From: Selenomonadaceae bacterium
Lineage (GTDB): Bacteria; Bacillota; Negativicutes; Selenomonadales; Selenomonadaceae
Reading direction: 5' to 3'
DNA length: 64,000 nucleotides
Assembly: GCA_030523645.1 (NCBI GenBank)
Contig: JAUNIB010000001.1
Location: 620,001 to 684,000, forward strand
A model generated the notes under the pieces. The model ran no database searches. It saw only the letters and a program-made list of their open reading frames with translations, and was not told the origin of the DNA. The position numbers were made by a program, and so were the translations under genes. Shown here in pieces: positions 1-64,000 of the stretch. Numbering within the stretch: position 1 is the first letter of the stretch; every line of letters begins with the position of its first letter.

Positions 1-427
1 CCTGACGGATGCTCAGTACATCGCCGATAAGGTAGGACGAAAACTTATTGAAGCTGCCGCCTCTGGACATAATCATCAAACCGATTGCCACAGCCATTGC
101 AGAGAAAACACCGATGACTGTGTCGGTAGAGGCGTTGCTCCGCTGCTTCATGTAAGTGATAAAAACCGCAAAAATTATTGAGAAAACAATCAGGGAAGCA
201 AGCGGTGAGCCGGAGCCCAGCAGGACACCTACGGCAATACCGGAAAAGGCACCGTGTCCCAAGGAATCGGCAAAAAATGCCATCCTGTTCGATACCACCA
301 TAGTTGACAGCAGACCAAAAAGCGGCGCTACCAGCAGAATAGCCAGAAAGGCATTCTTCATAAAGGAATAGCTCAGCCAGTCGAAGGGCAAGACCGCATC
401 CAGGAGAGTATAGACGAAATCCATCAT
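1..427 (-). CDS. Metal ABC transporter permease (ABC-3 family), 3' end outside window
   Basis: This is the membrane channel subunit of a zinc- or manganese-type ABC importer. Only the first 142 codons are inside the window. The reading frame opens with two ATG codons (427-425 and 424-422) and encodes a hydrophobic protein with segments such as FLAILLVAPLFGLLSTMVV, then NRMAFFADSLGHGAFSGIA, which matches the conserved ABC-3 (ZnuB/MntB) permease motif around SLGHGAFSG. The ATG overlaps the stop codon of the upstream ATPase gene in an ATGA arrangement, so the two are translationally coupled. The metal cannot be told from this fragment. The binding protein is not visible and may lie beyond the left edge. 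Confidence 0.88.
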   Translation of the reverse strand, partial: MMDFVYTLLDAVLPFDWLSYSFMKNAFLAILLVAPLFGLLSTMVVSNRMAFFADSLGHGAFSGIAVGVLLGSGSPLASLIVFSIIFAVFITYMKQRSNASTDTVIGVFSAMAVAIGLMIMSRGGSFNKFSSYLIGDVLSIRQ

Positions 428-1257
428 TCATCTCCTCCATGCTTGACAGGCACATAAACCGGCGGATCATAATTATCATCGGGGACATGAATCTCCCCGA
501 AAATTTCCTTTACCCTTTCATCGGAAAAAACCTGTCGCGGAGTACCGGAGGTCGCCTTGCCGTCACGAAGGAACAACACCTTGTCAGCATTGCTTGCTAC
601 CAGCTCCAAATCGTGACTCACGAGAAGGATTGCCATATCTTCCGTTTCTCTCAGATTGTCAAGAATTTCATAAAACAATGTCAGTCCGTTGTGGTCAACA
701 CCGGATACCGGCTCATCCAAAATCAGAAGCTCCGGCAGCGGGTCAAGAGCAAGGGCCAGCAGTACGCGCTGAAGCTCTCCTCCGGACAAAGCCCCCAGCC
801 GTCTGTCCACCAGGCCCTCGGCCCGAACTCTGGACAAATCATTCAATATCCGACCCCGAAGCTTCCCCGCCCCCATCAGCCAGACAGGCCGGTTTGTCAA
901 GGCGGCCATAAAGAAGTCCTCAACAGTAGTAGGGGCACTGACATCGAACCGCAAATACTGAGGAACATAGCCTATTCGCGGTCTTGCTGCCTTTCGTCCG
1001 TCACCGGACACATAGCTTATCTTCCCCGTATGGGGAATTTCGCCGAGAATCGCTCTTATAAGAGTTGACTTTCCTGCCCCGTTGGGTCCTATCACAGCAG
1101 TAAGCTGACCGCAATGGATATGTGCATTTATATTGGAAATGACATCCATATCCGCATAGGCTACCGAGAAGTCTTCAATCTTAGTACAGCAAAATCTCTG
1201 GCAGCAGCCGTCACCGTCAATATGAGGCGGCTTGTGATGAAAAATTGAACGAAGCAA
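424..1257 (-). CDS. Metal ABC transporter ATP-binding protein
   Basis: This is the nucleotide-binding subunit (277 aa) that powers the adjacent ABC-3 permease. Walker A is GPNGAGKST at residues 57-65, the ABC signature LSGGELQ at 157-163, Walker B LLILDEP at 177-183 and the switch histidine in VSHD at 213-216. The start is a TTG at 1257: an AGGAG lies 7 nt before it and no in-frame ATG is near. Before the ABC domain sits an unusual N-terminal stretch of about 28 residues rich in His and Cys (HHKPPH, then CC and CC around residues 18-24), which could bind metal; that is inference. The family is ZnuC/MntB-like. Confidence 0.93.
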   Translation of the reverse strand: MLRSIFHHKPPHIDGDGCCQRFCCTKIEDFSVAYADMDVISNINAHIHCGQLTAVIGPNGAGKSTLIRAILGEIPHTGKISYVSGDGRKAARPRIGYVPQYLRFDVSAPTTVEDFFMAALTNRPVWLMGAGKLRGRILNDLSRVRAEGLVDRRLGALSGGELQRVLLALALDPLPELLILDEPVSGVDHNGLTLFYEILDNLRETEDMAILLVSHDLELVASNADKVLFLRDGKATSGTPRQVFSDERVKEIFGEIHVPDDNYDPPVYVPVKHGGDE

Positions 1258-1272
1258 TCCTCTGCTCCTTTC

Positions 1273-1300
1273 ATAGTATTCTTGAAAGACTAAAACTCAA
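1273..1300 (-). promoter_or_regulatory. Likely promoter of the metal ABC operon
   Basis: On the minus strand a -35-like TTGAGT (1300-1295) and a -10-like TACTAT (1278-1273) are separated by 16 bases, directly upstream of the TTG-started ATPase gene. It lies in the 71-base gap after the ABC-2 permease, where I see no terminator hairpin, so readthrough from upstream is also possible. I saw no convincing Zur or MntR operator. Confidence 0.4.
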
Positions 1301-1328
1301 TTAAACAAAAATTAAAATCTGATAAAGC

Positions 1329-2075
1329 TTATTTCCGAAGGCTGTTGAAGGCCCGGCAGCCCCAGACCGTCACTACCGCAAGATAAACAACAAGAATAGC
1401 CACCGATACATACTCAAAGGGCTGACCGAGCGATATAGCCCGCAATGTAACGCTTGTATGGGTAAGAGGCAGAGCCTCAATAACCAGTCTCAGAAAATCC
1501 GGCATTGTTCTGGTGGAAAAGAAGGTACCGCAGAGAAATGACATGGGCAAAAGCACATAGGTATTAATCTGTCCCATTTTCTCATAAGTAGAAAGGTACA
1601 TGGAAGCCAGGAAACCAATCCCGGCAAAAATACCGCAATTCACCACAACAACCAGCCAAAACCACAAAGATGTAGTGACATGAGCTCCGAATGCAAAGGC
1701 CAGCGCCACAATAATCAGGGAAGAAATCAGTCCGCGAAGGACTGCTGCCAGCATCTTGCCGATAACATAAGCCGGCGGCCAAATCGGTGCAACAATGTAT
1801 TCCTCAAGGCTCTTGTGATAAACTCGCTCCGCATGAACCGGAGTGACACTGTTAAAGCTTATGTTCATAGAATTCAGTGCCAATATGCCCGGCACCAGAA
1901 AATCCAGATAGCTGACACCGGGTATGGTCTCGATACTGCGGCCCAGACCCCAGCCAAAAGCAACCATATAAAGCATTGGAGCAATCATACGGCTGATAAT
2001 GAATGCTGTCAAACGATGTTTCAGCACAATCCAATCACGCCAAAACACCGTCATAATATCATTGATTTTTTCCAT
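1329..2075 (-). CDS. ABC-2 type transporter permease
   Basis: This is the membrane subunit (248 aa) of an ABC-2 exporter. About six hydrophobic segments are visible, for example near residues 25-45, 105-130, 135-160, 165-190 and 220-240. The sequence PGILALNSMNISFNS followed by VYHKSLEEYIVAP is typical of the NodJ/DrrB group, which exports drugs, polyketides or polysaccharides. The partner ATPase ends 6 bases upstream of this start codon, so the two form a pair. The substrate is unknown. The PepSY gene further upstream may share the transcript. Confidence 0.9.
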   Translation of the reverse strand: MEKINDIMTVFWRDWIVLKHRLTAFIISRMIAPMLYMVAFGWGLGRSIETIPGVSYLDFLVPGILALNSMNISFNSVTPVHAERVYHKSLEEYIVAPIWPPAYVIGKMLAAVLRGLISSLIIVALAFAFGAHVTTSLWFWLVVVVNCGIFAGIGFLASMYLSTYEKMGQINTYVLLPMSFLCGTFFSTRTMPDFLRLVIEALPLTHTSVTLRAISLGQPFEYVSVAILVVYLAVVTVWGCRAFNSLRK

Positions 2076-2081
2076 AATGAT

Positions 2082-2963
2082 TTACTTATCCAATCCTTCC
2101 CTACGACCGGTTATTTCAACAAAAACATCCTCCAAGGTAGCCGGGCGGACATTTGCCTTTATGGTCATCGTTTCGACAAAAGCCTCGGCCTCTTCCTTAG
2201 CGGAAAAGAATCGACAGGCTGTGCCGTTGGCACCTTCCCATTCGGCCATGTAGTGTCCGTAGTGGTCGATAAAGCCTTGTGGGGTATCAAGCTCGATAAT
2301 GGAGCCTTTCTTCATTATGGCTACTCTGTCACAGAGAGCCGCCGCCTCCTCTATGTAATGGGTTGTCAGGAGTACAGTAGTCCCCTTCCTTGCCATCTGC
2401 CGAATCAGTTCCCATATACGGCGGCGCACCTGCGGGTCAAGGGCAACTGTCGGCTCGTCCATAAACAAAACATCGGGCTCGTGGATAAGTCCCCGGGCAA
2501 TAAGCAAGCGACGCTTCATTCCTCCGGAAAGCTTGCGAACACTGTCATTGATTACATCCTCCAGCTCGACAAAATCCAATAATTCCTTTATTCTCTTCTC
2601 TCTCTTTTCCTTGGGCAGATGATAAAGCCTTGCATGAAGCTCAAGATTTTCCCCGGCGGTTAAATCCTGATCAAAATTCAAATTCTGAGGTACCACGCCG
2701 ATTTTCCGTTTCAGTATGCCTTCATTCCCTTTAAGGGGTATTCCGTCATAAAGAATCTCACCCTCACTGGGCTGAGTCAGCGTTGTAAGCATTCTGACGG
2801 TGGTGGTTTTACCAGCTCCGTTAGGACCCAGCAGTCCAAATATTTCGCCCTTTTCAATAGTAAGTGACAGACCGTTTACTGCTGTCTTTATCGCATTTTT
2901 TCCGTCCGGACCCTTGTGATTATACCGCTTTACGATATTTCTCAGTTCTATCATCAAATTCAC
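2082..2963 (-). CDS. ABC-2 type transporter ATP-binding protein
   Basis: This is the ATPase subunit (293 aa) of the ABC-2 exporter. Walker A GPNGAGKTT is at residues 46-54, the signature LSGGMKRR at 145-152, Walker B VLFMDEP at 165-171 and the H-loop in TTHYIEEA soon after. The C-terminal tail with PATLEDVFVEITGR is the extension found in the NodI/DrrA/CcmA-like group, which supports an export role. It lies 39 bases after the PepSY gene and 6 bases before the permease, all on the same strand. The transported compound cannot be read from sequence. Confidence 0.93.
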   Translation of the reverse strand: MNLMIELRNIVKRYNHKGPDGKNAIKTAVNGLSLTIEKGEIFGLLGPNGAGKTTTVRMLTTLTQPSEGEILYDGIPLKGNEGILKRKIGVVPQNLNFDQDLTAGENLELHARLYHLPKEKREKRIKELLDFVELEDVINDSVRKLSGGMKRRLLIARGLIHEPDVLFMDEPTVALDPQVRRRIWELIRQMARKGTTVLLTTHYIEEAAALCDRVAIMKKGSIIELDTPQGFIDHYGHYMAEWEGANGTACRFFSAKEEAEAFVETMTIKANVRPATLEDVFVEITGRREGLDK

Positions 2964-3002
2964 CTCGGAACCTGTAAAATGGCTGAATTGCCGGTTAATA
3001 CG

Positions 3003-4376
3003 TTAATTCTCTGTTTTTATTCGGTAAGCCGCTGTCAACAGAGGAAGCAGCAGCAGACCGGCCGCCAGCAGGCCGCTGTTATCAATCATTGTGGACAGGA
3101 AACTCAATCCTGCAGTAAGCGAAAATGCAGCCGGCAGCATAAGTCTGTCCATCGCAGTTGGTTTACCATCCGAAGGGACAATTTCTTTATCTCCCTGATG
3201 ACGACGGATATGAACAAGCAGGCCGCTTATTATCATCCACAAGGTCAAAAGCAAATAGATGCCCCACAGTATCCGTACTGCTCCCTTCATGGACCACAAC
3301 CTGTGGAGCTGCGCAGTTCCGGCCAGCAATCTGACAGCAGGGGACGGTGATACCACAAAAATATTTTCCCCGTCAGGGCGCATACCTACAAGCTCCACAG
3401 CGTTGTATCGCATGGGGCCGTAGGGAGACTCCGTCAAATAAAATGAATAAAAATCTCTTTCCTTCGTCGGGAATTTGACAGCCAGCAGCCGGTATTCCTT
3501 CTCAGAGAACTTCTCTCTCAATCTCCGCAATGCCTCTGAGGGCAGAAGCATCTCATTGGCGGAAACATTACCGTACTCAGCGTCCAGCTTCGCAAAGTAT
3601 TCAGCAGCGCTTTCCTCATGTGCTTTCAAATCATTGACAAAGCTGTCTGCCACAGCCGGAAGAAGGATACCGGAAAAAGCCATCACCAGCATAAATACTC
3701 CGGCGATAACTCCGGTAAGGCGATGGGTATCTGACCAGAATTTCCTTGGGCTTACCTGTGGAGCGGTAATTTTTCCCAAGGTCGAAGCACAGGAAATGCC
3801 ATGATAAAGAAACCCTGATAATACAGCTAACAGAGATAACACCGTAAATATGAACCAGACAGGCTGCAGCCATCTGCCGTAAAGAGTCCCTGTATGAATT
3901 CTATGAGAATACTTTATGATGCTTCTCAAAAGTTCGGAACGGTATACCGGGGTGGTCACTCCGCTGATTGTCTTCAGCTCAACATTGTAAGTATATATTT
4001 CTTCTTTGCTGTGGGCTTTCTTGACAGAGGTCTTTGCATCGGCTGATTTTCTCTGCTCCGATGCCAGACGGAATTTCAGTAAGCCGCGACTTTTATCCGT
4101 AGTCGCTTCCAATACCTTTGTCCCCGGAAAATGACGGTCTACTTCGCCAAGGCCAGCCATCAGATGAGACCATAACTCATCACTGGCGTATACCTTTTCA
4201 GCTGGAGGCTGAACACCCATATTGTTCCATTGTGCCAGAGGACTCTTACAGAGCAGCACCATCCCGGTAAGGCTAAGAACAATTAAACCCAGCACCGACA
4301 GCAACCCTGTCCAAATGTGAATTTTATAAATCAGCTTGCCGTTTTTCCTTATAAATCGCTTTATATCTGCTGTAAT
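3003..4376 (-). CDS. PepSY-associated transmembrane protein, probable ATT start
   Basis: This is a PepSY-TM family inner-membrane protein (about 457 aa), a family linked to siderophore/heme-iron reduction or protease control; its role here is unproven. Hydrophobic helices lie near the N terminus, around residues 170-195, 220-245, 365-390 and at the C-terminal end, with a large extracytoplasmic part between. The first ordinary start codon, TTG at 4304, would remove the conserved KIHIWTGLLSVLG segment at the front of the first helix. The frame stays open upstream with no ATG, GTG or TTG, but an ATT at 4376-4374 has a perfect GGGAGG eight bases before it. I therefore place the start there; the TTG at 4304 is the fallback. 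Confidence 0.75.
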   Translation of the reverse strand: MTADIKRFIRKNGKLIYKIHIWTGLLSVLGLIVLSLTGMVLLCKSPLAQWNNMGVQPPAEKVYASDELWSHLMAGLGEVDRHFPGTKVLEATTDKSRGLLKFRLASEQRKSADAKTSVKKAHSKEEIYTYNVELKTISGVTTPVYRSELLRSIIKYSHRIHTGTLYGRWLQPVWFIFTVLSLLAVLSGFLYHGISCASTLGKITAPQVSPRKFWSDTHRLTGVIAGVFMLVMAFSGILLPAVADSFVNDLKAHEESAAEYFAKLDAEYGNVSANEMLLPSEALRRLREKFSEKEYRLLAVKFPTKERDFYSFYLTESPYGPMRYNAVELVGMRPDGENIFVVSPSPAVRLLAGTAQLHRLWSMKGAVRILWGIYLLLTLWMIISGLLVHIRRHQGDKEIVPSDGKPTAMDRLMLPAAFSLTAGLSFLSTMIDNSGLLAAGLLLLPLLTAAYRIKTEN

Positions 4377-4415
4377 GCTCCTCGCCTCCCTCCGACTAAG
4401 ACATCTAATATGTTT

Positions 4416-4421
4416 ATTATA
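4416..4421 (-). promoter_or_regulatory. Consensus -10 box of the PepSY gene
   Basis: A perfect TATAAT (4421-4416) lies about 40 bases before the proposed ATT start of the PepSY gene, with GGGAGG at 4390-4385 between them. This leaves room for a short leader and supports translation starting near 4376. I could not find a clear -35 box. The sequence falls in the 65-base gap after addA. Confidence 0.45.
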
Positions 4422-4441
4422 TCATAAAGCATTCATAATTC

Positions 4442-7400
4442 CTACATTCTTACAGCTTCACCTTTGTCCAACAGGAATAAATATGCTTCATCGACCTTTT
4501 TGCCGGTCAAATTCTCTATTGACTCCATGTATAGTTCCAGCTGTTTATGGTAGCGCTGCTTCGCCGCTGTACCGTCAATATTTCTGTCTGTTTTGTAATC
4601 AAGCAGAATATATCGGCCATCCTCTTCAAACAGCAGGTCGATGATACCCTGCAGAAATATCTTAGGCAGGTTTGAAGAAGCTCCTTCACCGACCTTGAAT
4701 TTATCCGGAAACACCTGTTCAAGATTCAGCAAGCGGATAAAGGGCAGCTCACAGTGAGTTTTGCCTAAGGCTCCGGCAGCCATTACCCGCCGTCCAATCT
4801 CAGCCTCAAGGAAGCCGTTCACATACTTCTGCGCCTTACGCATATAACGGTTCAGCAGAGATTTATTATTACTTCCCATGACGGCGGTAATGATCTCTTC
4901 CACCACTTTTGACAGCTCCTCACTGCCCTTCTTTATATTACGCTGTACTACCTGCTGTAGTATTTCGTGAACGGCAGTACCGAAGAGCGGGCCTCCGATA
5001 TATACCTCAGACAAGCTCTCTTCATTCTCTCCTGCCGTTCCGGCATTACTCAGCAGAGCAGATTCCCGGAATTTGATTTCCTCTTCAACCAGTTCTTTTT
5101 CTGCTCCGCCGCCCTGAGGTACAGCAGAGTCCCGTGATGCTCTTTGCTCCTCCAGCTGACTGCGGTGCTTCAGCTCCGTGACGGAAATCTTTGCACTGAG
5201 TCCTGCCGTCCCGCAATCCGGATACTCATATTGAAGCAGGTCTTCAATTTCCTTCGCCAGCAGTTCAGCATCATCCGTCAGTGTCTTTCCCTTCAGCGAC
5301 AGCTGACGATTCACTACTGCCGTCAGGAATTCATTACCGGAAATCAGAGTTCCATCGGCATCCGCAGTCTCCGATTTGCTATCCTCGTTCTTATTGTCAC
5401 AATCATCCGAGGCGGCCCGAACAACCTCAAGCTTAAAGTGAGAGCCATCGTCGTAGAACATTCCCGGAGCATCATCAGGATGCAGCAAGGTGCCGTCAAT
5501 ATGATTCGCAGCAGCTGCAGCCACCCAATCCAGCATAGTCTTTGCTTCCATGACATCACTGTCATCAAAGGGCATTACATTTTTCTTATCGTTGGCACTA
5601 AGTACTGTTTTATTGTACTTTCTCCAAGCTGCGGCAGCCTTATCAAAATCCTTTACACTGCCTGTCATTATAAGCTTTTCCTTCGCTCTGGTCAAAGCTA
5701 CATACAGCAGTCTCAGTTCTTCCGCCTTCATTTCACGGTTTAGGGCGTACTTGATTGCCTCCTTACTGATAGCTGTCTTCTTCATCCGCAGCAGGTCGTT
5801 ACCGGTATCACCACCGGAAAGCTGCCGCTCAGTGGCGATAATGTCGCCGCCGATGCCCAGCTCCTTGTGATAGATGAAGGTCCTGTTCTCATCTCTGGTG
5901 TTGAATTTTGTCCCCATTCCGGCCAAAATCACCACCGGAAATTCCATTCCCTTACTCTTGTGAATTGTCATTATTCTGACAACATTTTCATTCTCGCCGA
6001 GAGTTCGGGCCTGTGACAAATCAGTCTTGCCTTTTTTCAGCAACCCGATGAAGTGCAGGAACCGGAAAAGTCCATGATTATCCTCAGACTCGTATGCTCT
6101 TGCTCTTTCAATCAGGAGACGCAGATTCGCCTGACGGAGCTGTCCCCCGGGCATGGCTCCTACATATTCATAGTAGTCCGTTTCCCGGAGGAGCTTCCAA
6201 ATCAGTTCTCCCAGACTCATTTCCCGGGCATCATTGCGCCAGCCGGCCATCTTTGTTAAAAATCCCCGTACTTTTTCCTGCAGTCCTTCATCAAGATACT
6301 CTGGTCTGTACTGCTCAAAATCTCCGCCATCTGCCGCATAATCGGCCGCGCTCTTCAGAATATCATAGAAGTACCGTTCCTGACGGTCAAAAAGCCGCAG
6401 CTTAACAAGCTCCTCATCGGTGAACATACCGATAGGAGAACGAAGAACAGCCGCCAGCGGTATATCCTGATGAGCGTTGTCTATAATCCTCATCAGCGAA
6501 ACGACCGTATTAACCTCCAGTGCTTCAAAATATCCTGCATCTACCGTTACATAGGTGCGAATGTTTTTTGACTTCAGCTGCTCCCTGAGTATTTCGGCCT
6601 TGCCGCTGATTGAACGGAGCAGCACTACTATATCCTTCGGCTCAACAGCCCGATGACCGTCACCTGACTTATCCGGCCAGATGTGAGCATTAGAAGAAAG
6701 CAGTTCTTCTATACGCCTGGCAATAAATGCGGCCTCGTATTCAAAGGCCGTCTTCTTCCCGGAAGCATTACCTGTTTCCTCTTCCTGCTCCTCATGTTCC
6801 TCGACATCAGTCTCTATAATTGCCAGTTCGGTTTTATCATCAAGAAACTCTGCTCCCTCTGCGACAGGATATCCGTTGTCACTGGCAGAATCAGCCGTAA
6901 AATGGAGTGCTTCCCTGTCGTCGTATATAATTTCCGTACTCCCGCCCACCATAAACTGCTTGAATATGTAATTTATTGCCTTCAAAACAGAGGAACGGCT
7001 GCGGTAGTTATCGGACATATCTATTCGATGGTTTGGCCCATCCTCTTCCGACTGCCCGTAAACATCCTTTTTCTTATTGAAAAGATTGGGGTCTGCATGC
7101 CTGAAGCGATAGATGCTCTGCTTAACATCACCGACAATGAAGCGACAGGGTGCATCATTCTCCGCCCCATCATCGTGCTCCTGCTCCGGTCTGCTCAACA
7201 GGGTAAAAATCGTTTCCTGCAAATGATTAACATCCTGATACTCATCTACCATGATTTCACGATAGCGGTCCCTTATTCTCTTACCGGCTTCCGTCAGCTC
7301 CCCATAGCCGCCCTTTCCGTTTCGTACAGCGATAATATCAAGGGCCAGATGTTCCAAATCACCAAAATCCATTATGTGACGGTCCAGCTTCTCCTGTCCG

Positions 7401-8575
7401 TATCTCTGACGAAACTCCACCGCCAAACCGGCCAGTGTCTTTACATAGCCTCCCATCAAAGCCATTTCATCGGCTATAGTCCTGGAATCCTTTTTCAGCC
7501 AATTACCCTGAAGAACTTTTTTCAGCTTATCGGCGGCTTCACCTCGCAAAGCCTTAATTGCATCAATCTCAGCCTTGGATTCTCCGTCGCCGGTAAAACC
7601 CGGCGCTCTCGATGGGCTTCCTTTTTTATTGAACACGATAGGATTTATGCCCAATACATAGTCTCTTATCTCATCCCATGTTCTGTTGTCGATATCATCA
7701 ACCAGCCGCTTGTATTCGTCACTCAGAACTGCTGAGTATTCCTCCTGTACAAAATCGGCATAACTCTGACTTTTGTCTGTCGCAATGCTCTCCGCCCGAG
7801 CGATACACTCCTCAATCTCTTCCCGGATTTCCGTCAGGATACGGCCTGTGTTCTTCCGCAGACACAGCATCCATTGTCCGGCCTTGGCGCTGCCATCACT
7901 GCCGCCTGTTCCAGCGTTGATAAGCTCAGGAGTCACGCCTGTGTAATCATCAATCAATGAATTGAGCCAGTACTCCGGATCAGGCTCACTTTCCGCAAAG
8001 TCAGACAAATTGAGAATAAGCTCGTAGAGAGAGTCATCCCCCTTGTCATCGCCGTACATACTTACAAAGCGCAGGAAATCTTCGCTGGGCTCCTCATAAT
8101 TTTTAAGGAATACTTCTTCTATGATTTCCTGCCGCAGAAGCTGCAGTTCTTCTTCTCCGGCTATGCGGCTTCCTGCATCAATAACACTGTTCTCATCGGC
8201 ACCTTCCCGTCGAATTACACTCTGGCAGAAGGAATGAATGGTGGAAATATCAGCATTATCCAGCAGAAGCAGCTGGCGCTTCAGCCGGAGCAGTCTTGCT
8301 TCTGCTTTCTTATCGCCGCCCTCGGCAATTTCCTTTTCCAGCAGTGATATATTATCGGCAATCTTTTTCTCCAGCCGCTGACGCATTTCAGCGGCGGCTG
8401 CTCTTGTAAAGGTCACTACCAGCAGCTTTGATAAATCAAAGTCATCGTCATCCAGCACATGACGAATAATACGCTCGGTCAATACCGTCGTCTTGCCGGA
8501 GCCGGCAGCAGCGGCCACCAGTACATTCTTTCCTCTGGTCTCGATTGCTTCTTTTTGCTTTTCTGTCCATTCCAT
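4442..8575 (-). CDS. addA: AddA: ATP-dependent helicase/nuclease subunit A
   Basis: AddA forms a heterodimer with AddB that resects double-strand breaks to Chi-like sites and loads recombinase, the Bacillota counterpart of RecBCD. The protein (1377 aa) begins with a UvrD-type helicase: Walker A AAAAGSGKTT at residues 21-30, motif Ia VVTFTRAAAAEM and, mid-protein, DEYQDVNHLQ and the GDVKQSIYRF motif. The C-terminal region has the RecB-type nuclease with GIIDLLFEEDGRYILLDYKTD, giving the D...D-x-K catalytic set. The length is above the roughly 1230 aa of the Bacillus protein. Its ATG overlaps the addB stop by one base (TAATG), as expected for equal expression of the two subunits. Confidence 0.97.
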   Translation of the reverse strand: MEWTEKQKEAIETRGKNVLVAAAAGSGKTTVLTERIIRHVLDDDDFDLSKLLVVTFTRAAAAEMRQRLEKKIADNISLLEKEIAEGGDKKAEARLLRLKRQLLLLDNADISTIHSFCQSVIRREGADENSVIDAGSRIAGEEELQLLRQEIIEEVFLKNYEEPSEDFLRFVSMYGDDKGDDSLYELILNLSDFAESEPDPEYWLNSLIDDYTGVTPELINAGTGGSDGSAKAGQWMLCLRKNTGRILTEIREEIEECIARAESIATDKSQSYADFVQEEYSAVLSDEYKRLVDDIDNRTWDEIRDYVLGINPIVFNKKGSPSRAPGFTGDGESKAEIDAIKALRGEAADKLKKVLQGNWLKKDSRTIADEMALMGGYVKTLAGLAVEFRQRYGQEKLDRHIMDFGDLEHLALDIIAVRNGKGGYGELTEAGKRIRDRYREIMVDEYQDVNHLQETIFTLLSRPEQEHDDGAENDAPCRFIVGDVKQSIYRFRHADPNLFNKKKDVYGQSEEDGPNHRIDMSDNYRSRSSVLKAINYIFKQFMVGGSTEIIYDDREALHFTADSASDNGYPVAEGAEFLDDKTELAIIETDVEEHEEQEEETGNASGKKTAFEYEAAFIARRIEELLSSNAHIWPDKSGDGHRAVEPKDIVVLLRSISGKAEILREQLKSKNIRTYVTVDAGYFEALEVNTVVSLMRIIDNAHQDIPLAAVLRSPIGMFTDEELVKLRLFDRQERYFYDILKSAADYAADGGDFEQYRPEYLDEGLQEKVRGFLTKMAGWRNDAREMSLGELIWKLLRETDYYEYVGAMPGGQLRQANLRLLIERARAYESEDNHGLFRFLHFIGLLKKGKTDLSQARTLGENENVVRIMTIHKSKGMEFPVVILAGMGTKFNTRDENRTFIYHKELGIGGDIIATERQLSGGDTGNDLLRMKKTAISKEAIKYALNREMKAEELRLLYVALTRAKEKLIMTGSVKDFDKAAAAWRKYNKTVLSANDKKNVMPFDDSDVMEAKTMLDWVAAAAANHIDGTLLHPDDAPGMFYDDGSHFKLEVVRAASDDCDNKNEDSKSETADADGTLISGNEFLTAVVNRQLSLKGKTLTDDAELLAKEIEDLLQYEYPDCGTAGLSAKISVTELKHRSQLEEQRASRDSAVPQGGGAEKELVEEEIKFRESALLSNAGTAGENEESLSEVYIGGPLFGTAVHEILQQVVQRNIKKGSEELSKVVEEIITAVMGSNNKSLLNRYMRKAQKYVNGFLEAEIGRRVMAAGALGKTHCELPFIRLLNLEQVFPDKFKVGEGASSNLPKIFLQGIIDLLFEEDGRYILLDYKTDRNIDGTAAKQRYHKQLELYMESIENLTGKKVDEAYLFLLDKGEAVRM

Positions 8576-11500
8576 TATTCCTTCGCCTCCTCTCCGGATT
8601 CTTTTTTCTCTGCGCTATTCTCAAGAATAGCCGACTTTATTTCCTCATCGCTCAGGCCTGTAGCATTGCGATAGTTGAAGCCGTCTATCTGAACATCGAA
8701 GCCGCATACCGATTTATAGTCACAGTAGCTGCAGCTGTTTTTTTGCGGCCCGCCGAAATAAGGGTACGCCCTATTATTCCCCTTTATTATTTCCCGTCCG
8801 GCTGTAAGAAGCTTCTCCCTCACATATTCCTGAACAGCTCCGAAGAATTCCTCGGACTGGGCGTTTTTACTTATCTTTATTTCACCCTTGCTCACCGCCG
8901 ATTTCTTTACATCAACGCACTGCTGATTCGGCGAAATCAAATCCATTATTTTATCGTCAGCCAAAGTCCATCCGACAAGACGCAGCTTTTTCTCCGATTC
9001 TGCCATTGCCTTTGCCGCATCAAACTCATCCTGAGAAATGACATGATTCTTCAGGTAAAAATAATACAACCCAGCGGGAATAACCGTAATTCCTTTTAAT
9101 GCTCCCGGCTTTAGCTCCATAGCCGCCATCAGGTAGGTAATAAGTTGGAGATTTTGTCCGTCGTAAATGTCCTTCAAGGCCAGAGCTGTGCTGCCGGTTT
9201 TATAATCAATTACCAGCACATATCCCCGCTTGTCTCCTTCCTCATCATCCCGCTCCATGGTATCAATTCTGTCGATCTTGCCGTTAACCTCCAGCGATAT
9301 ATCCGCTGCCAGTTTCCACTTTTCAACGGATGCTCCCTTAGCCGGACAGGTGAAATCCTTTTCAACCGCTGCCGTATCAAAGGCACTGGAAACAGACAGC
9401 TTCATCATTTGAATTATCGCTGTCTGAGCTGTCATTTCTATTCGGGAAAGCAGTCCGCGCATCTGCTCATCCCTCAGCAGTATTCTGTTGTGAATATTTT
9501 GAGCTGCCCGCTCCGTCAGTTCCTTAGCCAGCTTTGCGCTGTCGATGTTCTGCAGACTGTCCTTTCCCTGCTTCTTTATTTCTTCCGCAAACAGCTCCAT
9601 TACGCTGTGCAGAAGATTCCCCTTGTCTACCGAAGCAAAGGAAAACTCCTCTCTTGACTTCAACCGCAGACCACGCCTGGCGTAGTAACGGAAGGGACAA
9701 CCGTAATAGTCCTGAATCGAAGAGACACTGCCCCGCAGTTTTTTACCGGGAGCATACAGGCTCCTTGCCAGTTTATCACTGATGCCGGAAGAACCTGCCG
9801 ACACAGTAAGGCCGGATATAACAGTATTCAGAAGACTGTTCTCGTCGCTGTCCTCTCCACTCTTTATCAGGCTGTCGTAAACTATGGGCCAGATAAGCCT
9901 ATCCTCCGACAAGCTTATCTCCTGACTGTTTCCCTTCCGGCTTTCATTCTGCAGCTCCCGCAGGGCACCGGACAGCTTCACCGCCGCCTCACGACGATTT
10001 GCCAGCTGCCATGAGTACAGTCTTTCTTCCTCTCCTGCTACAGAGAGCAGACCGTTATCTCCGACGGACAGCTTTCTGTTTTTCAGCGCAGGAATCAGTT
10101 TCTCCAGCTTACCGATTATCGGCGAAGGAAGCAGTGCCGCACCTTCCCCGTCCGCCAGCGAATAGGAAAGCCAAAGGTACTCCCTCATGCGGGTAAAGCC
10201 GCGATAGATTGTGTACCTCTCCTTAAGCCCCTCGTCCTCAATCCGTCTGCCGGGAAGTTTTATATCCAGCAGCTCCTCCAGTGCATTCCTTTCCTCACGG
10301 GAAATGAAAAGCGGCTCTGCCGCTCCTCTGGGCATTATTCCTGAATTCACTCCCAAAATATATACGGCTCTAGTATTATCCATACTGTTTCCGTCAAAGG
10401 ACGCAACAGTAACATAGTCAAGCCCCGGAGGTACCATGCTGAAATAGATACGACTGATACCGTCCAGAATAATTCTTGAATAGGTTTTCAGGTTTGCCCT
10501 CGGCTCCTCTTCCAACCTTTCATCACCAATTGTTTTCGTCAGCTCCTCAAGCAGACTCAAAACCTGGTTCCAAATCAGTTTATGGCGGCGGGCCTTTTCC
10601 GGTTCACCGTTTTCTTCAGCGTTTTTGACCCATAGCTCCAGTGTCTTTGGTACACCAAGCTCCAGCAGCATTCCGTAAATCCCCTTGGAGATATCGCCGA
10701 CAGTAGCCTGTCCGTCCAGTACAATCTCCGAGAGCCTTCTCAAAGGAGCCGCTGCCCGGCTGCGAATATCATTTACCCTTCGCAGCAGTTCTTCTTCCCG
10801 ACTGGCTTCCGCTGCTTCATCTTCGCCCTGCTGATTTCTGTAGTATGTCCACGGTGTATCATCCTGCCAGTGCTTTCCTTTTATGCCAAACTCTACCACA
10901 TAGTTTTCCAGCAGGTCGATTTCATCTTCGTCCGCATTAAAGAAGCCGGTCTTTAATGCCCGGAATATGCTCTCATACCGCCAGCCGCCCCGGTTTCCCG
11001 TATAGATGCTCAGTACTGATACAATCAGCTCAGCCAGCGGGTGATCCATTGCCGATTGCTTCTTGTCACAATAAACAGGGATGGAATAATCAGCCATCAC
11101 CAGCGGCAGCATAAATCCGTAGTCATTCCAATCCCTTATGAGAACGGCTATATCCCGATAGCTGTACCCATCTTCACGACAGAGTCGTTGGATGTCAGCC
11201 GCCATCAGCTCTATTTCCTGCCGGCGGTTTGCTGCCTCCACCAGTCGGATATTATTGCATTCTGCTTCGCCGATATCACTTATTTCTTCATCACTCCCAA
11301 GCGAAAAAAGGCTTTCCTCTATTTTCGACAGGATATTCCCGGAAACTCCTGTGTATCTCGGCTTTTCTTCTCCCTGAAGAGTATTTATTACCTTTCCCTC
11401 AGCCAGCTTATACAGGCTCCGGTATGTCTCTCGCTGCCGCTGAAAAATCGACAGCTCACTCCCATTACCGTCCGGCCTGTCAAGATTCAGCGTAATATGT

Positions 11501-12201
11501 ATCCTGCAGCCTCTTTTATACAGAGCTTTTATTGTCTCAAATTCCATCGGCTCGAAGAAGGCAAATCCGTCAATCCAGATTTCTGCCTCATCAAACATCG
11601 GACAATCGGGTACAAGAAAGAGGAGCTCCTTCATGAGCTCCTCCAAATCACTGTATACGGTCTCTCCTGATTTCAGCGCCGCATCATAAGTAGTCTGGAG
11701 AATATCCATATCCTCCAGCTTGTTTTTCAGCTGCTCTCTGTCCGTAAATTTTTCTTTGTTCTCTCTGTAGGCTTTGATTACACCATAGCTTTTGAATTCG
11801 GTAATAAGGGATGACAGCTCACCTACGAAGCCGCTCTGACGAACAGCCTTGCCGAAGCTGACAAATTCCCCTTCCTTATCAAGCAAAATCCGCTTAATCA
11901 TCAGACGACGACCAAGCTCTGAAACAGTCTGAGGCAGTTTTTCTCCCGATACCTGAATTGCCTTCTGAGCCAGACTGCGGAAACCGCAGACCTGTGCTCC
12001 CACGAAGCCGAAGCCGTTCTCCGCCCCCATCATCTCAGCCAAAGAGCGCTCGACCCTATAGGTTTCATGCTCCGGGACAATAATGAATAAAGGCCTGGCC
12101 AGCGGAGCGCCCTTCATCCTCTTTGCCATATCGGAAAGGCAGCGATGCGTCTTGCCGCTTCCTGCTCTGCCCACAATGATTTCGATTTTGCTGTCAGCCA
12201 T
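8575..12201 (-). CDS. addB: AddB: helicase-exonuclease subunit B
   Basis: AddB (1208 aa) is the partner of AddA. A P-loop GRAGSGKTHR is at residues 11-20. The C-terminal RecB-like nuclease shows VLVIDYKTGS. The cysteines that hold the iron-sulfur cluster locking this nuclease fold are all present: one in DYYGCPFRYYARR before the nuclease and three in CSYCDYKSVC near the C terminus. The helicase part is degenerate in this family and serves for Chi recognition. It begins 23 bases after mutS2 and ends in a one-base overlap with addA, so mutS2-addB-addA is a single operon. Confidence 0.97.
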   Translation of the reverse strand: MADSKIEIIVGRAGSGKTHRCLSDMAKRMKGAPLARPLFIIVPEHETYRVERSLAEMMGAENGFGFVGAQVCGFRSLAQKAIQVSGEKLPQTVSELGRRLMIKRILLDKEGEFVSFGKAVRQSGFVGELSSLITEFKSYGVIKAYRENKEKFTDREQLKNKLEDMDILQTTYDAALKSGETVYSDLEELMKELLFLVPDCPMFDEAEIWIDGFAFFEPMEFETIKALYKRGCRIHITLNLDRPDGNGSELSIFQRQRETYRSLYKLAEGKVINTLQGEEKPRYTGVSGNILSKIEESLFSLGSDEEISDIGEAECNNIRLVEAANRRQEIELMAADIQRLCREDGYSYRDIAVLIRDWNDYGFMLPLVMADYSIPVYCDKKQSAMDHPLAELIVSVLSIYTGNRGGWRYESIFRALKTGFFNADEDEIDLLENYVVEFGIKGKHWQDDTPWTYYRNQQGEDEAAEASREEELLRRVNDIRSRAAAPLRRLSEIVLDGQATVGDISKGIYGMLLELGVPKTLELWVKNAEENGEPEKARRHKLIWNQVLSLLEELTKTIGDERLEEEPRANLKTYSRIILDGISRIYFSMVPPGLDYVTVASFDGNSMDNTRAVYILGVNSGIMPRGAAEPLFISREERNALEELLDIKLPGRRIEDEGLKERYTIYRGFTRMREYLWLSYSLADGEGAALLPSPIIGKLEKLIPALKNRKLSVGDNGLLSVAGEEERLYSWQLANRREAAVKLSGALRELQNESRKGNSQEISLSEDRLIWPIVYDSLIKSGEDSDENSLLNTVISGLTVSAGSSGISDKLARSLYAPGKKLRGSVSSIQDYYGCPFRYYARRGLRLKSREEFSFASVDKGNLLHSVMELFAEEIKKQGKDSLQNIDSAKLAKELTERAAQNIHNRILLRDEQMRGLLSRIEMTAQTAIIQMMKLSVSSAFDTAAVEKDFTCPAKGASVEKWKLAADISLEVNGKIDRIDTMERDDEEGDKRGYVLVIDYKTGSTALALKDIYDGQNLQLITYLMAAMELKPGALKGITVIPAGLYYFYLKNHVISQDEFDAAKAMAESEKKLRLVGWTLADDKIMDLISPNQQCVDVKKSAVSKGEIKISKNAQSEEFFGAVQEYVREKLLTAGREIIKGNNRAYPYFGGPQKNSCSYCDYKSVCGFDVQIDGFNYRNATGLSDEEIKSAILENSAEKKESGEEAKE

Positions 12202-12224
12202 GGTTGCTCTCCTTTTCCGTCAAG

Positions 12225-14597
12225 TTATTTCAGCTTAACGATAGTGGCTCCGCTGCCGCCCTCATCCTCCCGGGCAAAGGCAAACTCTGAAACAGCTCTG
12301 TGCTCTGCCAAATAGCGGTGAATGCCCTGTCTGAGCTGTCCCGTTCCTTTGCCGTGAATGATATTTACCTGCTTCAGCCCGGCCAGCTGTGCATCATCAA
12401 TAAACTTATTGACCTCCGGAATAGCATCGTCTACAAGATAGCCGCGTAAATCCAGCTCTGTACGGGCTGTTTTCACCTTGCTGAAATAAATGCCGGCATG
12501 CTTGGCCATCCCCTCGCCCTTTTCCTCTTTCGGGCCGGAAACAAAATTGCAGTTACCGGCACTTACCTTAGTACGCATACTGCCGATTTCTACCGTGAGC
12601 TCATCGCCCTTTACCTTGACTACAGTAGCCTTCTGACCCAGAAGCGGTACATACACTATCGCCCCGACAACAATTCTCTCGACATCCACTTCTTCATTGT
12701 AGGCGGCCGAAGGTCTGGCTTCGATTCCCGGCATATCGGCAGCTGCCTCTCTCAGCCGCTGGCGGGCTTCCTCTATTGCCTGCTGGCGCTTTTTAATGCC
12801 CTGATCGTTATACTGTTCCTTCAAATCCTTAATGATTTCCGTAGACTCACGCCGGGCCTTTCTGACGATGGCCGCACTTTCTTCCTTGGCCTTTCTCAGC
12901 AGGTCAGCCCGCTTCTCCGTCAGCTCCGCCTCCAGCTTCTTTATGCGGTCTTCCTGCTCCCGCAGCAGCTTTTCGCGGCTTCGCAGCTCATCATTTTTCT
13001 TCTCGTAGAAGCGTCTCTTGCTTTCCAGCTCGGACACCACTTCTTCAAACCTTGCATGCTCTCCCTTAATAAAACTGCCGGCTCTTTCAACAATTTCCCT
13101 GTCAAGTCCCAGCCGTCTGCTGATAGCAAAAGCATTGGAGGCTCCCGGTATACCGATAAGCAGGCGATAAGTGGGCCGCAGGGTTTTCACATCAAACTCA
13201 ACGCAGGCATTCTCCACTCCGACGGTCTTGTAGGCAAAGGTTTTCAGCTCTGAATAATGGGTTGTAGCAAGAATAGACGCTCCCCTTGACAGAAGCTCTT
13301 CCAATACAGCCGTTGCCAAAGCCGCTCCCTCAGCCGGGTCGGTACCTGCCCCCAGCTCATCCAAAAGCACTAAATCCTCATGGGTTGCCTTTTTCAAAAT
13401 AAAGACGATATGCTTCATGTGAGCAGAAAAGGTGGATAGACTCTGCTCTATGCTCTGCTCATCACCGATATCGGCATATACCTCTCTGTAGACACTGAGC
13501 CTGGAGCCCCGCTCCGCCGGAATAAACAGGCCGGACTGGGCCATCAGCGACAGCAGTCCCAGAGTCTTCATGCCTACGGTCTTACCGCCGGTATTCGGTC
13601 CTGTAACCAAAAGCAGCCGATAGTCGTCACCAAGTCTGATGTCAATAGGTACGGCGACGGCTCTGTCAATCAACGGATGCCTTGCCTGCTTAATATCCGT
13701 CAATCCATTGTCATTCAGTTCAGGCTCTGAGGCACCCATCTCGCGAGCCAGCTTTGCACAGGCAAAGCTGAAGTCGATAGCTGCCAGCGTATTCAGATTC
13801 TCCAGAATTATCTCGGAGGATTTTGCCACTTCACGGGAAAGAGACGACAGGATTCTCTCTACCTCTCGCCTTTCTGCCAGTGTCAATTCCTTTATTTCGT
13901 TGTTTCGCTCCACAACCGCCATAGGCTCTATAAAAAGCGTTGAACCGGTGGATGACTGGTCATGTACTATACCGGGTATGCTTCTGCGGTACTCGGCACG
14001 AACCGGCAAAACATAGCGGTCGCCGCGCATACTGACTATATTCTCCCGGAAGACCTTTTGATTGTCCGGATTGTGAAGTATCGCCTGAAGGACTTCCTTG
14101 ATTCTCTGCTCGTTAGCGGTTATTCCCCGACGGATACGCAACAGATCACTGCTGGCATCATCCCGCAGACTGCCATGTTCATCAATGGTGTCATAAAGAC
14201 GACGGGTAAGATTTCCAAGTATCTCAAGACCACGGGCTCTTTCCCTCAGATTATCGCAGTAGGTAAGCGGATCCAGCTCCCGGAAAAACACCTTAATCTG
14301 CTTTGTCGCATCGAGGGTCTCGCGAATAGTCACGAAATCTTCAAGCTCCAGTGTTGCACCCAGCTTTGCCCGCTTCACGGAGGGTTTCAGGTCATGTATG
14401 CCGCCCAGCGGCGGATTCACCACCGCCAGCACACGCAAAGCCTCGGCTGTAGCCTCCAGCCTTTCTCCGGCTTCGTCAATACTCTCTGCCGGTGTCAGCT
14501 TCTCTGCCAGCTTCTTTGCTATTGACGAGCCGCACTGTGCCGCCAGCATCTCGGTTATTTTGTTGTATTCAAGTATCTTTAGGATTGTTTTGTTCAT
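12225..14597 (-). CDS. mutS2: MutS2: endonuclease/ribosome-rescue MutS homologue
   Basis: MutS2 (790 aa, the usual length) lacks the mismatch-binding domain of MutS. It has been linked to suppression of recombination and, in Bacillus, to sensing of collided ribosomes. The ATPase core has GPNTGGKT at residues 333-340, then DIGDEQSIEQSLSTFSAHM and VLLDELGAGTDP. A long charged coiled coil rich in Glu, Lys and Arg follows. The final 75 or so residues are the Smr nuclease domain with LDLRGY and HGKGTGQLR. Its stop codon is 23 bases before addB. The start ATG at 14597 lies 48 bases after a terminator hairpin, so the operon probably has its own promoter there, though I see no strong one. Confidence 0.97.
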   Translation of the reverse strand: MNKTILKILEYNKITEMLAAQCGSSIAKKLAEKLTPAESIDEAGERLEATAEALRVLAVVNPPLGGIHDLKPSVKRAKLGATLELEDFVTIRETLDATKQIKVFFRELDPLTYCDNLRERARGLEILGNLTRRLYDTIDEHGSLRDDASSDLLRIRRGITANEQRIKEVLQAILHNPDNQKVFRENIVSMRGDRYVLPVRAEYRRSIPGIVHDQSSTGSTLFIEPMAVVERNNEIKELTLAERREVERILSSLSREVAKSSEIILENLNTLAAIDFSFACAKLAREMGASEPELNDNGLTDIKQARHPLIDRAVAVPIDIRLGDDYRLLLVTGPNTGGKTVGMKTLGLLSLMAQSGLFIPAERGSRLSVYREVYADIGDEQSIEQSLSTFSAHMKHIVFILKKATHEDLVLLDELGAGTDPAEGAALATAVLEELLSRGASILATTHYSELKTFAYKTVGVENACVEFDVKTLRPTYRLLIGIPGASNAFAISRRLGLDREIVERAGSFIKGEHARFEEVVSELESKRRFYEKKNDELRSREKLLREQEDRIKKLEAELTEKRADLLRKAKEESAAIVRKARRESTEIIKDLKEQYNDQGIKKRQQAIEEARQRLREAAADMPGIEARPSAAYNEEVDVERIVVGAIVYVPLLGQKATVVKVKGDELTVEIGSMRTKVSAGNCNFVSGPKEEKGEGMAKHAGIYFSKVKTARTELDLRGYLVDDAIPEVNKFIDDAQLAGLKQVNIIHGKGTGQLRQGIHRYLAEHRAVSEFAFAREDEGGSGATIVKLK

Positions 14598-14644
14598 GTC
14601 TATTTACTGGAAACGACCTTTCAAAATCTCATACTATCAAAATA

Positions 14645-14680
14645 CCCTCAAAGCAGCTCTATAACTGTCTGCTTTGAGGG
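14645..14680 (-). terminator. Rho-independent terminator after the Rpn-type nuclease gene
   Basis: A perfect 12-bp stem (14645-14656 paired with 14669-14680, CCCTCAAAGCAG with CTGCTTTGAGGG) has a 12-base loop. On the minus strand it is followed by TATTTTG. It lies after the stop of the nuclease gene at 14737 and separates it from mutS2. Confidence 0.75.
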
Positions 14681-14736
14681 CAGCTTGTCAATAAGTTACA
14701 TAAACAAGACGGGATTATAATTAGATAATTTCTCTT

Positions 14737-15534
14737 TCACAGCATCGCTACTGCCTTGGTGAAAGCATCTACTGACATATTGGCTCGCTTTGCTGCGTCT
14801 GCTAAAGTCAGAATACCATCCTTAACCAAGGAGTTCAACGTTTTCATCATTCCTTGAGCCATACCTTTATCCATAGCAGCCTTTTCTCTTCTATTGATTT
14901 CCATTTCCAATGTCATATACTCTCGCCTCCATTCATCACGGTTCTTCGCCGTCACTACTTCACTGTCGATTTCTTGTACCAGCTCATCATCGGTAATCTT
15001 CCCATCAATATAGTCAAGGAAATCCTGCAGTGGCTTATCTACATCGTTTTCTGTCCCCTTCGTACTCAGAAACAGCTTCGCTGTTCCATCATCCAGTTTG
15101 ATATCGAAATTTTCCTCACAAAACTCTCTGAATGTGTACTTGTGGAGCTTACCATCAAAAACCGGAAAGCTGCAGATGAAAATGATATAGGTATCATTCA
15201 GCGCACTGTAGCTTTGTCCCTTTTCTAAGAGGTCAATATCAATCATGGCCTGATAGTATCTGATACGCTTAGTCAGCTCGTCTACACTTCCGGTAGTCTG
15301 CATTTCAAGATTGAACACAGTACCTTTTTCATCATTGACATACACATCGAGACGAACACCCTTACTGTCAATCCGAACAGTTATTGCTTTTTCTTCTTCC
15401 GGATATTTGATGTCAGCAACTTCTATTCCTAGCAGTCTTTCGATAGTCTTTTTACAAATGCGCTTATTGCGCATCACCTTCTGGAATATGAAGTTGTCTT
15501 GTATTGTCAGTTCTTCGTATGGCTTTATCGGCAT
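14737..15534 (-). CDS. Rpn family PD-(D/E)XK nuclease / putative transposase
   Basis: This 265-aa protein belongs to the Rpn (recombination-promoting nuclease, PD-(D/E)XK, once called transposase_31) family. The N-terminal part has QDNFIFQKVMRNKRICKKTIERLL and the nuclease signature RLDVYVNDEKGTVFNLEMQ: the D in LDVYV and the E-x-Q in LEMQ form the core. A C-terminal region rich in Glu, Met and Lys ends with a short helix often seen in these proteins. An upstream ATG at 15555 falls at the -10 box of a good promoter (TTGTTT, 16 bases, TATACT at 15561-15556), so I start at 15534, after GGTGG. In E. coli such proteins raise recombination; the role here is unknown. It opens an accessory stretch that ends with the CRISPR locus. 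Confidence 0.85.
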   Translation of the reverse strand: MPIKPYEELTIQDNFIFQKVMRNKRICKKTIERLLGIEVADIKYPEEEKAITVRIDSKGVRLDVYVNDEKGTVFNLEMQTTGSVDELTKRIRYYQAMIDIDLLEKGQSYSALNDTYIIFICSFPVFDGKLHKYTFREFCEENFDIKLDDGTAKLFLSTKGTENDVDKPLQDFLDYIDGKITDDELVQEIDSEVVTAKNRDEWRREYMTLEMEINRREKAAMDKGMAQGMMKTLNSLVKDGILTLADAAKRANMSVDAFTKAVAML

Positions 15535-15555
15535 GATTACCACCACCCTATACAT

Positions 15556-15583
15556 AGTATATCACGCACTTCGACAAAAACAA
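15556..15583 (-). promoter_or_regulatory. Promoter of the Rpn-type nuclease gene
   Basis: On the minus strand TTGTTT (15583-15578) and TATACT (15561-15556) are 16 bases apart, and the base triplet before the -10 is TGA, an extended -10. Transcription would begin near 15549, downstream of the first possible ATG at 15555, which supports the start at 15534. Confidence 0.5.
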
Positions 15584-15621
15584 AACAAATTTTATATTTC
15601 CATTTTCAAAGCATAACGCTG

Positions 15622-16467
15622 TCATTTTCTGCTCAGGTCTTCCCCATCCTCCATCATTGTACCAACTGTTTCATATACACAATACAGTGGCTCTGCTATA
15701 TGCTGAAGATCAAGAAAATGCCAGTAATACGCCTCTGCGATTGCCGTCTCCATAGGAATTTTGGGATTCCAAAAGTGCGTCAATACTGCTCTAGAGAAAA
15801 GATTCGACGGACCATAATCCATAAACAGAGACAGTTCATAAATGGGAATACTTTGCATTTCTGCAATCTCCGGCTTTAACCATCCCATGTGCGGTTCCCC
15901 CTTTTCCATTCTCTGCGCGTGTTTTTCAATACATCTATCTAAAAAACTTTCCGCCCAATCCTTTGTGCATTCAATTTCCCTAAACATGATTGAATCAATA
16001 ATTCTCTCACGCCAACTCATTGCATCGTATTCCTCAGGCGTCGGTCTAACCCTATTCGGATTAACTCTGCCATATTCTTCCAAATAGCTTCTATCCACCT
16101 TCCTGAGACAATAAGCCTTTGCTTTTTCCGTTTTTGGCGAATATGGAAAAAGGTCAACATATAGGCGATGTAATGACTCCGCACATTCAGGAGCATACTT
16201 TGCTACCAGTCTCTCCCTTTCCACTTTATCATTTGTTTCCATAAGCAAATCATAGAATTTGTCTCCAACCGGCTCAGAGTACAAAAGCATATCATGTATT
16301 CCCACTTTTGTTGCATACGGATAGAGACGGCAAACACATTCAAAGACCTCTCGCATATCTTCTTTTGTCATTTCTTCTTGTCTCATTGTTAACGCCTTAG
16401 CATTATACAACCTATCTATATACTCCATTTGTTCTTTTGCAATAATCTCTTCTGGCTTTAATGTCAT
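15622..16467 (-). CDS. Protein of unknown function
   Basis: I do not recognise this 281-aa protein. It is soluble, with no membrane segment or signal peptide, and is rich in Glu, Arg, Tyr and Met. It has several Cys residues but no clear metal motif. Helix-rich composition and segments such as EEYDAMSWRERIIDSIMF and LTHFWNPKIPMETAIAEAYY suggest an alpha-helical fold. Of two nearby ATG codons, the one at 16467 has an AGGAG nine bases before it, while for the one at 16476 the AGGAG touches the start codon, so 16467 is chosen. It sits between an Rpn-type nuclease and a helix-turn-helix protein next to a CRISPR locus. That suggests accessory or defence DNA but does not prove a function. Confidence 0.7.
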   Translation of the reverse strand: MTLKPEEIIAKEQMEYIDRLYNAKALTMRQEEMTKEDMREVFECVCRLYPYATKVGIHDMLLYSEPVGDKFYDLLMETNDKVERERLVAKYAPECAESLHRLYVDLFPYSPKTEKAKAYCLRKVDRSYLEEYGRVNPNRVRPTPEEYDAMSWRERIIDSIMFREIECTKDWAESFLDRCIEKHAQRMEKGEPHMGWLKPEIAEMQSIPIYELSLFMDYGPSNLFSRAVLTHFWNPKIPMETAIAEAYYWHFLDLQHIAEPLYCVYETVGTMMEDGEDLSRK

Positions 16468-16594
16468 TGAATCCATCTCCTATATACCATGCAAATTTAA
16501 TAAGAATTAAGGGAAAATACTTCTGAAAGATAACACATCTCCTATCAGGTGTGTATTTACATTCACCTGCTGCAAATAATATAGCAAATAAAAA

Positions 16595-16631
16595 GGAGCA
16601 AAAGGTCAACCGGCAGTTGACATTTTGCTCC
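16595..16631 (-). terminator. Rho-independent terminator after the helix-turn-helix gene
   Basis: A 16-bp stem with one mismatch (16595-16610 with 16616-16631; arms GGAGCAAAAGGTCAAC and GTTGACATTTTGCTCC) and a five-base loop is followed on the minus strand by TTTTTATTT. It lies 16 bases after the stop codon at 16647. Confidence 0.85.
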
Positions 16632-16646
16632 GCAAAATTTTCAATT

Positions 16647-17408
16647 TTAGAATAGAATCGGCAATCCGAAATGCTCCAGGGCGTCATTTACCATAAAGAT
16701 ATCGTATATCTCATTTTCTATAAAAAAATATACTATAAGCTCTTCCTTTTTAACCGGATTGAAGGTATAGCCCCCTCTAGCCATCAGATCACAGGCTTCG
16801 TCAATGTTAAGTCTCATAGCCACAGTCAAAGCCATTACCGTTTTCTTCGTGGGCTGGTAGTCTTTATCATTGCGTATCTTCGAAAAAAGCTGTCGGCTGA
16901 TATTAGCCCGATTGTAAACATCGCTATCCTTAAATCCCTTTTGGTCAATCAACCTCAACAGATATTGTGAAAAGGTTTCATGTACCTCTTCCAGCAGCTC
17001 CTCTATCCGGCGTTTTTTCCATTCTTCATTCAGATATACACGGTGAATCTCTTCCCGTTCTGCTTCTCTACGCTCTGCTTTTTTGCGCGCCGCTTCTTCA
17101 CGAGCCGCCCTATCTCTAGCACTTTCATTGCTTCGAAACTTCTTTAAGCTCTTTTTTGCTTTCGCGGCAACAGTTATTCCTTTTTTCTTGTATAGGTCAG
17201 ATTTATACTCTTCCAGATATACGCTAAGCTTTCCTATCTTATCAAGATAGCACCGGTATATATATTCTTCGTGCCGTTCTTTCTCGCTTAGCTCTCCCCA
17301 ATGAATCTCATCTAAGTCAGTAACATCGGTATAATCCTCAAGGACATTGAACAACTCCTGCAGTTCTTCCAATCGCTCCTGGCTATCGTTGCTGATTTCA
17401 TTATCCAT
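16647..17408 (-). CDS. Coiled-coil protein with C-terminal helix-turn-helix domain
   Basis: This is a 253-aa protein with two parts. The first half is very acidic, then turns into a highly charged Arg/Glu/Ala helix (RDRAAREEAARKKAERREAE, about residues 100-125) that should form a coiled coil. The second half reads SQYLLRLIDQKGFKDSDVYN then ANISRQLFSKIRNDKDYQPT and is followed by MALTVAMRLNIDEACDLMAR, a helix-turn-helix of the Cro/C1 type. It ends with an ENEIYDIFMVNDALEHFG tail. From memory, this C-terminal module occurs on many Bacillota proteins with varied N-terminal parts; I cannot confirm a family name. A GTG at 17417 is the alternative start. It is 88 bases after csm6 and has its own terminator. 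Its partner and target are unknown. Confidence 0.7.
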   Translation of the reverse strand: MDNEISNDSQERLEELQELFNVLEDYTDVTDLDEIHWGELSEKERHEEYIYRCYLDKIGKLSVYLEEYKSDLYKKKGITVAAKAKKSLKKFRSNESARDRAAREEAARKKAERREAEREEIHRVYLNEEWKKRRIEELLEEVHETFSQYLLRLIDQKGFKDSDVYNRANISRQLFSKIRNDKDYQPTKKTVMALTVAMRLNIDEACDLMARGGYTFNPVKKEELIVYFFIENEIYDIFMVNDALEHFGLPILF

Positions 17409-17505
17409 ACAATCCACACCCTAATTCTGCTCTTATCTGAGTTCACATTTTGATAAATGAACCAATTCCTGCAGGATTTATCTTATCCATACATGACTTA
17501 GAAAA

Positions 17506-18819
17506 TCACTTTCTCACAGAAAGCCCCTCGCGAATCAGCTCATTTATCTTATCGTACATATTCCGGCACTTGCCGAATTTTTCACCCATTACCAGACTGC
17601 CCAGCTTTGCCAGCTTGTCGATAAATTCTCCGTGACTCATTCCCAGCTTTGCCCGGAAATCATCAGGTGTAATGTTCTTTATCGTATGAGCAGAATCATT
17701 CCTAAGCTCTCTCAGTGAACTCATAGCATTAACGAAATCGACAACACCGCTGCCAACCTCATTATCCTTTGCTAAAGACTCCTCATTTATGTACCTGCAC
17801 ATCACACACAGATTTGCAAAGGACAGCTCGCTATCCCTGAAGTCACCATAAAACTCATAATCAAGACTTCTCACCAGACCGGGATAAGCAGCCTCAATTT
17901 TCGTCCTCACCAGCCTATTTCTTTCAAGGCAATCGAATAGCCGGAAGCTCGTCCCCTTCAAGATATATCTTCTCAGCAGCTCAACGATGAAGTTGTTGCT
18001 CTTCACGAGGATATCCGACAGGTGCTTCTTGCCGGAGTCCAGCTGCAGCTTGAGAAAATACTCGAAAAGCTCCTGCTCCTTCTCATCTTTGAAGGGAATC
18101 AGTTTTACTCCATTATATTGTGACAGCTCCTGCTCAGCCTTCTCCGTGTTCAGCTGCTCTCTGAGCATGGCATGGTGCAAGAGCTTTTTTACATCCTTCG
18201 GCACATTGACGCTGCTCTTTGCCAGTGCATAGGCCCCGGCATACTCGTATCGCTCTACCAGTGATATTATCTGATGCTTCTCGCTGTAGTACCTGATGAC
18301 CTGCAGAGGCGGCTCGATGCAGCGATTTTCCGCTCCAGCTTCATCATCGAGATTGTTGGCTATTATCGCCTCGATATCATCATCTGCCTGCACCGGACGG
18401 CTGGCACTGTTTGACCCGCGGTTGGGCGACTCCACCTGCACGCCCCTCAGCCCATCCTCTACCGCCACTATAGCCATGACAGTCTTTATCTGCGGTGTAC
18501 CGGAGCTGAGATTCAGAATAAGCTCCGTGCTATCGTTCTCATAGGAACGGATTGCATCAGGCAGTACCTCAATAAATTCATCATAGATATGAGCGGCCTC
18601 TATTCCGGAGTCGATGACTTCTATCTCTACATCAGGAGCCACATGCTTTATCGCCCTAGTATAGCAGTGATTCTTTTCCTCCCGATGAAGCATTTCCTCT
18701 GTAAAGAACAGGACGACCTTCTCCGGATGATAATGCCGGATTATATGCAGACAAGCCCCATCATAGCAATCCCGTATAGGGTCAGTATTGCCGATAGGCG
18801 AAAATAAGACTCGTGTCAT
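17506..18819 (-). CDS. csm6: Csm6: CARF-HEPN ancillary ribonuclease of type III CRISPR
   Basis: Csm6 (437 aa) is a stand-alone RNase switched on by cyclic oligoadenylate made by Cas10. The N-terminal CARF domain starts MTRVLFSPIGNTDPIRD and contains the ligand-binding loop LNLSSGTPQ (SSGTPQ at residues 105-110). The C-terminal HEPN domain has the catalytic R-x4-H motif, RNDSAH at 373-378. Both active sites are therefore intact. A linker with Asp/Glu-rich sequence (residues 145-165) joins the domains. It is separated from the other csm genes by the CRISPR array, which ends 26 bases before its start codon, so it could be transcribed with the array. Confidence 0.95.
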   Translation of the reverse strand: MTRVLFSPIGNTDPIRDCYDGACLHIIRHYHPEKVVLFFTEEMLHREEKNHCYTRAIKHVAPDVEIEVIDSGIEAAHIYDEFIEVLPDAIRSYENDSTELILNLSSGTPQIKTVMAIVAVEDGLRGVQVESPNRGSNSASRPVQADDDIEAIIANNLDDEAGAENRCIEPPLQVIRYYSEKHQIISLVERYEYAGAYALAKSSVNVPKDVKKLLHHAMLREQLNTEKAEQELSQYNGVKLIPFKDEKEQELFEYFLKLQLDSGKKHLSDILVKSNNFIVELLRRYILKGTSFRLFDCLERNRLVRTKIEAAYPGLVRSLDYEFYGDFRDSELSFANLCVMCRYINEESLAKDNEVGSGVVDFVNAMSSLRELRNDSAHTIKNITPDDFRAKLGMSHGEFIDKLAKLGSLVMGEKFGKCRNMYDKINELIREGLSVRK

Positions 18820-18845
18820 CTATATATTCTCCTTTCAAGAGATTC

Positions 18846-19180
18846 TATTCCGTCCCCTTACGGGGATTTTATTTTTTAATATGTGCGTATGGGTAACTTC
18901 TTTAAGACAGAAGAAGAAGCAAAGTTTCCGTCCCCTTACGGGGATTTTATTTTTTAATACTGGAAGAAGAATTTACCATCAAGGAAGACGATTGGGGGTT
19001 TCCGTCCCCTTACGGGGATTTTATTTTTAATGAAAATGAAAAAGGAGAACTAACAATGAGCATGAACATCGTGTTTCCGTCCCCTTACGGGGATTTTATT
19101 TTTTAATGGCAGGGAAATGAACATCAGAGAGACCTTAATGGATGTGTTTCCGTCCCCTTACGGGGATTTTATTTTTTAAT
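18846..19180 (-). CRISPR. CRISPR array: five repeats, four spacers
   Basis: Five repeats of 35 bases lie at 18846-18880, 18924-18958, 18998-19031, 19073-19107 and 19146-19180. Spacers are 43, 39, 41 and 38 bases. Each repeat holds a TCCCC-TTAC-GGGGA hairpin. Read on the minus strand the repeat ends in GGGGACGGAAAC, giving an ACGGAAAC 5' handle like other type III systems, and the array then runs in the same direction as the cas genes. In this orientation the repeat at 18846-18880 is the last one: its 3' end is degenerate (GGAATA instead of GGAAAC), as is usual for the leader-distal repeat. The repeat at 18998 is one T shorter. The leader should lie in 19181-19317, next to cas6. Confidence 0.97.
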
Positions 19181-19317
19181 CCTGTCTGTGCAGTGCCCTG
19201 AAAATAGACACTGTAACAGCAGGCTTGCGGCGGGGAATTATTTTCCTACACATTCCCGACTTAATTTGCCAGGTCGATAGCCCATGAGCCTTACGGCTGC
19301 ATGGTGCGGCGCGGATT
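19181..19317 (-). promoter_or_regulatory. Probable CRISPR leader between cas6 and the array
   Basis: These 137 bases separate the cas6 stop codon from the first repeat in the direction of transcription. They hold no gene. By position and array polarity this is the leader. A GGAAAATAATTCC-like AT-rich stretch near 19236-19250 is the only part that resembles a promoter, and I could not find a clear -35/-10 pair, so the array may also be expressed by readthrough from cas6. Confidence 0.5.
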
Positions 19318-20079
19318 TCATCTCATAGTGCTGCGGACAGCCCCCATACCAAGAGCGGTCTTTATTCCAATGCCGGTATATGGTGCCAGCTTCACGAGGA
19401 GAGCCGCCAGCCTCCGGCTCATGTCGTTGCCCTGCAGCCGCACAGACATTTCTCCGGCGAAGCCGTATATAGTCTGCGACTCCAGTGAGAATGGCTGAGA
19501 GCTGAGCCGATAGCGATACATATTTGATGTGTCTGCCAGGAATGAGGCTAGTTCTCTGTCCTCCAGCTTGTTTGATGGAGAGAATGCGTTCCATTTCATC
19601 TGGAGGCTGCCGTATAGCATCCGCAGGTCGGGAAATACCATGTAGGAGCCGTCATGCTTGAAGCTGCCGGTGGTAAGAAATCTCAAAGAGAACTCTCTTG
19701 GGCTATTGTCAGCCAAGAATACCTCATCAGCCAATCGTCCATAATCAGCTCTGTCATCGGCTGCCAGCTTCACCAGCTCGATGTCATAACCCTTCTGCTG
19801 CAGAAAAATTGATTTCCCCAACGAATTCAGCAGCGGCTCAACCACCCGTTCCTCCGCCTGCTTGGTAAGTGTACACACTCTCCATATCGGCAGGCTTCGT
19901 TCCTTGTCCCAGAAGACACTCTGGCTGTAGGGACGCAGGGTACTGAAGTCGTGGAGCCAGTCAGCTGTCTCCCTATCCACGATGTCACACATCAGGGCTC
20001 CGTGCATGACAGAACCCATTGATGAGTGGAGCTTCGTCCCCTCCGGGAGTTTCAGCTCTATGTCTACACTTCTCAGCAT
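19318..20079 (-). CDS. cas6: Cas6: CRISPR pre-crRNA endoribonuclease
   Basis: Cas6 (253 aa) cuts the repeat RNA to release crRNAs with an 8-nt 5' handle. The C terminus has the family's glycine-rich loop, KLAPYTGIGIKTALGMGAVR. The N-terminal part carries MLRSVDIELKLPEG followed by HSSMGSVMHGALM, which supplies histidines near position 18-26 that are common for the catalytic site. The listed frame could open at 20103, but the ATG at 20079 overlaps the csm5 stop in TGATG and begins the conserved first strand, so it is preferred. It is the last gene before the array, which it is expected to process. Confidence 0.93.
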   Translation of the reverse strand: MLRSVDIELKLPEGTKLHSSMGSVMHGALMCDIVDRETADWLHDFSTLRPYSQSVFWDKERSLPIWRVCTLTKQAEERVVEPLLNSLGKSIFLQQKGYDIELVKLAADDRADYGRLADEVFLADNSPREFSLRFLTTGSFKHDGSYMVFPDLRMLYGSLQMKWNAFSPSNKLEDRELASFLADTSNMYRYRLSSQPFSLESQTIYGFAGEMSVRLQGNDMSRRLAALLVKLAPYTGIGIKTALGMGAVRSTMR

Positions 20080-21281
20080 CAATCTGCCTCCCGTATGCTG
20101 CACAGTCCCATGAGCTGCAGTCCGCTGCCGGATTCTACCAGCTTCAGGGTACGAGGAGATATTTCCCTATCGAGGTCTCTATGGTGGTGCTTCTTGCAGG
20201 CAATCTCCAGATAGTCCCGCAGCAGTCTCATGGCTTCTTCCCGGTCATCAAAGAGGAACATCCAAAGGCTGGTATGGTGGAATCCGGTACCGCCACCCAG
20301 TATGAAGTCTGCCGTCTCTGCTTCCTTGAACTGACGGCTGTAATCACGACCGAAGACAGGCTGCTGGATAGCAACAGTCTCTCTAAGGTACTCCCGGGCA
20401 GAGGCCATTATTTCGTCTAATGAGCCTATACCCATCTCCGCCATCATCCTTTTGTCCATGGTCACAGTGAGACTATACTCGGTATCAGGCGCAAGGCACT
20501 CACAGCATATTGGCATACCGCCCAGCTGAATTTCTCCGTTTCGTTCCTTCAGTGTGCTGGCGTCCCTTCGGACGGCAACTACCGATGATGCTTTTTCCGT
20601 AGGCATAGCATCACTCACCAGCAGTCCCTTTAGGGAGCTTTTGGCCGCTCCGCTGCCTGTATAAGCCAGTGTATTGACTTCGTTTTCCAGAGTCTTTGCC
20701 ACATTCTCCAAGGCTCTTTTGACATCTTTTTTCAGTCTTTTCCGCTCTTTTTGCTGCTGAGTCTTTGCCACATTCTCCAAGGCTCTTTTGACATCTGCAG
20801 CCAGCCGTCTTCTAAGGTCAGGATGTTCCTTCAGATATTTGTACAGGATTCCCGTCCGGAGCATACCTTTGACGGAGCTGCCGGGTATATACAGGCGGCC
20901 GTCTGCCAGCGTTATGCCTTTTTGCAGGTCGTTGAGGGTGTCCTTTTTCTTTTCGTCATACATCACAGACCGGGGGGCGGCCACTACACGGCTGGCTCTT
21001 GACTTGATTTCCTCCCAGCTTATTTTCCTGTCCGTCAGCCATTTCGGTATGTTCATGGAGGTGAGCTTGCCGGGTCTGCCGACGAACTCAATAAATTCCT
21101 CCATGAGTCCGCGACTGCTGAGAAGGTCTATCCACTGTGGTTTGTCGAGAAAGTATATTATCCCCTTGTTTTTGTTGTATATGTAGTCCCACTGCTTCAG
21201 CACTTCGCCGCTGCCTATGTAGACCGGGGAAATGCAGGTTATTACATATTGCTTTGCTTCAAGATAGTCATGTGTTTTCAT
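20079..21281 (-). CDS. csm5: Csm5: type III-A Csm complex subunit (RAMP, Cas7-like)
   Basis: Csm5 (400 aa) caps the 3' end of the crRNA in the Csm complex and takes part in crRNA maturation. The N terminus YVITCISPVYIGSGEVLKQ and the later LYIPGSSVKGMLRTGILYK are the typical RAMP motifs, with the glycine-rich loop GSSVKGMLRT. Near residues 160-200 the 12-residue block DVKRALENVAKT occurs twice, 23 residues apart. The DNA is identical over 37 bases in the two copies, so the duplication is recent or maintained. The start overlaps the csm4 stop (ATGA) and the stop overlaps the cas6 start. Confidence 0.95.
   Translation of the reverse strand: MKTHDYLEAKQYVITCISPVYIGSGEVLKQWDYIYNKNKGIIYFLDKPQWIDLLSSRGLMEEFIEFVGRPGKLTSMNIPKWLTDRKISWEEIKSRASRVVAAPRSVMYDEKKKDTLNDLQKGITLADGRLYIPGSSVKGMLRTGILYKYLKEHPDLRRRLAADVKRALENVAKTQQQKERKRLKKDVKRALENVAKTLENEVNTLAYTGSGAAKSSLKGLLVSDAMPTEKASSVVAVRRDASTLKERNGEIQLGGMPICCECLAPDTEYSLTVTMDKRMMAEMGIGSLDEIMASAREYLRETVAIQQPVFGRDYSRQFKEAETADFILGGGTGFHHTSLWMFLFDDREEAMRLLRDYLEIACKKHHHRDLDREISPRTLKLVESGSGLQLMGLCSIREAD
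20691..20796 (-). repeat. In-frame 69-bp tandem duplication inside csm5
   Basis: A 37-base sequence at 20691-20727 occurs again, identical, at 20760-20796. The period is 69 bases, exactly 23 codons, so the frame is kept. The intervening 32 bases are Lys/Arg/Gln-rich coding DNA and only loosely resemble what follows the second copy. Confidence 0.9.
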
Positions 21282-22285
21282 AACCCGATATACATCCCCT
21301 TGCCATATCTCCAGATTGGGTGGTCATCATTTTCTCCGGACAGATCGAGAAGCCGGCCTTCCATTCTCTTCCGGAAGCAGGAGCCAGCGGCCACCATGTA
21401 TATGCTGTCATGCTTTTTGTTCTCAGAGAAGCCGCTGCGCTTTTTCAGCTGATACTGTCCGCCCTTTACTGCTTCGGCATCCTCCGGGCAGAGCACAGAT
21501 AGACACATCTGCCAGGGAGATTCTGTCCTGTCCAGCAGATTGATAATCATTTCTGTATCGTCAACCAAGAGATTGAGACGAGTTTCTGTATCGTTATCAT
21601 GCGGCAACAGCTCCATAATGTCGTCATGGAGGGTGAAGTGTCCATAGCCGGAGCTTCGTTTGCCGCCGATGCCGGAGTAGCCTAGAGATTCCATTATCCG
21701 TTGGAAGGTGTCTCTCCAGTCCTCCGGCAGCTTCGCTATGCCGTAGAGTCCTGTGTTCTCCGCAAAGGAGTATGTACGCACATAGTAGGGCATTGATTCT
21801 TCACCGCGAGTGTTCACCCGCTTCACCATAGTGTCAGTTCCGGCGTGCAGTGAAGACTCAGCCGTATACAGCTCCCCGGCTGCAACAGCCTCCATGAAGC
21901 TGCTGATTTCCAAAGCTCGGATATAGGCCTGTTTCTTCAGCAGTTTCTTGGCTGCCGATACTTGCCTTGCGTCCTGCATATCGGCAATCTGCCGCTCTTT
22001 GCCTCCGTCAAGCTGCAGAAAGGGTCTCGGCAGAAAGAGCTGGACATCCCTACCAATCACTTGATAGGGAAACAGGTCTGAAAAGCAAATCTCTCCCGAC
22101 TGAACATTTTCTGTCAGTCTGTCCAGCAGGTCATATCTGTCCTGCTGCACCAGCTCAACGCATACAGCGCTGAACAGGATATCGGCAGAAATGGTCGGTG
22201 CTATCTGCTCCAGCTTGCCCCCCATGGCTGCATCTCCGAAGTGTACCGGGGTGCTGAAGCTAAGCTGATATAGATAATAGCTCAT
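21278..22285 (-). CDS. csm4: Csm4: type III-A Csm complex subunit (Cas5-like)
   Basis: Csm4 (335 aa) is the Cas5-like RAMP that binds the 5' handle of the crRNA and contacts Cas10. The start MSYYLYQLSFSTPVHFGD is the usual Csm4 opening, followed by PTISADILFSAVCVEL. A glycine-rich loop GYSGIGGKRSSGYGHF is present near residue 205-220, and a final basic region ends in WRYGKGMYIGL, the conserved C-terminal signature. It starts 11 bases after csm3 and overlaps csm5 by 4 bases. Confidence 0.95.
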   Translation of the reverse strand: MSYYLYQLSFSTPVHFGDAAMGGKLEQIAPTISADILFSAVCVELVQQDRYDLLDRLTENVQSGEICFSDLFPYQVIGRDVQLFLPRPFLQLDGGKERQIADMQDARQVSAAKKLLKKQAYIRALEISSFMEAVAAGELYTAESSLHAGTDTMVKRVNTRGEESMPYYVRTYSFAENTGLYGIAKLPEDWRDTFQRIMESLGYSGIGGKRSSGYGHFTLHDDIMELLPHDNDTETRLNLLVDDTEMIINLLDRTESPWQMCLSVLCPEDAEAVKGGQYQLKKRSGFSENKKHDSIYMVAAGSCFRKRMEGRLLDLSGENDDHPIWRYGKGMYIGL

Positions 22286-22296
22286 AATAATATCCC

Positions 22297-23004
22297 TTAA
22301 ATCTCATCAAAAATCTGCTGGGCGTCTCCTGATATAATATCCCATTCTTCCTGTGCCTTACCGGAAATGCTGAAGAAGTCTATAGAGAAATCTCTGAAGG
22401 ATACCCGTCCATAGCCACGGGAGCCATGACCTCCGATATAGTCAAGCTGCAGCAGTCTGATACCGTCGGCCAGGAGCTTCAGGTCTTCGGTAACTTCATC
22501 TTCCTTTTCGATGTTGTAGATGACTGTGAAATCAAACTCGGCACCGGCAGGAACTCGCTCTATCTGACGAACATCGGCAACGGCAGGCAGTCTATTTATG
22601 GTGTTCTCCCATTTAATCTCGCCTATGTAGGTATCGGTGTCCAGCTTGTCAAGACGGCTGAGGCTCTCATCGGTGAGCTTGATGTCGCTGAACTGAAGGC
22701 GGGAGGCAGAGAGTCTCTGCTTTTCACTGGTGCCGAAGAGTCGCTGGATTTCTTCTTTATCTTCCTTTATGTCGTTTAGCACATAGCCTTCACTGAAGCT
22801 GCGGGCAAGGAGTGTCCTAATCTTGCCCTTCAGGGAGCTTCCCGGGATAATCGGCTGCTTGGTGACAACATCGCGGATGAAAGGTCTGTCTACTGCACCG
22901 ATAGGGGCGAAGTCGGAGGAGCTGCCAATGTGCATACCGGTCTCCAGCTTCAAAATTCCCTTTATGATGAGCTTGCCCTTGAGGGCTTTAATTCCCTTTT
23001 CCAT
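22297..23004 (-). CDS. csm3: Csm3: type III-A backbone subunit and target-RNA nuclease
   Basis: Csm3 (235 aa) forms the repeated Cas7-like backbone and cuts target RNA every 6 nt. The N-terminal part LKLETGMHIGSSSDFAPIGA is followed at once by VD; this aspartate (D39) aligns with the catalytic D33 of the Streptococcus thermophilus protein. The RAMP loop PIIPGSSLKGKIRTLLA and the C-terminal LDYIGGHGSRGYGRVSF glycine loop are intact. So target RNA cleavage should be functional. Its start codon overlaps the csm2 stop by one base (TAATG). Confidence 0.97.
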   Translation of the reverse strand: MEKGIKALKGKLIIKGILKLETGMHIGSSSDFAPIGAVDRPFIRDVVTKQPIIPGSSLKGKIRTLLARSFSEGYVLNDIKEDKEEIQRLFGTSEKQRLSASRLQFSDIKLTDESLSRLDKLDTDTYIGEIKWENTINRLPAVADVRQIERVPAGAEFDFTVIYNIEKEDEVTEDLKLLADGIRLLQLDYIGGHGSRGYGRVSFRDFSIDFFSISGKAQEEWDIISGDAQQIFDEI

Positions 23005-23498
23005 TAGTCCTTACCTCCGTAGAATTTATGATATGCCACCAGTGCTTCCATGTAGCGGGCAAATTCCTCGTATTTGCGGATGTCTTTGCCGATTGACTTA
23101 ATCATGTCTATTAGTCCAGCTCTTTTAACAAAATCATCGACTCCGCATTGTTTCTTCTTCTGTTTATCCCTGCCGCACTGATATACTAAGAGAACCTGTA
23201 GGTATCTAATTTCATCAGCAAGAGCATTGTTAAGTTCCGTGCTGCCGCTGGTGGCCTTGAATACAGACACTTTATTTGATGCAGAATTCACAGCAGCGAG
23301 AATTTTTCTAATTTGATTTGTTTTCAGCAGAAATCCGCCATCTTCTTGTTCATCTTTTGGCAGGTCTTTTATCACCGCTTCAGCACGGCTGATTATATCC
23401 ATGTCCTTATACTTTGAGGGGTCGATTACATCCCTCGGAGCATAATTGCTTCTGCTGTTGTTGCAGCCCTTACTGCCGTTTTTGTATTTGTATTCCAT
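23004..23498 (-). CDS. csm2: Csm2: type III-A small subunit
   Basis: Csm2 (164 aa) is the small helical subunit that lines the crRNA-target duplex. It has the expected size and the conserved helical C terminus FARYMEALVAYHKFYGG. The N-terminal 25 residues are Asn/Ser/Lys-rich and probably disordered. The open frame could begin with GTG at 23507, but ATG at 23498 has GAGGTG six bases before it, so it is chosen. It follows cas10 closely and overlaps csm3 by one base. Confidence 0.93.
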   Translation of the reverse strand: MEYKYKNGSKGCNNSRSNYAPRDVIDPSKYKDMDIISRAEAVIKDLPKDEQEDGGFLLKTNQIRKILAAVNSASNKVSVFKATSGSTELNNALADEIRYLQVLLVYQCGRDKQKKKQCGVDDFVKRAGLIDMIKSIGKDIRKYEEFARYMEALVAYHKFYGGKD

Positions 23499-23513
23499 AC
23501 GAAACACCTCTGC

Positions 23514-25997
23514 TTATCTCAGTTTGTATATCAGCAGCTCGATTGCGGTGGCAAGCTGCTTCCTGTCTTCCGGGGTCTGATACCATTTGTAAAATTCTTT
23601 CCGGACTTCCTGATAGGCTTTGTACCTTTCCTCATCCTTTGGAGATGGCTCCATTCTGGCAATGGTGTAAGCAAAGCGAGCCAGATTTGTCCGCTCATTG
23701 TCAGCTTCCCTTATCAGGTACAGCAGTCGGTAGAGCGCCCCTTTACCCAGTGTCAGCTTATCCCGGGCAGCTCCGTCCACGCTGATGTATTTCTGCAGGA
23801 AAGCCAGTTTCGAGCCGACTACAGCGTTTTCAAATTCATCCCATCCGTAGCTCGTCATTTCCAGCGCCGTGTCCTTTTGCTGCTCCGTGTTCATGCCAAA
23901 TAGGGTAACGCTGTTTTTCGCCGGATTTTTCTTGGCGTAGTCCTCCATTTCTCCGGTTACTCTTGCCATTTCCGAGATGGGGCATTTGTCCGGGAATAGT
24001 CCGATACCGGCGGAGAAGGTCAGCTTGCCGTTGGTGTAACTGCTGAAGGCGTGCCTGATGTCTATCGCCAGCTCAATAAGCTCGTCCCATGCGCCGACGA
24101 TGAACATATCGTCGCCGCCGGAGTATATGATGTGTACCTTACGAGGCTTGTCTTTGTTCTTTCCATCCTGATAGAGATAGAATTTCTCTTTGCCGTTTTC
24201 GCCGATGCCGTTGATTTCTCCGCTGCACAGGCTATTGATATATCTCTTGAAGAATAGTGACAGCTGTCTTGACAGGGCGGTGCTGCGTCCCATTGTGGCG
24301 TATCGGTTGTTGTTAGCTCTGTCGGCAAAACCGGCCATGAATGCCGCACCGAGGTTGTCAACATCGGCACGCATTACACCAAGCCTCTTGATGCCGTGTT
24401 CTTCGCCGCCGGAGGCTCTGGCCAGCTCTTCAAACTCTGCCGTCCCGTTTCCTCCGACGGTGACATAATCACCCATCCAAAGTCTGGTAGCCACGAGGTT
24501 GCCGGTGAGCATTTTATTTTTGATATAAACCCGCTGAGCATTGGCACAGAGAGTTTCTGCCTTACTCTCGGGGATGACGCTGAGGTAGTGAGTCTCCGAT
24601 ATTCCCGGAAGGGCTATGTCGTTGTCATTTTTCTCTGCGAAAACAGCCAGAACATCGTTTTTCAGCAGCTTCTCTCCGAAGTCCCGCAGGCTGCGGCAAT
24701 TTTCACACACCTCGGTTTCGCTGTCATCGTCGCTGTATCGCACCAAAGTTCTGGCCGAGGAATGACAAATACCGCATTCACGGTATCCGTCAAGAGTTCT
24801 GTTCACCCTGCTCTTGGGGTCGAAGAGCAATTCAAGCTGCGCTTTACTGTATCTTGCCCGCTTGTCCTTGGCTACCTCGCTGCTGGCATTCCGGTATATG
24901 CGGCCTATGCCGTTGGTACTGTCAGCCTTGAAGTCGTTGGCAGAGCAGGCAGCCCAGCCGATTGCCAGATAGAGTCGTCCATCAAAGTGAGTCAGCAACC
25001 AATCGTTTATCTTTTCCCTAGCTTCTGTCAGCAGATGCTTTGACTTCTCCGTGTTCGGCAGCAGAAGATAGAAGTTACCGCCGCCGGTGTAGAGAAGATT
25101 GCAGCGACTCAGCTCCAACCTGTCGAGAATTTCGTCAACAAGGTTTTCCAGCATCAGCTCCAAATAGAACGAGCGTCCCCGGAGACTCTTCAATGCGCCT
25201 TTGGAAGGAATAGTGTATATGAAGCTCTGTATGCCGGAGAGGTCGCCGGAGACAAGAAGGTATGTGTCGGCTGCTCTAATCTGTTCCAGCTTGTCGCCAA
25301 AGCAATGACTGCGATAGTCAGAGACACCCTGCTCCTCAAAGTAGTCATACATACAAGCGGCTATTGCGGCCGTCAGCTTTTCATGGTCGTACAGAGATAT
25401 ATCCGCGATTTCATTCTTTGCTGTGCTGGACGGTACATAGCTGCCGGTGGCTTCTACTATCTGCAGCAGAGAATTAATGGCTGTGTTATCAACTGTTTTC
25501 TTGCGAAAATTTACTGTCATGTAGTCCAACAGCTTTTGATACTCGGCTGATGGTGCACTTATCCCTGTCGTCACGGGGTACTGCATCCGCACATTGTCCT
25601 CCATCAGTCCTCGCAGGTAGAAGGAGGATTTCGGAGCAGCTGTATTTCCGGCAAACACATTGAATATATTTTCCAGTGCCTTACCTGAGTCAAACCCAGC
25701 CGGGCTGTCATCCCGCTTGCGCCGGTCTGTACTGGAGGCAATATTATCTGCTTCATAAACAATGTAGCTGATGTCATCATCACTGCCGTTCAGCTTTTTG
25801 AGCATTGCCCAGTGATGATTCAACACGGCTCTAAGAATATCACCGCCGTCCTTCAGGAATGGCTTAAGATACTCTGCTCCGGCATGAGAATGGTCAATAT
25901 TGCCGGGATTGGCACGAATGACGATTTTCCCCACATCATGCAGCAATGCTGCAATCTGCAGGTCATATTTCTTCTTATCCAATCTAATCACATCCAT
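23514..25997 (-). CDS. cas10: Cas10/Csm1: large subunit, HD nuclease and cyclic-oligoadenylate synthase
   Basis: Cas10 (827 aa) is the signature subunit of type III-A. The HD nuclease motif LLHDVGK has H20-D21, for DNA cleavage. The palm polymerase that makes cyclic oligoadenylate has SGGDD at residues 626-630, with the supporting ADVDNLG at 544-550. A zinc ribbon lies between (C408-x2-C411 and C431-x2-C434). The N-terminal palm-like domain carries GDLSGIQSFIY. All key residues are present, so both activities should work. The start has no strong ribosome binding site. It is the first gene of the cas10-csm2-csm3-csm4-csm5-cas6 operon; a 1.1-kb gene-poor stretch lies upstream. Confidence 0.97.
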   Translation of the reverse strand: MDVIRLDKKKYDLQIAALLHDVGKIVIRANPGNIDHSHAGAEYLKPFLKDGGDILRAVLNHHWAMLKKLNGSDDDISYIVYEADNIASSTDRRKRDDSPAGFDSGKALENIFNVFAGNTAAPKSSFYLRGLMEDNVRMQYPVTTGISAPSAEYQKLLDYMTVNFRKKTVDNTAINSLLQIVEATGSYVPSSTAKNEIADISLYDHEKLTAAIAACMYDYFEEQGVSDYRSHCFGDKLEQIRAADTYLLVSGDLSGIQSFIYTIPSKGALKSLRGRSFYLELMLENLVDEILDRLELSRCNLLYTGGGNFYLLLPNTEKSKHLLTEAREKINDWLLTHFDGRLYLAIGWAACSANDFKADSTNGIGRIYRNASSEVAKDKRARYSKAQLELLFDPKSRVNRTLDGYRECGICHSSARTLVRYSDDDSETEVCENCRSLRDFGEKLLKNDVLAVFAEKNDNDIALPGISETHYLSVIPESKAETLCANAQRVYIKNKMLTGNLVATRLWMGDYVTVGGNGTAEFEELARASGGEEHGIKRLGVMRADVDNLGAAFMAGFADRANNNRYATMGRSTALSRQLSLFFKRYINSLCSGEINGIGENGKEKFYLYQDGKNKDKPRKVHIIYSGGDDMFIVGAWDELIELAIDIRHAFSSYTNGKLTFSAGIGLFPDKCPISEMARVTGEMEDYAKKNPAKNSVTLFGMNTEQQKDTALEMTSYGWDEFENAVVGSKLAFLQKYISVDGAARDKLTLGKGALYRLLYLIREADNERTNLARFAYTIARMEPSPKDEERYKAYQEVRKEFYKWYQTPEDRKQLATAIELLIYKLR

Positions 25998-26258
25998 AAT
26001 TTATCATTCTTGGCTGTCCGCTCTGTGTGAAGCCGCTTTTATTATGCGTTGACAATGTGCTATTGGTCAGCAAATTGTTTCTTACATATATCTATTATTC
26101 TACATGACCTTATTAAATCCTTCTTTTGGTTTTGGCACAGGATAATACAAAACCAGCATCATTCATACATGTTTCACCTCTCTGTCAGCCACAGCTTTGT
26201 CTCGATTACCTTCTTGCATTTTTATTCTTAAATTTATCGCTTCACTGTTTCAAAGGGC
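25998..26258. other. Intergenic region upstream of cas10
   Basis: No gene is seen here. On the minus strand the 100 bases before cas10 are AT-rich and hold CATAAT-like (near 26040) and ATAATAG-like -10 candidates. None has a properly spaced -35, so the promoter of the cas operon is not fixed. The rest is pyrimidine-rich on the plus strand without coding character. Confidence 0.5.
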
Positions 26259-26560
26259 AACACTCCTGCCATATAGTGAGTGAGAAGAGCAAATCGGCTG
26301 CAAGCGTCGGAGCGCGGCAGTGAAGCTGATAACTGCCCTAGAAGTTATCAACTTCGCTGCTTCACCGCTTCGGCGTGAGCGAAGAGGAATTCTTCTCCCC
26401 GGTGGGTGCTGATGTATCGGAGGGTAATCAGTAGCTAGGGATGCTGAGTGTCTACAAACCTGACACAAAGGCACCCATCGGGAATGAATGGAAATCAGAA
26501 GCGAAAAAGCCAAGTACGGTATACCTGTGTTCCTGCTGCATTGCTCGTATGTGGCGCAAG
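26259..26560 (+). ncRNA. Hairpin-rich segment, possible structured RNA or intron remnant
   Basis: On the plus strand several stems are nested in about 300 bases. GATAACT pairs with AGTTATC (26327-26349 area). CTTCGCT pairs with AGCGAAG around an inner CACCGC-TTCG-GCGTG hairpin (26352-26383 area). CCCGGTGGGTGC near 26398-26409 pairs with GCACCCATCGGG near 26471-26482, enclosing GTGTC/GACAC near 26448-26465. This density of stems with a UUCG tetraloop is typical of folded RNA and not of coding DNA. Some features recall domain I of group II introns, but there is no reverse transcriptase gene and I see no domain V. The identity and strand are uncertain. Confidence 0.4.
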
Positions 26561-26622
26561 GAACCATCGATATAATTGTGCCGTTCATCTTTGATGCATC
26601 TTCTGCGTCCATCAACAGTTGA
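26488..26622 (+). CDS. Possible 44-codon ORF next to the structured segment
   Basis: An ATG at 26488 opens a short frame that begins MEIRSEKAKYGIPVFLLHC and ends at TGA 26620-26622. The amino-acid mix is protein-like, but it overlaps the structured segment, has no clear ribosome binding site and resembles nothing I know. It may be chance or the start of a degraded gene. Confidence 0.15.
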   Translation: MEIRSEKAKYGIPVFLLHCSYVAQGTIDIIVPFIFDASSASINS

Positions 26623-26820
26623 CAAATCCTTATGTGGGAGCTACCACACTGCGTATTTGTCGCCCGTCGCTGTACGCACAATCTGCATCAATCTGATACG
26701 GCTCATTATTCGATGTTTCCTTGTAGACCTCTCATGTGCAAAACCGGGGCTCCTCAGTCCATACCGTCAAATGGCAAGTACGCTTAATATTCCTAAAATG
26801 CAATAATAGTACCCTAAAAG

Positions 26821-26857
26821 ACAAGCCAGTGGCTCACAATGTGAGTCACTGGCTTGT
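26821..26857. terminator. 17-bp hairpin, probable terminator
   Basis: ACAAGCCAGTGGCTCAC (26821-26837) pairs with GTGAGTCACTGGCTTGT (26841-26857) around a 3-base loop, with one G-T pair. On the minus strand it is followed by CTTTTAG and on the plus strand by TTGCGTT, so it may act in either direction. It could end transcription from the structured segment, or transcription from the U32 gene side. Confidence 0.5.
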
Positions 26858-27022
26858 TTGCGTTATATTATGTTTCAACTGATCTTTTTTACATTCGCTA
26901 TTTACTTGGCAGCGCGTCTCCCCAGTCTCTCCATACCACATATTTCATATCAATCCTTGGTCAACAAAATACAGCTTAGGGGTTTTGACCAGACTTAGAC
27001 CGAGATTATTAGTGTCCGAGGA

Positions 27023-27114
27023 TAAGAAGTATACGATGTACTAAGAAATTCTAAAGTCAAGACTTAGGAAATACCAAAGTCTAACACTAGTAAAATCCAA
27101 AGTATATACTATTA
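27023..27114. repeat. Three or four 23-bp degenerate repeats with AGT-ACT palindromes
   Basis: Units at 27046-27068, 27069-27091 and 27092-27114 follow each other without gaps. Each has a C-Y-AAAGT core followed by ACT: AGTCAAGACT and AGTATATACT are perfect 10-bp palindromes, and the middle unit is a near match. A weaker copy with AGTA...TACT precedes them at 27028-27042. The spacing is about two helical turns, as for protein-binding iterons or operators. The stretch lies between the end of the U32 gene and the region upstream of cas10; no function is known. Confidence 0.5.
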
Positions 27115-27136
27115 CAAAAAAATATACACTATCCCT

Positions 27137-29713
27137 TTACAGAACTCCGCGGAAGTAATGACCGCGAGTTACTCCATCCGGAGCTCCGTTCAGCTCCGTT
27201 TCCTTACACCAGGCAATCTCTTCCGGGGTCAGCTCACTGCCTCTCAGCAAATAATCTCTGTAGGCACTTACCAGCTCACCGATGTACTTCGGCTCGATGG
27301 CTTTTGCCTCAATGCGGACAGCGGATATTCCGCTGTCTGCCAGCTTGCCTATTTCCGGCAGGAGGCTCAGTGTTTTTCCGTTCAGCAGGTGCATGTGACA
27401 GTACTGGTCATTTGCTACCGGGAACTGCTCGCCCTTTCTGTCCTTCAGGAAATACCGCCCGCCTTTACAGGGCATCGAGCATGCTTCACAGCCATCCTGC
27501 CCTATGCCTCCAAGGAAGCTGCCAAGCACGCAGTATTCAGATACCATAAGCTCCAATCGTCCGTGTACTATGCACTCTGTCCTGATTGGGGCTTTTTTTA
27601 CAATCGGAAGCAGCCCGCCAAGATTCAGCTCCGGAGAGAGAGTTGCCTGCTTAACTCCGAGCTTTTCCAACGCCTCAAGGGTCATTCCGTTAAAGGAAAT
27701 CAAGGAATAGTCTGAGCGAAGCTCTATCTCCCTGCCGCTTTCTTCAATCATTTCTCTCAATGTGCGGAGAGTCGCAATATTGTGGACATAAACGCCGTCG
27801 GGATTTAACTCAAGCCAGCTTTGCCAAATGGCCTTTAGTGCAGGCAGATTATCCTCCCGGCATATCCTCGGTGTGTTGAAGAAAAGTTTGCAGCCGCTGT
27901 CCTTTACCAGCTCAGCCGCCTCCCGATAGCTGCGGATGTTCAGCGGCTCGTGATGATAGCTGTCACCGCCGAATATTATCCCCTGCGCTCCGCCCTTCAA
28001 TGCCGCCTTGATCCCGTCAGCAGATGCCGTGCTGACATAAACCTGCGGTATCTGACGCTGGTTGCTTTTATCCCTGCGGTCATGGGGCCCGGAAGATTTT
28101 CCATCGAGATTTCTCTCCGCCGACGCCGTTCCCGCCGCCCTGTCATTCTGCCATATCTCCAGCCTCAGCACGTCCATTTCCTCTGCAGCCTGACGGCGCA
28201 AATCGTTAATAACGCTCACCGGTACCATTACTCCCGGCTTAATATCAAGCTTAAGGTCGGCGATCTCATATACGGTACTGCCCATTCTGTTCAGCTGCTT
28301 TGCCGCCGCTTCTTCAGTGAGGGGCCGCTTCTCCGCCTGTGGGATAATGTAATCGGCTTCTGCGGCTGCATAAATATTCTCATCTGCAATCAGACTGAGT
28401 TCAAGCCTTGGCTTCTCATTCAGATGAAATCTTGCCGCTGCCGACACCGGAAGTCTCCTGACCGGTGCGCCGGCAGTAAAGCGGCTGCGAGCCTCTGTCA
28501 TAAGAGCCGCATCATAAACCCGGAAGGCCCGGTCGTTTTGTCGTATATTCAGGCTGCTGACGAATGAAATCGTCTCTCCGGCCTTAGCCGATGTCAGCTT
28601 ATTGCCCTTAACATCGTAAAATTCATCAAGAGTTACTGTGGTACGACCGCCGACCTTCACCCAAAAATCGAGCTCATCGCCCTTATTCACGTCAACTGCC
28701 AGCTTCAGATAGACCTTGGAAGCAGCACTGTCTATCTTTGCCGCTCGTCCGGCCAGAATGCCCCGATTGTTTGGACGCATATCGCTCATCATATTTCGGC
28801 CAGGACGATTTGTAAGGTATGCTGTGGTGAAATCACGGTTGAATACCTGAGCCAGTCGTCTCTGAGCTTCCTTATCCACACTGTAGCCGTCCTGACCGTG
28901 CAGGATACTGTCCAAAGCCCGACGATAGGTATCTACAACAACCGATACATATTCCGGTCTCTTCATCCGTCCTTCGATTTTCAGCGAAGCAACTCCTGCC
29001 GCCATATATTCCGGCAAAAGCTCCAGCGTCTTCAAGTCCTTCGGGGAAAGAAGATACTCACCGGCTTTCCCCATCAGTACCTCCTGTCCCTTTTCATCCA
29101 CCAGCGAATACGGCAGTCTGCAGGGCTGGGCACAGCGACCACGGTTGCCGCTCCTTCCGCCAATCAGGCTTGACATGAGACACTGACCGGAATAGCAGAC
29201 ACAGAGCGCCCCGTGCATAAACACCTCTATTTCCACCGGACTGTGGGCACAGATATAGCGAATATCCTTGAGGGAAAGTTCCCGGGAAAGAACGACTCTG
29301 GTAAAGCCCAGGCCGGCCAGCTCCAGTACGCCGTCCAAGCTGTGTACGGTCATCTGAGTGGAGGCATGGAGCGGCAGCGACGGTGCCACCTGCCGGGAGA
29401 GCATAGCTACGCCCAAGTCCTGAACCAGTACGGCATCTGCACCGGCCTCCTCAAGAAAACGAAGATAGTCGGCACATTCCTCCCGCTCCTCGTCGCTGAC
29501 GATAGTGTTCACCGTCACATGAACGGCAACACCCCTCAGATGAGCAAAATTAAACGCCCATCTCATATCATCCCGGTCAAAATTATCGGCATAAGCTCTG
29601 GCACCAAAGGAAGGGCCGGCAAGGTATACCGCATCGGCTCCGCTTTCTACGGCAGCAATGAAGGCTTCCTTGCTGCCGGCCGGTGCCAGCAGCTCCATAA
29701 ATTTCTTTTCCAT
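27137..29713 (-). CDS. U32 family peptidase-like protein (RlhA/YhbU type), 23S rRNA modification or collagenase-like
   Basis: This is a large U32 protein (858 aa) with two U32 halves. The first starts MELLAPAGSKEAFIAAVESG and carries EVFMHGALCVCYSGQC and, soon after, GNRGRCAQPCRLPY, the four-cysteine set thought to bind an iron-sulfur cluster. The second half repeats a similar pattern with VSEYCVLGSFLGG and CEACSMPC. Long members such as RlhA make 5-hydroxycytidine in 23S rRNA, while others are annotated as collagenase-like proteases; the rRNA role is the better guess. An upstream in-frame start at 29743 is possible; the ATG at 29713 begins the usual N terminus. No strong ribosome binding site is seen for either. 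Confidence 0.88.
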   Translation of the reverse strand: MEKKFMELLAPAGSKEAFIAAVESGADAVYLAGPSFGARAYADNFDRDDMRWAFNFAHLRGVAVHVTVNTIVSDEEREECADYLRFLEEAGADAVLVQDLGVAMLSRQVAPSLPLHASTQMTVHSLDGVLELAGLGFTRVVLSRELSLKDIRYICAHSPVEIEVFMHGALCVCYSGQCLMSSLIGGRSGNRGRCAQPCRLPYSLVDEKGQEVLMGKAGEYLLSPKDLKTLELLPEYMAAGVASLKIEGRMKRPEYVSVVVDTYRRALDSILHGQDGYSVDKEAQRRLAQVFNRDFTTAYLTNRPGRNMMSDMRPNNRGILAGRAAKIDSAASKVYLKLAVDVNKGDELDFWVKVGGRTTVTLDEFYDVKGNKLTSAKAGETISFVSSLNIRQNDRAFRVYDAALMTEARSRFTAGAPVRRLPVSAAARFHLNEKPRLELSLIADENIYAAAEADYIIPQAEKRPLTEEAAAKQLNRMGSTVYEIADLKLDIKPGVMVPVSVINDLRRQAAEEMDVLRLEIWQNDRAAGTASAERNLDGKSSGPHDRRDKSNQRQIPQVYVSTASADGIKAALKGGAQGIIFGGDSYHHEPLNIRSYREAAELVKDSGCKLFFNTPRICREDNLPALKAIWQSWLELNPDGVYVHNIATLRTLREMIEESGREIELRSDYSLISFNGMTLEALEKLGVKQATLSPELNLGGLLPIVKKAPIRTECIVHGRLELMVSEYCVLGSFLGGIGQDGCEACSMPCKGGRYFLKDRKGEQFPVANDQYCHMHLLNGKTLSLLPEIGKLADSGISAVRIEAKAIEPKYIGELVSAYRDYLLRGSELTPEEIAWCKETELNGAPDGVTRGHYFRGVL

Positions 29714-29775
29714 AAAGACACACCCACAAAACAGCGACAGCAATAATTCTGTCTGTCAAAAGTCTACCAACAAAA

Positions 29776-29818
29776 AAGGTCGTCATCCCAGTTGCTGAAG
29801 CCACGGATAAACGACCTT
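29776..29818 (-). terminator. Terminator of tRNA-Leu
   Basis: AAGGTCGT (29776-29783) pairs with ACGACCTT (29811-29818), with an inner ATCC/GGAT pairing. On the minus strand the stem is followed by TTTTTTG. It lies directly after the tRNA-Leu gene and before the U32 gene. Confidence 0.85.
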
Positions 29819-29830
29819 CTTATTTCTTTT

Positions 29831-29915
29831 TGGTGCGGACAAGAGGGTTCGAACCTCCACGCCTTGCGGCATTGGATCCTAAATCCAACGCGTCTGCCAG
29901 TTCCGCCATGTCCGC
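29831..29915 (-). tRNA. tRNA-Leu (anticodon TAG)
   Basis: The minus strand folds into a class II tRNA. The acceptor stem GCGGACA pairs with TGTCCGC. The anticodon stem TTGGA/TCCAA holds the loop TTTAGGA, giving anticodon TAG, and a long variable arm TGCCGCAAGGCG is typical for leucine. The T arm has GGTTCGAACCC. The discriminator A and the CCA end are encoded (29834-29831). It reads CUN leucine codons, mainly CUA. Confidence 0.96.
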
Positions 29916-29945
29916 AAATGTTGCCGTGTATCTGCAACAAAGGCT

Positions 29946-29975
29946 ATTCTAGCATGAATCAACAAATTTTGTCAA
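29946..29975 (-). promoter_or_regulatory. Promoter of tRNA-Leu
   Basis: On the minus strand a perfect TTGACA (29975-29970) and TAGAAT (29951-29946) are separated by 18 bases, with TGC before the -10 (extended -10). It lies about 30 bases before the tRNA. Confidence 0.8.
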
Positions 29976-30026
29976 TATTGGAAAGCCCGCAAACCAACGA
30001 CAGCTCTAGTGTTTCGGTATCTTTGA

Positions 30027-30623
30027 CTACTTCGCTGCCTTTATCTTGCTTTCGGTGCCGTCAAGCAGACGGTCAATGTTTTGCTTGTGTCTGACGATAA
30101 TAAACACAGCCGCCAGACAGCCAAAAGCGATAAACCAGAAATCATAGCCAAACAGCCAGGCCATAATCGGGGCCAAAGCGGCTCCCACAATGGAGCCGAG
30201 AGAAACATAGCCGGTAAAGTAGACAATGGCAAACCATACTCCGAACAATACCAGTGTTACCGTAGGCATCAGCATGGCCACAACACCGAGGCCGGTTGCT
30301 ACGCCCTTGCCGCCTTTGAAGCCCAGGAACAGTGACCATGAATGACCGACGATGGCCATAATCCCGCCCAGCACCTGAGCAAATGATGAGCCATCGGCAA
30401 ATTTGACGGCAAACCAGACACCAAGGACACCCTTAATTAAATCGCAGAGGAATATGGCTATTCCTCCAGCCTTACCGATGGTGCGCCAGGCATTTGTCGC
30501 TCCGATATTATGGCTGCCGTGGTCTCTAAGGTCTATACCCCAGATAGCCCTGCCGAGAATAAGACCGCTGGGAATAGAGCCAACAACATAAGCACAGACA
30601 ACTGCAATGATTAATCCAAACAT
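30027..30623 (-). CDS. plsY: PlsY: glycerol-3-phosphate acyltransferase (acyl-phosphate type)
   Basis: PlsY (198 aa) moves an acyl group from acyl phosphate to glycerol-3-phosphate, the first step of phospholipid synthesis, at the inner membrane. The family motifs are visible: GSIPSGLILG near the start, HGSHNIGATNAWRT, then GHSWSLFLGFKGGKGVATGL. Five or so membrane helices fit the family. Its start codon overlaps the der stop by one base (TGATG), so it is the last gene of a DUF512-der-plsY operon. PlsC, which catalyses the next step, lies 5 kb upstream. Confidence 0.97.
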   Translation of the reverse strand: MFGLIIAVVCAYVVGSIPSGLILGRAIWGIDLRDHGSHNIGATNAWRTIGKAGGIAIFLCDLIKGVLGVWFAVKFADGSSFAQVLGGIMAIVGHSWSLFLGFKGGKGVATGLGVVAMLMPTVTLVLFGVWFAIVYFTGYVSLGSIVGAALAPIMAWLFGYDFWFIAFGCLAAVFIIVRHKQNIDRLLDGTESKIKAAK

Positions 30624-31954
30624 CAGTCGTCATCCTCCTCTTTGCGGGCGCGGGTAATAATCCGTACCGGCGCACCCTCAAAGCCGAATCTGGCACGAAG
30701 CTGGTTTTCCAGATATCTCAGATAAGAGAAATGGACAAGAGTCGGGTCATTGGCAAACAGGACAAAGCGGGGCGGCTCAATTCCTACCTGAGTCATAAAG
30801 AGCAGCTTAAGCTGGCGGCCCTTATGTGCCGGCGGCGGATTAATGGAAATCGCATCATTCAGCAGCTCATTGAGGACGCTGGTCTGAATGCGCATTGCCT
30901 GCTGGTCAGCTACATACTTAACTACATCGGTTACGCGGTGCACCCTCTGCTTTGTCAATGCTGATATGTAGAGTACGGGAGCATACTGCAGGAATATCAG
31001 CTCATTGCGGATTACATCTGTGTATTTAACAGTAGACTTGTCATCCTTATCGGGAATCAAATCCCACTTGTTCACGATGATAATAACGCCTTTTCCTGAC
31101 TCGTGAGCAAAGCCGGCGATTTTCTTGTCCTGCTCCGTCACACCGGCAACAGCGTCAATGACCATCAGAATAACATTGGCTCTGTCAACGGCACGCAGTG
31201 CCCGCAGTACGCTGTAATGCTCAATTGGCTCATCAATCTTGCCCTTACGGCGCATACCGGCAGTATCAATAAGAGTAAACTTTATGTCATCCTTGGTGAA
31301 GTGAGTATCAATGGCGTCTCTTGTGGTGCCGGCGATATCACTTACGATGACGCGCTCTTCACCGAGAATAGCATTTACGAGGGATGACTTGCCTACATTC
31401 GGTCGGCCGATTACAGCTATAGCCAGCTCATCGCTTTCCTCTTCCTCCTGCTCTTTAGAGGGGAAGGCTGCTACTACGGCGTCAAGCAAGTCGCCGAGGT
31501 TCAGGGAGTTGGAAGCGGAAATGGGGATTACATCACCAAGTCCAAGATTATAGAAGTCGTAAATATCATCCTGCTGCTTCTGAGTGTCAATCTTGTTTAC
31601 CGCAAGGATAATAGGCTTCTTGGTACGGCGAAGAATCTTTACTATTTCTTCATCCTCATTGGTAAGTCCTACACGACCGTCTACTACAAAGAGGATTACA
31701 TCTGCCTCTTCAATGGCAATCTTTGCCTGCTGGCGCATACTGTTCAGCAGCTTGTCATCACTTGCCAGCTCAATACCGCCGGTATCGACCATTGTAAACT
31801 CATTGTTCAGCCATTCGGCATCAAGATAAATTCTGTCACGGGTAACTCCGGGAAAATCGTCTACGATAGACAGGCGCTGCTTGCCAATCTGATTAAAAAG
31901 TGTTGATTTACCGACATTAGGGCGGCCAACTATGGCCACTATAGGCTTGCTCAT
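30623..31954 (-). CDS. der: Der: ribosome biogenesis GTPase with two G domains
   Basis: Der/EngA (443 aa) helps assemble the 50S ribosomal subunit. Two GTPase domains each start with GRPNVGKS (residues 8-15 and about 182-189); the switch regions DTGG and DTAG and the specificity motifs NKID and NKWD follow in each. The C-terminal KH-like domain ends in a short acidic and basic tail (ARKEEDDD). The length is normal. It starts 18 bases after the DUF512 gene. Confidence 0.98.
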   Translation of the reverse strand: MSKPIVAIVGRPNVGKSTLFNQIGKQRLSIVDDFPGVTRDRIYLDAEWLNNEFTMVDTGGIELASDDKLLNSMRQQAKIAIEEADVILFVVDGRVGLTNEDEEIVKILRRTKKPIILAVNKIDTQKQQDDIYDFYNLGLGDVIPISASNSLNLGDLLDAVVAAFPSKEQEEEESDELAIAVIGRPNVGKSSLVNAILGEERVIVSDIAGTTRDAIDTHFTKDDIKFTLIDTAGMRRKGKIDEPIEHYSVLRALRAVDRANVILMVIDAVAGVTEQDKKIAGFAHESGKGVIIIVNKWDLIPDKDDKSTVKYTDVIRNELIFLQYAPVLYISALTKQRVHRVTDVVKYVADQQAMRIQTSVLNELLNDAISINPPPAHKGRQLKLLFMTQVGIEPPRFVLFANDPTLVHFSYLRYLENQLRARFGFEGAPVRIITRARKEEDDD

Positions 31955-31972
31955 TGCGATACCTCCTTTTAA

Positions 31973-33388
31973 TTAAAGTTTGGTATATGCGGCGTTGCTC
32001 TGCCACATATAAGAAGTACGGTCACCGGCTGTATTCTCGGAATAAACCGTATCAAAATCATTCAGAGCCTCAAACAGCTCGTCTCCATGAAGAACCGGCA
32101 AAACCTTCAGTCCGGTATCTGCTGTCAAATTATCAAGAGTATCATCGTCCAGGAATATATTATCACCGGCCCTCAGGCATGAGGCCGGGATTATCACCCG
32201 CTCCTGCAGCTTGTTCTGCTGACGGAGGTCGTCAATCACTCTGCGAATATCCTTGCCGGTGAGCAGTCCGGAAACATTTACGCTGTCCCCGAAAAACTCG
32301 TTCACCACCGGTACCACATCATATACGGCACCACTCTTTGTCGCTGACAGCTCGCTTACCATACTGCCAATCAGCGGAGCAATTCCTTCTCCGGTAAGAA
32401 TGGTAATGCTGCTGCAGTTTGCGGCTGTATCATCCTGCCCGGCTTCCTTTGCGCTGTTCCAATCATCAAGGAAGCTGCGGGCCAAACCAATTCCGTTATC
32501 AAGCTGTGGAAATCCATCATATTCTTCTGCCGGCGGCAGCTCTCTGCCTGCCATGAGGTAGAATTCGTCACCGAGGTATACGAAGTTCTCCCCCGATTCA
32601 TTACGATACTTCTTTTGATACTTGCTGACCATATCAATGACTTCTCCCGCTCCGACACTATCAAACAATGTCAGAGGGTAGCAGCCTTCTCGGAACTTCG
32701 TCAGCCCGACTGGCACTATTGCCAGGGACATGGCGCTTGAACGGCGCTGCCACAGCTCCGTTATCGTCCGTTCCAGTTCGGCTCCGTCATTGATTCCCGG
32801 ACACAAAACTACCTGAGCGTGATATTCTATTCCGTCATCAGCCAGCCGGTCCAGCTGGGAGTTCAGCTCATTTGCTCTGGGAGAGCCCAGCAGCTTCACC
32901 CGCAGCTCGGGATTCACCGTCTGGACAGAGATATGCAGCGGGCTGAGATGATAGCGGGCAATACGCTGGAAATCCTGCTCTCTAATATTTGTGAGAGTAA
33001 CGAAGTTTCCGTACAGGAAGGAAAGACGATAATCGTCATCCTTAATGTAGAGAGCAGAGCGCATCTGCTGAGGAACCTGATCAACAAAGCAGAAATAGCA
33101 ACGATTGCCGCATGCTCTGATACCGTCAAAGACTGCCGACTCAAACTCAGCTCCAAGCTCCTCATCAATATCCTTGTCAAAGGAAATGATTTCCTCTTCG
33201 CCGTCGGCATGACGAACGGTAAGGTCGATTTCTTCATCAGCCATAGCAAAGGAAAGGTCAATAAGGTCTCTCAGCTCCGTACCGTTTATTGCCAGTATCT
33301 CGTCGCCTGCTGTAAGACCCAGTTCATCTGCCAGTCCTTCCGGCTCAACAAATATTATTTTCCCGCCGCGTTTTTTTACATTCTTCAT
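31973..33388 (-). CDS. DUF512 protein: PDZ plus radical-SAM-like iron-sulfur protein
   Basis: This 471-aa protein belongs to the DUF512 family, found next to der in many Bacillota. Its function is unknown. An N-terminal PDZ-like domain (residues 8-70, with GLADELGLTAGDEILAINGT) is followed by CGNRCYFCFVD, a C-x3-C-x2-C iron-sulfur motif of radical-SAM type, and the C-terminal DUF512 region with LTGEGIAP and GLLTGKDI. A TTG at 33409 would extend it, but that lies in the T-run of the rpsA terminator, so the ATG at 33388 with GGA close by is chosen. It is the first gene of the der-plsY operon. Confidence 0.92.
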   Translation of the reverse strand: MKNVKKRGGKIIFVEPEGLADELGLTAGDEILAINGTELRDLIDLSFAMADEEIDLTVRHADGEEEIISFDKDIDEELGAEFESAVFDGIRACGNRCYFCFVDQVPQQMRSALYIKDDDYRLSFLYGNFVTLTNIREQDFQRIARYHLSPLHISVQTVNPELRVKLLGSPRANELNSQLDRLADDGIEYHAQVVLCPGINDGAELERTITELWQRRSSAMSLAIVPVGLTKFREGCYPLTLFDSVGAGEVIDMVSKYQKKYRNESGENFVYLGDEFYLMAGRELPPAEEYDGFPQLDNGIGLARSFLDDWNSAKEAGQDDTAANCSSITILTGEGIAPLIGSMVSELSATKSGAVYDVVPVVNEFFGDSVNVSGLLTGKDIRRVIDDLRQQNKLQERVIIPASCLRAGDNIFLDDDTLDNLTADTGLKVLPVLHGDELFEALNDFDTVYSENTAGDRTSYMWQSNAAYTKL

Positions 33389-33407
33389 GATTTCCACATT
33401 ACTACTC

Positions 33408-33434
33408 AAAAAGGGGCAGGTCTCTGCCTGCCCC
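33408..33434 (-). terminator. Terminator after rpsA
   Basis: GGGGCAGG (33413-33420) pairs with CCTGCCCC (33427-33434) around TCTCTG. On the minus strand the stem is followed by five T. It ends the aroA-to-rpsA gene group and separates it from the DUF512 gene. Confidence 0.9.
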
Positions 33435-33452
33435 TGAAGTATTCATTTCCGA

Positions 33453-34538
33453 TTATTCAGCAGCCGGAACCTCTTCGAGATTCTTGTCAGCTTTTGCAAT
33501 GCTGAGGCTGATGCGCTTCTTAGCGGTGTCGATACGGAGAATCTTAACGGTAACGACATCACCCATGCTTACAGCTTCGTCAGCCTTTGCAATACGGCGA
33601 TCGGAGAGCTCACCCATGGGGATGAGACCATCAAAGCCCGGCTCGATTTCCATGAAGGCACCGAAGCTGGTGAGCTTAATAATCTTACCCTGAATCTGGG
33701 AACCCTCGGTGTACTTCTCAGCACGCTCGAACCAGGGATCCTGGAGAGTATCCTTAACAGAGAGGGAGATACGCTTGGTCTCCGGGTCAAAGCTCTTAAC
33801 CTTAACATCCAGCTCCTGACCAACCTCGAGAACCTCGGAAGGATGCTTTACGCGATTCCAGGAGAGATCGGAGATATGAGCAAGACCGTCTACGCCACCG
33901 ATATCGATGAACGCACCGTAGTCTACAAGACGCTTTACAACGCCCTTCAGAGTCTGGCCAGCCTCCAGAGTGGAGAACAGCTGCTCCTGCTTCTGAGCGC
34001 GCTCCTCTTCGAGAATCTTACGACGGGAAAGAACGAGACGCTGCTTCTTGGGGTCGCACTCCAAGGGGAAAGCGGTAACGGTCTGACCGACATAGACCTG
34101 AAGATCCTTAACAAAACCAAGGTCAACCTGAGATGCCGGAATGAAGGCACGGAGACCCTGAACAGCAGCAACAACGCCGCCCTTAACAACATTGGTAATC
34201 TCAGCTTCAACAGTTTCCTGACGCTCGGTGATGCCCTGAAGAACTTCCCAGGCAGCAAACTTATCAGCCTTTACCTTGGAGAGAACTGCACCGTTCTCGC
34301 CGCCCATGGATACGACGAATACCTTAATAACATCGCCGACCTTAACAACATCCTCAGCGGACTCAGGGGCCGGATAACGAAGCTCACGCTTAGGAATGGG
34401 GATTTCCTGCTTGTAGCCGATATCAACAAATGCCTCGTCACGATTTACCAGTATGACGGTACCTTCGACGACTTCCTTTTCTTTGATTTCCTGGCCTGCT
34501 GCTGCTTCCTCTTCAGCCAGGAGCTGTTCCATTGTCAT
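33453..34538 (-). CDS. rpsA: RpsA: S1-domain ribosomal protein
   Basis: This is a 30S ribosomal protein S1 homologue (361 aa) that helps bind mRNA. Four S1 domains are visible, for example VVEGTVILVNRDEAFVDIGY, VEAEITNVVKGGVVAAVQGL, LKGVVKRLVDYGAFIDIGG and IQGKIIKLTSFGAFMEIEPG. Four repeats is the usual count for Bacillota, less than the six of E. coli. Possible starts are GTG 34550, ATG 34538 and ATG 34532. ATG 34538 overlaps the ispH stop as ATGA, so translational coupling is likely. In some clostridia ispH and rpsA are fused; here they are separate but overlapping. Confidence 0.96.
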   Translation of the reverse strand: MTMEQLLAEEEAAAGQEIKEKEVVEGTVILVNRDEAFVDIGYKQEIPIPKRELRYPAPESAEDVVKVGDVIKVFVVSMGGENGAVLSKVKADKFAAWEVLQGITERQETVEAEITNVVKGGVVAAVQGLRAFIPASQVDLGFVKDLQVYVGQTVTAFPLECDPKKQRLVLSRRKILEEERAQKQEQLFSTLEAGQTLKGVVKRLVDYGAFIDIGGVDGLAHISDLSWNRVKHPSEVLEVGQELDVKVKSFDPETKRISLSVKDTLQDPWFERAEKYTEGSQIQGKIIKLTSFGAFMEIEPGFDGLIPMGELSDRRIAKADEAVSMGDVVTVKILRIDTAKKRISLSIAKADKNLEEVPAAE

Positions 34539-35365
34539 TTCTTCTTGCACTTTTCATAAACCTCCTTGATAACCCAGTCGGGAGTTGACGCTCCGGCTGT
34601 GATACCAATATTTTCTATTCCGTCAAACCACTCGGACCTGAGCTCGGAAGCCGTCTCGATATGGTATGTCGAACACTTTTCAGCGCAAAGCTGCGCCAGT
34701 CGCGTAGTATTGGCACTGTTCTTGCCGCCGATGACAAGCATCAGGTCTACCTCACCGGCCAGCTTGATTGCCGCTGTCTGCCGCTGATCGGTAGCCGTGC
34801 ATATAGTACGCAAAATATGAACATCATTTGACTTGCTGAGGAGTGTTCCAACAATCTGATTGAACTTCTCCCCGGAAAAGGTCGTCTGGGAAACTATTCC
34901 CAAGCGGGCACAGGGCATGAGCCCAGCCGCCTCCTCCACGCTGTCTATTACAGTTGCTTTGGAGCCTGACCACTCAAATATGCTCTTTACCTCAGGGTGC
35001 TGCTTCTCCCCGATTATCACGACATTGTAGCCCTCGCTCACCAGACGATGAGCTGCCATCTGAGCCTGCTTTACATGGGGGCAGGTGGCATCAACCACTT
35101 TAAGTCCAAGCCGCTCGACTTCTTCATAGACCTCGGGGCCAACCCCGTGAGAGCGTATGATTATCGTGTCTCCCCGCTTCATTTCTTCCGGGGAGTCGAC
35201 GGTTCCAACACCTTCGCTTTCCAGCCGAGAAACCATCTGAGGATTGTGAATAATAGGGCCAAGAGTAGCCGCCCTTCCGTCAACCCGGGCATTATCCCGT
35301 GCCAAGCCGATAGCACGCTTTACTCCATAGCAAAAACCCTGATACTCTGCCAATATCACTTTCAT
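34535..35365 (-). CDS. ispH: IspH: 4-hydroxy-3-methylbut-2-enyl diphosphate reductase
   Basis: IspH (276 aa) is an iron-sulfur enzyme that makes IPP and DMAPP in the last step of the MEP isoprenoid pathway. The three cluster cysteines are visible in GFCYGVKRA (C12), DATCPHVKQ and RTICTATDQRQ. The glutamate and histidine motifs, such as IIHNPQMV and GEKQHPEV, are also present. IspE of the same pathway is coded at 54.4 kb. The gene ends inside the rpsA start. The 93 bases before it carry no clear ribosome binding site. Confidence 0.97.
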   Translation of the reverse strand: MKVILAEYQGFCYGVKRAIGLARDNARVDGRAATLGPIIHNPQMVSRLESEGVGTVDSPEEMKRGDTIIIRSHGVGPEVYEEVERLGLKVVDATCPHVKQAQMAAHRLVSEGYNVVIIGEKQHPEVKSIFEWSGSKATVIDSVEEAAGLMPCARLGIVSQTTFSGEKFNQIVGTLLSKSNDVHILRTICTATDQRQTAAIKLAGEVDLMLVIGGKNSANTTRLAQLCAEKCSTYHIETASELRSEWFDGIENIGITAGASTPDWVIKEVYEKCKKK

Positions 35366-35458
35366 AGATTACCACATCGTTTCAAATTTATCAAGAAATT
35401 TCTTTGAGGAAACAAAATTATTACAAAAAAACCTTTTGATTTCGATTTAACGTCAGCC

Positions 35459-36064
35459 TCAGATGATTTCTCCGCGCTCATGTGCATCCAGCATACTCTG
35501 AATCCTGTTCATCAACTCGGCTGAGAAGTCATTAAGTGCCTGCTTGTCTGCGTGTTCCGCATCGAATTTCATCGGTTCTCCGTAAAGCACAGCAACCTTC
35601 GGCAGAAATTTCTTGCCGAAAATCTGTCTTGTTCCCACGATAGCGACAGGAACAACCGTTGCCTTGGACATGGAAGCCAGCAGCGATACTCCCGCACCGA
35701 CCTTGCCCAGCTTTCCGTTCTTGCTTCTCGTCCCCTCCGGGAATATAGCCATGCACTCGCCGGACTTCAATATTCCCAAGGCCTTTTTTATAGCGGTTTT
35801 ATCCGAAGCCCCCCGCCTTACCGGGAAAGCATGGAGATTGCGGATAATGCTGCCGAAAACAGGAACCTTAAACAGCTCCTCCTTGGCCATGAAGCTAACC
35901 GGTCTGTCAACATAGGTTGCCAGCAGCGGTACATCCCAAAAGGACTGATGATTTGCCGCAAAGATTACCGGCCCAGCGGAAGGCACTCTTTCCGGGTGTC
36001 CCAGAGTAAAATCAAAAATATACCAAAACCGGCGAAAGAAAACAGAAAGAAGTGAGTATAACAT
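35459..36064 (-). CDS. plsC: PlsC: 1-acyl-sn-glycerol-3-phosphate acyltransferase
   Basis: PlsC (201 aa) adds the second acyl chain to make phosphatidic acid. Motif I is NHQSFWD (H-x4-D) and motif III FPEGTRS, and GTRQIF follows. A hydrophobic N-terminal stretch anchors it to the membrane. It starts 9 bases after cmk, so it is in the aroA-cmk-plsC group. Together with plsY the window thus covers both acylations of phospholipid synthesis. Confidence 0.95.
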   Translation of the reverse strand: MLYSLLSVFFRRFWYIFDFTLGHPERVPSAGPVIFAANHQSFWDVPLLATYVDRPVSFMAKEELFKVPVFGSIIRNLHAFPVRRGASDKTAIKKALGILKSGECMAIFPEGTRSKNGKLGKVGAGVSLLASMSKATVVPVAIVGTRQIFGKKFLPKVAVLYGEPMKFDAEHADKQALNDFSAELMNRIQSMLDAHERGEII

Positions 36065-36073
36065 TTTTTCCTC

Positions 36074-36733
36074 TTATTCTACCAGCTTGATAATCGCTGC
36101 TTCTGCTTCATCAAGATTCATGTTTGTTGTATCCAGAAGAATTGCCTCCGGGACTCTTACCAGCGGGGACTCTTCCCTTTCGCTGTCCGCCTTGTCTCTT
36201 GCGGCGATTTCTTCCTGAAGCTTTGTCAAATCAATCTCAAAGCCCTTCTCTTTCATTTCCCTGTAGCGGCGGTTTGCCCTTTCCTCAATGGAAGCAGTCA
36301 GGAAAATTTTTACATCGGCATTGGGCAGAACCTTGGAAGCAATATCCCGGCCGTCCATGATGACGCCGCCATCGGCTGCCATTTTCTGCTGGAGGTCTAC
36401 CATTTTTCTACGGACTCTGCCGATAGCCGCTACCCGGGAAACGATAGCCGTCACCTCCGGAGTGCGGATTGCTTCGCTTACATCGGTGCCGTCAACAGCA
36501 ATCCGCTGACTGCCGTTTTCATAGCTCAATGTCACGGTAAGATTATCGGCAACAGCCGCAACATCCTCATCGGTAAACTTCCCGTCGCCGTATTCCTGCA
36601 GCATCTTCCATGCAACAGAGCGGTACATTGCTCCGGTATCTATGTAGACATAGCCCAGCTTCTGAGCGGCTCTTTTGGCCAGGGTACTCTTGCCGGCTCC
36701 TGCCGGTCCGTCAATAGCAACTACTTTTTTCAT
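36074..36733 (-). CDS. cmk: Cmk: cytidylate kinase
   Basis: Cmk (219 aa) phosphorylates CMP and dCMP. The P-loop GPAGAGKST is at residues 8-16. YIDTGAMYRSVAW and MDGRDIASKVLPNADVKIFL are the CMP-binding signatures. The length is normal. Its ATG overlaps the aroA stop by four bases (ATGA). Confidence 0.98.
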   Translation of the reverse strand: MKKVVAIDGPAGAGKSTLAKRAAQKLGYVYIDTGAMYRSVAWKMLQEYGDGKFTDEDVAAVADNLTVTLSYENGSQRIAVDGTDVSEAIRTPEVTAIVSRVAAIGRVRRKMVDLQQKMAADGGVIMDGRDIASKVLPNADVKIFLTASIEERANRRYREMKEKGFEIDLTKLQEEIAARDKADSEREESPLVRVPEAILLDTTNMNLDEAEAAIIKLVE

Positions 36734-38049
36734 TTGGACAGCATCTCCAGCGTGTTATAGAAAACAGGGTAAGAAATATTCACACAGTCTGCATTCTCAA
36801 TGGAAAGACCGCAGACACTACCCAGCACTGCCAGCGACATAGCCATGCGATGGTCATCGTAAGACTTGCAGAGAGCCGGCATCAGCCCTTTCCGGTCGGT
36901 GACACCGCGGATTACCAGGCCGTCTTCCGTTCCGTCAATGTGACCGGGAGCCACCTTGTTAAATTCATCAACGATAGCCTGCAGCCTGTCGGTTTCCTTT
37001 ACTCGCAGCTCACCGGCGCCGCTGATGGTGGTTGTACCTTCAGCCAGCAGTGCAGCTACTGCAATAACCGGTATTTCGTCAATCAGACGGGGCATTATTT
37101 CCTCAGTGAGACTTGTTGCTTTCAGCTTGGCCGATTTAACTCTGATGTCGGCAATAGGCTCACCGCCGGAAACCCGCTCATTCTCGATTGTCAGGTCTGC
37201 TCCCATATCCTTCAGGACATCAATGATACCGGTACGGGTCTCATTCATACCTACTCCGGTAAGGAGCAGCTCACTGTTTTCAATGATGCTGCCGGCAACA
37301 AGCCAGAAAGCCGCAGAGCTTATGTCACCGGGAACGGCTATCTCAGCCGGTACCTCCAGCTTATCTGTGGGATAAATCGTCACAGCCGTGCCGGATTTCT
37401 CGATTTTCACCCCGGAAGCAGCCAGCAGCCTCTCGGTGTGATCCCGGGAGGTGTATGGCTCTACAACGGTAACCGGCCCATCTGCTCTCAGTCCGGCCAG
37501 AAGAATAGCCGACTTTACCTGAGCACTGGCCATAGGCATATCGTAGTTTATAGCCTTCAGCTTTGCTCCGTCATCGGAGGGCAGCACCGTAATGGGAAGA
37601 CGGGAATTTTTCTCCCTGCCTACGATTTTTGCTCCCATCTTGCTGAGCGGAGTTATTACCCTGCCCATGGGACGACGGGAAAGGGAGGCATCGCCGACAA
37701 ATGTGGACAGGAAAGGACGACCTGCCAGTATACCCATCATCAGGCGAAGCGTAGTACCGGAATTTCCGGCATCCAAAACAGTCGCCGACTCCTTCAGGCC
37801 GTTCAGGCCAACGCCGGTGACCATCATTTCTCCATCGGCAATCTTCTCAACCTTTGCTCCCAGAGAGCGCATGACACCGGCGGTAGACAGGCAGTCAGCC
37901 GACTCAAGGAAGTTTGTCACATGGACAGTTTTGCCCGGCTCATTCATTGCACCGAACATTATGCTGCGATGAGAAACAGACTTATCTCCCGGAATCTTTA
38001 CAGTTCCGTGCAGTCCGTTCTTTACGACGGAAATCATCTTTGCTGTCAT
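36730..38049 (-). CDS. aroA: AroA: 3-phosphoshikimate 1-carboxyvinyltransferase (EPSP synthase)
   Basis: EPSP synthase (439 aa) joins PEP to shikimate-3-phosphate for aromatic amino acids. The motifs GDKSVSHRSIMFGAM, LDAGNSGTTLRLMMGILAGR and RVKETDRLQAI are present. GTG at 38058 could be a start, but ATG 38049 with GGGTGAT just before it is better. The gene heads an operon with cmk, plsC, ispH and rpsA. Residues near the start differ from the E. coli-type protein, so it may be a class II (Bacillota-type) enzyme; I cannot assess inhibitor sensitivity. Confidence 0.97.
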   Translation of the reverse strand: MTAKMISVVKNGLHGTVKIPGDKSVSHRSIMFGAMNEPGKTVHVTNFLESADCLSTAGVMRSLGAKVEKIADGEMMVTGVGLNGLKESATVLDAGNSGTTLRLMMGILAGRPFLSTFVGDASLSRRPMGRVITPLSKMGAKIVGREKNSRLPITVLPSDDGAKLKAINYDMPMASAQVKSAILLAGLRADGPVTVVEPYTSRDHTERLLAASGVKIEKSGTAVTIYPTDKLEVPAEIAVPGDISSAAFWLVAGSIIENSELLLTGVGMNETRTGIIDVLKDMGADLTIENERVSGGEPIADIRVKSAKLKATSLTEEIMPRLIDEIPVIAVAALLAEGTTTISGAGELRVKETDRLQAIVDEFNKVAPGHIDGTEDGLVIRGVTDRKGLMPALCKSYDDHRMAMSLAVLGSVCGLSIENADCVNISYPVFYNTLEMLSK

Positions 38050-38093
38050 TTCTATCACCCGTATTCAAAAATAAAGTATATTTTATTGTATCA

Positions 38094-39473
38094 TTACTCG
38101 GGAAAATCCGCAACAAACGCCCGGGCTGCAGCTACACCGGCTGCGTGACCGGTAGAAAAAGCTGCCTGAAGATTGTAGCCGCCGGTATAGCCGTCAACAT
38201 TGATTACTTCTCCTGCCCAGTACAGTCCCGAAACGAGCTTTGAGGCCATCGACTTCGGTACAATTTCGTCTGTATCCACTCCGCCGGCTGTTACTATTGC
38301 CTCCGTGTAAGGACGGGTACCGGTTACCGTCAGCGGCAGTGCCTTGATATTCTCCGACAGGCGCTTTCTGCTCTCCCGGGAAACATTGTTGGCGGTCTCC
38401 ATGCCGTCAATGTACGACAAATCAAGGATAGGCGCAATAAGCTTCTGCGGCAGCAGCTCCACAAGAGCATTTTTCATAGCCTTGGCGGCGAATTTCTCCA
38501 AATCCCTGTCAAGCCGGTCTGAGAGCTGCTCTACGGTAAGAGCCGGCTTCAGGTCAATCATCAGCTCAACGAATGCTGCCGGTTTACGGACATTCAGGGC
38601 TTCGCTGGCTTTCCTCGACAGACGGAGAATAATCGGGCCGGACACTCCGAAGTGGGTAAACAGAAGCTCACCGAACTCCTGACCGGCTTCTTTTCCGTCA
38701 ACCAGCAGCGTTGCTCTGACATTCTTCAATGCCAGACCTGTAGCCTCTGCCGTCCAGTCATCGTCCGTCTCCAGAGGTACCAGTGCCGGGAAGGTATCCG
38801 TGACCCGATGTCCCAGCTCCCTTGCCCAGCCGAGACCGTCTCCGGAAGAGCCGGTCGCCGGATACGACAGTCCGCCTGTTGCCGCGATTACAATATCCGC
38901 TGATATTTCCTCGCCGCTTCTCAGCCGCACTCCCCGTATTCTCTTTATTGGCTTTGCCGGTTTCTTTTTTGATTTCCTGCCGGTCGCCTCCGCTGTCTGC
39001 GGCGGCTGCTCATCGGCATTCAAATCTTCCCAGATAAGCCCCGCTGCCGGTGAGGCTGTCCTGATGTCAACCCCCAGCCGTCTGGCTGTAACGGTAAGCG
39101 CAGTCACCAAATCCTCGGCATTGTCGCTTACCGGGAAAACCCGGTTTCCCCGCTCTACCTTAGTGGGAACATCAGCCTCTTCAAAGAAGGAAATAACATT
39201 GTCATTTGTAAAAGCACGGATACTGCTGTTCAGAAAGGCTCCTCCGCCGGGTATATTGGCAATTATATCGGGCAGAGCCGACGCATTTGTCAGATTGCCC
39301 CGCCCCTTGCCGGTAATCCTCAGCTTGCGGCCGCACTTTTGCATTTTTTCCAGAAGAATTATCTCCGGCCGCTCCTCTTTCGGGATATACATATTGTCCA
39401 GCTCTTCAGCCAAAGCAATACCGGCCATCATTCCTGCAGGCCCACCGCCTACGATAACTATTCGCTTGTTCAT
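38094..39473 (-). CDS. BaiN/HI0933-family flavoprotein, NAD(P)/FAD-dependent oxidoreductase
   Basis: This flavoprotein (459 aa) starts with the FAD-binding motif IVIVGGGPAGMMAGIAL. The family signature CGRKLRITGKGRGNLTNA and the closing GGYNLQAAFSTGHAAG are visible. It has been called HI0933 family, YhiN or BaiN. Its substrate is unknown. A linker of about 40 residues rich in Lys and Pro (KSKKKPAKP) interrupts the middle of the fold. The ATG at 39473 overlaps the rluB stop (ATGA), so the frame extension to 39542 is rejected. It shares an operon with rluB. Confidence 0.92.
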   Translation of the reverse strand: MNKRIVIVGGGPAGMMAGIALAEELDNMYIPKEERPEIILLEKMQKCGRKLRITGKGRGNLTNASALPDIIANIPGGGAFLNSSIRAFTNDNVISFFEEADVPTKVERGNRVFPVSDNAEDLVTALTVTARRLGVDIRTASPAAGLIWEDLNADEQPPQTAEATGRKSKKKPAKPIKRIRGVRLRSGEEISADIVIAATGGLSYPATGSSGDGLGWARELGHRVTDTFPALVPLETDDDWTAEATGLALKNVRATLLVDGKEAGQEFGELLFTHFGVSGPIILRLSRKASEALNVRKPAAFVELMIDLKPALTVEQLSDRLDRDLEKFAAKAMKNALVELLPQKLIAPILDLSYIDGMETANNVSRESRKRLSENIKALPLTVTGTRPYTEAIVTAGGVDTDEIVPKSMASKLVSGLYWAGEVINVDGYTGGYNLQAAFSTGHAAGVAAARAFVADFPE

Positions 39474-40198
39474 TTTTCCAAACCGGCAATCTCGTAAAGC
39501 ATAGCAACTTCTTCCTCTGTCAATGCCCTTTTGCCGCCGCACTCCAATCCTTTGAGGGATAACGCCGCAAAGCGGACCCGCCGCAGTGATATTACTCTGC
39601 AGCCGACAGATTCAAACATCCTTCGCACCTGTCTGTTGCGCCCTTCGTGGATGGTAATCCTCACCTCGTAGAGGGGCGGCCTGCTGTTGGGCAGCAGCAG
39701 CACCTGCGCCGGCGCTGTCTTCCCATCGGACAAATCGACTCCGCTTCGCAAAGCCTCCAGCTTCTCCCCGGTAAGCTCACCGTCTACCATGGCAATGTAG
39801 GTCTTCTTTACTTCCTGCCGGGGATGAAGCAGTCCATTCATCAGTTCGCCGTCATTGGTCAGGAGAAGCAGACCTTCGGTATCATAGTCGAGTCTTCCTA
39901 CCGGGTATATTCTCTCCTTCACGGTCGGCACCAGGTCGAGTACCGTTTTCCTTCCCCTGTCATCCGATGCCGTACTTATGTATCCTCTTGGCTTGTTGAT
40001 GAGAATATACACATGCTTTTCCGGAACAGACAGCTTCTTTCCCTCGACCTCTATCTCCTGCCCCGGCCATTCTGCCTGAAAGCCAAGCTCCGTGACCACA
40101 CTGCCGTCGACCTTGACCTTCCCTTCCGCAATCAGCTTCTCTGCTGCCCGGCGGGAGCAAATCCCAGCCTTGGCAATTATCTTCTGTAATCGTTCCAT
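39470..40198 (-). CDS. rluB: RluB/RsuA-type 23S or 16S rRNA pseudouridine synthase
   Basis: This pseudouridine synthase (242 aa) has an N-terminal S4 RNA-binding domain (MERLQKIIAKAGICSRRAAE) and the catalytic motif GRLDYDTEGLLLLTNDG with the nucleophilic Asp. It also has LINKPRGYIST and EGRNRQVRRMFESVG, the RluB/RsuA/RluE signature. The 23S target (RluB) is most likely, but RluF- or RsuA-like specificity is not excluded. It is followed by the flavoprotein gene in a 4-base overlap. Confidence 0.93.
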   Translation of the reverse strand: MERLQKIIAKAGICSRRAAEKLIAEGKVKVDGSVVTELGFQAEWPGQEIEVEGKKLSVPEKHVYILINKPRGYISTASDDRGRKTVLDLVPTVKERIYPVGRLDYDTEGLLLLTNDGELMNGLLHPRQEVKKTYIAMVDGELTGEKLEALRSGVDLSDGKTAPAQVLLLPNSRPPLYEVRITIHEGRNRQVRRMFESVGCRVISLRRVRFAALSLKGLECGGKRALTEEEVAMLYEIAGLEK

Positions 40199-40380
40199 AT
40201 TTGTTGTATTCCTGAATTTCTTTATTTTGTGACAAAATTGTGTGTCAAATTTGTACCTTGGAATTTCTCACAAATTCCCATGATGATTTTATCACGATAC
40301 ATTGTGATTTCCTAGAAAATAATTTACCCGCCGACAGAATCAGCCCGGCAAAAAATTCATTTCTTTTTGTCTGACTAATA

Positions 40381-40389
40381 TGATATAAT
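40381..40389 (+). promoter_or_regulatory. Extended -10 promoter of the plus-strand gene block
   Basis: TGATATAAT (40381-40389) is a consensus extended -10; no good -35 is seen. It lies 48 bases before the ATG at 40437, in the divergent gap with rluB, and probably drives the block that runs through recR. Confidence 0.7.
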
Positions 40390-40436
40390 GTTTCAGGCCT
40401 TTTTAGTAAATATTTAACGAAGGATGATTAAGACAC

Positions 40437-40805
40437 ATGGCAAAATTCACACGCAAGATCAAGAAGAACATCGATGCACCCCGCATTGCGGCCGAGGAAG
40501 AGGCTAAGGACATCGCCGCTTCCCAGCCCCACAATCAGCAATTCCGCTCCTGGGAAGTCTATGTCATCGCCGGTATTATGGCTCTGACCCTCTTCCTGGT
40601 TGCCGGCAGCTGGGAGATGCTGGACACTACCAACCGCATCATGTATATCATACTCATCATCACTCTCGGCCTCATGTATATGCAGCGCCGCATGACCAAT
40701 CTCACCGAGAAGCAGAGCCTCTGGCTCGGCCGGGCGGTCCTGGCCCTGCTTGGTTCCTCGGTAGTTATCTTCTTTATCAACAGCTACAATACCTATTTCC
40801 AATAA
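40437..40805 (+). CDS. Small membrane protein of unknown function
   Basis: I do not recognise this 122-aa protein. The first 35 residues are soluble, positively charged (KFTRKIKKN), and then two or three membrane helices follow: near residues 40-60 (VYVIAGIMALTLFLVAG), 66-82 (IMYIILIITLGLMYM) and 100-115 (AVLALLGSSVVIFFIN). It lies 15 bases before the macro-domain gene, so the two are probably co-transcribed. It uses many C-ending codons, like its plus-strand neighbours, which suggests good expression. AAGGA lies 12 bases before the ATG. Confidence 0.75.
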   Translation: MAKFTRKIKKNIDAPRIAAEEEAKDIAASQPHNQQFRSWEVYVIAGIMALTLFLVAGSWEMLDTTNRIMYIILIITLGLMYMQRRMTNLTEKQSLWLGRAVLALLGSSVVIFFINSYNTYFQ

Positions 40806-40820
40806 GTAAGGAGTACCGCC

Positions 40821-41879
40821 ATGGCATTTCAGCCACTTTATGACATCAGTGTCATTGAAAAGCCCATAAAGGCTGCTCTTGGCAATGAAACCACTGAATC
40901 GACTATTGCTATTCTCGAAGGCATCCGTCTGGCGATGAATAATTACTGTGCCTTCCGTATGCCTATCGTTCTTACCGACGAAGCGATTGAACGCCTCGGT
41001 CTCAATGAGGATACCGACGAAAATCCGAATCCCGACGAGCTTGTAGACCCGGAGCATGACTTCACGCTCCGTACCCTTCACAACGATGAGACCGGCAAGG
41101 ATTGGCTCGTCGCTTTCACCAGTGAAGATGAATCCAAGAAGGGGCCGGAATCGGCAATTTATACTGTTCCCCTCTTTGACATCCTCCCCCGGGTAGCCGG
41201 CATTGAGGAAGTCGAAGGCATTGTCATCAATCCCTGGGGAACTGCCTTTACTCTTCGCCGTTCCATGATTGAGGAGATACTCCGAATCAACAATCCCGGG
41301 AGTCAGATTTTCTTCAATCTCGGTGATATTACAACCCTCGAATGTGATGCCATTGTCAACGCAGCCAACGAGCGTCTTGCCGGCGGCGGCGGTGTAGACG
41401 GTGCCATCCATCAGGCAGCAGGCAAGCGTCTCAACAAGGCCTGCAGTGAGCTTGGCGGCTGCAAGACCGGTGAAGCTAAAATTACCAAAGGCTTTGACCT
41501 GAAGGCTCGCTACATAATTCACACCGTCGGCCCTGTCTACAAGGGCAAAGGCGATGAAGCAAGCTATCTTGCCGAGTGCTATCTCAACAGCCTCAATCTG
41601 GCAATGGAGTACAACATCCACAGCATTGCCTTCCCTGCTATCTCTACCGGTGCGTACAAATTCCCGGCAGAGGAAGCCGCGAACATTGCTCTCGACATTG
41701 CCTCTCAGTGGCTGGAGCTTCACGCCGAGTACGGTATGCAGGTAATATTCTGCTGCCACGACCAGGCTATGCTCGACACCTATCAGAGTGTCCTCAGTGA
41801 CATGACTAAGCAGGCTAATCCCCCTGACCTTCAGGGCCCGGTGGATCTTGCTCTCCAGATTCCTAAAGCAGACGAATAA
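40821..41879 (+). CDS. SseB-like and macro domain fusion protein (probable ADP-ribose hydrolase)
   Basis: This 352-aa protein has two domains. Residues about 1-160 resemble the SseB family: LVAFTSEDESKKG, TVPLFDILPRVAG and GIVINPWGTAFTLRR. Residues about 165-335 form a MacroD-type macro domain: DAIVNAANERLAGGGGVDGA with the following IHQAAG, then YIIHTVGPVYKG and FPAISTGAYKFP. The NAAN and GGGVDGAIH motifs fit ADP-ribose binding and de-ADP-ribosylation. I infer hydrolase activity; substrates are unknown. It follows the small membrane protein by 15 bases and precedes ybaB by 25. This position is often held by dnaX in other bacteria. Confidence 0.85.
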   Translation: MAFQPLYDISVIEKPIKAALGNETTESTIAILEGIRLAMNNYCAFRMPIVLTDEAIERLGLNEDTDENPNPDELVDPEHDFTLRTLHNDETGKDWLVAFTSEDESKKGPESAIYTVPLFDILPRVAGIEEVEGIVINPWGTAFTLRRSMIEEILRINNPGSQIFFNLGDITTLECDAIVNAANERLAGGGGVDGAIHQAAGKRLNKACSELGGCKTGEAKITKGFDLKARYIIHTVGPVYKGKGDEASYLAECYLNSLNLAMEYNIHSIAFPAISTGAYKFPAEEAANIALDIASQWLELHAEYGMQVIFCCHDQAMLDTYQSVLSDMTKQANPPDLQGPVDLALQIPKADE

Positions 41880-41904
41880 AATTTAACATAAAGGAGTAAC
41901 TACT

Positions 41905-42243
41905 ATGTTTGGTGGTATGGGAAACATGGGCAACATGGCCCAGATGATGAAAAAGGTTCAAAAGGCTCAGGCTCAGATGAAGCTGATGCAGGAAGAAATC
42001 AAAAAGAAAACTGTAGAGGTTACTGTCGGCGGCGGTGCTGTCAAGATAGCAATGAACGGCGACCATGTAGTTCAGAGCCTCTATATCGACAAGAGTGCCG
42101 TAGACCCGGAAGATGTAGAAATGCTTCAGGATCTCGTCCTCTCCGCTATGAATGAAGTCATCAAAAAAACCGACGACCTGATGAATACCGAAATGCAGAA
42201 GCTCATGAGCAGTCTCGGCCTCCCTGCCGGAATGATGGGCTGA
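41905..42243 (+). CDS. ybaB: YbaB/EbfC family nucleoid-associated protein
   Basis: YbaB (112 aa) is a small DNA-binding protein that forms a dimer. The start is Met/Gly-rich (MFGGMGNMGNMAQMMKKVQK), then VEVTVGGGAVKIAMNGDHVV and DLVLSAMNEVIKK follow, as in the family. AAAGGAG lies 9 bases before the ATG. It is followed by recR after 6 bases, the standard order. Confidence 0.97.
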   Translation: MFGGMGNMGNMAQMMKKVQKAQAQMKLMQEEIKKKTVEVTVGGGAVKIAMNGDHVVQSLYIDKSAVDPEDVEMLQDLVLSAMNEVIKKTDDLMNTEMQKLMSSLGLPAGMMG

Positions 42244-42249
42244 TAGTTC

Positions 42250-42846
42250 ATGGAGACGATTGCTCCGCTGGCGAAGCTTATTGAGCACTTTCGTTCTTTG
42301 CCCGGCATCGGTGCCAAGAGTGCGGTGCGCCTTGCCTACCATGTTCTTGACATGGACCCGGCCAAGGCAAAGGCACTGGCTTCTGCTATCACAGAGGCCA
42401 GAGAGCACATTGGCTTCTGCCCTGTCTGCTGCAACCTGACGGATGTTAATCCCTGCCGGATATGCAGCAGCGACAAACGGGACCGCTCGATAATCTGTGT
42501 TGTCGAGCAGCCGCAGGATGTAGCCGCCATTGAGCGGATGCATGACTATCACGGACTGTATCATGTCCTCCACGGTGCCCTCAGTCCTCTTGACGGCATC
42601 GGCCCCGACCGCCTGCGGATAAAAGAGCTGCTTAACCGCCTCAACGATGAAGCCGTGAAAGAGGTAATCATCGCCACCGACCCCGATGTGGAGGGCGAAG
42701 CTACCTCTATGTATCTGGCCAGACTGCTTAAGCCTCTCGGGCTTAAAGTCACCAGAATTGCTCATGGTCTGCCGGTGGGCGGCGACCTTGAATACGCAGA
42801 TGAAATCACTCTTGCCAAGGCAATGGAAAACCGCGTAGTACTGTAG
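42250..42846 (+). CDS. recR: RecR: recombination mediator protein
   Basis: RecR (198 aa) loads RecA at gaps with RecF and RecO. The helix-hairpin-helix ([18 protein letters not shown]) is followed by a zinc finger [16 protein letters not shown] and the Toprim motif [15 protein letters not shown] and, nearer the C terminus, [20 protein letters not shown]. All conserved parts are present and the length is normal. Confidence 0.98.
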
Positions 42847-42871
42847 CCTTGCAATATAAGGAGGTATAACA

Positions 42872-43120
42872 ATGTCCTCTACTGTCATTATCAGTTTTGC
42901 TGTCGGCGTCCTTGCCATTCTCCTCATTGCAAAACTCATAGGACTGGGCATCGGTCTGATAACGAAGTTCCTCACCAACAGCGTTATCGGCGCTTTCATG
43001 CTCATCATCGTAAATCTCTTCGGTGCCAATCTTGATATCACTATTCTCAAGGCACTGTTCGCCGGTGTCTTCGGTGTCCCCGGCGTTATCGCGCTGTTTA
43101 TTTGGGAAAAATTCTTATAA
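42872..43120 (+). CDS. BofA-like (pro-sigma-K processing inhibitor family) membrane protein
   Basis: This 82-aa membrane protein is related to BofA, which inhibits the sigma-K protease in spore formers. Two or three helices are seen with FLTNSVIGAFMLIIVNLFG then NLDITILKALFAGVFGVPG. Many non-sporulating Negativicutes keep such a gene next to recR, so its role is not tied to sporulation here. AAGGAGG lies eight bases upstream of the ATG. It is the last gene of the block. Confidence 0.88.
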   Translation: MSSTVIISFAVGVLAILLIAKLIGLGIGLITKFLTNSVIGAFMLIIVNLFGANLDITILKALFAGVFGVPGVIALFIWEKFL

Positions 43121-43139
43121 TTTCACATTGACACTTCCC

Positions 43140-43163
43140 TGCCCCTATGTTCGCATAGGGGCA
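43140..43163 (+). terminator. Terminator after the BofA-like gene
   Basis: GCCCCTATG (43141-43149) pairs with CATAGGGGC (43154-43162) around a TTCG tetraloop. It is followed by ATTTTTAT on the plus strand. It ends the plus-strand block. Confidence 0.93.
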
Positions 43164-43176
43164 TTTTTATATGCAA

Positions 43177-43220
43177 AAGGGCCTGTGAAAAAATGAGCAT
43201 TCATTTTTTCACAGGCCCTT
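43177..43220. repeat. 44-nt palindrome, copy 1
   Basis: A 20-bp perfect stem (43177-43196 with 43201-43220; it starts AAGGGCCTGTG) has the loop GCAT. A second copy with the same arms is at 62171-62214. On the minus strand the stem is followed by TTTTGC. Both copies lie where a plus-strand gene meets a minus-strand gene, so they may act as terminators of the minus-strand gene. Confidence 0.9.
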
Positions 43221-43256
43221 CATCTGTATAGTTGCAACGAAAAAAATCTGTATGAA

Positions 43257-43476
43257 AACCGTTTATTAACCTCACCCACCGGCTACGCCGGTCCCCCCTC
43301 CCCAATGGGGAGGGTAAAGGCCTTCCCCTCTGAGTGTGCATGAGCACTTAATGAGCTTGCGAATTTAGTGCGAGCCATACAAATTGCTTAGTGATATCCT
43401 AGCGTAGCGATGGATGAACTTAGCATATTTGTAGAAGGTGGCTCGCGAAGCGAGACGGATGAGGTCTATTTCAGTT
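43257..43476. repeat. Hairpin-rich, GC-rich intergenic repeat-like DNA
   Basis: This 220-base part has no gene. It holds a series of short inverted repeats: ACCGGC-TAC-GCCGGT (43278-43292), CCCTCCCC-AAT-GGGGAGGG (43296-43314) and CTCGC-GAA-GCGAG (43442-43454). Compact stems like these, in GC-rich runs between convergent genes, are typical of dispersed repeats in Bacillota genomes. I recall similar CCCTCCCC...GGGGAGGG elements in Negativicutes but cannot check. The DNA lies between the first palindrome and the MetF-like gene. Confidence 0.5.
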
Positions 43477-44223
43477 TTAGTCAGCCAGTATTCCCGAAAC
43501 ATAAGCAGTAAAATCTGCCTTGATAGGCATAAGGTAAACATTGGAATCATTCTTCTGCGCGAAGTCGATTACCTTCCGACCGAAGTCTATGCTCCAATCC
43601 ATACCCGTCTCAAATCCTCGTGGAAATACAACACTGTTCTTCAGCTCCCAGTAGCTCTTTGAGCGCTCGGACAGCACCGGTGTAATGCCCCAGTAGATAT
43701 TAAGTCCGCTGAGCATATCCGCATACATTTCCAGATATCGCATATCGAAGAATGGCTGCGTAAAAAAGCCGTCAGCTCCTGCCTGCAGCTTTCTCCTGAT
43801 GCGGTACTGCTCCTGACGCATACTGCCCCGATACTGGTCAATACCGGCATATACCTTCAGCCAGGGCATTTCCTTCTTGAACTTCCAGATAACATCAATA
43901 GACTCGGTAGGATAGACAGTGTGCATCATATCCTGCGGCGGGTCGCCCTGAATGACCAATACTTCCTTAATGTTGTTCTCCCGGAGGTAATCTGCCATCG
44001 GAAGCGGCTTTTCCAAGTCTATATCCATTGCCCGGATATGAGGGATTACCGAAGGAAAGAACTTCTTGGCCTCTACGGAGCCTTCCGGCCCCCGCAGCTC
44101 ACAGCTCAAAAGGTCAGGAATATTTATAACATCAATTTTGGACATATTGCTTTCGACAAGCTGCAGTTGGTTTTTCAGTCCTTCCACAGTTCTTGGGACA
44201 AGCTCTACCGAAATTCTACCCAT
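43477..44223 (-). CDS. MetF-like methylenetetrahydrofolate reductase family protein
   Basis: This 248-aa protein is related to MetF, a flavoprotein that reduces 5,10-methylene-THF. It has ISVELVPRT with the likely catalytic Glu, KEVLVIQGDPPQDM (the conserved GD.P motif) and GADGFFTQPFFDMRYLE. It is about 40 residues shorter than the E. coli protein, so it may be a divergent relative with a different partner or substrate. The start at 44223 is supported by GAGAGG upstream. It has no close neighbours on its strand except the lone binding-protein gene, from which a terminator separates it. Confidence 0.82.
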   Translation of the reverse strand: MGRISVELVPRTVEGLKNQLQLVESNMSKIDVINIPDLLSCELRGPEGSVEAKKFFPSVIPHIRAMDIDLEKPLPMADYLRENNIKEVLVIQGDPPQDMMHTVYPTESIDVIWKFKKEMPWLKVYAGIDQYRGSMRQEQYRIRRKLQAGADGFFTQPFFDMRYLEMYADMLSGLNIYWGITPVLSERSKSYWELKNSVVFPRGFETGMDWSIDFGRKVIDFAQKNDSNVYLMPIKADFTAYVSGILAD

Positions 44224-44314
44224 AATTCGCCTCTCATTTTTGTTTTTTGCTAATTCTAGCTATTTTTCTGGTTTTTGGCAAGCAAATACCAGCCTAAAAA
44301 AATGTATACAAAAA

Positions 44315-44336
44315 CGGGGCGGCAGCCGCCGCCCCG
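44315..44336 (-). terminator. Terminator after the amino-acid binding protein gene
   Basis: CGGGGCGGC (44315-44323) pairs with GCCGCCCCG (44328-44336) around AGCC. On the minus strand it is followed by five T. It lies 14 bases after the stop at 44351. Confidence 0.93.
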
Positions 44337-44350
44337 AATGTAATCAATGC

Positions 44351-45175
44351 TTACTTGTTGCCGCCTTCGATAACGAGGGTTTCCATATAGTCAGCACCAT
44401 AGGTCTCTTCAAGAGTAGCCTGATATGCAGCATGGAAGAACTGCTCGCTGCCGAGAGCAACGATTTCATCATTGATCCAGTTCTTCAGGCTGTCGTTACC
44501 CTTGGAAACAGCCGGAGCAATGATGTCGGAGCTGCCAAGAGAAGGAATACCTACAGTGAAGCCCGGAGTAGTCTTTGCAAAGGCAATAACCTCGGTATTG
44601 TCGTTCGCCCAGGCAACGGCATTGCCGTTCTCGATAGCGTTCTTAGCAGTTGCATAAGTATCATACTTCTGCAGGAGGATGTTCGGATAGTTCTCCATGA
44701 GATACATCTCAGCAGTGGTGCCGCTGATAACAATCATCGGATCATCGGCATTCCAGTTGTCCAGAGAGGTGATTACCTTGGAGTCGGGAGAAACAACACC
44801 GAGAGCAACATTCATGTACGGCAGGCAGAAGTCAACCTCTTCAGCACGCTGCGGGGTAACGGTAAAGTTTGCAAGGATAATATCTACCTTACCGGTCTGC
44901 AGGTAAGCAATACGGTTGGCAGCCTCAGTAGAAACGAAGTTTACCTTTACGCCAAGGTCTTTTCCGAGGCGGTTTGCCAGATAAACATCGTAGCCCCGAT
45001 ACTCACCGTTCTCATCTACATAGCCGAAGGGGTTCTTATCGGAGAAAACACCGATATTGATTTCACCGCTGGCCTTAATGTCATCAAGAGAGCGGAAATC
45101 TTCAGCGAAAGCGCTGGTAGCAAAGGCCATGACCATAACCAAGGTCATGAAAATAAGCTTGGAAAATCTCTTCAT
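44351..45175 (-). CDS. Amino-acid ABC transporter substrate-binding protein (family 3)
   Basis: This secreted protein (274 aa) has a signal peptide with a Lys/Arg start, a hydrophobic core (LIFMTLVMVMAFATSAFA) and a likely cut after AFA. No lipobox cysteine is seen. The family-3 binding fold follows: NIGVFSDKNPFGYVDENGEY, then RGYDVYLANRLGKDLG and SGTTAEMYL. It should bind a polar or basic amino acid. No permease or ATPase lies nearby, so it is an orphan subunit. TTG at 45193 is a possible start, but ATG 45175 has GAGGAG upstream, which covers that TTG. It follows the DUF1292 gene by 30 bases. Confidence 0.93.
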   Translation of the reverse strand: MKRFSKLIFMTLVMVMAFATSAFAEDFRSLDDIKASGEINIGVFSDKNPFGYVDENGEYRGYDVYLANRLGKDLGVKVNFVSTEAANRIAYLQTGKVDIILANFTVTPQRAEEVDFCLPYMNVALGVVSPDSKVITSLDNWNADDPMIVISGTTAEMYLMENYPNILLQKYDTYATAKNAIENGNAVAWANDNTEVIAFAKTTPGFTVGIPSLGSSDIIAPAVSKGNDSLKNWINDEIVALGSEQFFHAAYQATLEETYGADYMETLVIEGGNK

Positions 45176-45205
45176 TTTATTAAATCTCCTCAAATTGAAG
45201 CCTGA

Positions 45206-45523
45206 TTACTCGGCCTCTTCTTCCTGCATCATTTCTTCGTAAATTGCGTTGACTTTCTCGAATTCCTCATCGGTAGGCTCTATGTACTCGTCCTCGCCGT
45301 CTTCACCGGTAACAACCTTGGCAAAGAATGCAGAATCCTCGTCCTCATCATCGGGTTCCTCACCGTCATAGGTGTCGGGAACCAGCAATGCATAAGTCTC
45401 ATCACCGACAGGGATAAGCATTTCTTCGATGAAGTAATGCTCATTTCCGTCATCATCCATCATGACAACGACAACTTCCTCGTCGTCCATCTCGGCCTCA
45501 TTTACAATTTCTTTATCAGCCAT
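45206..45523 (-). CDS. DUF1292 family acidic protein
   Basis: This 105-aa protein is very acidic. DUF1292 proteins follow ruvX and ireB in Bacillota; their function is unknown. The core is VVVMMDDDGNEHYFIEEMLI then GDETYALLVPDTYDGEE, and it ends with Glu-rich sequence. The open frame reaches 45607, but ATG 45523 has GGAAGG well placed and begins MADKEIVNEA, so the shorter form is used. It lies 25 bases after ruvX. Confidence 0.9.
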   Translation of the reverse strand: MADKEIVNEAEMDDEEVVVVMMDDDGNEHYFIEEMLIPVGDETYALLVPDTYDGEEPDDEDEDSAFFAKVVTGEDGEDEYIEPTDEEFEKVNAIYEEMMQEEEAE

Positions 45524-45548
45524 GATTCTTTCCTTCCTTTCAGCTTTA

Positions 45549-45986
45549 TTATTTTGGCAGGCTGTCCAAATACCCCTGCAGGATATAGACCGCCGCCATT
45601 TTATCAATTACCTTTTTCCGCTTCGCCCTGCTGACATCGGCCGCTATCAGGGACTTTGCCGCCGCCACGGTAGACAGACGCTCATCCCAGAAAATGATAT
45701 TGGCCTCGGGAATATATTCCTTCAGCTTCGCGGAAAACTCTTTAACAAATTCGCAGCGAGGGCCTTCACTGCCGTTCATATTTCGCGGATAACCAACCAC
45801 AAAATCCTTGGACTCGTACTGACGACTAAGCTCTGCCAGCCGCTCAAAATCCTTTTCCGGTGCCCGGGGATTGCGCCTTATAGTCTCAACGCCCTGAGCA
45901 GTGATAAGCAGCAAATCGCTGACCGCAACACCGACGGTAGCATCGCCTACATCAAGGGAAAGATATCGTTTCTGTGAAAAGTCCAT
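45549..45986 (-). CDS. ruvX: RuvX (YqgF): Holliday junction resolvase-like / rRNA-processing RNase
   Basis: RuvX (145 aa) is an RNase H-fold protein linked to 16S rRNA 5' processing or Holliday junction cutting. The catalytic Asp lies in SLDVGDATVGVAVSD near the start. GYPRNMNGSEG, WDERLSTVAA and IDKMAAVYILQGYLD are present, so the acid residues are intact. It starts two bases after the ireB stop. Confidence 0.96.
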   Translation of the reverse strand: MDFSQKRYLSLDVGDATVGVAVSDLLLITAQGVETIRRNPRAPEKDFERLAELSRQYESKDFVVGYPRNMNGSEGPRCEFVKEFSAKLKEYIPEANIIFWDERLSTVAAAKSLIAADVSRAKRKKVIDKMAAVYILQGYLDSLPK

Positions 45987-45988
45987 TG

Positions 45989-46246
45989 TCAGTTCTCGCG
46001 AATCCTGTCCACATAGGCCCGGACAAACTCTTCCAGAAGCTCGTCCCGCTCCAGCTGGCGAATCTGGCTGCGTGCATCATTGTAGCTGGTAACATACGCA
46101 GGATCACCGGAAAGAAGATAGCCCACCAGCTGATTGATAGGATTGTAGCCCTTCTCATCCATGGCGGCACAGACGCTGCGGATAATAGTCTCAGCCTTTG
46201 AGCGATCCGTCTCCCGTCTGTACATCATTGTCTCGTCACTTACCAT
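45989..46246 (-). CDS. ireB: IreB-family regulatory phosphoprotein
   Basis: IreB (85 aa) is a small substrate of the IreK/PrkC-type Ser/Thr kinase in Enterococcus and is found before ruvX in most Bacillota. The core GYNPINQLVGYLLSGDPAYV and the ARSQIRQLERDELLEEFVRA helix are fully typical. The two conserved Thr residues near the start, used for phosphorylation in Enterococcus, are in MVSDETMMY and DRSKAETI. GGAGGTG precedes the ATG. Confidence 0.96.
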   Translation of the reverse strand: MVSDETMMYRRETDRSKAETIIRSVCAAMDEKGYNPINQLVGYLLSGDPAYVTSYNDARSQIRQLERDELLEEFVRAYVDRIREN

Positions 46247-46271
46247 TTGCGCACCTCCATAATCAACTATA

Positions 46272-46299
46272 TTGCTGCTCCAAAAACTTGAAGCAGCAA
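46272..46299 (-). terminator. Hairpin after asd
   Basis: TTGCTGCT (46272-46279) pairs with AGCAGCAA (46292-46299) with a 12-base loop. It lies 25 bases after the asd stop codon. No T-run follows, so it is a weak terminator candidate or an mRNA-end stem. Confidence 0.5.
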
Positions 46300-46324
46300 C
46301 ACAGGTATATATAACTATTTGGAA

Positions 46325-47365
46325 TTACTTCTTGTCAAACATATCATGCTCAATCATGTACTCGGCAATCTGCAGAGCATTGAGAGCAGCACCCTTGCGA
46401 ATCTGGTCGCCGCAGCACCAGAAGTTTACACCGTGGTCAACAGACTCGTCATAGCGGAGACGGCCTACCTCTACATCATCAAGACCGGAGGTATTCAGCG
46501 GCATCGGGTAAATCTGCTCATCCGGATTGTCAGTCATCTTGACGCCTGGGAACTTGTCAAGAGCAGCGCGGGCAGCAGCCAGATCAATGGGGCCCTCGAA
46601 CTCTACATTGACGGACTCGGCATGGCTGCGGTATACCGGAACGCGAACAGTGGTAGCGGTAATCTTCATGTCCGGAGCGCTCATAATCTTGCGGGTCTCC
46701 AGAATCATCTTCATCTCTTCCTTGGTGTAGAGATTTTCCTTGAAGATATCAATCTGCGGGATGAGGTTGAAGGCAATCTGATAATGCTTCTTCAGGCTTG
46801 CACCGGGAAGAATGTTGGCAGTAACAGGACGACCTGCAACGATGTCGGCTACCTGTTCCTCAAGCTCAGCCATAGCTTCCTTGCCGCCGCCGGAAACAGC
46901 CTGATAGGTGGATACAACGACACGCTTAATCGGAACGATGTCGTGCAGCGGCTTCAGAGCCATTACCATGATGATGGTGGAGCAGTTCGGGTTTGCAATG
47001 ATACCCTTATGCTGGGCAATAGCCTCAGGATTTACCTCAGGAACAACGAGGGGAACTTCCGGATCCATACGGAAAGTAGAGGAATTGTCGATTACGACAG
47101 CACCGGCCTTTACAGCTACAGGAGCAAAGGTCTCGCTGATGGAACCGCCGGCAAAGAGAGCAATCTCAACGCCCTCAAAGGATTTATCAGTTGCTTCTTC
47201 TACAACATAGTCCTTGCCCATGAAGTTGATAACCTGACCGGCAGAGCGCTTGGAAGCAAGGAGCTTCAGCTCAGCAAAGGGGAAATTGCGCTCTTCAATG
47301 AGACGGAGGAACTCTGCTCCGACAGCACCGGTAGCACCCAGAATTGCAACATTGTACTTTCTCAT
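46325..47365 (-). CDS. asd: Asd: aspartate-semialdehyde dehydrogenase
   Basis: Asd (346 aa) makes aspartate semialdehyde for lysine, threonine, methionine and diaminopimelate. The N-terminal NADP-binding motif AILGATGAVGAEFLRLIEER and the active-site GIIANPNCSTIIMVMALKP with the catalytic Cys are present, along with VVSTYQAVSGGGKEAM and the C-terminal VGRLRYDESVDHG. It begins 22 bases after dapB, and the two work in successive parts of one pathway. Confidence 0.98.
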   Translation of the reverse strand: MRKYNVAILGATGAVGAEFLRLIEERNFPFAELKLLASKRSAGQVINFMGKDYVVEEATDKSFEGVEIALFAGGSISETFAPVAVKAGAVVIDNSSTFRMDPEVPLVVPEVNPEAIAQHKGIIANPNCSTIIMVMALKPLHDIVPIKRVVVSTYQAVSGGGKEAMAELEEQVADIVAGRPVTANILPGASLKKHYQIAFNLIPQIDIFKENLYTKEEMKMILETRKIMSAPDMKITATTVRVPVYRSHAESVNVEFEGPIDLAAARAALDKFPGVKMTDNPDEQIYPMPLNTSGLDDVEVGRLRYDESVDHGVNFWCCGDQIRKGAALNALQIAEYMIEHDMFDKK

Positions 47366-47387
47366 AATACTTCTTCCTTCCTATTAA

Positions 47388-48176
47388 TTACATCAGCTTG
47401 TCCAGACCGATTACCAGTCCCTTCAAGCCAAGAATTTTCTTGCAGGCCAGGACGACACCCGGCATAAAGGACTCACGATCGAGGGAGTCATGACGGATGG
47501 TCAGAGTCTGACCGAGGCCGCCGAAGATGACCTCCTGATGGGCTACATAGCCCGGCAGACGGACGCTGTGAATGGGAATACCGTTCACCTGAGCTCCGCG
47601 GGCACCAGCGATTTTTTCCTTCTCCTCCGGATGTCCCTGCTTGTGAGCCTCACGAACCTCGGAAATCATATTGGCAGTCTCCAAGGCAGTACCGGAAGGA
47701 GCATCCAGCTTCCTGTCGTGATGAAGCTCAATGATTTCGACTTCCGGCATATATTTTGCCGCCTGACGGGCCATGAGCATCATCAGGACAGCACCAATAG
47801 CAAAATTCGGAGCAATGAATACAGGAGTGTCATTCTCCTCGCTGAGAGCCTTCAATTCAGCCTTTGCATCATCGCCAAGACCGGTGGTTCCGATAACGGG
47901 AGCAACTTTATTTTTCAGTGCCAGCACCGCATTCTGAAATACAACATCGGGACGGGTGAAGTCAACCATAACCTCCGGTTTTGTCTCGGCTATAGCGGCT
48001 GCCAAATCGGTGGTAACCTTCACACCGACCGGTTTAAGACCAACCAGCTCCCCTGCATCCATGCCGCCCTTGAGATCAACAGCTGCAACAAGCTCTGTCT
48101 CCGGGTCATTGATAATCGACTTTACCACAGCCTGACCCATACGGCCGCAGGCTCCGGTAACAAGAACTTTTACCAT
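47388..48176 (-). CDS. dapB: DapB: 4-hydroxy-tetrahydrodipicolinate reductase
   Basis: DapB (262 aa) reduces the DapA product in the lysine and diaminopimelate pathway. It has KVLVTGACGRMGQAVV, VVDFTRPD-type MVDFTRPDVVF, APNFAIGAVLMM and the catalytic EIIELHHDRKLDAPSGTALE with its HH and K. The GGGAGG ribosome site and a clear promoter lie upstream. With asd it forms a two-gene operon for cell wall and lysine precursors. Confidence 0.98.
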   Translation of the reverse strand: MVKVLVTGACGRMGQAVVKSIINDPETELVAAVDLKGGMDAGELVGLKPVGVKVTTDLAAAIAETKPEVMVDFTRPDVVFQNAVLALKNKVAPVIGTTGLGDDAKAELKALSEENDTPVFIAPNFAIGAVLMMLMARQAAKYMPEVEIIELHHDRKLDAPSGTALETANMISEVREAHKQGHPEEKEKIAGARGAQVNGIPIHSVRLPGYVAHQEVIFGGLGQTLTIRHDSLDRESFMPGVVLACKKILGLKGLVIGLDKLM

Positions 48177-48224
48177 TACAAAACCTCCCGGTAAATTACT
48201 CTTCCTTATTCTACATATTCCCCT

Positions 48225-48254
48225 ATTTTAGCAAACTACTGTGCAAAAAATCAA
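48225..48254 (-). promoter_or_regulatory. Promoter of dapB-asd
   Basis: On the minus strand TTGATT (48254-48249) and TAAAAT (48230-48225) are 18 bases apart, with TGC before the -10. It lies about 50 bases before the dapB ATG. I see no lysine riboswitch in the short leader. Confidence 0.7.
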
Positions 48255-48297
48255 GACTTCCCACGGTATACATGATTTAACGGCAAAGATTTCTCAA

Positions 48298-48984
48298 TCA
48301 TTCCTTCTTCATCCGCTTATTAACATACCAGACGATACCATATACAGCTGTAGCCGCTATGACCACCATCATCAGTCTGCCGCTGTGCTCCTTCATCAGC
48401 ACCGCATCATGGCCTACTATGACCTCAAGTGCCGTGGAGGGAAACTTGCCGATAAGATTTGCCAGCATATAGTCCCTTACGCTTATTGATGATACAGCTC
48501 CGAGAGCGGTCAGCAGCCCTGAGGGAAAATACGGAATGGTACGAAGGAACAGCATCAGCTTGAAGCCGTTCTTTCCGCTCATCTCATCGACTTTTTTCAG
48601 GGAATTGCTCTTTTCTATTATTTTCTTCGCCGTCTCCCGCAGGACAGTACGCATCAGCAGAAAGCTGATGATTACTCCGACGGTCTCCGCCAGCCACGAT
48701 ATTATCACGCCGGTAAAGACACCGAACAGCAGGCCGTTGGCCGTGGAAACAAAAATGGACGGCAAAAAGCCCAGCGCATTGATAAGAACATCAAAGAAGA
48801 AGCTGACCACCATCGCCCATGCGCCAAAGCCGGCAATGAAATCAACCGTATCCTGCAGCCGTCCGGAAGTGGCTACACGCCAGAAATCAGAAAAAAATGA
48901 AGGGGCTATCAGCCATATCAGCAGCACCATAGCCACCAGTGAACATCCGGCTATCAGCTGTATTGTTTTCTCTGTTATTTTCAT
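48298..48984 (-). CDS. TVP38/TMEM64 (VTT domain) membrane protein
   Basis: This 228-aa membrane protein belongs to the DedA-related VTT family. Helices are seen at residues 10-30, 55-75, 80-110 and 170-220. The family core FIVSTANGLLFGVFTG-like sequence appears as FVSTANGLLFGVFTGVIISW, then FLRTIPYFPSGLLTALGAVS. VTT proteins have been linked to lipid scrambling. It starts 3 bases after recG, so the two are co-transcribed. Confidence 0.92.
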   Translation of the reverse strand: MKITEKTIQLIAGCSLVAMVLLIWLIAPSFFSDFWRVATSGRLQDTVDFIAGFGAWAMVVSFFFDVLINALGFLPSIFVSTANGLLFGVFTGVIISWLAETVGVIISFLLMRTVLRETAKKIIEKSNSLKKVDEMSGKNGFKLMLFLRTIPYFPSGLLTALGAVSSISVRDYMLANLIGKFPSTALEVIVGHDAVLMKEHSGRLMMVVIAATAVYGIVWYVNKRMKKE

Positions 48985-48987
48985 AAT

Positions 48988-51090
48988 TCACGCATCATTT
49001 ATCTGACTGAATTTATCCTTATACTTCTCGGTAAGATAGGGACGAATGGACTCCAAGGTCTTTGAATCGGCCATTGTTTCCAGCGCAGCCTGTCTTGCCC
49101 TCAGAAGGATATCCGTATCCTTCATAACATTTACTATCTTCAAATCCCCTGCACCGTGCTGCATCGTCCCGAAGAACTGCCCTGCTCCACGCAGCCTGAG
49201 GTCAGCCTCTGCCACCTCAAAGCCGCTGCTGGTATCTCTCAGTACCTCCAGCCTTTCCCGTGACAGCGGGGACTTGGAGCCGGCTACAAGAATGCAGTAA
49301 GAGCTGTAGGGGCCGCGGCCTATTCTGCCCCGAAGCTGATGAAGCTGGGCCAGACCAAACCGGTCGGCATTCTCTATGACCATTATACTGGCATTTGGAA
49401 CATCCACGCCTACTTCTATTACGGTAGTGGCTACCAGCAGCTTCAGCCTGTTTCCGTAGAAATCATCCATCGTCTGCTGCTTCTCGTCCTTCTTCAGCCG
49501 TCCGTGGACAAGCCCGACCGGGATATTTCGGAATATACCCTGGGACAGCTCGGCATAGACTTCCTCAGCCGATGGGATATGATGGCTGTTTTCGTCTGAC
49601 GACTCGCTTTCTTCAATCAACGGGCAGACGACATAAGCCTGACGGCCGGCCTCTATTTCCTTCTTCACAAACTCATAGATAAGCTGGCGGCGGTCGCTCT
49701 CCCGGACAAAGGTGCGTATAGGCTGACGACCGGGAGGCAGATGCTCTATCCGCGAAACATCGAGGTCACCGTACACCGTAAGGGTCATCGTCCGGGGAAT
49801 CGGTGTCGCCGTCATGACCAGCACATCCGGCGAATGTTCGCCCTTCTTGTCAAGAGCTGCCCGCTGGGAAATGCCGAAGCGGTGCTGCTCATCGGTCACA
49901 GCCAGACCAAGGGCATCAAAGTGAACATCATCCTGAATGACGGCGTGGGTACCGATGACAATATCCAGCTCATGCGCGGCAATTTTCTCCAGAGTCTCCC
50001 GGCGATTTTTAGCGGTAAGACTGCCCACCAGCAGCCCGACTCTTATCTTCGTACCGCTCAGCATTTCGCTGAACTTGGCAAAGTGCTGACGAGCCAGAAT
50101 TTCCGTCGGAGCCATGAAGGCCCCCTGATAGCCGTTCTCTACCGTCTTTACCAGTGCCAGAAGGGCAATGACCGTCTTACCGGAGCCGACATCACCCTCA
50201 AGCAGACGCCGCATGGGAACATTCCGCTCCATGTCCTTCTCAATATCCTGCCAGGCATTTGACTGGTCATCGGTAAGAGAAAACGGCAGAGATTTGATAA
50301 CAGACTTCACCAGCGAGCCGCTCATCAGATGACGAATCCCGTCCACCTCCTGCTGACTGTCCTTTTTCAGCAGCAGCAGTCCGCACTGAATGACATACAG
50401 TTCTTCAAAGGCCAGGCTCTCCCTTGCCCTTGCCAGCTCCTCATTGTTCTTTGGATAGTGTATGCTGTGCAGTGCCTCCTGCCGGGGCAGGAGCCTGTAC
50501 TTCTCCCTGATTTTCTGAGGAATTATTTCACCTATCTGCGGCCCCGACTGCCAGAGATTCTCCATCAGCCGCCGAATGTATCTCTGATTGATGGACTCCG
50601 TGGCCTGATAAACCGGCAAAATTCCCTGCTGAGGAACGGCCTCTCCCGGCTCAAGCAGCTCAAAGGAAATCAGCCTCGTTACAGCCATCATGCCGCGGCC
50701 GCCGTAAGCATAGCCGATTTTCCCGTAGACAAGAATCCGCTTGCCTATTGTAAGAGACTTCTTCAGAAAACGCTGATTAAACCAGTTTACCTGAAGATAG
50801 CCGGTACCGTCGGATATGGTTGCCATGAGAATGCTTCTGTTCCGTCCGAATAACTTCTCCTTGATATTGACAATGACACCGATGACGGTATAGATACTCT
50901 CCTCATTCTCCGGCATCAAATCACCGATAGAGGTAACGCAGCTCCTGTCCTCGTATGCTCTGGGGTAATATGTGACAAAATCTCCGACGGTGGTGATGCC
51001 CAGCTTCTGCAAAGAGGCAGCACTCTTGGGGCCAACGCCCTTCAGATACTTTATATCTGATTTCAAATCAAGCTTTCTTGCTTCTGCCAT
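48988..51090 (-). CDS. recG: RecG: ATP-dependent DNA helicase
   Basis: RecG (700 aa) remodels stalled forks and branched DNA. The N-terminal wedge/OB domain (residues 1-170) starts with a helix-hairpin-helix-like LKGVGPKSAASLQKLGI. Walker A GDVGSGKTV, the DEQH box (VTDEQHRFGISQR), VMTATPIPRTM and the QLRGRIGRG motif follow, then the RecG wedge-closing C terminus. The length is normal. It is followed by the VTT membrane protein. A terminator of the preceding prs gene lies just upstream, so recG either has a short promoter region or depends on readthrough. Confidence 0.98.
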   Translation of the reverse strand: MAEARKLDLKSDIKYLKGVGPKSAASLQKLGITTVGDFVTYYPRAYEDRSCVTSIGDLMPENEESIYTVIGVIVNIKEKLFGRNRSILMATISDGTGYLQVNWFNQRFLKKSLTIGKRILVYGKIGYAYGGRGMMAVTRLISFELLEPGEAVPQQGILPVYQATESINQRYIRRLMENLWQSGPQIGEIIPQKIREKYRLLPRQEALHSIHYPKNNEELARARESLAFEELYVIQCGLLLLKKDSQQEVDGIRHLMSGSLVKSVIKSLPFSLTDDQSNAWQDIEKDMERNVPMRRLLEGDVGSGKTVIALLALVKTVENGYQGAFMAPTEILARQHFAKFSEMLSGTKIRVGLLVGSLTAKNRRETLEKIAAHELDIVIGTHAVIQDDVHFDALGLAVTDEQHRFGISQRAALDKKGEHSPDVLVMTATPIPRTMTLTVYGDLDVSRIEHLPPGRQPIRTFVRESDRRQLIYEFVKKEIEAGRQAYVVCPLIEESESSDENSHHIPSAEEVYAELSQGIFRNIPVGLVHGRLKKDEKQQTMDDFYGNRLKLLVATTVIEVGVDVPNASIMVIENADRFGLAQLHQLRGRIGRGPYSSYCILVAGSKSPLSRERLEVLRDTSSGFEVAEADLRLRGAGQFFGTMQHGAGDLKIVNVMKDTDILLRARQAALETMADSKTLESIRPYLTEKYKDKFSQINDA

Positions 51091-51113
51091 TACAACACCA
51101 CCATACAGAAAAA

Positions 51114-51143
51114 GAGGCTGCTGCGGATATATGCAACAGCCTC
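51114..51143 (-). terminator. Terminator after prs
   Basis: GAGGCTGCTGC (51114-51124) pairs with GCAACAGCCTC (51133-51143), apart from one wobble/mismatch, with an 8-base loop. On the minus strand it is followed by TTTTTC. It ends the ispE-gntR-glmU-prs group. Confidence 0.88.
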
Positions 51144-51159
51144 CTGAATCATTCAGAAA

Positions 51160-52110
51160 TTATTTGAAAAGATTGCTTACAGACTTGCGCTGATGGATGT
51201 TCAGCATTACATCAGCCAAAGCATCAGCCAGGGACAGAGTAACAATCTTCGGGGATTTCTTCTCCTCCGGAAGAGGAATGGTATCGGTAATGATAAGTTC
51301 CTTAATGCAGGAATCGTTTATGCGGTCAACAGCCGGGCCGGAAAGGATAGCGTGGGAGCAGCAGGCGTAAACCTCTTTTGCTCCTTCCTTAGCCAGTGCC
51401 TTTGCACCCTCACAGAGAGAGCCGGCAGTATCAACGATATCATCAATGATAACGCAGCGCTTGCCCTTAACATCGCCGATAAAGTTCATGACCTCAGCCT
51501 TGCCCGGCTCAGGACGGCGCTTCTCGATGATGGCAATGGAAGTGCCGAGACGGTCTGCAAGGACGCGAGCGCGCTGTACGCCGCCCAAATCCGGAGATAC
51601 GACAACAACATCATCCATCTTCTTGGACAGAATATAATCTGCCAGAACAGGAGCAGCTGCCAAATGGTCAACAGGAATATCAAAGAAGCCCTGAATCTGA
51701 CCGGCATGGAGGTCAACAGTTACCATGCGGGTGATACCGGCGCACTCCATAAGGTTGGCAACCAGCTTAGCAGAAATAGGCTCACGGCCACGTGTCTTGC
51801 GATCCTGACGGGCGTATGCATAGTAAGGAACAACTGCGGTAATGCTGTGTGCGGAAGCACGACGGCAGGCATCTGCCATGATGAGCAGTTCCATGAGATT
51901 ATCATTGACGGGGTAGGAAGTCGGCTGAATGATGAAGATATCCTGACCGCGGATACTCTCGTCAATCATTACCTGTGTCTCGCCGTTGTTGAAGTGACCA
52001 ACGGTAGCTGCACATACCTTCAAACCAAGATGCTTGGCAATATCCTCAGCCAGCTGCGGATTTGCATTACCGGCCAGTATGCACAAATCTTCCTTGTCTC
52101 TTAATACCAT
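51160..52110 (-). CDS. prs: Prs: ribose-phosphate pyrophosphokinase
   Basis: Prs (316 aa) makes PRPP for nucleotides and for histidine and tryptophan. The family signatures DLHAGQIQGFFDIPVDHL and VIIDDIVDTAGSLCEGA (the PRPP-binding loop) are intact. Ten more codons are open upstream, but ATG 52110 has GGGAGG and begins MVLRDKEDLCILAGNA, so it is used. It follows glmU after 122 bases. A terminator follows. Confidence 0.98.
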   Translation of the reverse strand: MVLRDKEDLCILAGNANPQLAEDIAKHLGLKVCAATVGHFNNGETQVMIDESIRGQDIFIIQPTSYPVNDNLMELLIMADACRRASAHSITAVVPYYAYARQDRKTRGREPISAKLVANLMECAGITRMVTVDLHAGQIQGFFDIPVDHLAAAPVLADYILSKKMDDVVVVSPDLGGVQRARVLADRLGTSIAIIEKRRPEPGKAEVMNFIGDVKGKRCVIIDDIVDTAGSLCEGAKALAKEGAKEVYACCSHAILSGPAVDRINDSCIKELIITDTIPLPEEKKSPKIVTLSLADALADVMLNIHQRKSVSNLFK

Positions 52111-52232
52111 TTTGATACGCCCTCCCGTGGAAAATACCACAAATAATTAGAAACCCGACAAGTAATTTATATGAAAAATATGAAACCGAAATGAAAGTTC
52201 ATTTCAAGAAAATATCGCTTAAAGCTCAACCA

Positions 52233-53597
52233 TTACTTTCTTTTATCTGCCCAGCCGCTTATGTTCTTCTGATGAGCTCTGGCCACAGCCAACGAATCAG
52301 CCGGAACCTCTTTAGTAATGGTAGAACCGGCACCAACATAGGCACCATCACCAATGATCACAGGTGCAACAAGATTGGTATTGCAGCCGATGAAAGCATT
52401 GTCACCTACAACGGTACGATGCTTTATCTTGCCGTCATAGTTTACGGTGATTGTACCGCAGCCCATGTTTACACCGGCACCCATATCGCAGTCACCGATA
52501 TAGGAAAGGTGCGGCAGCTTTGTTCCCTCGCCGATGTTGGAGTTCTTCACTTCAACGAAGTTGCCTACATGGACCTTCTTTTTCAGAACGGTATTGGGAC
52601 GGATGTGAACATAGGGGCCAACCGTCACACCATCCTCCATCTCACACTCGTGAGCGTAAGTAAAGGAAACAACAGCATCATTGCCGACCTTCACATCGGT
52701 AAAGCGGCAGTTGGGGCCAATCTCGCAGCCGCTGCCGATAACAGTCTTGCCCTCCAGCCAGGTTCCGGGATAGATAACGGTGTCGTTGCCCACGACTACA
52801 TCCGCATCTACATAGGTGGCGGCCGGATCCATCAGAGTAACCCCCTGCTCCATCAGCTCACGGTTCTTGCGGGTACGGAGTACCTTCTCTGCCTCAGCAA
52901 GCTGCAAACGGGAATTAACGCCGAGAGTAGACTCATAATCATCAGCAGCATAAGCGGCAATCTTCTCGCCGCGGCTCCTGAGAATATCCAATACATCGGG
53001 AAGATAATACTCACCCTGGGCATTATCGCAGCCGACCTCTGCCAAAGCGGAGAACAAATCCTCCTTATCAAAACAGTAAATACCGGAATTGACCTCGCGG
53101 ATTTCGTGCTCTTCCTCGGTGGCATCCTTATGCTCTACAATCTTCTGAAGCATACCGTCTGCCGACCGGATAATGCGGCCGTAGCCGGAAGCATCCGGCA
53201 TGATAGCAGTAAGGACAGTCGCCTTTGCACCGCTTGCAGCATGCGCCTCATAGAAAGCCTTCAGCATATCGGCCGTGAGCAGCGGAGTATCTCCGCAGAG
53301 TACCATTACAGTACCCTTCTCATCCTTCAGTGCCTCGGCAGCCTGCAGTACAGCATGACCGGTACCCAGCTGCTCAGCCTGAACAACGATTTCCGTGTCA
53401 GCGGAAATCGCCTCACGAACCATCTCGGCTCCGAATCCTACCACCGCGATATTACGCTTGGCTCCGGCTCCCTTCGCTGCATCAATGACATGCTGAAGCA
53501 TCGGCTTGCCTCCAGCCTTGTGCAGTACCTTCGGCAGCTTTGACTTCATACGGGTGCCTTTGCCGGCAGCCAGAATAACAGTAATCAACTCAGACAT
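52233..53597 (-). CDS. glmU: GlmU: bifunctional UDP-GlcNAc pyrophosphorylase / GlcN-1-P acetyltransferase
   Basis: GlmU (454 aa) makes UDP-N-acetylglucosamine for cell wall. The N-terminal uridyltransferase has LAAGKGTRMKSKLPKVLHK (residues 10-28). The C-terminal half is a left-handed beta helix with hexapeptide repeats, e.g. IGEGTKLPHLSYIGD and MGCGTITVNYDGKIKHRT, the acetyl-CoA site. Both domains are complete. It starts 21 bases after gntR and precedes prs. Confidence 0.98.
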   Translation of the reverse strand: MSELITVILAAGKGTRMKSKLPKVLHKAGGKPMLQHVIDAAKGAGAKRNIAVVGFGAEMVREAISADTEIVVQAEQLGTGHAVLQAAEALKDEKGTVMVLCGDTPLLTADMLKAFYEAHAASGAKATVLTAIMPDASGYGRIIRSADGMLQKIVEHKDATEEEHEIREVNSGIYCFDKEDLFSALAEVGCDNAQGEYYLPDVLDILRSRGEKIAAYAADDYESTLGVNSRLQLAEAEKVLRTRKNRELMEQGVTLMDPAATYVDADVVVGNDTVIYPGTWLEGKTVIGSGCEIGPNCRFTDVKVGNDAVVSFTYAHECEMEDGVTVGPYVHIRPNTVLKKKVHVGNFVEVKNSNIGEGTKLPHLSYIGDCDMGAGVNMGCGTITVNYDGKIKHRTVVGDNAFIGCNTNLVAPVIIGDGAYVGAGSTITKEVPADSLAVARAHQKNISGWADKRK

Positions 53598-53618
53598 TTA
53601 TTGTCTCCCAATCAATAA

Positions 53619-54320
53619 TTATTTGCCCTCAGATGCCGACTTCTTGGCCTGTGCATCCATGGCATTAAGAAGGGTCTTCTCAGCCTGCTCCATGTGGTTG
53701 GCGGCTGCACGCTGGGCTTCCATTACATTGCCCTGAGCAATAGCCTCAACGATTGCCCGATGCTCATTGATAGTAGCCGCCATACGGCCGGGATGAGACA
53801 TGGACATGGAACGGAATCTGGTGAGCTGCTCACGGAGATTGTAGATAATACCGACCAGACGGGTATTGCGGCTGGCGGTATAGAGGATATCATGGAACTC
53901 CATGTCAGCCTCGACAATCTTATCCATGTGGCCCTGCTTGAAGTAGTCATCAATCATTACCAGCAGGCGCTGAAGTCTGTCCAGCTCCTCATCGGTAATA
54001 CGCTCCGCAGCCAGGCCGCAGGCAAGAGACTCCAGCATGGTGCGAATCTCAAAAACCTCATTCACATCGCGGATAGAAAGATTTGCCACATAGGTACCGC
54101 GGCGCGGCATCATGATGACATAACCCTCCAGCTCCAGCTTGCGGATTGCCTCACGGACGGGAGTACGGCTTACTCCCAGCTCCTCTGCCACTTGGATTTC
54201 CATCAGGCGTTCGCCGGGCTTCAGAACTCCGTTCTTGATAGCATCCCGCAGGGTCTCGCATACCACCTCACGCAGCGGCTGATAGCTGTCCAGCCGAATA
54301 GGTGCGAATCTCTTTTCCAT
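53619..54320 (-). CDS. GntR/FadR family transcriptional regulator (FCD domain)
   Basis: This regulator (233 aa) has an N-terminal winged helix (QVAEELGVSRTPVREAIRKL, residues 47-66) and a C-terminal FCD ligand-binding domain with conserved acid and His residues in EADMEFHDILYTASRN and INEHRAIVEAIAQG. The FCD family binds a metal plus an organic acid, as in FadR, LldR or PdhR. Its place in ispE-gntR-glmU-prs, all on the minus strand, suggests it may tune envelope or precursor genes; I cannot name its ligand. Confidence 0.92.
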   Translation of the reverse strand: MEKRFAPIRLDSYQPLREVVCETLRDAIKNGVLKPGERLMEIQVAEELGVSRTPVREAIRKLELEGYVIMMPRRGTYVANLSIRDVNEVFEIRTMLESLACGLAAERITDEELDRLQRLLVMIDDYFKQGHMDKIVEADMEFHDILYTASRNTRLVGIIYNLREQLTRFRSMSMSHPGRMAATINEHRAIVEAIAQGNVMEAQRAAANHMEQAEKTLLNAMDAQAKKSASEGK

Positions 54321-54386
54321 AACTCCTGTCCCCTCTTTTGAAACTTAAAAACCAACACTTCTATAGATAATCCCAAATAAATGCAG

Positions 54387-55379
54387 CTACATCTGGTCCT
54401 CTATCATCGGGCCAAAGGCAACCTGCCCATCGGTCTTTTCCCGCATCACAGCCGCCAGTGCTTCCGCTGCAGCCTCATCACTGACGATACCGAATACGGT
54501 AGGACCGCTGCCGGACATCAGAGCAGCCATTGCTCCGTTGTCCATCATCAACTGCTTGTACTCCTTAATAAGGGGACAGGCAGGAATAGTCACATTTTCA
54601 AAAACATTGCCGATGAAACCGAGAATTTCTTCCAAAGACCCGCCTTCACTAAGGCAGCGAATAAGGCCGTAGGTATCTGGACGGTCGAATTCCGGTGTCT
54701 TCTCGGCAAACTCATCAAAGCTGCGATACGCCCAAGGGGTAGATATATCCACCGGAGGCTTCGCCAGCACCACATAGCAGGGACGCATCATGGGCAGCCC
54801 CTCCAGAATTTCTCCCCGGCCCGTGGCCAGCATCGTGCCGCCAATGACACAGAAAGGAATATCAGAGCCCAGCTCCCCGGAAATATCCGCCAACCCTGTA
54901 AGCGGTATATCAATATTGTGCAGTGTTCTCAGCCCTCGCAGGACACCTGCCGCATCAGCCGAGCCTCCTGCCAGACCGGCAGCCATCGGTATCCGCTTCG
55001 TGATGTCTATAGCGATAGCCCGGCAGCCGTGGCGGCCGACGGTATCCTTCCGCTCGGCAATCATGTCACCATACTGCTCATAAAACAGCTTTGCCGCTCG
55101 CCAGGCAAGATTCGTATCATCGCAGGCAAGACCGGGAACATCCATAGTCAGGCGAAGCAATGTCCCAGCATCTCCGCTCCCGGAGTAAATGACAGCACTC
55201 TCTCCGGCGTTCTCCCACAGCTCATCTGCTTCCAGCGGGGACAGCCGCCATATCCGAATCGTGTCATATACACCCACAGACTGCATGACCATCTCCACAT
55301 CGTGGAAACCGTCGCTGCGCTTTCCGAGGATGTCCAATGTCAGATTTATTTTGGCCGGAGCCAATACAGTTACCGTCAT
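54387..55379 (-). CDS. ispE: IspE: 4-diphosphocytidyl-2-C-methyl-D-erythritol kinase
   Basis: IspE (330 aa) is a GHMP kinase of the MEP pathway. It has APAKINLTLDILGKRSDGFH at the start, the ATP-binding loop IPMAAGLAGGSADAAGVLRG, and the C-terminal MSGSGPTVFGIV. The length is a little above the usual 280-300 aa because of an insertion near residues 55-80. It has its own promoter and begins the group that includes gntR, glmU and prs. Confidence 0.97.
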   Translation of the reverse strand: MTVTVLAPAKINLTLDILGKRSDGFHDVEMVMQSVGVYDTIRIWRLSPLEADELWENAGESAVIYSGSGDAGTLLRLTMDVPGLACDDTNLAWRAAKLFYEQYGDMIAERKDTVGRHGCRAIAIDITKRIPMAAGLAGGSADAAGVLRGLRTLHNIDIPLTGLADISGELGSDIPFCVIGGTMLATGRGEILEGLPMMRPCYVVLAKPPVDISTPWAYRSFDEFAEKTPEFDRPDTYGLIRCLSEGGSLEEILGFIGNVFENVTIPACPLIKEYKQLMMDNGAMAALMSGSGPTVFGIVSDEAAAEALAAVMREKTDGQVAFGPMIEDQM

Positions 55380-55444
55380 TACCTCACCCTGTGTTTCTCA
55401 CGAGCTTGTTTATTGTACATTGAATACATACATACCCATTCGAA

Positions 55445-55473
55445 ATTCTACCAATTTTCTGCGGAATAATCAA
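55445..55473 (-). promoter_or_regulatory. Promoter of the ispE group
   Basis: On the minus strand TTGATT (55473-55468) and TAGAAT (55450-55445) are 17 bases apart, about 65 bases before the ispE ATG. It lies in the 311-base gap after htpG. Confidence 0.7.
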
Positions 55474-55636
55474 GGCTAAGAACAGACAAGTCACAGAAAA
55501 TTTTGTATTTCAAATACACGTAACAGAAACAGACACAAAATAATCTATTGAACTTTTTTGATTAACCATCCATTCAATCACCACAAATTTCCCAATGAAC
55601 AAAATCAGATTTCAACCCAAGCGCCGCAAACAAAAA
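55474..55636. other. Gap between the ispE promoter and the htpG terminator
   Basis: No gene is visible. The DNA is AT-rich. It has one 13-base palindrome, GTATTTCAAATAC near 55507-55519, which could be a protein-binding site; nothing else stands out. Confidence 0.4.
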
Positions 55637-55671
55637 ACGACAGTCAACGAATATTCATCGTCAACTGTCGT
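55637..55671 (-). terminator. Terminator after htpG
   Basis: ACGACAGT (55637-55644) pairs with ACTGTCGT (55664-55671), extended inward by imperfect pairing (CAACGA with TCGTCA). On the minus strand the stem is followed by TTTTTTG. It lies about 20 bases after the htpG stop. Confidence 0.9.
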
Positions 55672-55690
55672 CCTGTTTGTATATTTATTT

Positions 55691-57679
55691 TTACTTAGCC
55701 ATCAGGTCAGCCAGCTTATTGGCAAATCCGATGGGGTCATCCGGCAGAATGCCCTCGATGAGCAATGCCTGAGTGTAGAGGAGACCGCAGTAATCCTTGA
55801 ACTCCTCGCCCTCTGCACCGGCAGCATGGAGCTGAGCCAGCTTCTCAAAGAGTGCATGATGGGGATTGATTTCCAGAATACGCTGAGCCTTGAACATCGG
55901 ATTGTCCATAGCTGCGAAGGTCTTTTCCATGGAGATGGACGGGCCGTTCTCATCTGCTACCAGGCAGACAGCGCTAGTCTTCAGACGCTTGGAAACCTTG
56001 ACATCGCTTACCTTATCGCCGAGAGCCTTCTTGATATCCTTCATGAGACCGTCATTCTTCTTGGCGATATCCTCGGTCTCCTTCTTGACCTCCTCAGCCT
56101 CAGCATCGCCCAAGTCAAGCTCGCCGCGGCTGATGGAGCGGAACTTCTTGCCCTCATACTCGCGGAGAGTATCTACACAGAACTCGTCAACCGGGTCAGT
56201 CAGATAGAATACTTCCAGACCTCTGGACTTCAGCTGTTCCATCTGGGGCAGCTTCTCAATCAGCGCTCTGTCCTTACCGCTGGCGTAGTAAATCTCCTTC
56301 TGGCTCTCCGGCATACGGCCGATGTATTCCTTCAGACTGGTGAGCTTGTTCTCCTTGGAGCTCTCAAAGAGCAGGAGATCTTTCAGTTTCTCCTGTGCAT
56401 CCGGGTTGGAGAAAATGCTGTCATAGACACCGATTTTCAGAGACTTGCCGAAGGCAGCCCAGAACTTCTCATACCGCTCGCGCTCATTCTTCATCATCTT
56501 GGCGAGAGTCTTCAGGATGGTCTTTTCCAGAGACTTGCCGATGGTCTTCAGCTCGCGGCTCTGCTGCAGCAGCTCACGGGAAATATTGAGGGACAAATCC
56601 GGGGAATCAACAAGGCCCTTGATGAAGCGCAGATAATCCGGCAGCAGATCCTTGCAGTTCTCCATGATGAATACATGGCGGGAGAAAAGCTGCAGACCCG
56701 GCTCGAAGTCGGTGTGGTAGAGATTGAAGGGAGCCTTGGCCGGAATGTACATCAGAGCGGTATATTCGGTAGTACCCTCAAGGGTGACATGGAAGATTTC
56801 CATGGGGTCTTCCCAGTCGGAGAACTGAGACTTGTAGAAATCGTTGTACTCCTCCTGAGTGATGTCATTCTTATTGCGAGTCCACAGGGGCTGCATAGAG
56901 TTCAGAGTGCGTACCTCGGTGCGCTTGATTTTCTCGGCACCCTCGACAGGCTTGCCGTCGGCATCCTTCGGAGTCTCCTCGATTTCAAAATCCATCTTGA
57001 TGGGATAGCGTACATAATCGCTGTACTTCTTTACAAGATCCTGCAGCTTGTAGCGCTCGGAGAAGTTCTCCTCTGCTTCCTTGCCGGTGAACTCATCGGA
57101 AAGGTGCAGGATGATGGTAGTACCGCGGGTATCCTTCTCGGCAGCCTCTACAGAGAAAGTGCCGAGTCCGTCAGACTCCCAGCGGGTGGCCTCTGCAGTA
57201 CCGGCCTTTTTAGTAATAACGGTAACCTTGTCGGCAACGATAAAAGCAGAATAGAAACCTACGCCGAACTGACCGATGAGATCCTTCTCGGTAGCCGTCT
57301 TCTCTTCCTTGTTCTCGCCATCGGCAGCCTCGCTGTTCTCACCGGCCTTTTCCTTCATCTTTTCCATGAAGGCTTTGGTGCCGGACTTAGCGATGGTACC
57401 CAGATTTTCCATGACCTCTTCACGGGTCATACCGATACCGTTGTCGGAGATGGTGAGAGTCTTGGACTCAGCATCCGGCAGGAGATAGATTTCGTAGTCC
57501 TCACCGTCAGCAAGAAGATTGTGATCGGTAAGACCCTCAAAGCGTACCTTATCGATAGCATCCGAAGCGTTGGAAATAAGCTCACGGAGGAAAATCTCGT
57601 GATTGGTGTAGATGGAGTGAACCATCAGGTCCAGCAGCTTTTTAGTTTCCGCTTGGAATTCATGCATTTCTTTTGCCAT
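55691..57679 (-). CDS. htpG: HtpG: Hsp90-family molecular chaperone
   Basis: HtpG (662 aa) is the bacterial Hsp90. The GHKL ATPase motifs are ELISNASDAIDKVRF, ISDNGIGMTREEVMENLGTI and GQFGVGFYSAFIVADKV. The middle domain has GLVDSPDLSLNISRE and the C-terminal dimerization domain ends at the normal length. An acidic linker follows the ATPase domain. A CIRCE operator lies 57 bases upstream, so HrcA control is expected, together with GroE genes elsewhere. It is transcribed alone, with its own terminator. Confidence 0.98.
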   Translation of the reverse strand: MAKEMHEFQAETKKLLDLMVHSIYTNHEIFLRELISNASDAIDKVRFEGLTDHNLLADGEDYEIYLLPDAESKTLTISDNGIGMTREEVMENLGTIAKSGTKAFMEKMKEKAGENSEAADGENKEEKTATEKDLIGQFGVGFYSAFIVADKVTVITKKAGTAEATRWESDGLGTFSVEAAEKDTRGTTIILHLSDEFTGKEAEENFSERYKLQDLVKKYSDYVRYPIKMDFEIEETPKDADGKPVEGAEKIKRTEVRTLNSMQPLWTRNKNDITQEEYNDFYKSQFSDWEDPMEIFHVTLEGTTEYTALMYIPAKAPFNLYHTDFEPGLQLFSRHVFIMENCKDLLPDYLRFIKGLVDSPDLSLNISRELLQQSRELKTIGKSLEKTILKTLAKMMKNERERYEKFWAAFGKSLKIGVYDSIFSNPDAQEKLKDLLLFESSKENKLTSLKEYIGRMPESQKEIYYASGKDRALIEKLPQMEQLKSRGLEVFYLTDPVDEFCVDTLREYEGKKFRSISRGELDLGDAEAEEVKKETEDIAKKNDGLMKDIKKALGDKVSDVKVSKRLKTSAVCLVADENGPSISMEKTFAAMDNPMFKAQRILEINPHHALFEKLAQLHAAGAEGEEFKDYCGLLYTQALLIEGILPDDPIGFANKLADLMAK

Positions 57680-57735
57680 TTTTCTGACTTCCTTTTCTTA
57701 TATGATAGATAAACATTAAAAACAAAATCCCGGGA

Positions 57736-57762
57736 TTAGCACTCAAAGGTCGTGAGTGCCAA
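57736..57762 (-). promoter_or_regulatory. CIRCE operator (HrcA binding site) of htpG
   Basis: TTAGCACTC, nine bases, GAGTGCCAA: the CIRCE consensus TTAGCACTC-N9-GAGTGCTAA with one mismatch in the second arm. It sits just after the -10 box on the minus strand, where HrcA would block transcription start. An outer inverted repeat (AATCCCG and CGGGATT) flanks it. Confidence 0.93.
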
Positions 57763-57769
57763 CCACGGG

Positions 57770-57775
57770 ATTATA
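57770..57775 (-). promoter_or_regulatory. -10 box of htpG
   Basis: A perfect TATAAT (57775-57770, minus strand) lies seven bases before the CIRCE element. A -35 match at the ideal distance is poor; TTGCAC is 20 bases away. Confidence 0.65.
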
Positions 57776-57843
57776 ATACATCAAAAAGTCAAAGTGTGCA
57801 AGATGTTTTATATCAATTTCTCCCAATTCATCAGACAATTCTG

Positions 57844-58491
57844 CTATAAATATGCTGCCTTGAAAACTTCCTGTCCTCCAATTACTTCATATCCCTGCTT
57901 ACCTGAAACCGCAGCGTTAATCATAGCCATCGCCACAAGTTCCGTTCTTATCGGCGTATTGTTTTTGAACAATCCAATGCTGTTAAGGACTCTCAGTATT
58001 GGCACAGTTATCCTCTCTGATGTGCGTGTTGTATTTTTTCTTATCATGGAAGCTGGTCTAATGATTCCTTTGTATGTAAAGGGCAGTTTTCCTACAGCTT
58101 CATCGAGCTGTCCCTTCATTCGCAGATAGAATACAGATGAGTTCGCAGAAGCACCGACCGACGATACCAGTATATACCGTTCTACTCCATTCTCACTTGC
58201 TGCCGCAGCAATATCATACTGATAGTCATAATCTATTTTCCACTGCTTCTCCTTGCTGCCCGCATCCTTCAATGTAGTGCCAATACAGGAGAACAGCACA
58301 TCCCCACACAGCTTATCCTTCCACTCATCAATATTGTCAAAATTAACAATATGTTCCGTAAGCTTCTCGTGCTTAACTCCCGAAGTGCCTCGTACAAAGA
58401 TATATATTTCATCAAACCTCTCATCGTCCAGCAAGAGCCTCACCAGGTCTTTTCCAACCGCTCCTGTAGCACCTACAACCAAGGCCTTCAT
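57844..58491 (-). CDS. NAD(P)-binding Rossmann protein (SDR-like, NmrA/Tim44-type atypical)
   Basis: This 215-aa protein has the N-terminal dinucleotide motif ALVVGATGAVGKDLVRLLLD and the conserved LFSCIGTTLKDAGSKE and YILVSSVGASANSSVFYLRM, which are typical of the short NAD(P)H-binding, atypical SDR proteins related to HTATIP2/YbjT. It may be a reductase or redox sensor; substrate unknown. ATG 58491 with AGGAG seven bases before it is preferred over ATG 58518. It lies 26 bases after the ATPase gene. Confidence 0.88.
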   Translation of the reverse strand: MKALVVGATGAVGKDLVRLLLDDERFDEIYIFVRGTSGVKHEKLTEHIVNFDNIDEWKDKLCGDVLFSCIGTTLKDAGSKEKQWKIDYDYQYDIAAAASENGVERYILVSSVGASANSSVFYLRMKGQLDEAVGKLPFTYKGIIRPASMIRKNTTRTSERITVPILRVLNSIGLFKNNTPIRTELVAMAMINAAVSGKQGYEVIGGQEVFKAAYL

Positions 58492-58517
58492 TTCTCCACT
58501 CCTTTCATTTGATGCCA

Positions 58518-59918
58518 TTAACCGTTACAGCCTTTATACATATCACTCAATGTGACAAGCTTTACATTTTCCTTTTTCGCCGCTGATATGAGTTTTTTCG
58601 TAAATCCGCTTTTTGAAAAAATATAGTATTGATAGTTTCCGTTTTTCCGGAACACTTCCGCGTATTCCTTCATCAGTTCCAGTTCATCAATATCCACTTT
58701 TTCATTTCGGTATTTACAGGAACCGATTATGAAGCTGTCGCCCTCTATTGGTATGCCCACAATATCAATCTGGACTTCCTTGCGTTTTTTGGGGTCAGTT
58801 CCCCACCATTGTCCGACATCACATAATATAATCGGACTCGTATCTGCATAACGCAGAAGGTAATCCCGACACATCTGTTCAAAAATCAGCCCCATGTATT
58901 CAGGAATGTATTGCTTTACCATCCTTTCATACACTATATCAGCTTTTCCTATGGTGATAGCTGATATATTCCGCGGCACAAATCTATACCAGAAACGGAA
59001 GAAGTTGTCCGCAAGGAGATAAATGGTTTTCTTCCCTGCCTTTTCAGTTATCGGTGTTTCTTTTTTTAGTATTCCCAAATCTATAAGCACCCTTAGATAT
59101 TTAGAGCAGACTCCTGTCTCAAGCCCCACCTTTGTTGCTATCTCATTCGCTTTGGAAGCCCCACCGGCAACGGCCGCTATAATCGAGTTGTATGTCGCTG
59201 GCTCTCTCAGCTCCTGCTTTAGCAGGTTTTCCGGCTCCTCAAAGAGATAGGCATCAGTGCTGAAAAAATTTTCCAAGAGAGCATTTTCCAGATTGTCCTT
59301 AATACCCAGCTTATTTATATAATGCGGTATACCTCCCGTAATGCCATACAGGACAGCTTGCTCCTCCTCAGACAAATCCGGATGGAAAGCAGCCGCCTCC
59401 AGATAAGTCATTGCAGAGATTTTCATCTGGGCTGTGCGTCTGCCGTAAATCGGACTTTCGTAGCCAAGTACCTGATTCTCCATGAAGCTCATAGAAGAAC
59501 CGCACAGTATGAGATAAAGCTTCGTATCCTGCCATTTATGGTCGATTATATGCTGGAGCTGTGATGAAATCGAAGGCTCTGCTTTTGCCAAATACGGATA
59601 TTCATCAATTACAAATACAATCCGCTTCTCTTTAGCTGCAAAATCCAACGCATCGAACGCATCACTGAAGCTGCTGAAGCTTGCGCCTTGGAGTCCTTCT
59701 CCGCTAATTGCCATTACAGCTTTTGAAAGGACGGCAAGGTTTTCTGCCCCGGACGCATTCAGGGCAGAGAAAAACACCGTCTCCTTATCTCGGCAAAATT
59801 CCCTTATGAGTGATGTTTTTCCCACTCTGCGCCGTCCGTATATGACAACGCATTCAAATTCATTACCTGCATAACGCCGCTCCAGCGCCGCCAGTTCTTT
59901 CTCTCTGCCGATAAACAT
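58518..59918 (-). CDS. AAA ATPase with DUF234 / PD-(D/E)XK C-terminal domain
   Basis: This 466-aa protein belongs to the archaeal-type ATPase/DUF234 family. It starts MFIGREKELAALERRY; Walker A is GRRRVGKTSLI at residues 28-38, and Walker B VFVIDEYPYLAKAEPS. A winged-helix part (ASKANEIATKVGLETGVCSK) follows, then the DUF234 region with EVQIDIVGIPIEGDSFIIGS and CKYRNEKVD, a PD-(D/E)XK-like core. The function is unknown; some relatives sit in mobile or toxin-like contexts. It has a near-consensus promoter and an inverted repeat that covers the transcription start. Confidence 0.9.
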   Translation of the reverse strand: MFIGREKELAALERRYAGNEFECVVIYGRRRVGKTSLIREFCRDKETVFFSALNASGAENLAVLSKAVMAISGEGLQGASFSSFSDAFDALDFAAKEKRIVFVIDEYPYLAKAEPSISSQLQHIIDHKWQDTKLYLILCGSSMSFMENQVLGYESPIYGRRTAQMKISAMTYLEAAAFHPDLSEEEQAVLYGITGGIPHYINKLGIKDNLENALLENFFSTDAYLFEEPENLLKQELREPATYNSIIAAVAGGASKANEIATKVGLETGVCSKYLRVLIDLGILKKETPITEKAGKKTIYLLADNFFRFWYRFVPRNISAITIGKADIVYERMVKQYIPEYMGLIFEQMCRDYLLRYADTSPIILCDVGQWWGTDPKKRKEVQIDIVGIPIEGDSFIIGSCKYRNEKVDIDELELMKEYAEVFRKNGNYQYYIFSKSGFTKKLISAAKKENVKLVTLSDMYKGCNG

Positions 59919-59931
59919 CCCTGCACCTCAA

Positions 59932-59993
59932 ATAATAGACTTACGAGTTGGTTTATTACAAGTCTATTATATCATGTGCATATATTCTGTCAA
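59932..59993 (-). promoter_or_regulatory. Consensus promoter and inverted repeat before the AAA/DUF234 gene
   Basis: On the minus strand a perfect TTGACA (59993-59988) and TATAAT (59971-59966) are 16 bases apart. An 11-bp inverted repeat, ATAATAGACTT (59932-59942) with AAGTCTATTAT (59960-59970), covers the -10 and the start of the transcript. It may be an operator or an mRNA 5' stem. It implies that expression can be high but is probably controlled. Confidence 0.8.
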
Positions 59994-60061
59994 ACATACT
60001 GTTTCGTATGATAAAACTTAATCACCCAAAGTCTTTTACCGCCTTTTTCTTTCCGTTCCCC

Positions 60062-60090
60062 TTGCAAAATCCCTTCCACAGTCGTAAAAT
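60062..60090 (+). promoter_or_regulatory. Promoter of the ykvI-aminotransferase pair
   Basis: TTGCAA (60062-60067) and TAAAAT (60085-60090) are 17 bases apart on the plus strand, 43 bases before the ATG at 60133. A CCCTTTAAAGGG palindrome lies between (60102-60113). Confidence 0.7.
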
Positions 60091-60132
60091 CTATGCTAAA
60101 TCCCTTTAAAGGGTAAAAGAAGGAGGTTCTTT

Positions 60133-61284
60133 ATGAACAAATTTTTTGACGGTGCATACGGAAAGTACCTGCTTCCCGGCGTACTGATTCAGTCGGTACT
60201 CATCGGCGGCGGCTATGCTACCGGCCGTGAGGTCTACGAGTACGGTGCGAAGTTCGGCGCCTACGGCTGGGTATCGGGCATCACCATTGCCATCGGCTTT
60301 GCTCTTTTGGCTGTTTTGACCTTTGAGCTTTGCCGCATCTACAAGACTTACGATTTCAAGAGCTTCATCGAAAAAGTAATCGGTCCCCTGTGGCCGGTCT
60401 TCGATGCCCTCTATGTTATCCTGATGGTTTTCATCATCGCCATCATGGCAGCCGCCACCGGCAGTATTGTCCAGTCGGTACTTAATCTGCCGATGCTGTT
60501 CGGCGAGGGACTTGTTATCCTCGTCGTCGGTATCCTCAATTTCTACGGTGACGAAATCATCGAGAAGTTCGAGACGGTCGGTACTGTACTTCTCTATGCC
60601 GGTTATATTCTTTTCACCATCATGGTTCTCAGCAAGTACGGCGACAATATCGGTCCTGTCCTTGCCAGCGGCACCACCGCTTCCTATCAGGGCGAGTTCT
60701 CCATGGGTCTTGCCGTCTGGACCGGCATTCTCTATGTTGCCTACAATATTTGCGCTATCCCCATGGGTATGTTCTCTCTGAAGCGTCAGACTGAGCGGAA
60801 GGAAACTGTTCTTTCCGGTCTTTTTGCCGGTCTTCTCATGACTATCCCCTGGTTCCTCACTTACTTCGCTATGCTCTGCTTCTACAATGACCCGAAGGTC
60901 GTCGGTGCAAATGTAGCTACTCCCTGGACTGAGATGATTCAGCGCACCACCGACAGCCCGCTCATCCTCACCCTTTTCTCCATCGTGCTTGGCTGGACTC
61001 TTATCGAGACCGCTACCGGCTGCATCCATGCTCTTATCGTCCGCATCAATGCGGCTTATGTAAAGAAGGGTGAGAAGCCCATGAGCCGCGGCACTAAGGG
61101 CGGTATGACCATCGGCATCCTCGCTCTTTCCCTCATTCTTTCTCAGGTAGGCGTTATCAACCTCATCGGTTCCGGCTATATGTATCTGGCCTACGCTTAC
61201 ATTCTGCTCTATCTTGTTCCGGTATGCACCATCGGCGTTTACAAAATTCTCACTTACAAGGAAACCACTAAAACGGAGGAATAA
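60133..61284 (+). CDS. YkvI-family membrane transporter
   Basis: This 383-aa membrane protein has about ten helices and matches the YkvI family (APC/LeuT-fold superfamily). The first helix carries SVLIGGGYATGREVYEY with a Gly-rich break, as in Na-coupled amino-acid transporters, and YVAYNICAIPMGMFSLKRQT is a conserved inner motif. A typical AAGGAGG precedes the ATG. The substrate is unknown. It is followed by the aminotransferase after 3 bases, so it probably brings in or exports a compound used by that enzyme. The two genes favour C-ending codons more than most of the minus-strand genes. Confidence 0.88.
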   Translation: MNKFFDGAYGKYLLPGVLIQSVLIGGGYATGREVYEYGAKFGAYGWVSGITIAIGFALLAVLTFELCRIYKTYDFKSFIEKVIGPLWPVFDALYVILMVFIIAIMAAATGSIVQSVLNLPMLFGEGLVILVVGILNFYGDEIIEKFETVGTVLLYAGYILFTIMVLSKYGDNIGPVLASGTTASYQGEFSMGLAVWTGILYVAYNICAIPMGMFSLKRQTERKETVLSGLFAGLLMTIPWFLTYFAMLCFYNDPKVVGANVATPWTEMIQRTTDSPLILTLFSIVLGWTLIETATGCIHALIVRINAAYVKKGEKPMSRGTKGGMTIGILALSLILSQVGVINLIGSGYMYLAYAYILLYLVPVCTIGVYKILTYKETTKTEE

Positions 61285-61287
61285 TCC

Positions 61288-62136
61288 ATGACTAATGTAG
61301 GCTATTACAATGGCAAGCTCGGTCCCTTCGAGGAAATGACCATCCCCATGTCCGACAGGGCTATTTATTTCGGTGACGGCGTGTACGATGCTACTACTTT
61401 CTGCAACAATCGCATCTTCGCAGCTAAGGATCATCTCGACCGTTTCTATAATAGCTGCAAGCTTTTGGAAATCAAATTTGATATGCCCCGTGAGGAGCTT
61501 ATCGGTGAGCTTCAAAAGTGCATAGATGCCACCGATGCCGATACGGGTATGCTCTATTGGCAGGCCACCCGCGGCAACGGCCCTCGCGGTCATGCTTTCC
61601 CTCCCGCCGATGTGAAGCCCAGCCTGCTGATTTTCACCGCTCCTATGGGCAGAGTTCCCTTGGACACTCAGGCAAGACTCATCACCATGGAGGACACCCG
61701 TTTCCTTCACTGCAACATCAAGACGCTCAATCTTATCCCCAGCGTTATCGCTTATCAACGCTGCTGTGAGCAGGGCTGCTTCGAGACTGTTTTCCATCGC
61801 GGAGACATCGTTACCGAGTGTGCTCACAGCAATATCCTCATGATGAAGGATGGCGTTGTCTGCACTCATCCCCGCAACAATCTCATTCTGCCGGGTATCA
61901 GCCTGAAGCACATTCTGGAGCTGGCTCCTTCTGTCGGTCTCAAGACCAAGGAAGAGCCTTTCACTCTGGAGCAGCTCAAGGCAGCCGATGAAGTCATCAT
62001 CAGCAGCTCCGGCGGTCTCTGCATCCGCGCCGTAGAGATGGACGGCCAGCCCATCGGCGGCAAAGACAAGGAAGCCTTCGACAAGCTGCAGATGGCTGTA
62101 GAGCATCACTACCTGAAGGATGTTGGTCTGGAATAA
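61288..62136 (+). CDS. Class IV aminotransferase, D-amino-acid transaminase-like
   Basis: This 282-aa PLP enzyme is of fold type IV, like D-alanine aminotransferase (Dat), IlvE and PabC. MSDRAIYFGDGVYDATTFC is the conserved start, HCNIKTLNLIPSVIA carries the PLP lysine, and TECAHSNILMMKDGVV is the phosphate-binding loop. The GDGVYD form and the length suggest Dat: D-alanine plus 2-oxoglutarate to pyruvate plus D-glutamate, which feeds peptidoglycan. The exact substrate is not certain. It lies 3 bases after the YkvI gene. Confidence 0.9.
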   Translation: MTNVGYYNGKLGPFEEMTIPMSDRAIYFGDGVYDATTFCNNRIFAAKDHLDRFYNSCKLLEIKFDMPREELIGELQKCIDATDADTGMLYWQATRGNGPRGHAFPPADVKPSLLIFTAPMGRVPLDTQARLITMEDTRFLHCNIKTLNLIPSVIAYQRCCEQGCFETVFHRGDIVTECAHSNILMMKDGVVCTHPRNNLILPGISLKHILELAPSVGLKTKEEPFTLEQLKAADEVIISSSGGLCIRAVEMDGQPIGGKDKEAFDKLQMAVEHHYLKDVGLE

Positions 62137-62170
62137 ACGAAAACTTAATCATTTCTTTGTAAAAGCACAA

Positions 62171-62214
62171 AAGGGCCTGTGAAAAAATGAGTACTCATTT
62201 TTTCACAGGCCCTT
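62171..62214. repeat. 44-nt palindrome, copy 2
   Basis: AAGGGCCTGTGAAAAAATGA (62171-62190) and its complement at 62195-62214 flank GTAC, which is itself a palindrome, so the whole 44 bases form one perfect stem. The arms are identical to copy 1 at 43177-43220. On the minus strand it is followed by TTTTG and lies 50 bases after the rarA stop. Confidence 0.92.
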
Positions 62215-62263
62215 CCTCTACGTCTGCTGCGTCCTGTCATAGTTCAGCAGAGCAGGAAGCACA

Positions 62264-63589
62264 CTACCACCGCTTCGGCCAGCAATGGTGCAGATACTCT
62301 CGGAGATACCGTTCTCTGCCGTTTTCGGTCGGCTCGTAGTAGTGAGAGTTCTTCGATTTGTCCGGCAGATACTGCTGAGGTGTGAAGTGTCCGGGATAAT
62401 CATGGGGATAGATGTACTCTATGCCGTGTCCCAGCTTCGCGGCTCCCTTGTAGTGGGCATCCCGCAGGTGCATCGGTACCGGCCCTGCCGCACTGCCCCG
62501 CACCTCCGCCAACGCTCTGTCGATGGACAGGTAGGCGGCGTTGCTCTTGGGTGCCGAAGCTATGTAGGTCACAGCTTGTGCCAGCGGTATCCGAGCCTCC
62601 GGCCAGCCGACGAATCTAACGGCATCTACAGCCGCCATTGCCAGCACCAGAGCCATCGGGTCGGCATTGCCTACATCCTCTGCCGCACAAATAGCCACCC
62701 GACGGGCGATAAATTCCAAATCCTCACCACCGGCAATCATCCGGGCAAGGTAGTGAATAGCCGCATCAGGGTCACTGCCCCGCATACTCTTGATAAAGGC
62801 AGATACGGTATCGTAGTGATTGTCGCCTTTTTTATCGTACTTCTGTACCCGCTCTCCGACGATTGCTTCCAAGGTTGAGAGAGTTATTTCCCTGCCTGAG
62901 TCAGCCGCCGCCAGCTCTGCCGCTTCTTCCAGCAGATTCAGGGCTATGCGGGCATCACCGCCGGACAGTCCGGCTATAGCCAGAGATATTTCATCCTTCA
63001 TGGCCAGCTTTTTCTGGCCAAGTCCCCTCTCTTCGTCGTTTAGAGCATGGCGGACTATCCGAGCCACCGCATTATCATCCAGCGGCGAGAGCTTCACTAT
63101 CCGCACTCTGGACAACAGAGCATGATTTACCTCGAAGAAAGGATTCTCCGTAGTAGCTCCGATAAGTATCAGCCGCCCATCCTCAACATAGGGCAGCAGC
63201 ACATCCTGCTGACTCTTGTTGAAACGGTGTATCTCATCGATGAAAATTATCGTCCGTCGGTGGTACAGATGGCGGGCATCTTTCGCTTCCTCCACGATTC
63301 GGCGAATGTCCGCAATGCCGGCAGCTACAGCGTTGAGCCGCTTGAACTCGCTGTCGGTAGTCCCTGCAATCATTCTCGCCAGTGTGGTCTTACCCGTCCC
63401 CGGGGGGCCGAAGAGAATCATGGACGGTACCTTATCAGCCTCCAGCATCCGACGAAGATAAGTCCCGGGGCCAAGCACATCCTCCTGCCCCACAAATTCG
63501 TCGGCATTGCGAGGACGCATACGCTCTGCCAGCGGCTCGAAGGCTGTGCTGTCATCCTCTGCCGCAGAGAAAAGGTCAAAGTTTTCCAT
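62264..63589 (-). CDS. rarA: RarA: replication-associated recombination protein A (MgsA)
   Basis: RarA (441 aa) is a AAA+ clamp-loader-like ATPase that acts at stalled forks. Walker A GPPGTGKTT, Walker B IIFIDEIHRFNKSQQD, sensor GATTENPFFEVN and the C-terminal tetramerization region with RGSDPDAAIHYLARMI and PEARIPLAQAVTYIASAPKS are all present. Length is normal. Its ATG overlaps the dUTPase stop by one base, so the genes are coupled. Confidence 0.97.
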   Translation of the reverse strand: MENFDLFSAAEDDSTAFEPLAERMRPRNADEFVGQEDVLGPGTYLRRMLEADKVPSMILFGPPGTGKTTLARMIAGTTDSEFKRLNAVAAGIADIRRIVEEAKDARHLYHRRTIIFIDEIHRFNKSQQDVLLPYVEDGRLILIGATTENPFFEVNHALLSRVRIVKLSPLDDNAVARIVRHALNDEERGLGQKKLAMKDEISLAIAGLSGGDARIALNLLEEAAELAAADSGREITLSTLEAIVGERVQKYDKKGDNHYDTVSAFIKSMRGSDPDAAIHYLARMIAGGEDLEFIARRVAICAAEDVGNADPMALVLAMAAVDAVRFVGWPEARIPLAQAVTYIASAPKSNAAYLSIDRALAEVRGSAAGPVPMHLRDAHYKGAAKLGHGIEYIYPHDYPGHFTPQQYLPDKSKNSHYYEPTENGRERYLREYLHHCWPKRW

Positions 63590-64000
63590 TATCGTATACC
63601 TGTAGAGCCGAAGCCGCCTGTCCTGGCACCCTCAGCCGTATCATCATCGGCAACGAGATACCGATAGAAAATTCCCTGCGCGATACGATCGCCCTTGTTG
63701 ATGCTTACCGGTTCACTGCCCATATTGCGCATAGCAATAATGATATGCCCCTCATTGTCAGGATTGTTGTAGTAATCGGCGTCAATTACCCCCTGACTGT
63801 TGGCCAGCATCAGCTGCCGGTTTATTCCCAGAGATGACCGTATATGAATACCGAGGTATTCATCGTCCTGCATATATGCCTTCAATCCGGTGGCAATCTT
63901 TACCAGCTCACCGGGACTGACGATAACGCTTTCGGCCGCCTCTATATCATAGCCGGCACTGCGGGCAGTTTTACGGACGGGGATATTAATATTCTTATCA
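63589..64000 (-). CDS. dut: Dut: dUTP diphosphatase, 5' end outside window
   Basis: dUTPase removes dUTP and makes dUMP for dTMP synthesis. The 137 codons in the window hold all motifs after the very start: motif I RSAGYDIEA, motif II around IHIRSSLGI, motif III GVIDADYYNN, motif IV GDRIAQGIF and motif V RTGGFGSTG. So the enzyme is active in principle. The reading frame runs off the right edge without a start. The stop overlaps the rarA start (TAATG). Confidence 0.95.
   Translation of the reverse strand, partial: DKNINIPVRKTARSAGYDIEAAESVIVSPGELVKIATGLKAYMQDDEYLGIHIRSSLGINRQLMLANSQGVIDADYYNNPDNEGHIIIAMRNMGSEPVSINKGDRIAQGIFYRYLVADDDTAEGARTGGFGSTGIR

Follow-up and report, generated by a model that had tools for sequence, protein, structure and literature searches.

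The type III-A locus and its gene content

The window analyzed here, a stretch of 64,000 nucleotides from a Selenomonadaceae bacterium, contains a type III-A (Csm) CRISPR-Cas locus on its minus strand, with a gene set that looks complete in profile searches:

17506..18819, minus strand: csm6, encoding a CARF and HEPN RNase (TIGR02672, 380 bits)
18846..19180, minus strand: CRISPR array, five repeats of 35 nt (crRNA sense ATTAAAAAATAAAATCCCCGTAAGGGGACGGAAAC) and four spacers
19181..19270, minus strand: leader; CGCCGCAAR (-53 relative to the first repeat) and GACAGG (junction) are both conserved in related III-A arrays
19318..20103, minus strand: cas6 (PF10040, E 9e-15; TIGR01877, 57.0 against a cut-off of 58.65)
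20079..21281, minus strand: csm5 (TIGR01899)
21278..22285, minus strand: csm4 (TIGR01903)
22297..23004, minus strand: csm3 (TIGR02582), catalytic Asp kept
23004..23507, minus strand: csm2 (TIGR01870/PF03750)
23514..25997, minus strand: cas10/csm1 (TIGR02578, 734 bits), HD and palm GGDD (YSGGDD)

The assignment to subtype III-A rests on cas10/csm1 and csm2 to csm5, which form one operon and score above the cut-offs of TIGR02578, TIGR01870, TIGR02582, TIGR01903, and TIGR01899. Csm3 D39 aligns with the wild-type catalytic Asp (IGAVDRP here and IGAVDSP in the wild-type Csm3 structures; one solved Csm3 variant has Ala at this position), and alignment showed that the GGDD motif of Cas10 is kept. The Cas10 HD motif (LLHDVGK) and the Csm6 HEPN motif (RNDSAH, an RX4H within the RX4-6H range expected for III-A) were read from the sequence. 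Within csm5, an exact 38-nt direct duplication (20690-20727 and 20759-20796, 69 nt apart) is in frame and repeats the segment DVKRALENVAKT. The neighbors of csm6 encode an HTH_26 protein (16647-17417), an unassigned protein of 284 aa (15622-16476), and an Rpn/PDDEXK_2 transposase-like protein (14737-15555).

The III-A locus lacks cas1 and cas2, and tblastn of the window found no Cas1 remnant. An adaptation module of its own is common in III-A but not obligatory, so this absence is not a defining failure. Because the locus lacks these genes, the four-spacer array may be a relic. In several relatives, cas1 adjoins csm1 in the III-A locus. The highest-scoring Csm1 of the family search lies in a III-A locus of another genome (contig C43) where cas1 is broken into fragments, one with a stop codon, which suggests repeated loss of the adaptation module. 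The source genome also carries an I-F-like locus (C13:42000-60000; an array with cas1, cas3, and csy-like genes) and an I-E-like locus (C14:236000-254000; cas1, cas3, and cascade-like genes), with both subtypes named by eye from gene content and repeats rather than by a typing tool. Its two Cas1 genes sit in these two loci. Three CRISPR types therefore appear to coexist in this genome, and III-A alone is without cas1-cas2.

Orientation of the array and content of its spacers

The array had been read in the first-pass annotation as transcribed on the minus strand, and several features bear this out. On that strand, the repeat ends in GGGGACGGAAAC, leaving the 8-nt handle ACGGAAAC; such an ending is the usual type III 5' handle. 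In 22 of 31 related arrays (the window array included), the leader motif precedes the first repeat by exactly 53 nt, and in no array does it lie on the distal side. The leftmost copy of the repeat (18846) is the degenerate one, as a leader-distal end predicts; the third repeat is 34 nt long, with one T missing, and the array's repeat occurs nowhere else in the source genome. These data support a leader at the right side of the array and crRNAs that come from the minus strand, transcription itself being predicted. Handle, leader motif, and degenerate repeat together place the newest spacer (S4) next to the leader and the oldest (S1) at the far end:

18881..18923, plus strand target-sense: S1, oldest, 43 nt; frame 3 reads VRMGNFFKTEEEA
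18959..18997, plus strand target-sense: S2, 39 nt; frame 2 reads LEEEFTIKEDDW
19032..19072, plus strand target-sense: S3, 41 nt (GAAAATGAAAAAGGAGAACTAACAATGAGCATGAACATCGT); operon junction with KMKKEN-stop, AAAGGAG, N8, and ATG AGC ATG AAC ATC
19108..19145, plus strand target-sense: S4, newest and leader-proximal, 38 nt; frame 1 reads GREMNIRETLMD

Read on the plus strand, every repeat of the array (18846-19180) resembles an intrinsic terminator, with a hairpin followed by a T-run. Nine terminator-like sites were counted in 17300-20300 against 2.2 expected, eight of them within repeats. A T-rich stretch 3' of the stem is common, though not universal, in related III-A repeats. These hairpins could act as a stop for antisense transcription through the array.

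The earlier observation that all four spacers are open on the plus strand is correct, as is every reading quoted with it, including the ribosome binding site and start codon of S3 (AAAGGAG, 8 nt, ATG AGC ATG AAC ATC). Openness was nevertheless rejected as evidence for a sense orientation: same-composition shuffles of each spacer are open in some plus-strand frame with a probability of 0.69-0.85, and on the minus strand, too, each of the real spacers has an open frame. The coding-like content of the spacers, unlike openness alone, exceeds chance. Codon models were built from host genes, low-GC host genes, or viral genes (training sets being mechanical ORF calls rather than curated genes). All four spacers scored as sense under every model; P(sense) was 0.82-1.0 for S4 and did not fall below 0.98 for S1-S3. 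Mean purine content of the four is 0.688, and an SD+ATG arrangement arises in 0.8% of S3 shuffles.

Spacers drawn from either strand, four of which happen to look coding, would also produce open frames, and with four spacers in a single orientation the strand preference reaches only a one-sided p of 0.06. The codon-model scores (0.98-1.0 for S1-S3) speak against such a coincidence, as do the empty controls for the S1 motif described below and the class-wide bias, which makes a sense orientation the prior. Chance is accordingly an improbable source of the sense reading.

Searches for protospacers and related proteins

Blastn of each spacer against phages returned no protospacer (best E 0.05, chance level), and the same search against plasmids returned none either (best E 0.04). 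Across 189 genomes of the family, with up to 3 mismatches over cores of 32-34 nt, the only match was the window array itself. Degenerate protein and DNA patterns covering nearly the full length of S1-S4 had no match in the viral contigs, nor did degenerate patterns in the genome contigs. A BLAST comparison of 433 related III-A spacers (described below) with the collected loci gave the window's own array as the sole match. As no protospacer was found for S1-S4, we infer their phage origin and target genes from content; the targets are probably phage mRNAs.

Frame 3 of S1 contains GNFFKTEEEA, and the degenerate pattern GNxFKTEEEA matches 15 viral contigs. All 15 matches are in frame inside open reading frames and in a similar context, for example IGNCFKTEEEAEFALEK, with 3 of 15 identical over the stretch shown. 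Neither permuted codons nor the antisense reading of S1 gave any match in the viral contigs. The matches outline a phage or prophage protein family with GN[CYV]FKTEEEA. The stretches of S1-like proteins tested had no Pfam or PHROGs family, tblastn in phages gave none, and a looser S1 motif searched in genomes found only the window array. For S2, FTIKEDDW has one match in the viral contigs, in a prohead protease; the residues that precede it differ, so the prohead protease gene is no more than a weak lead to a putative S2 target.

Strand bias across related III-A arrays

Since open frames are uninformative, related III-A arrays were gathered for a better test. Csm1 was searched for in 189 genomes of the family and 300 of the class (the sets overlap), and the arrays within 20-kb stretches around the matches were collected, yielding 433 distinct spacers from 32 arrays of the window's repeat class. 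Family arrays of types I-C (778 spacers) and I-F (273 spacers), mostly located via Cas1, served as controls. The window contributes 4 of the 433 spacers in the purine and SD+ATG counts and is excluded from the codon-model and shuffle-z class tallies (429 spacers). A script placed the array boundaries and may have missed true spacer ends by a base; S3 is without its first base in the purine measurement and in the class purine and SD+ATG counts.

In the III-A set, purines are in excess on the strand that pairs with the crRNA (298:117, p 2.6e-19), and 30 of 32 arrays follow this direction, whereas I-C arrays have no purine excess (332:396) and I-F arrays none that is significant (137:112). Codon models scored 69-74% of III-A spacers as sense (n=429), compared with 49-51% for I-C and 52-54% for I-F; corrected for held-out accuracy, the III-A sense share is 79-92%. 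With composition-matched shuffles as the reference, the coding likelihood of III-A spacers had a z of 14.5 in the sense and 3.9 in the antisense direction, while the two directions are about equal in I-C (10.4 and 9.0) and I-F (7.0 and 6.6). Judged by spacer content, relatives' DNA-targeting arrays (I-C and I-F) thus lack the coding-strand bias. The purine bias, codon models, shuffle scores, and the S1 motif with its controls support the proposal of the first-pass annotation that the crRNAs would be antisense to mRNA.

A bias of this kind might reflect the way spacers are acquired. RT-Cas1 systems exist and offer a precedent for sense spacers that derive from RNA rather than from selection, and the strength of the bias would fit such a route. 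Type III spacer acquisition from RNA has been described (PMC5576922). Four related III-A Cas1 proteins, on the other hand, have a Cas1 domain and no reverse transcriptase within the part that was matched, and both Cas1 genes of the source genome belong to the I-F and I-E type loci. We regard RNA-derived acquisition as very unlikely here. Vink et al. report that type III arrays of this kind mostly rely on adaptation modules borrowed from type I systems (PMC8482600), and in Thermus the coding-strand bias of type III spacers arises from selection (PMC7515739, Artamonova et al. 2020). Given this precedent and the four Cas1 proteins without an RT domain, the bias probably stems from selection after acquisition.

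A spacer over a translation start

S3 had also raised the idea that a crRNA over a start site could block ribosome binding without cleavage. SD+ATG arrangements in the 433 III-A spacers fall 16 times on the target strand and 2 times on the crRNA strand (p 0.0013), which provides a further strand marker; an earlier, smaller set (11 versus 1 in 211 spacers) had seemed stronger. Counted per possible placement on either strand, start sites number 18 against 13.6 expected from DNA-targeting and unassigned arrays (p 0.21), and with GC matching 17 against 11.9 (p 0.20). An enrichment of start sites in III-A spacers was therefore rejected after correction for length and GC, and 13% of arrays with four spacers would be expected to contain a start-site spacer. 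It is improbable that III-A spacers of the class are moderately enriched for translation starts, through accessible transcripts or added protection from blocked initiation, with S3 as an example.

Because start sites are as frequent as random sampling would give, no separate ribosome-blocking mode is needed. The idea that S3 keeps ribosomes off its target by antisense pairing alone, with no cleavage, in a mode of translational repression under selection, could draw on its AAAGGAG-N8-ATG and on the 16-to-2 split between strands, but the start-site rate is no higher than in other arrays and Csm3 retains its catalytic Asp. We consider that mode highly unlikely.

Interpretation and comparison with known systems

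Collectively, these results very probably describe an ordinary III-A locus in which minus-strand crRNAs pair with sense transcripts of invader genes and S3 lies on a translation start by chance. The array would be transcribed from the right-side leader along the minus strand, and Cas6 would cut the transcript to leave the 5' handle ACGGAAAC. Once in the Csm complex, a crRNA would pair with an invader gene's sense transcript, upon which Csm3 would cut the RNA and Cas10 would cut ssDNA and make cyclic oligoadenylate, activating the Csm6 RNase. As the active-site motifs of Csm3, Cas10, and Csm6 are present, cleavage and signaling upon binding of a complementary transcript are the default reading, with the biochemistry predicted from those motifs. 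The start-site counts indicate that random sampling of the coding strand is enough to yield spacers such as S3.

The locus resembles the III-A (Csm) systems of Streptococcus thermophilus and Staphylococcus epidermidis in its cas10-csm2-3-4-5, cas6, and csm6 genes, its 8-nt type III handle, and its catalytic motifs, and differs from systems of that kind in lacking cas1-cas2. Its array has only 4 spacers; related arrays range from 4 to 39 repeats. The preference of type III spacers for the coding strand is already published (PMC8482600, Vink et al. 2021; PMC7515739). Unlike in those studies, the bias was seen here in a single bacterial class and with no protospacers to go by, only the content of the spacers. 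Such content can reveal the strand logic of an RNA-targeting array for which no protospacer is known, with relatives' I-C and I-F arrays serving as controls. As in the published bias (PMC8482600, PMC7515739), the type III spacers would be complementary to mRNA, and the I-C and I-F arrays of this group are unbiased.
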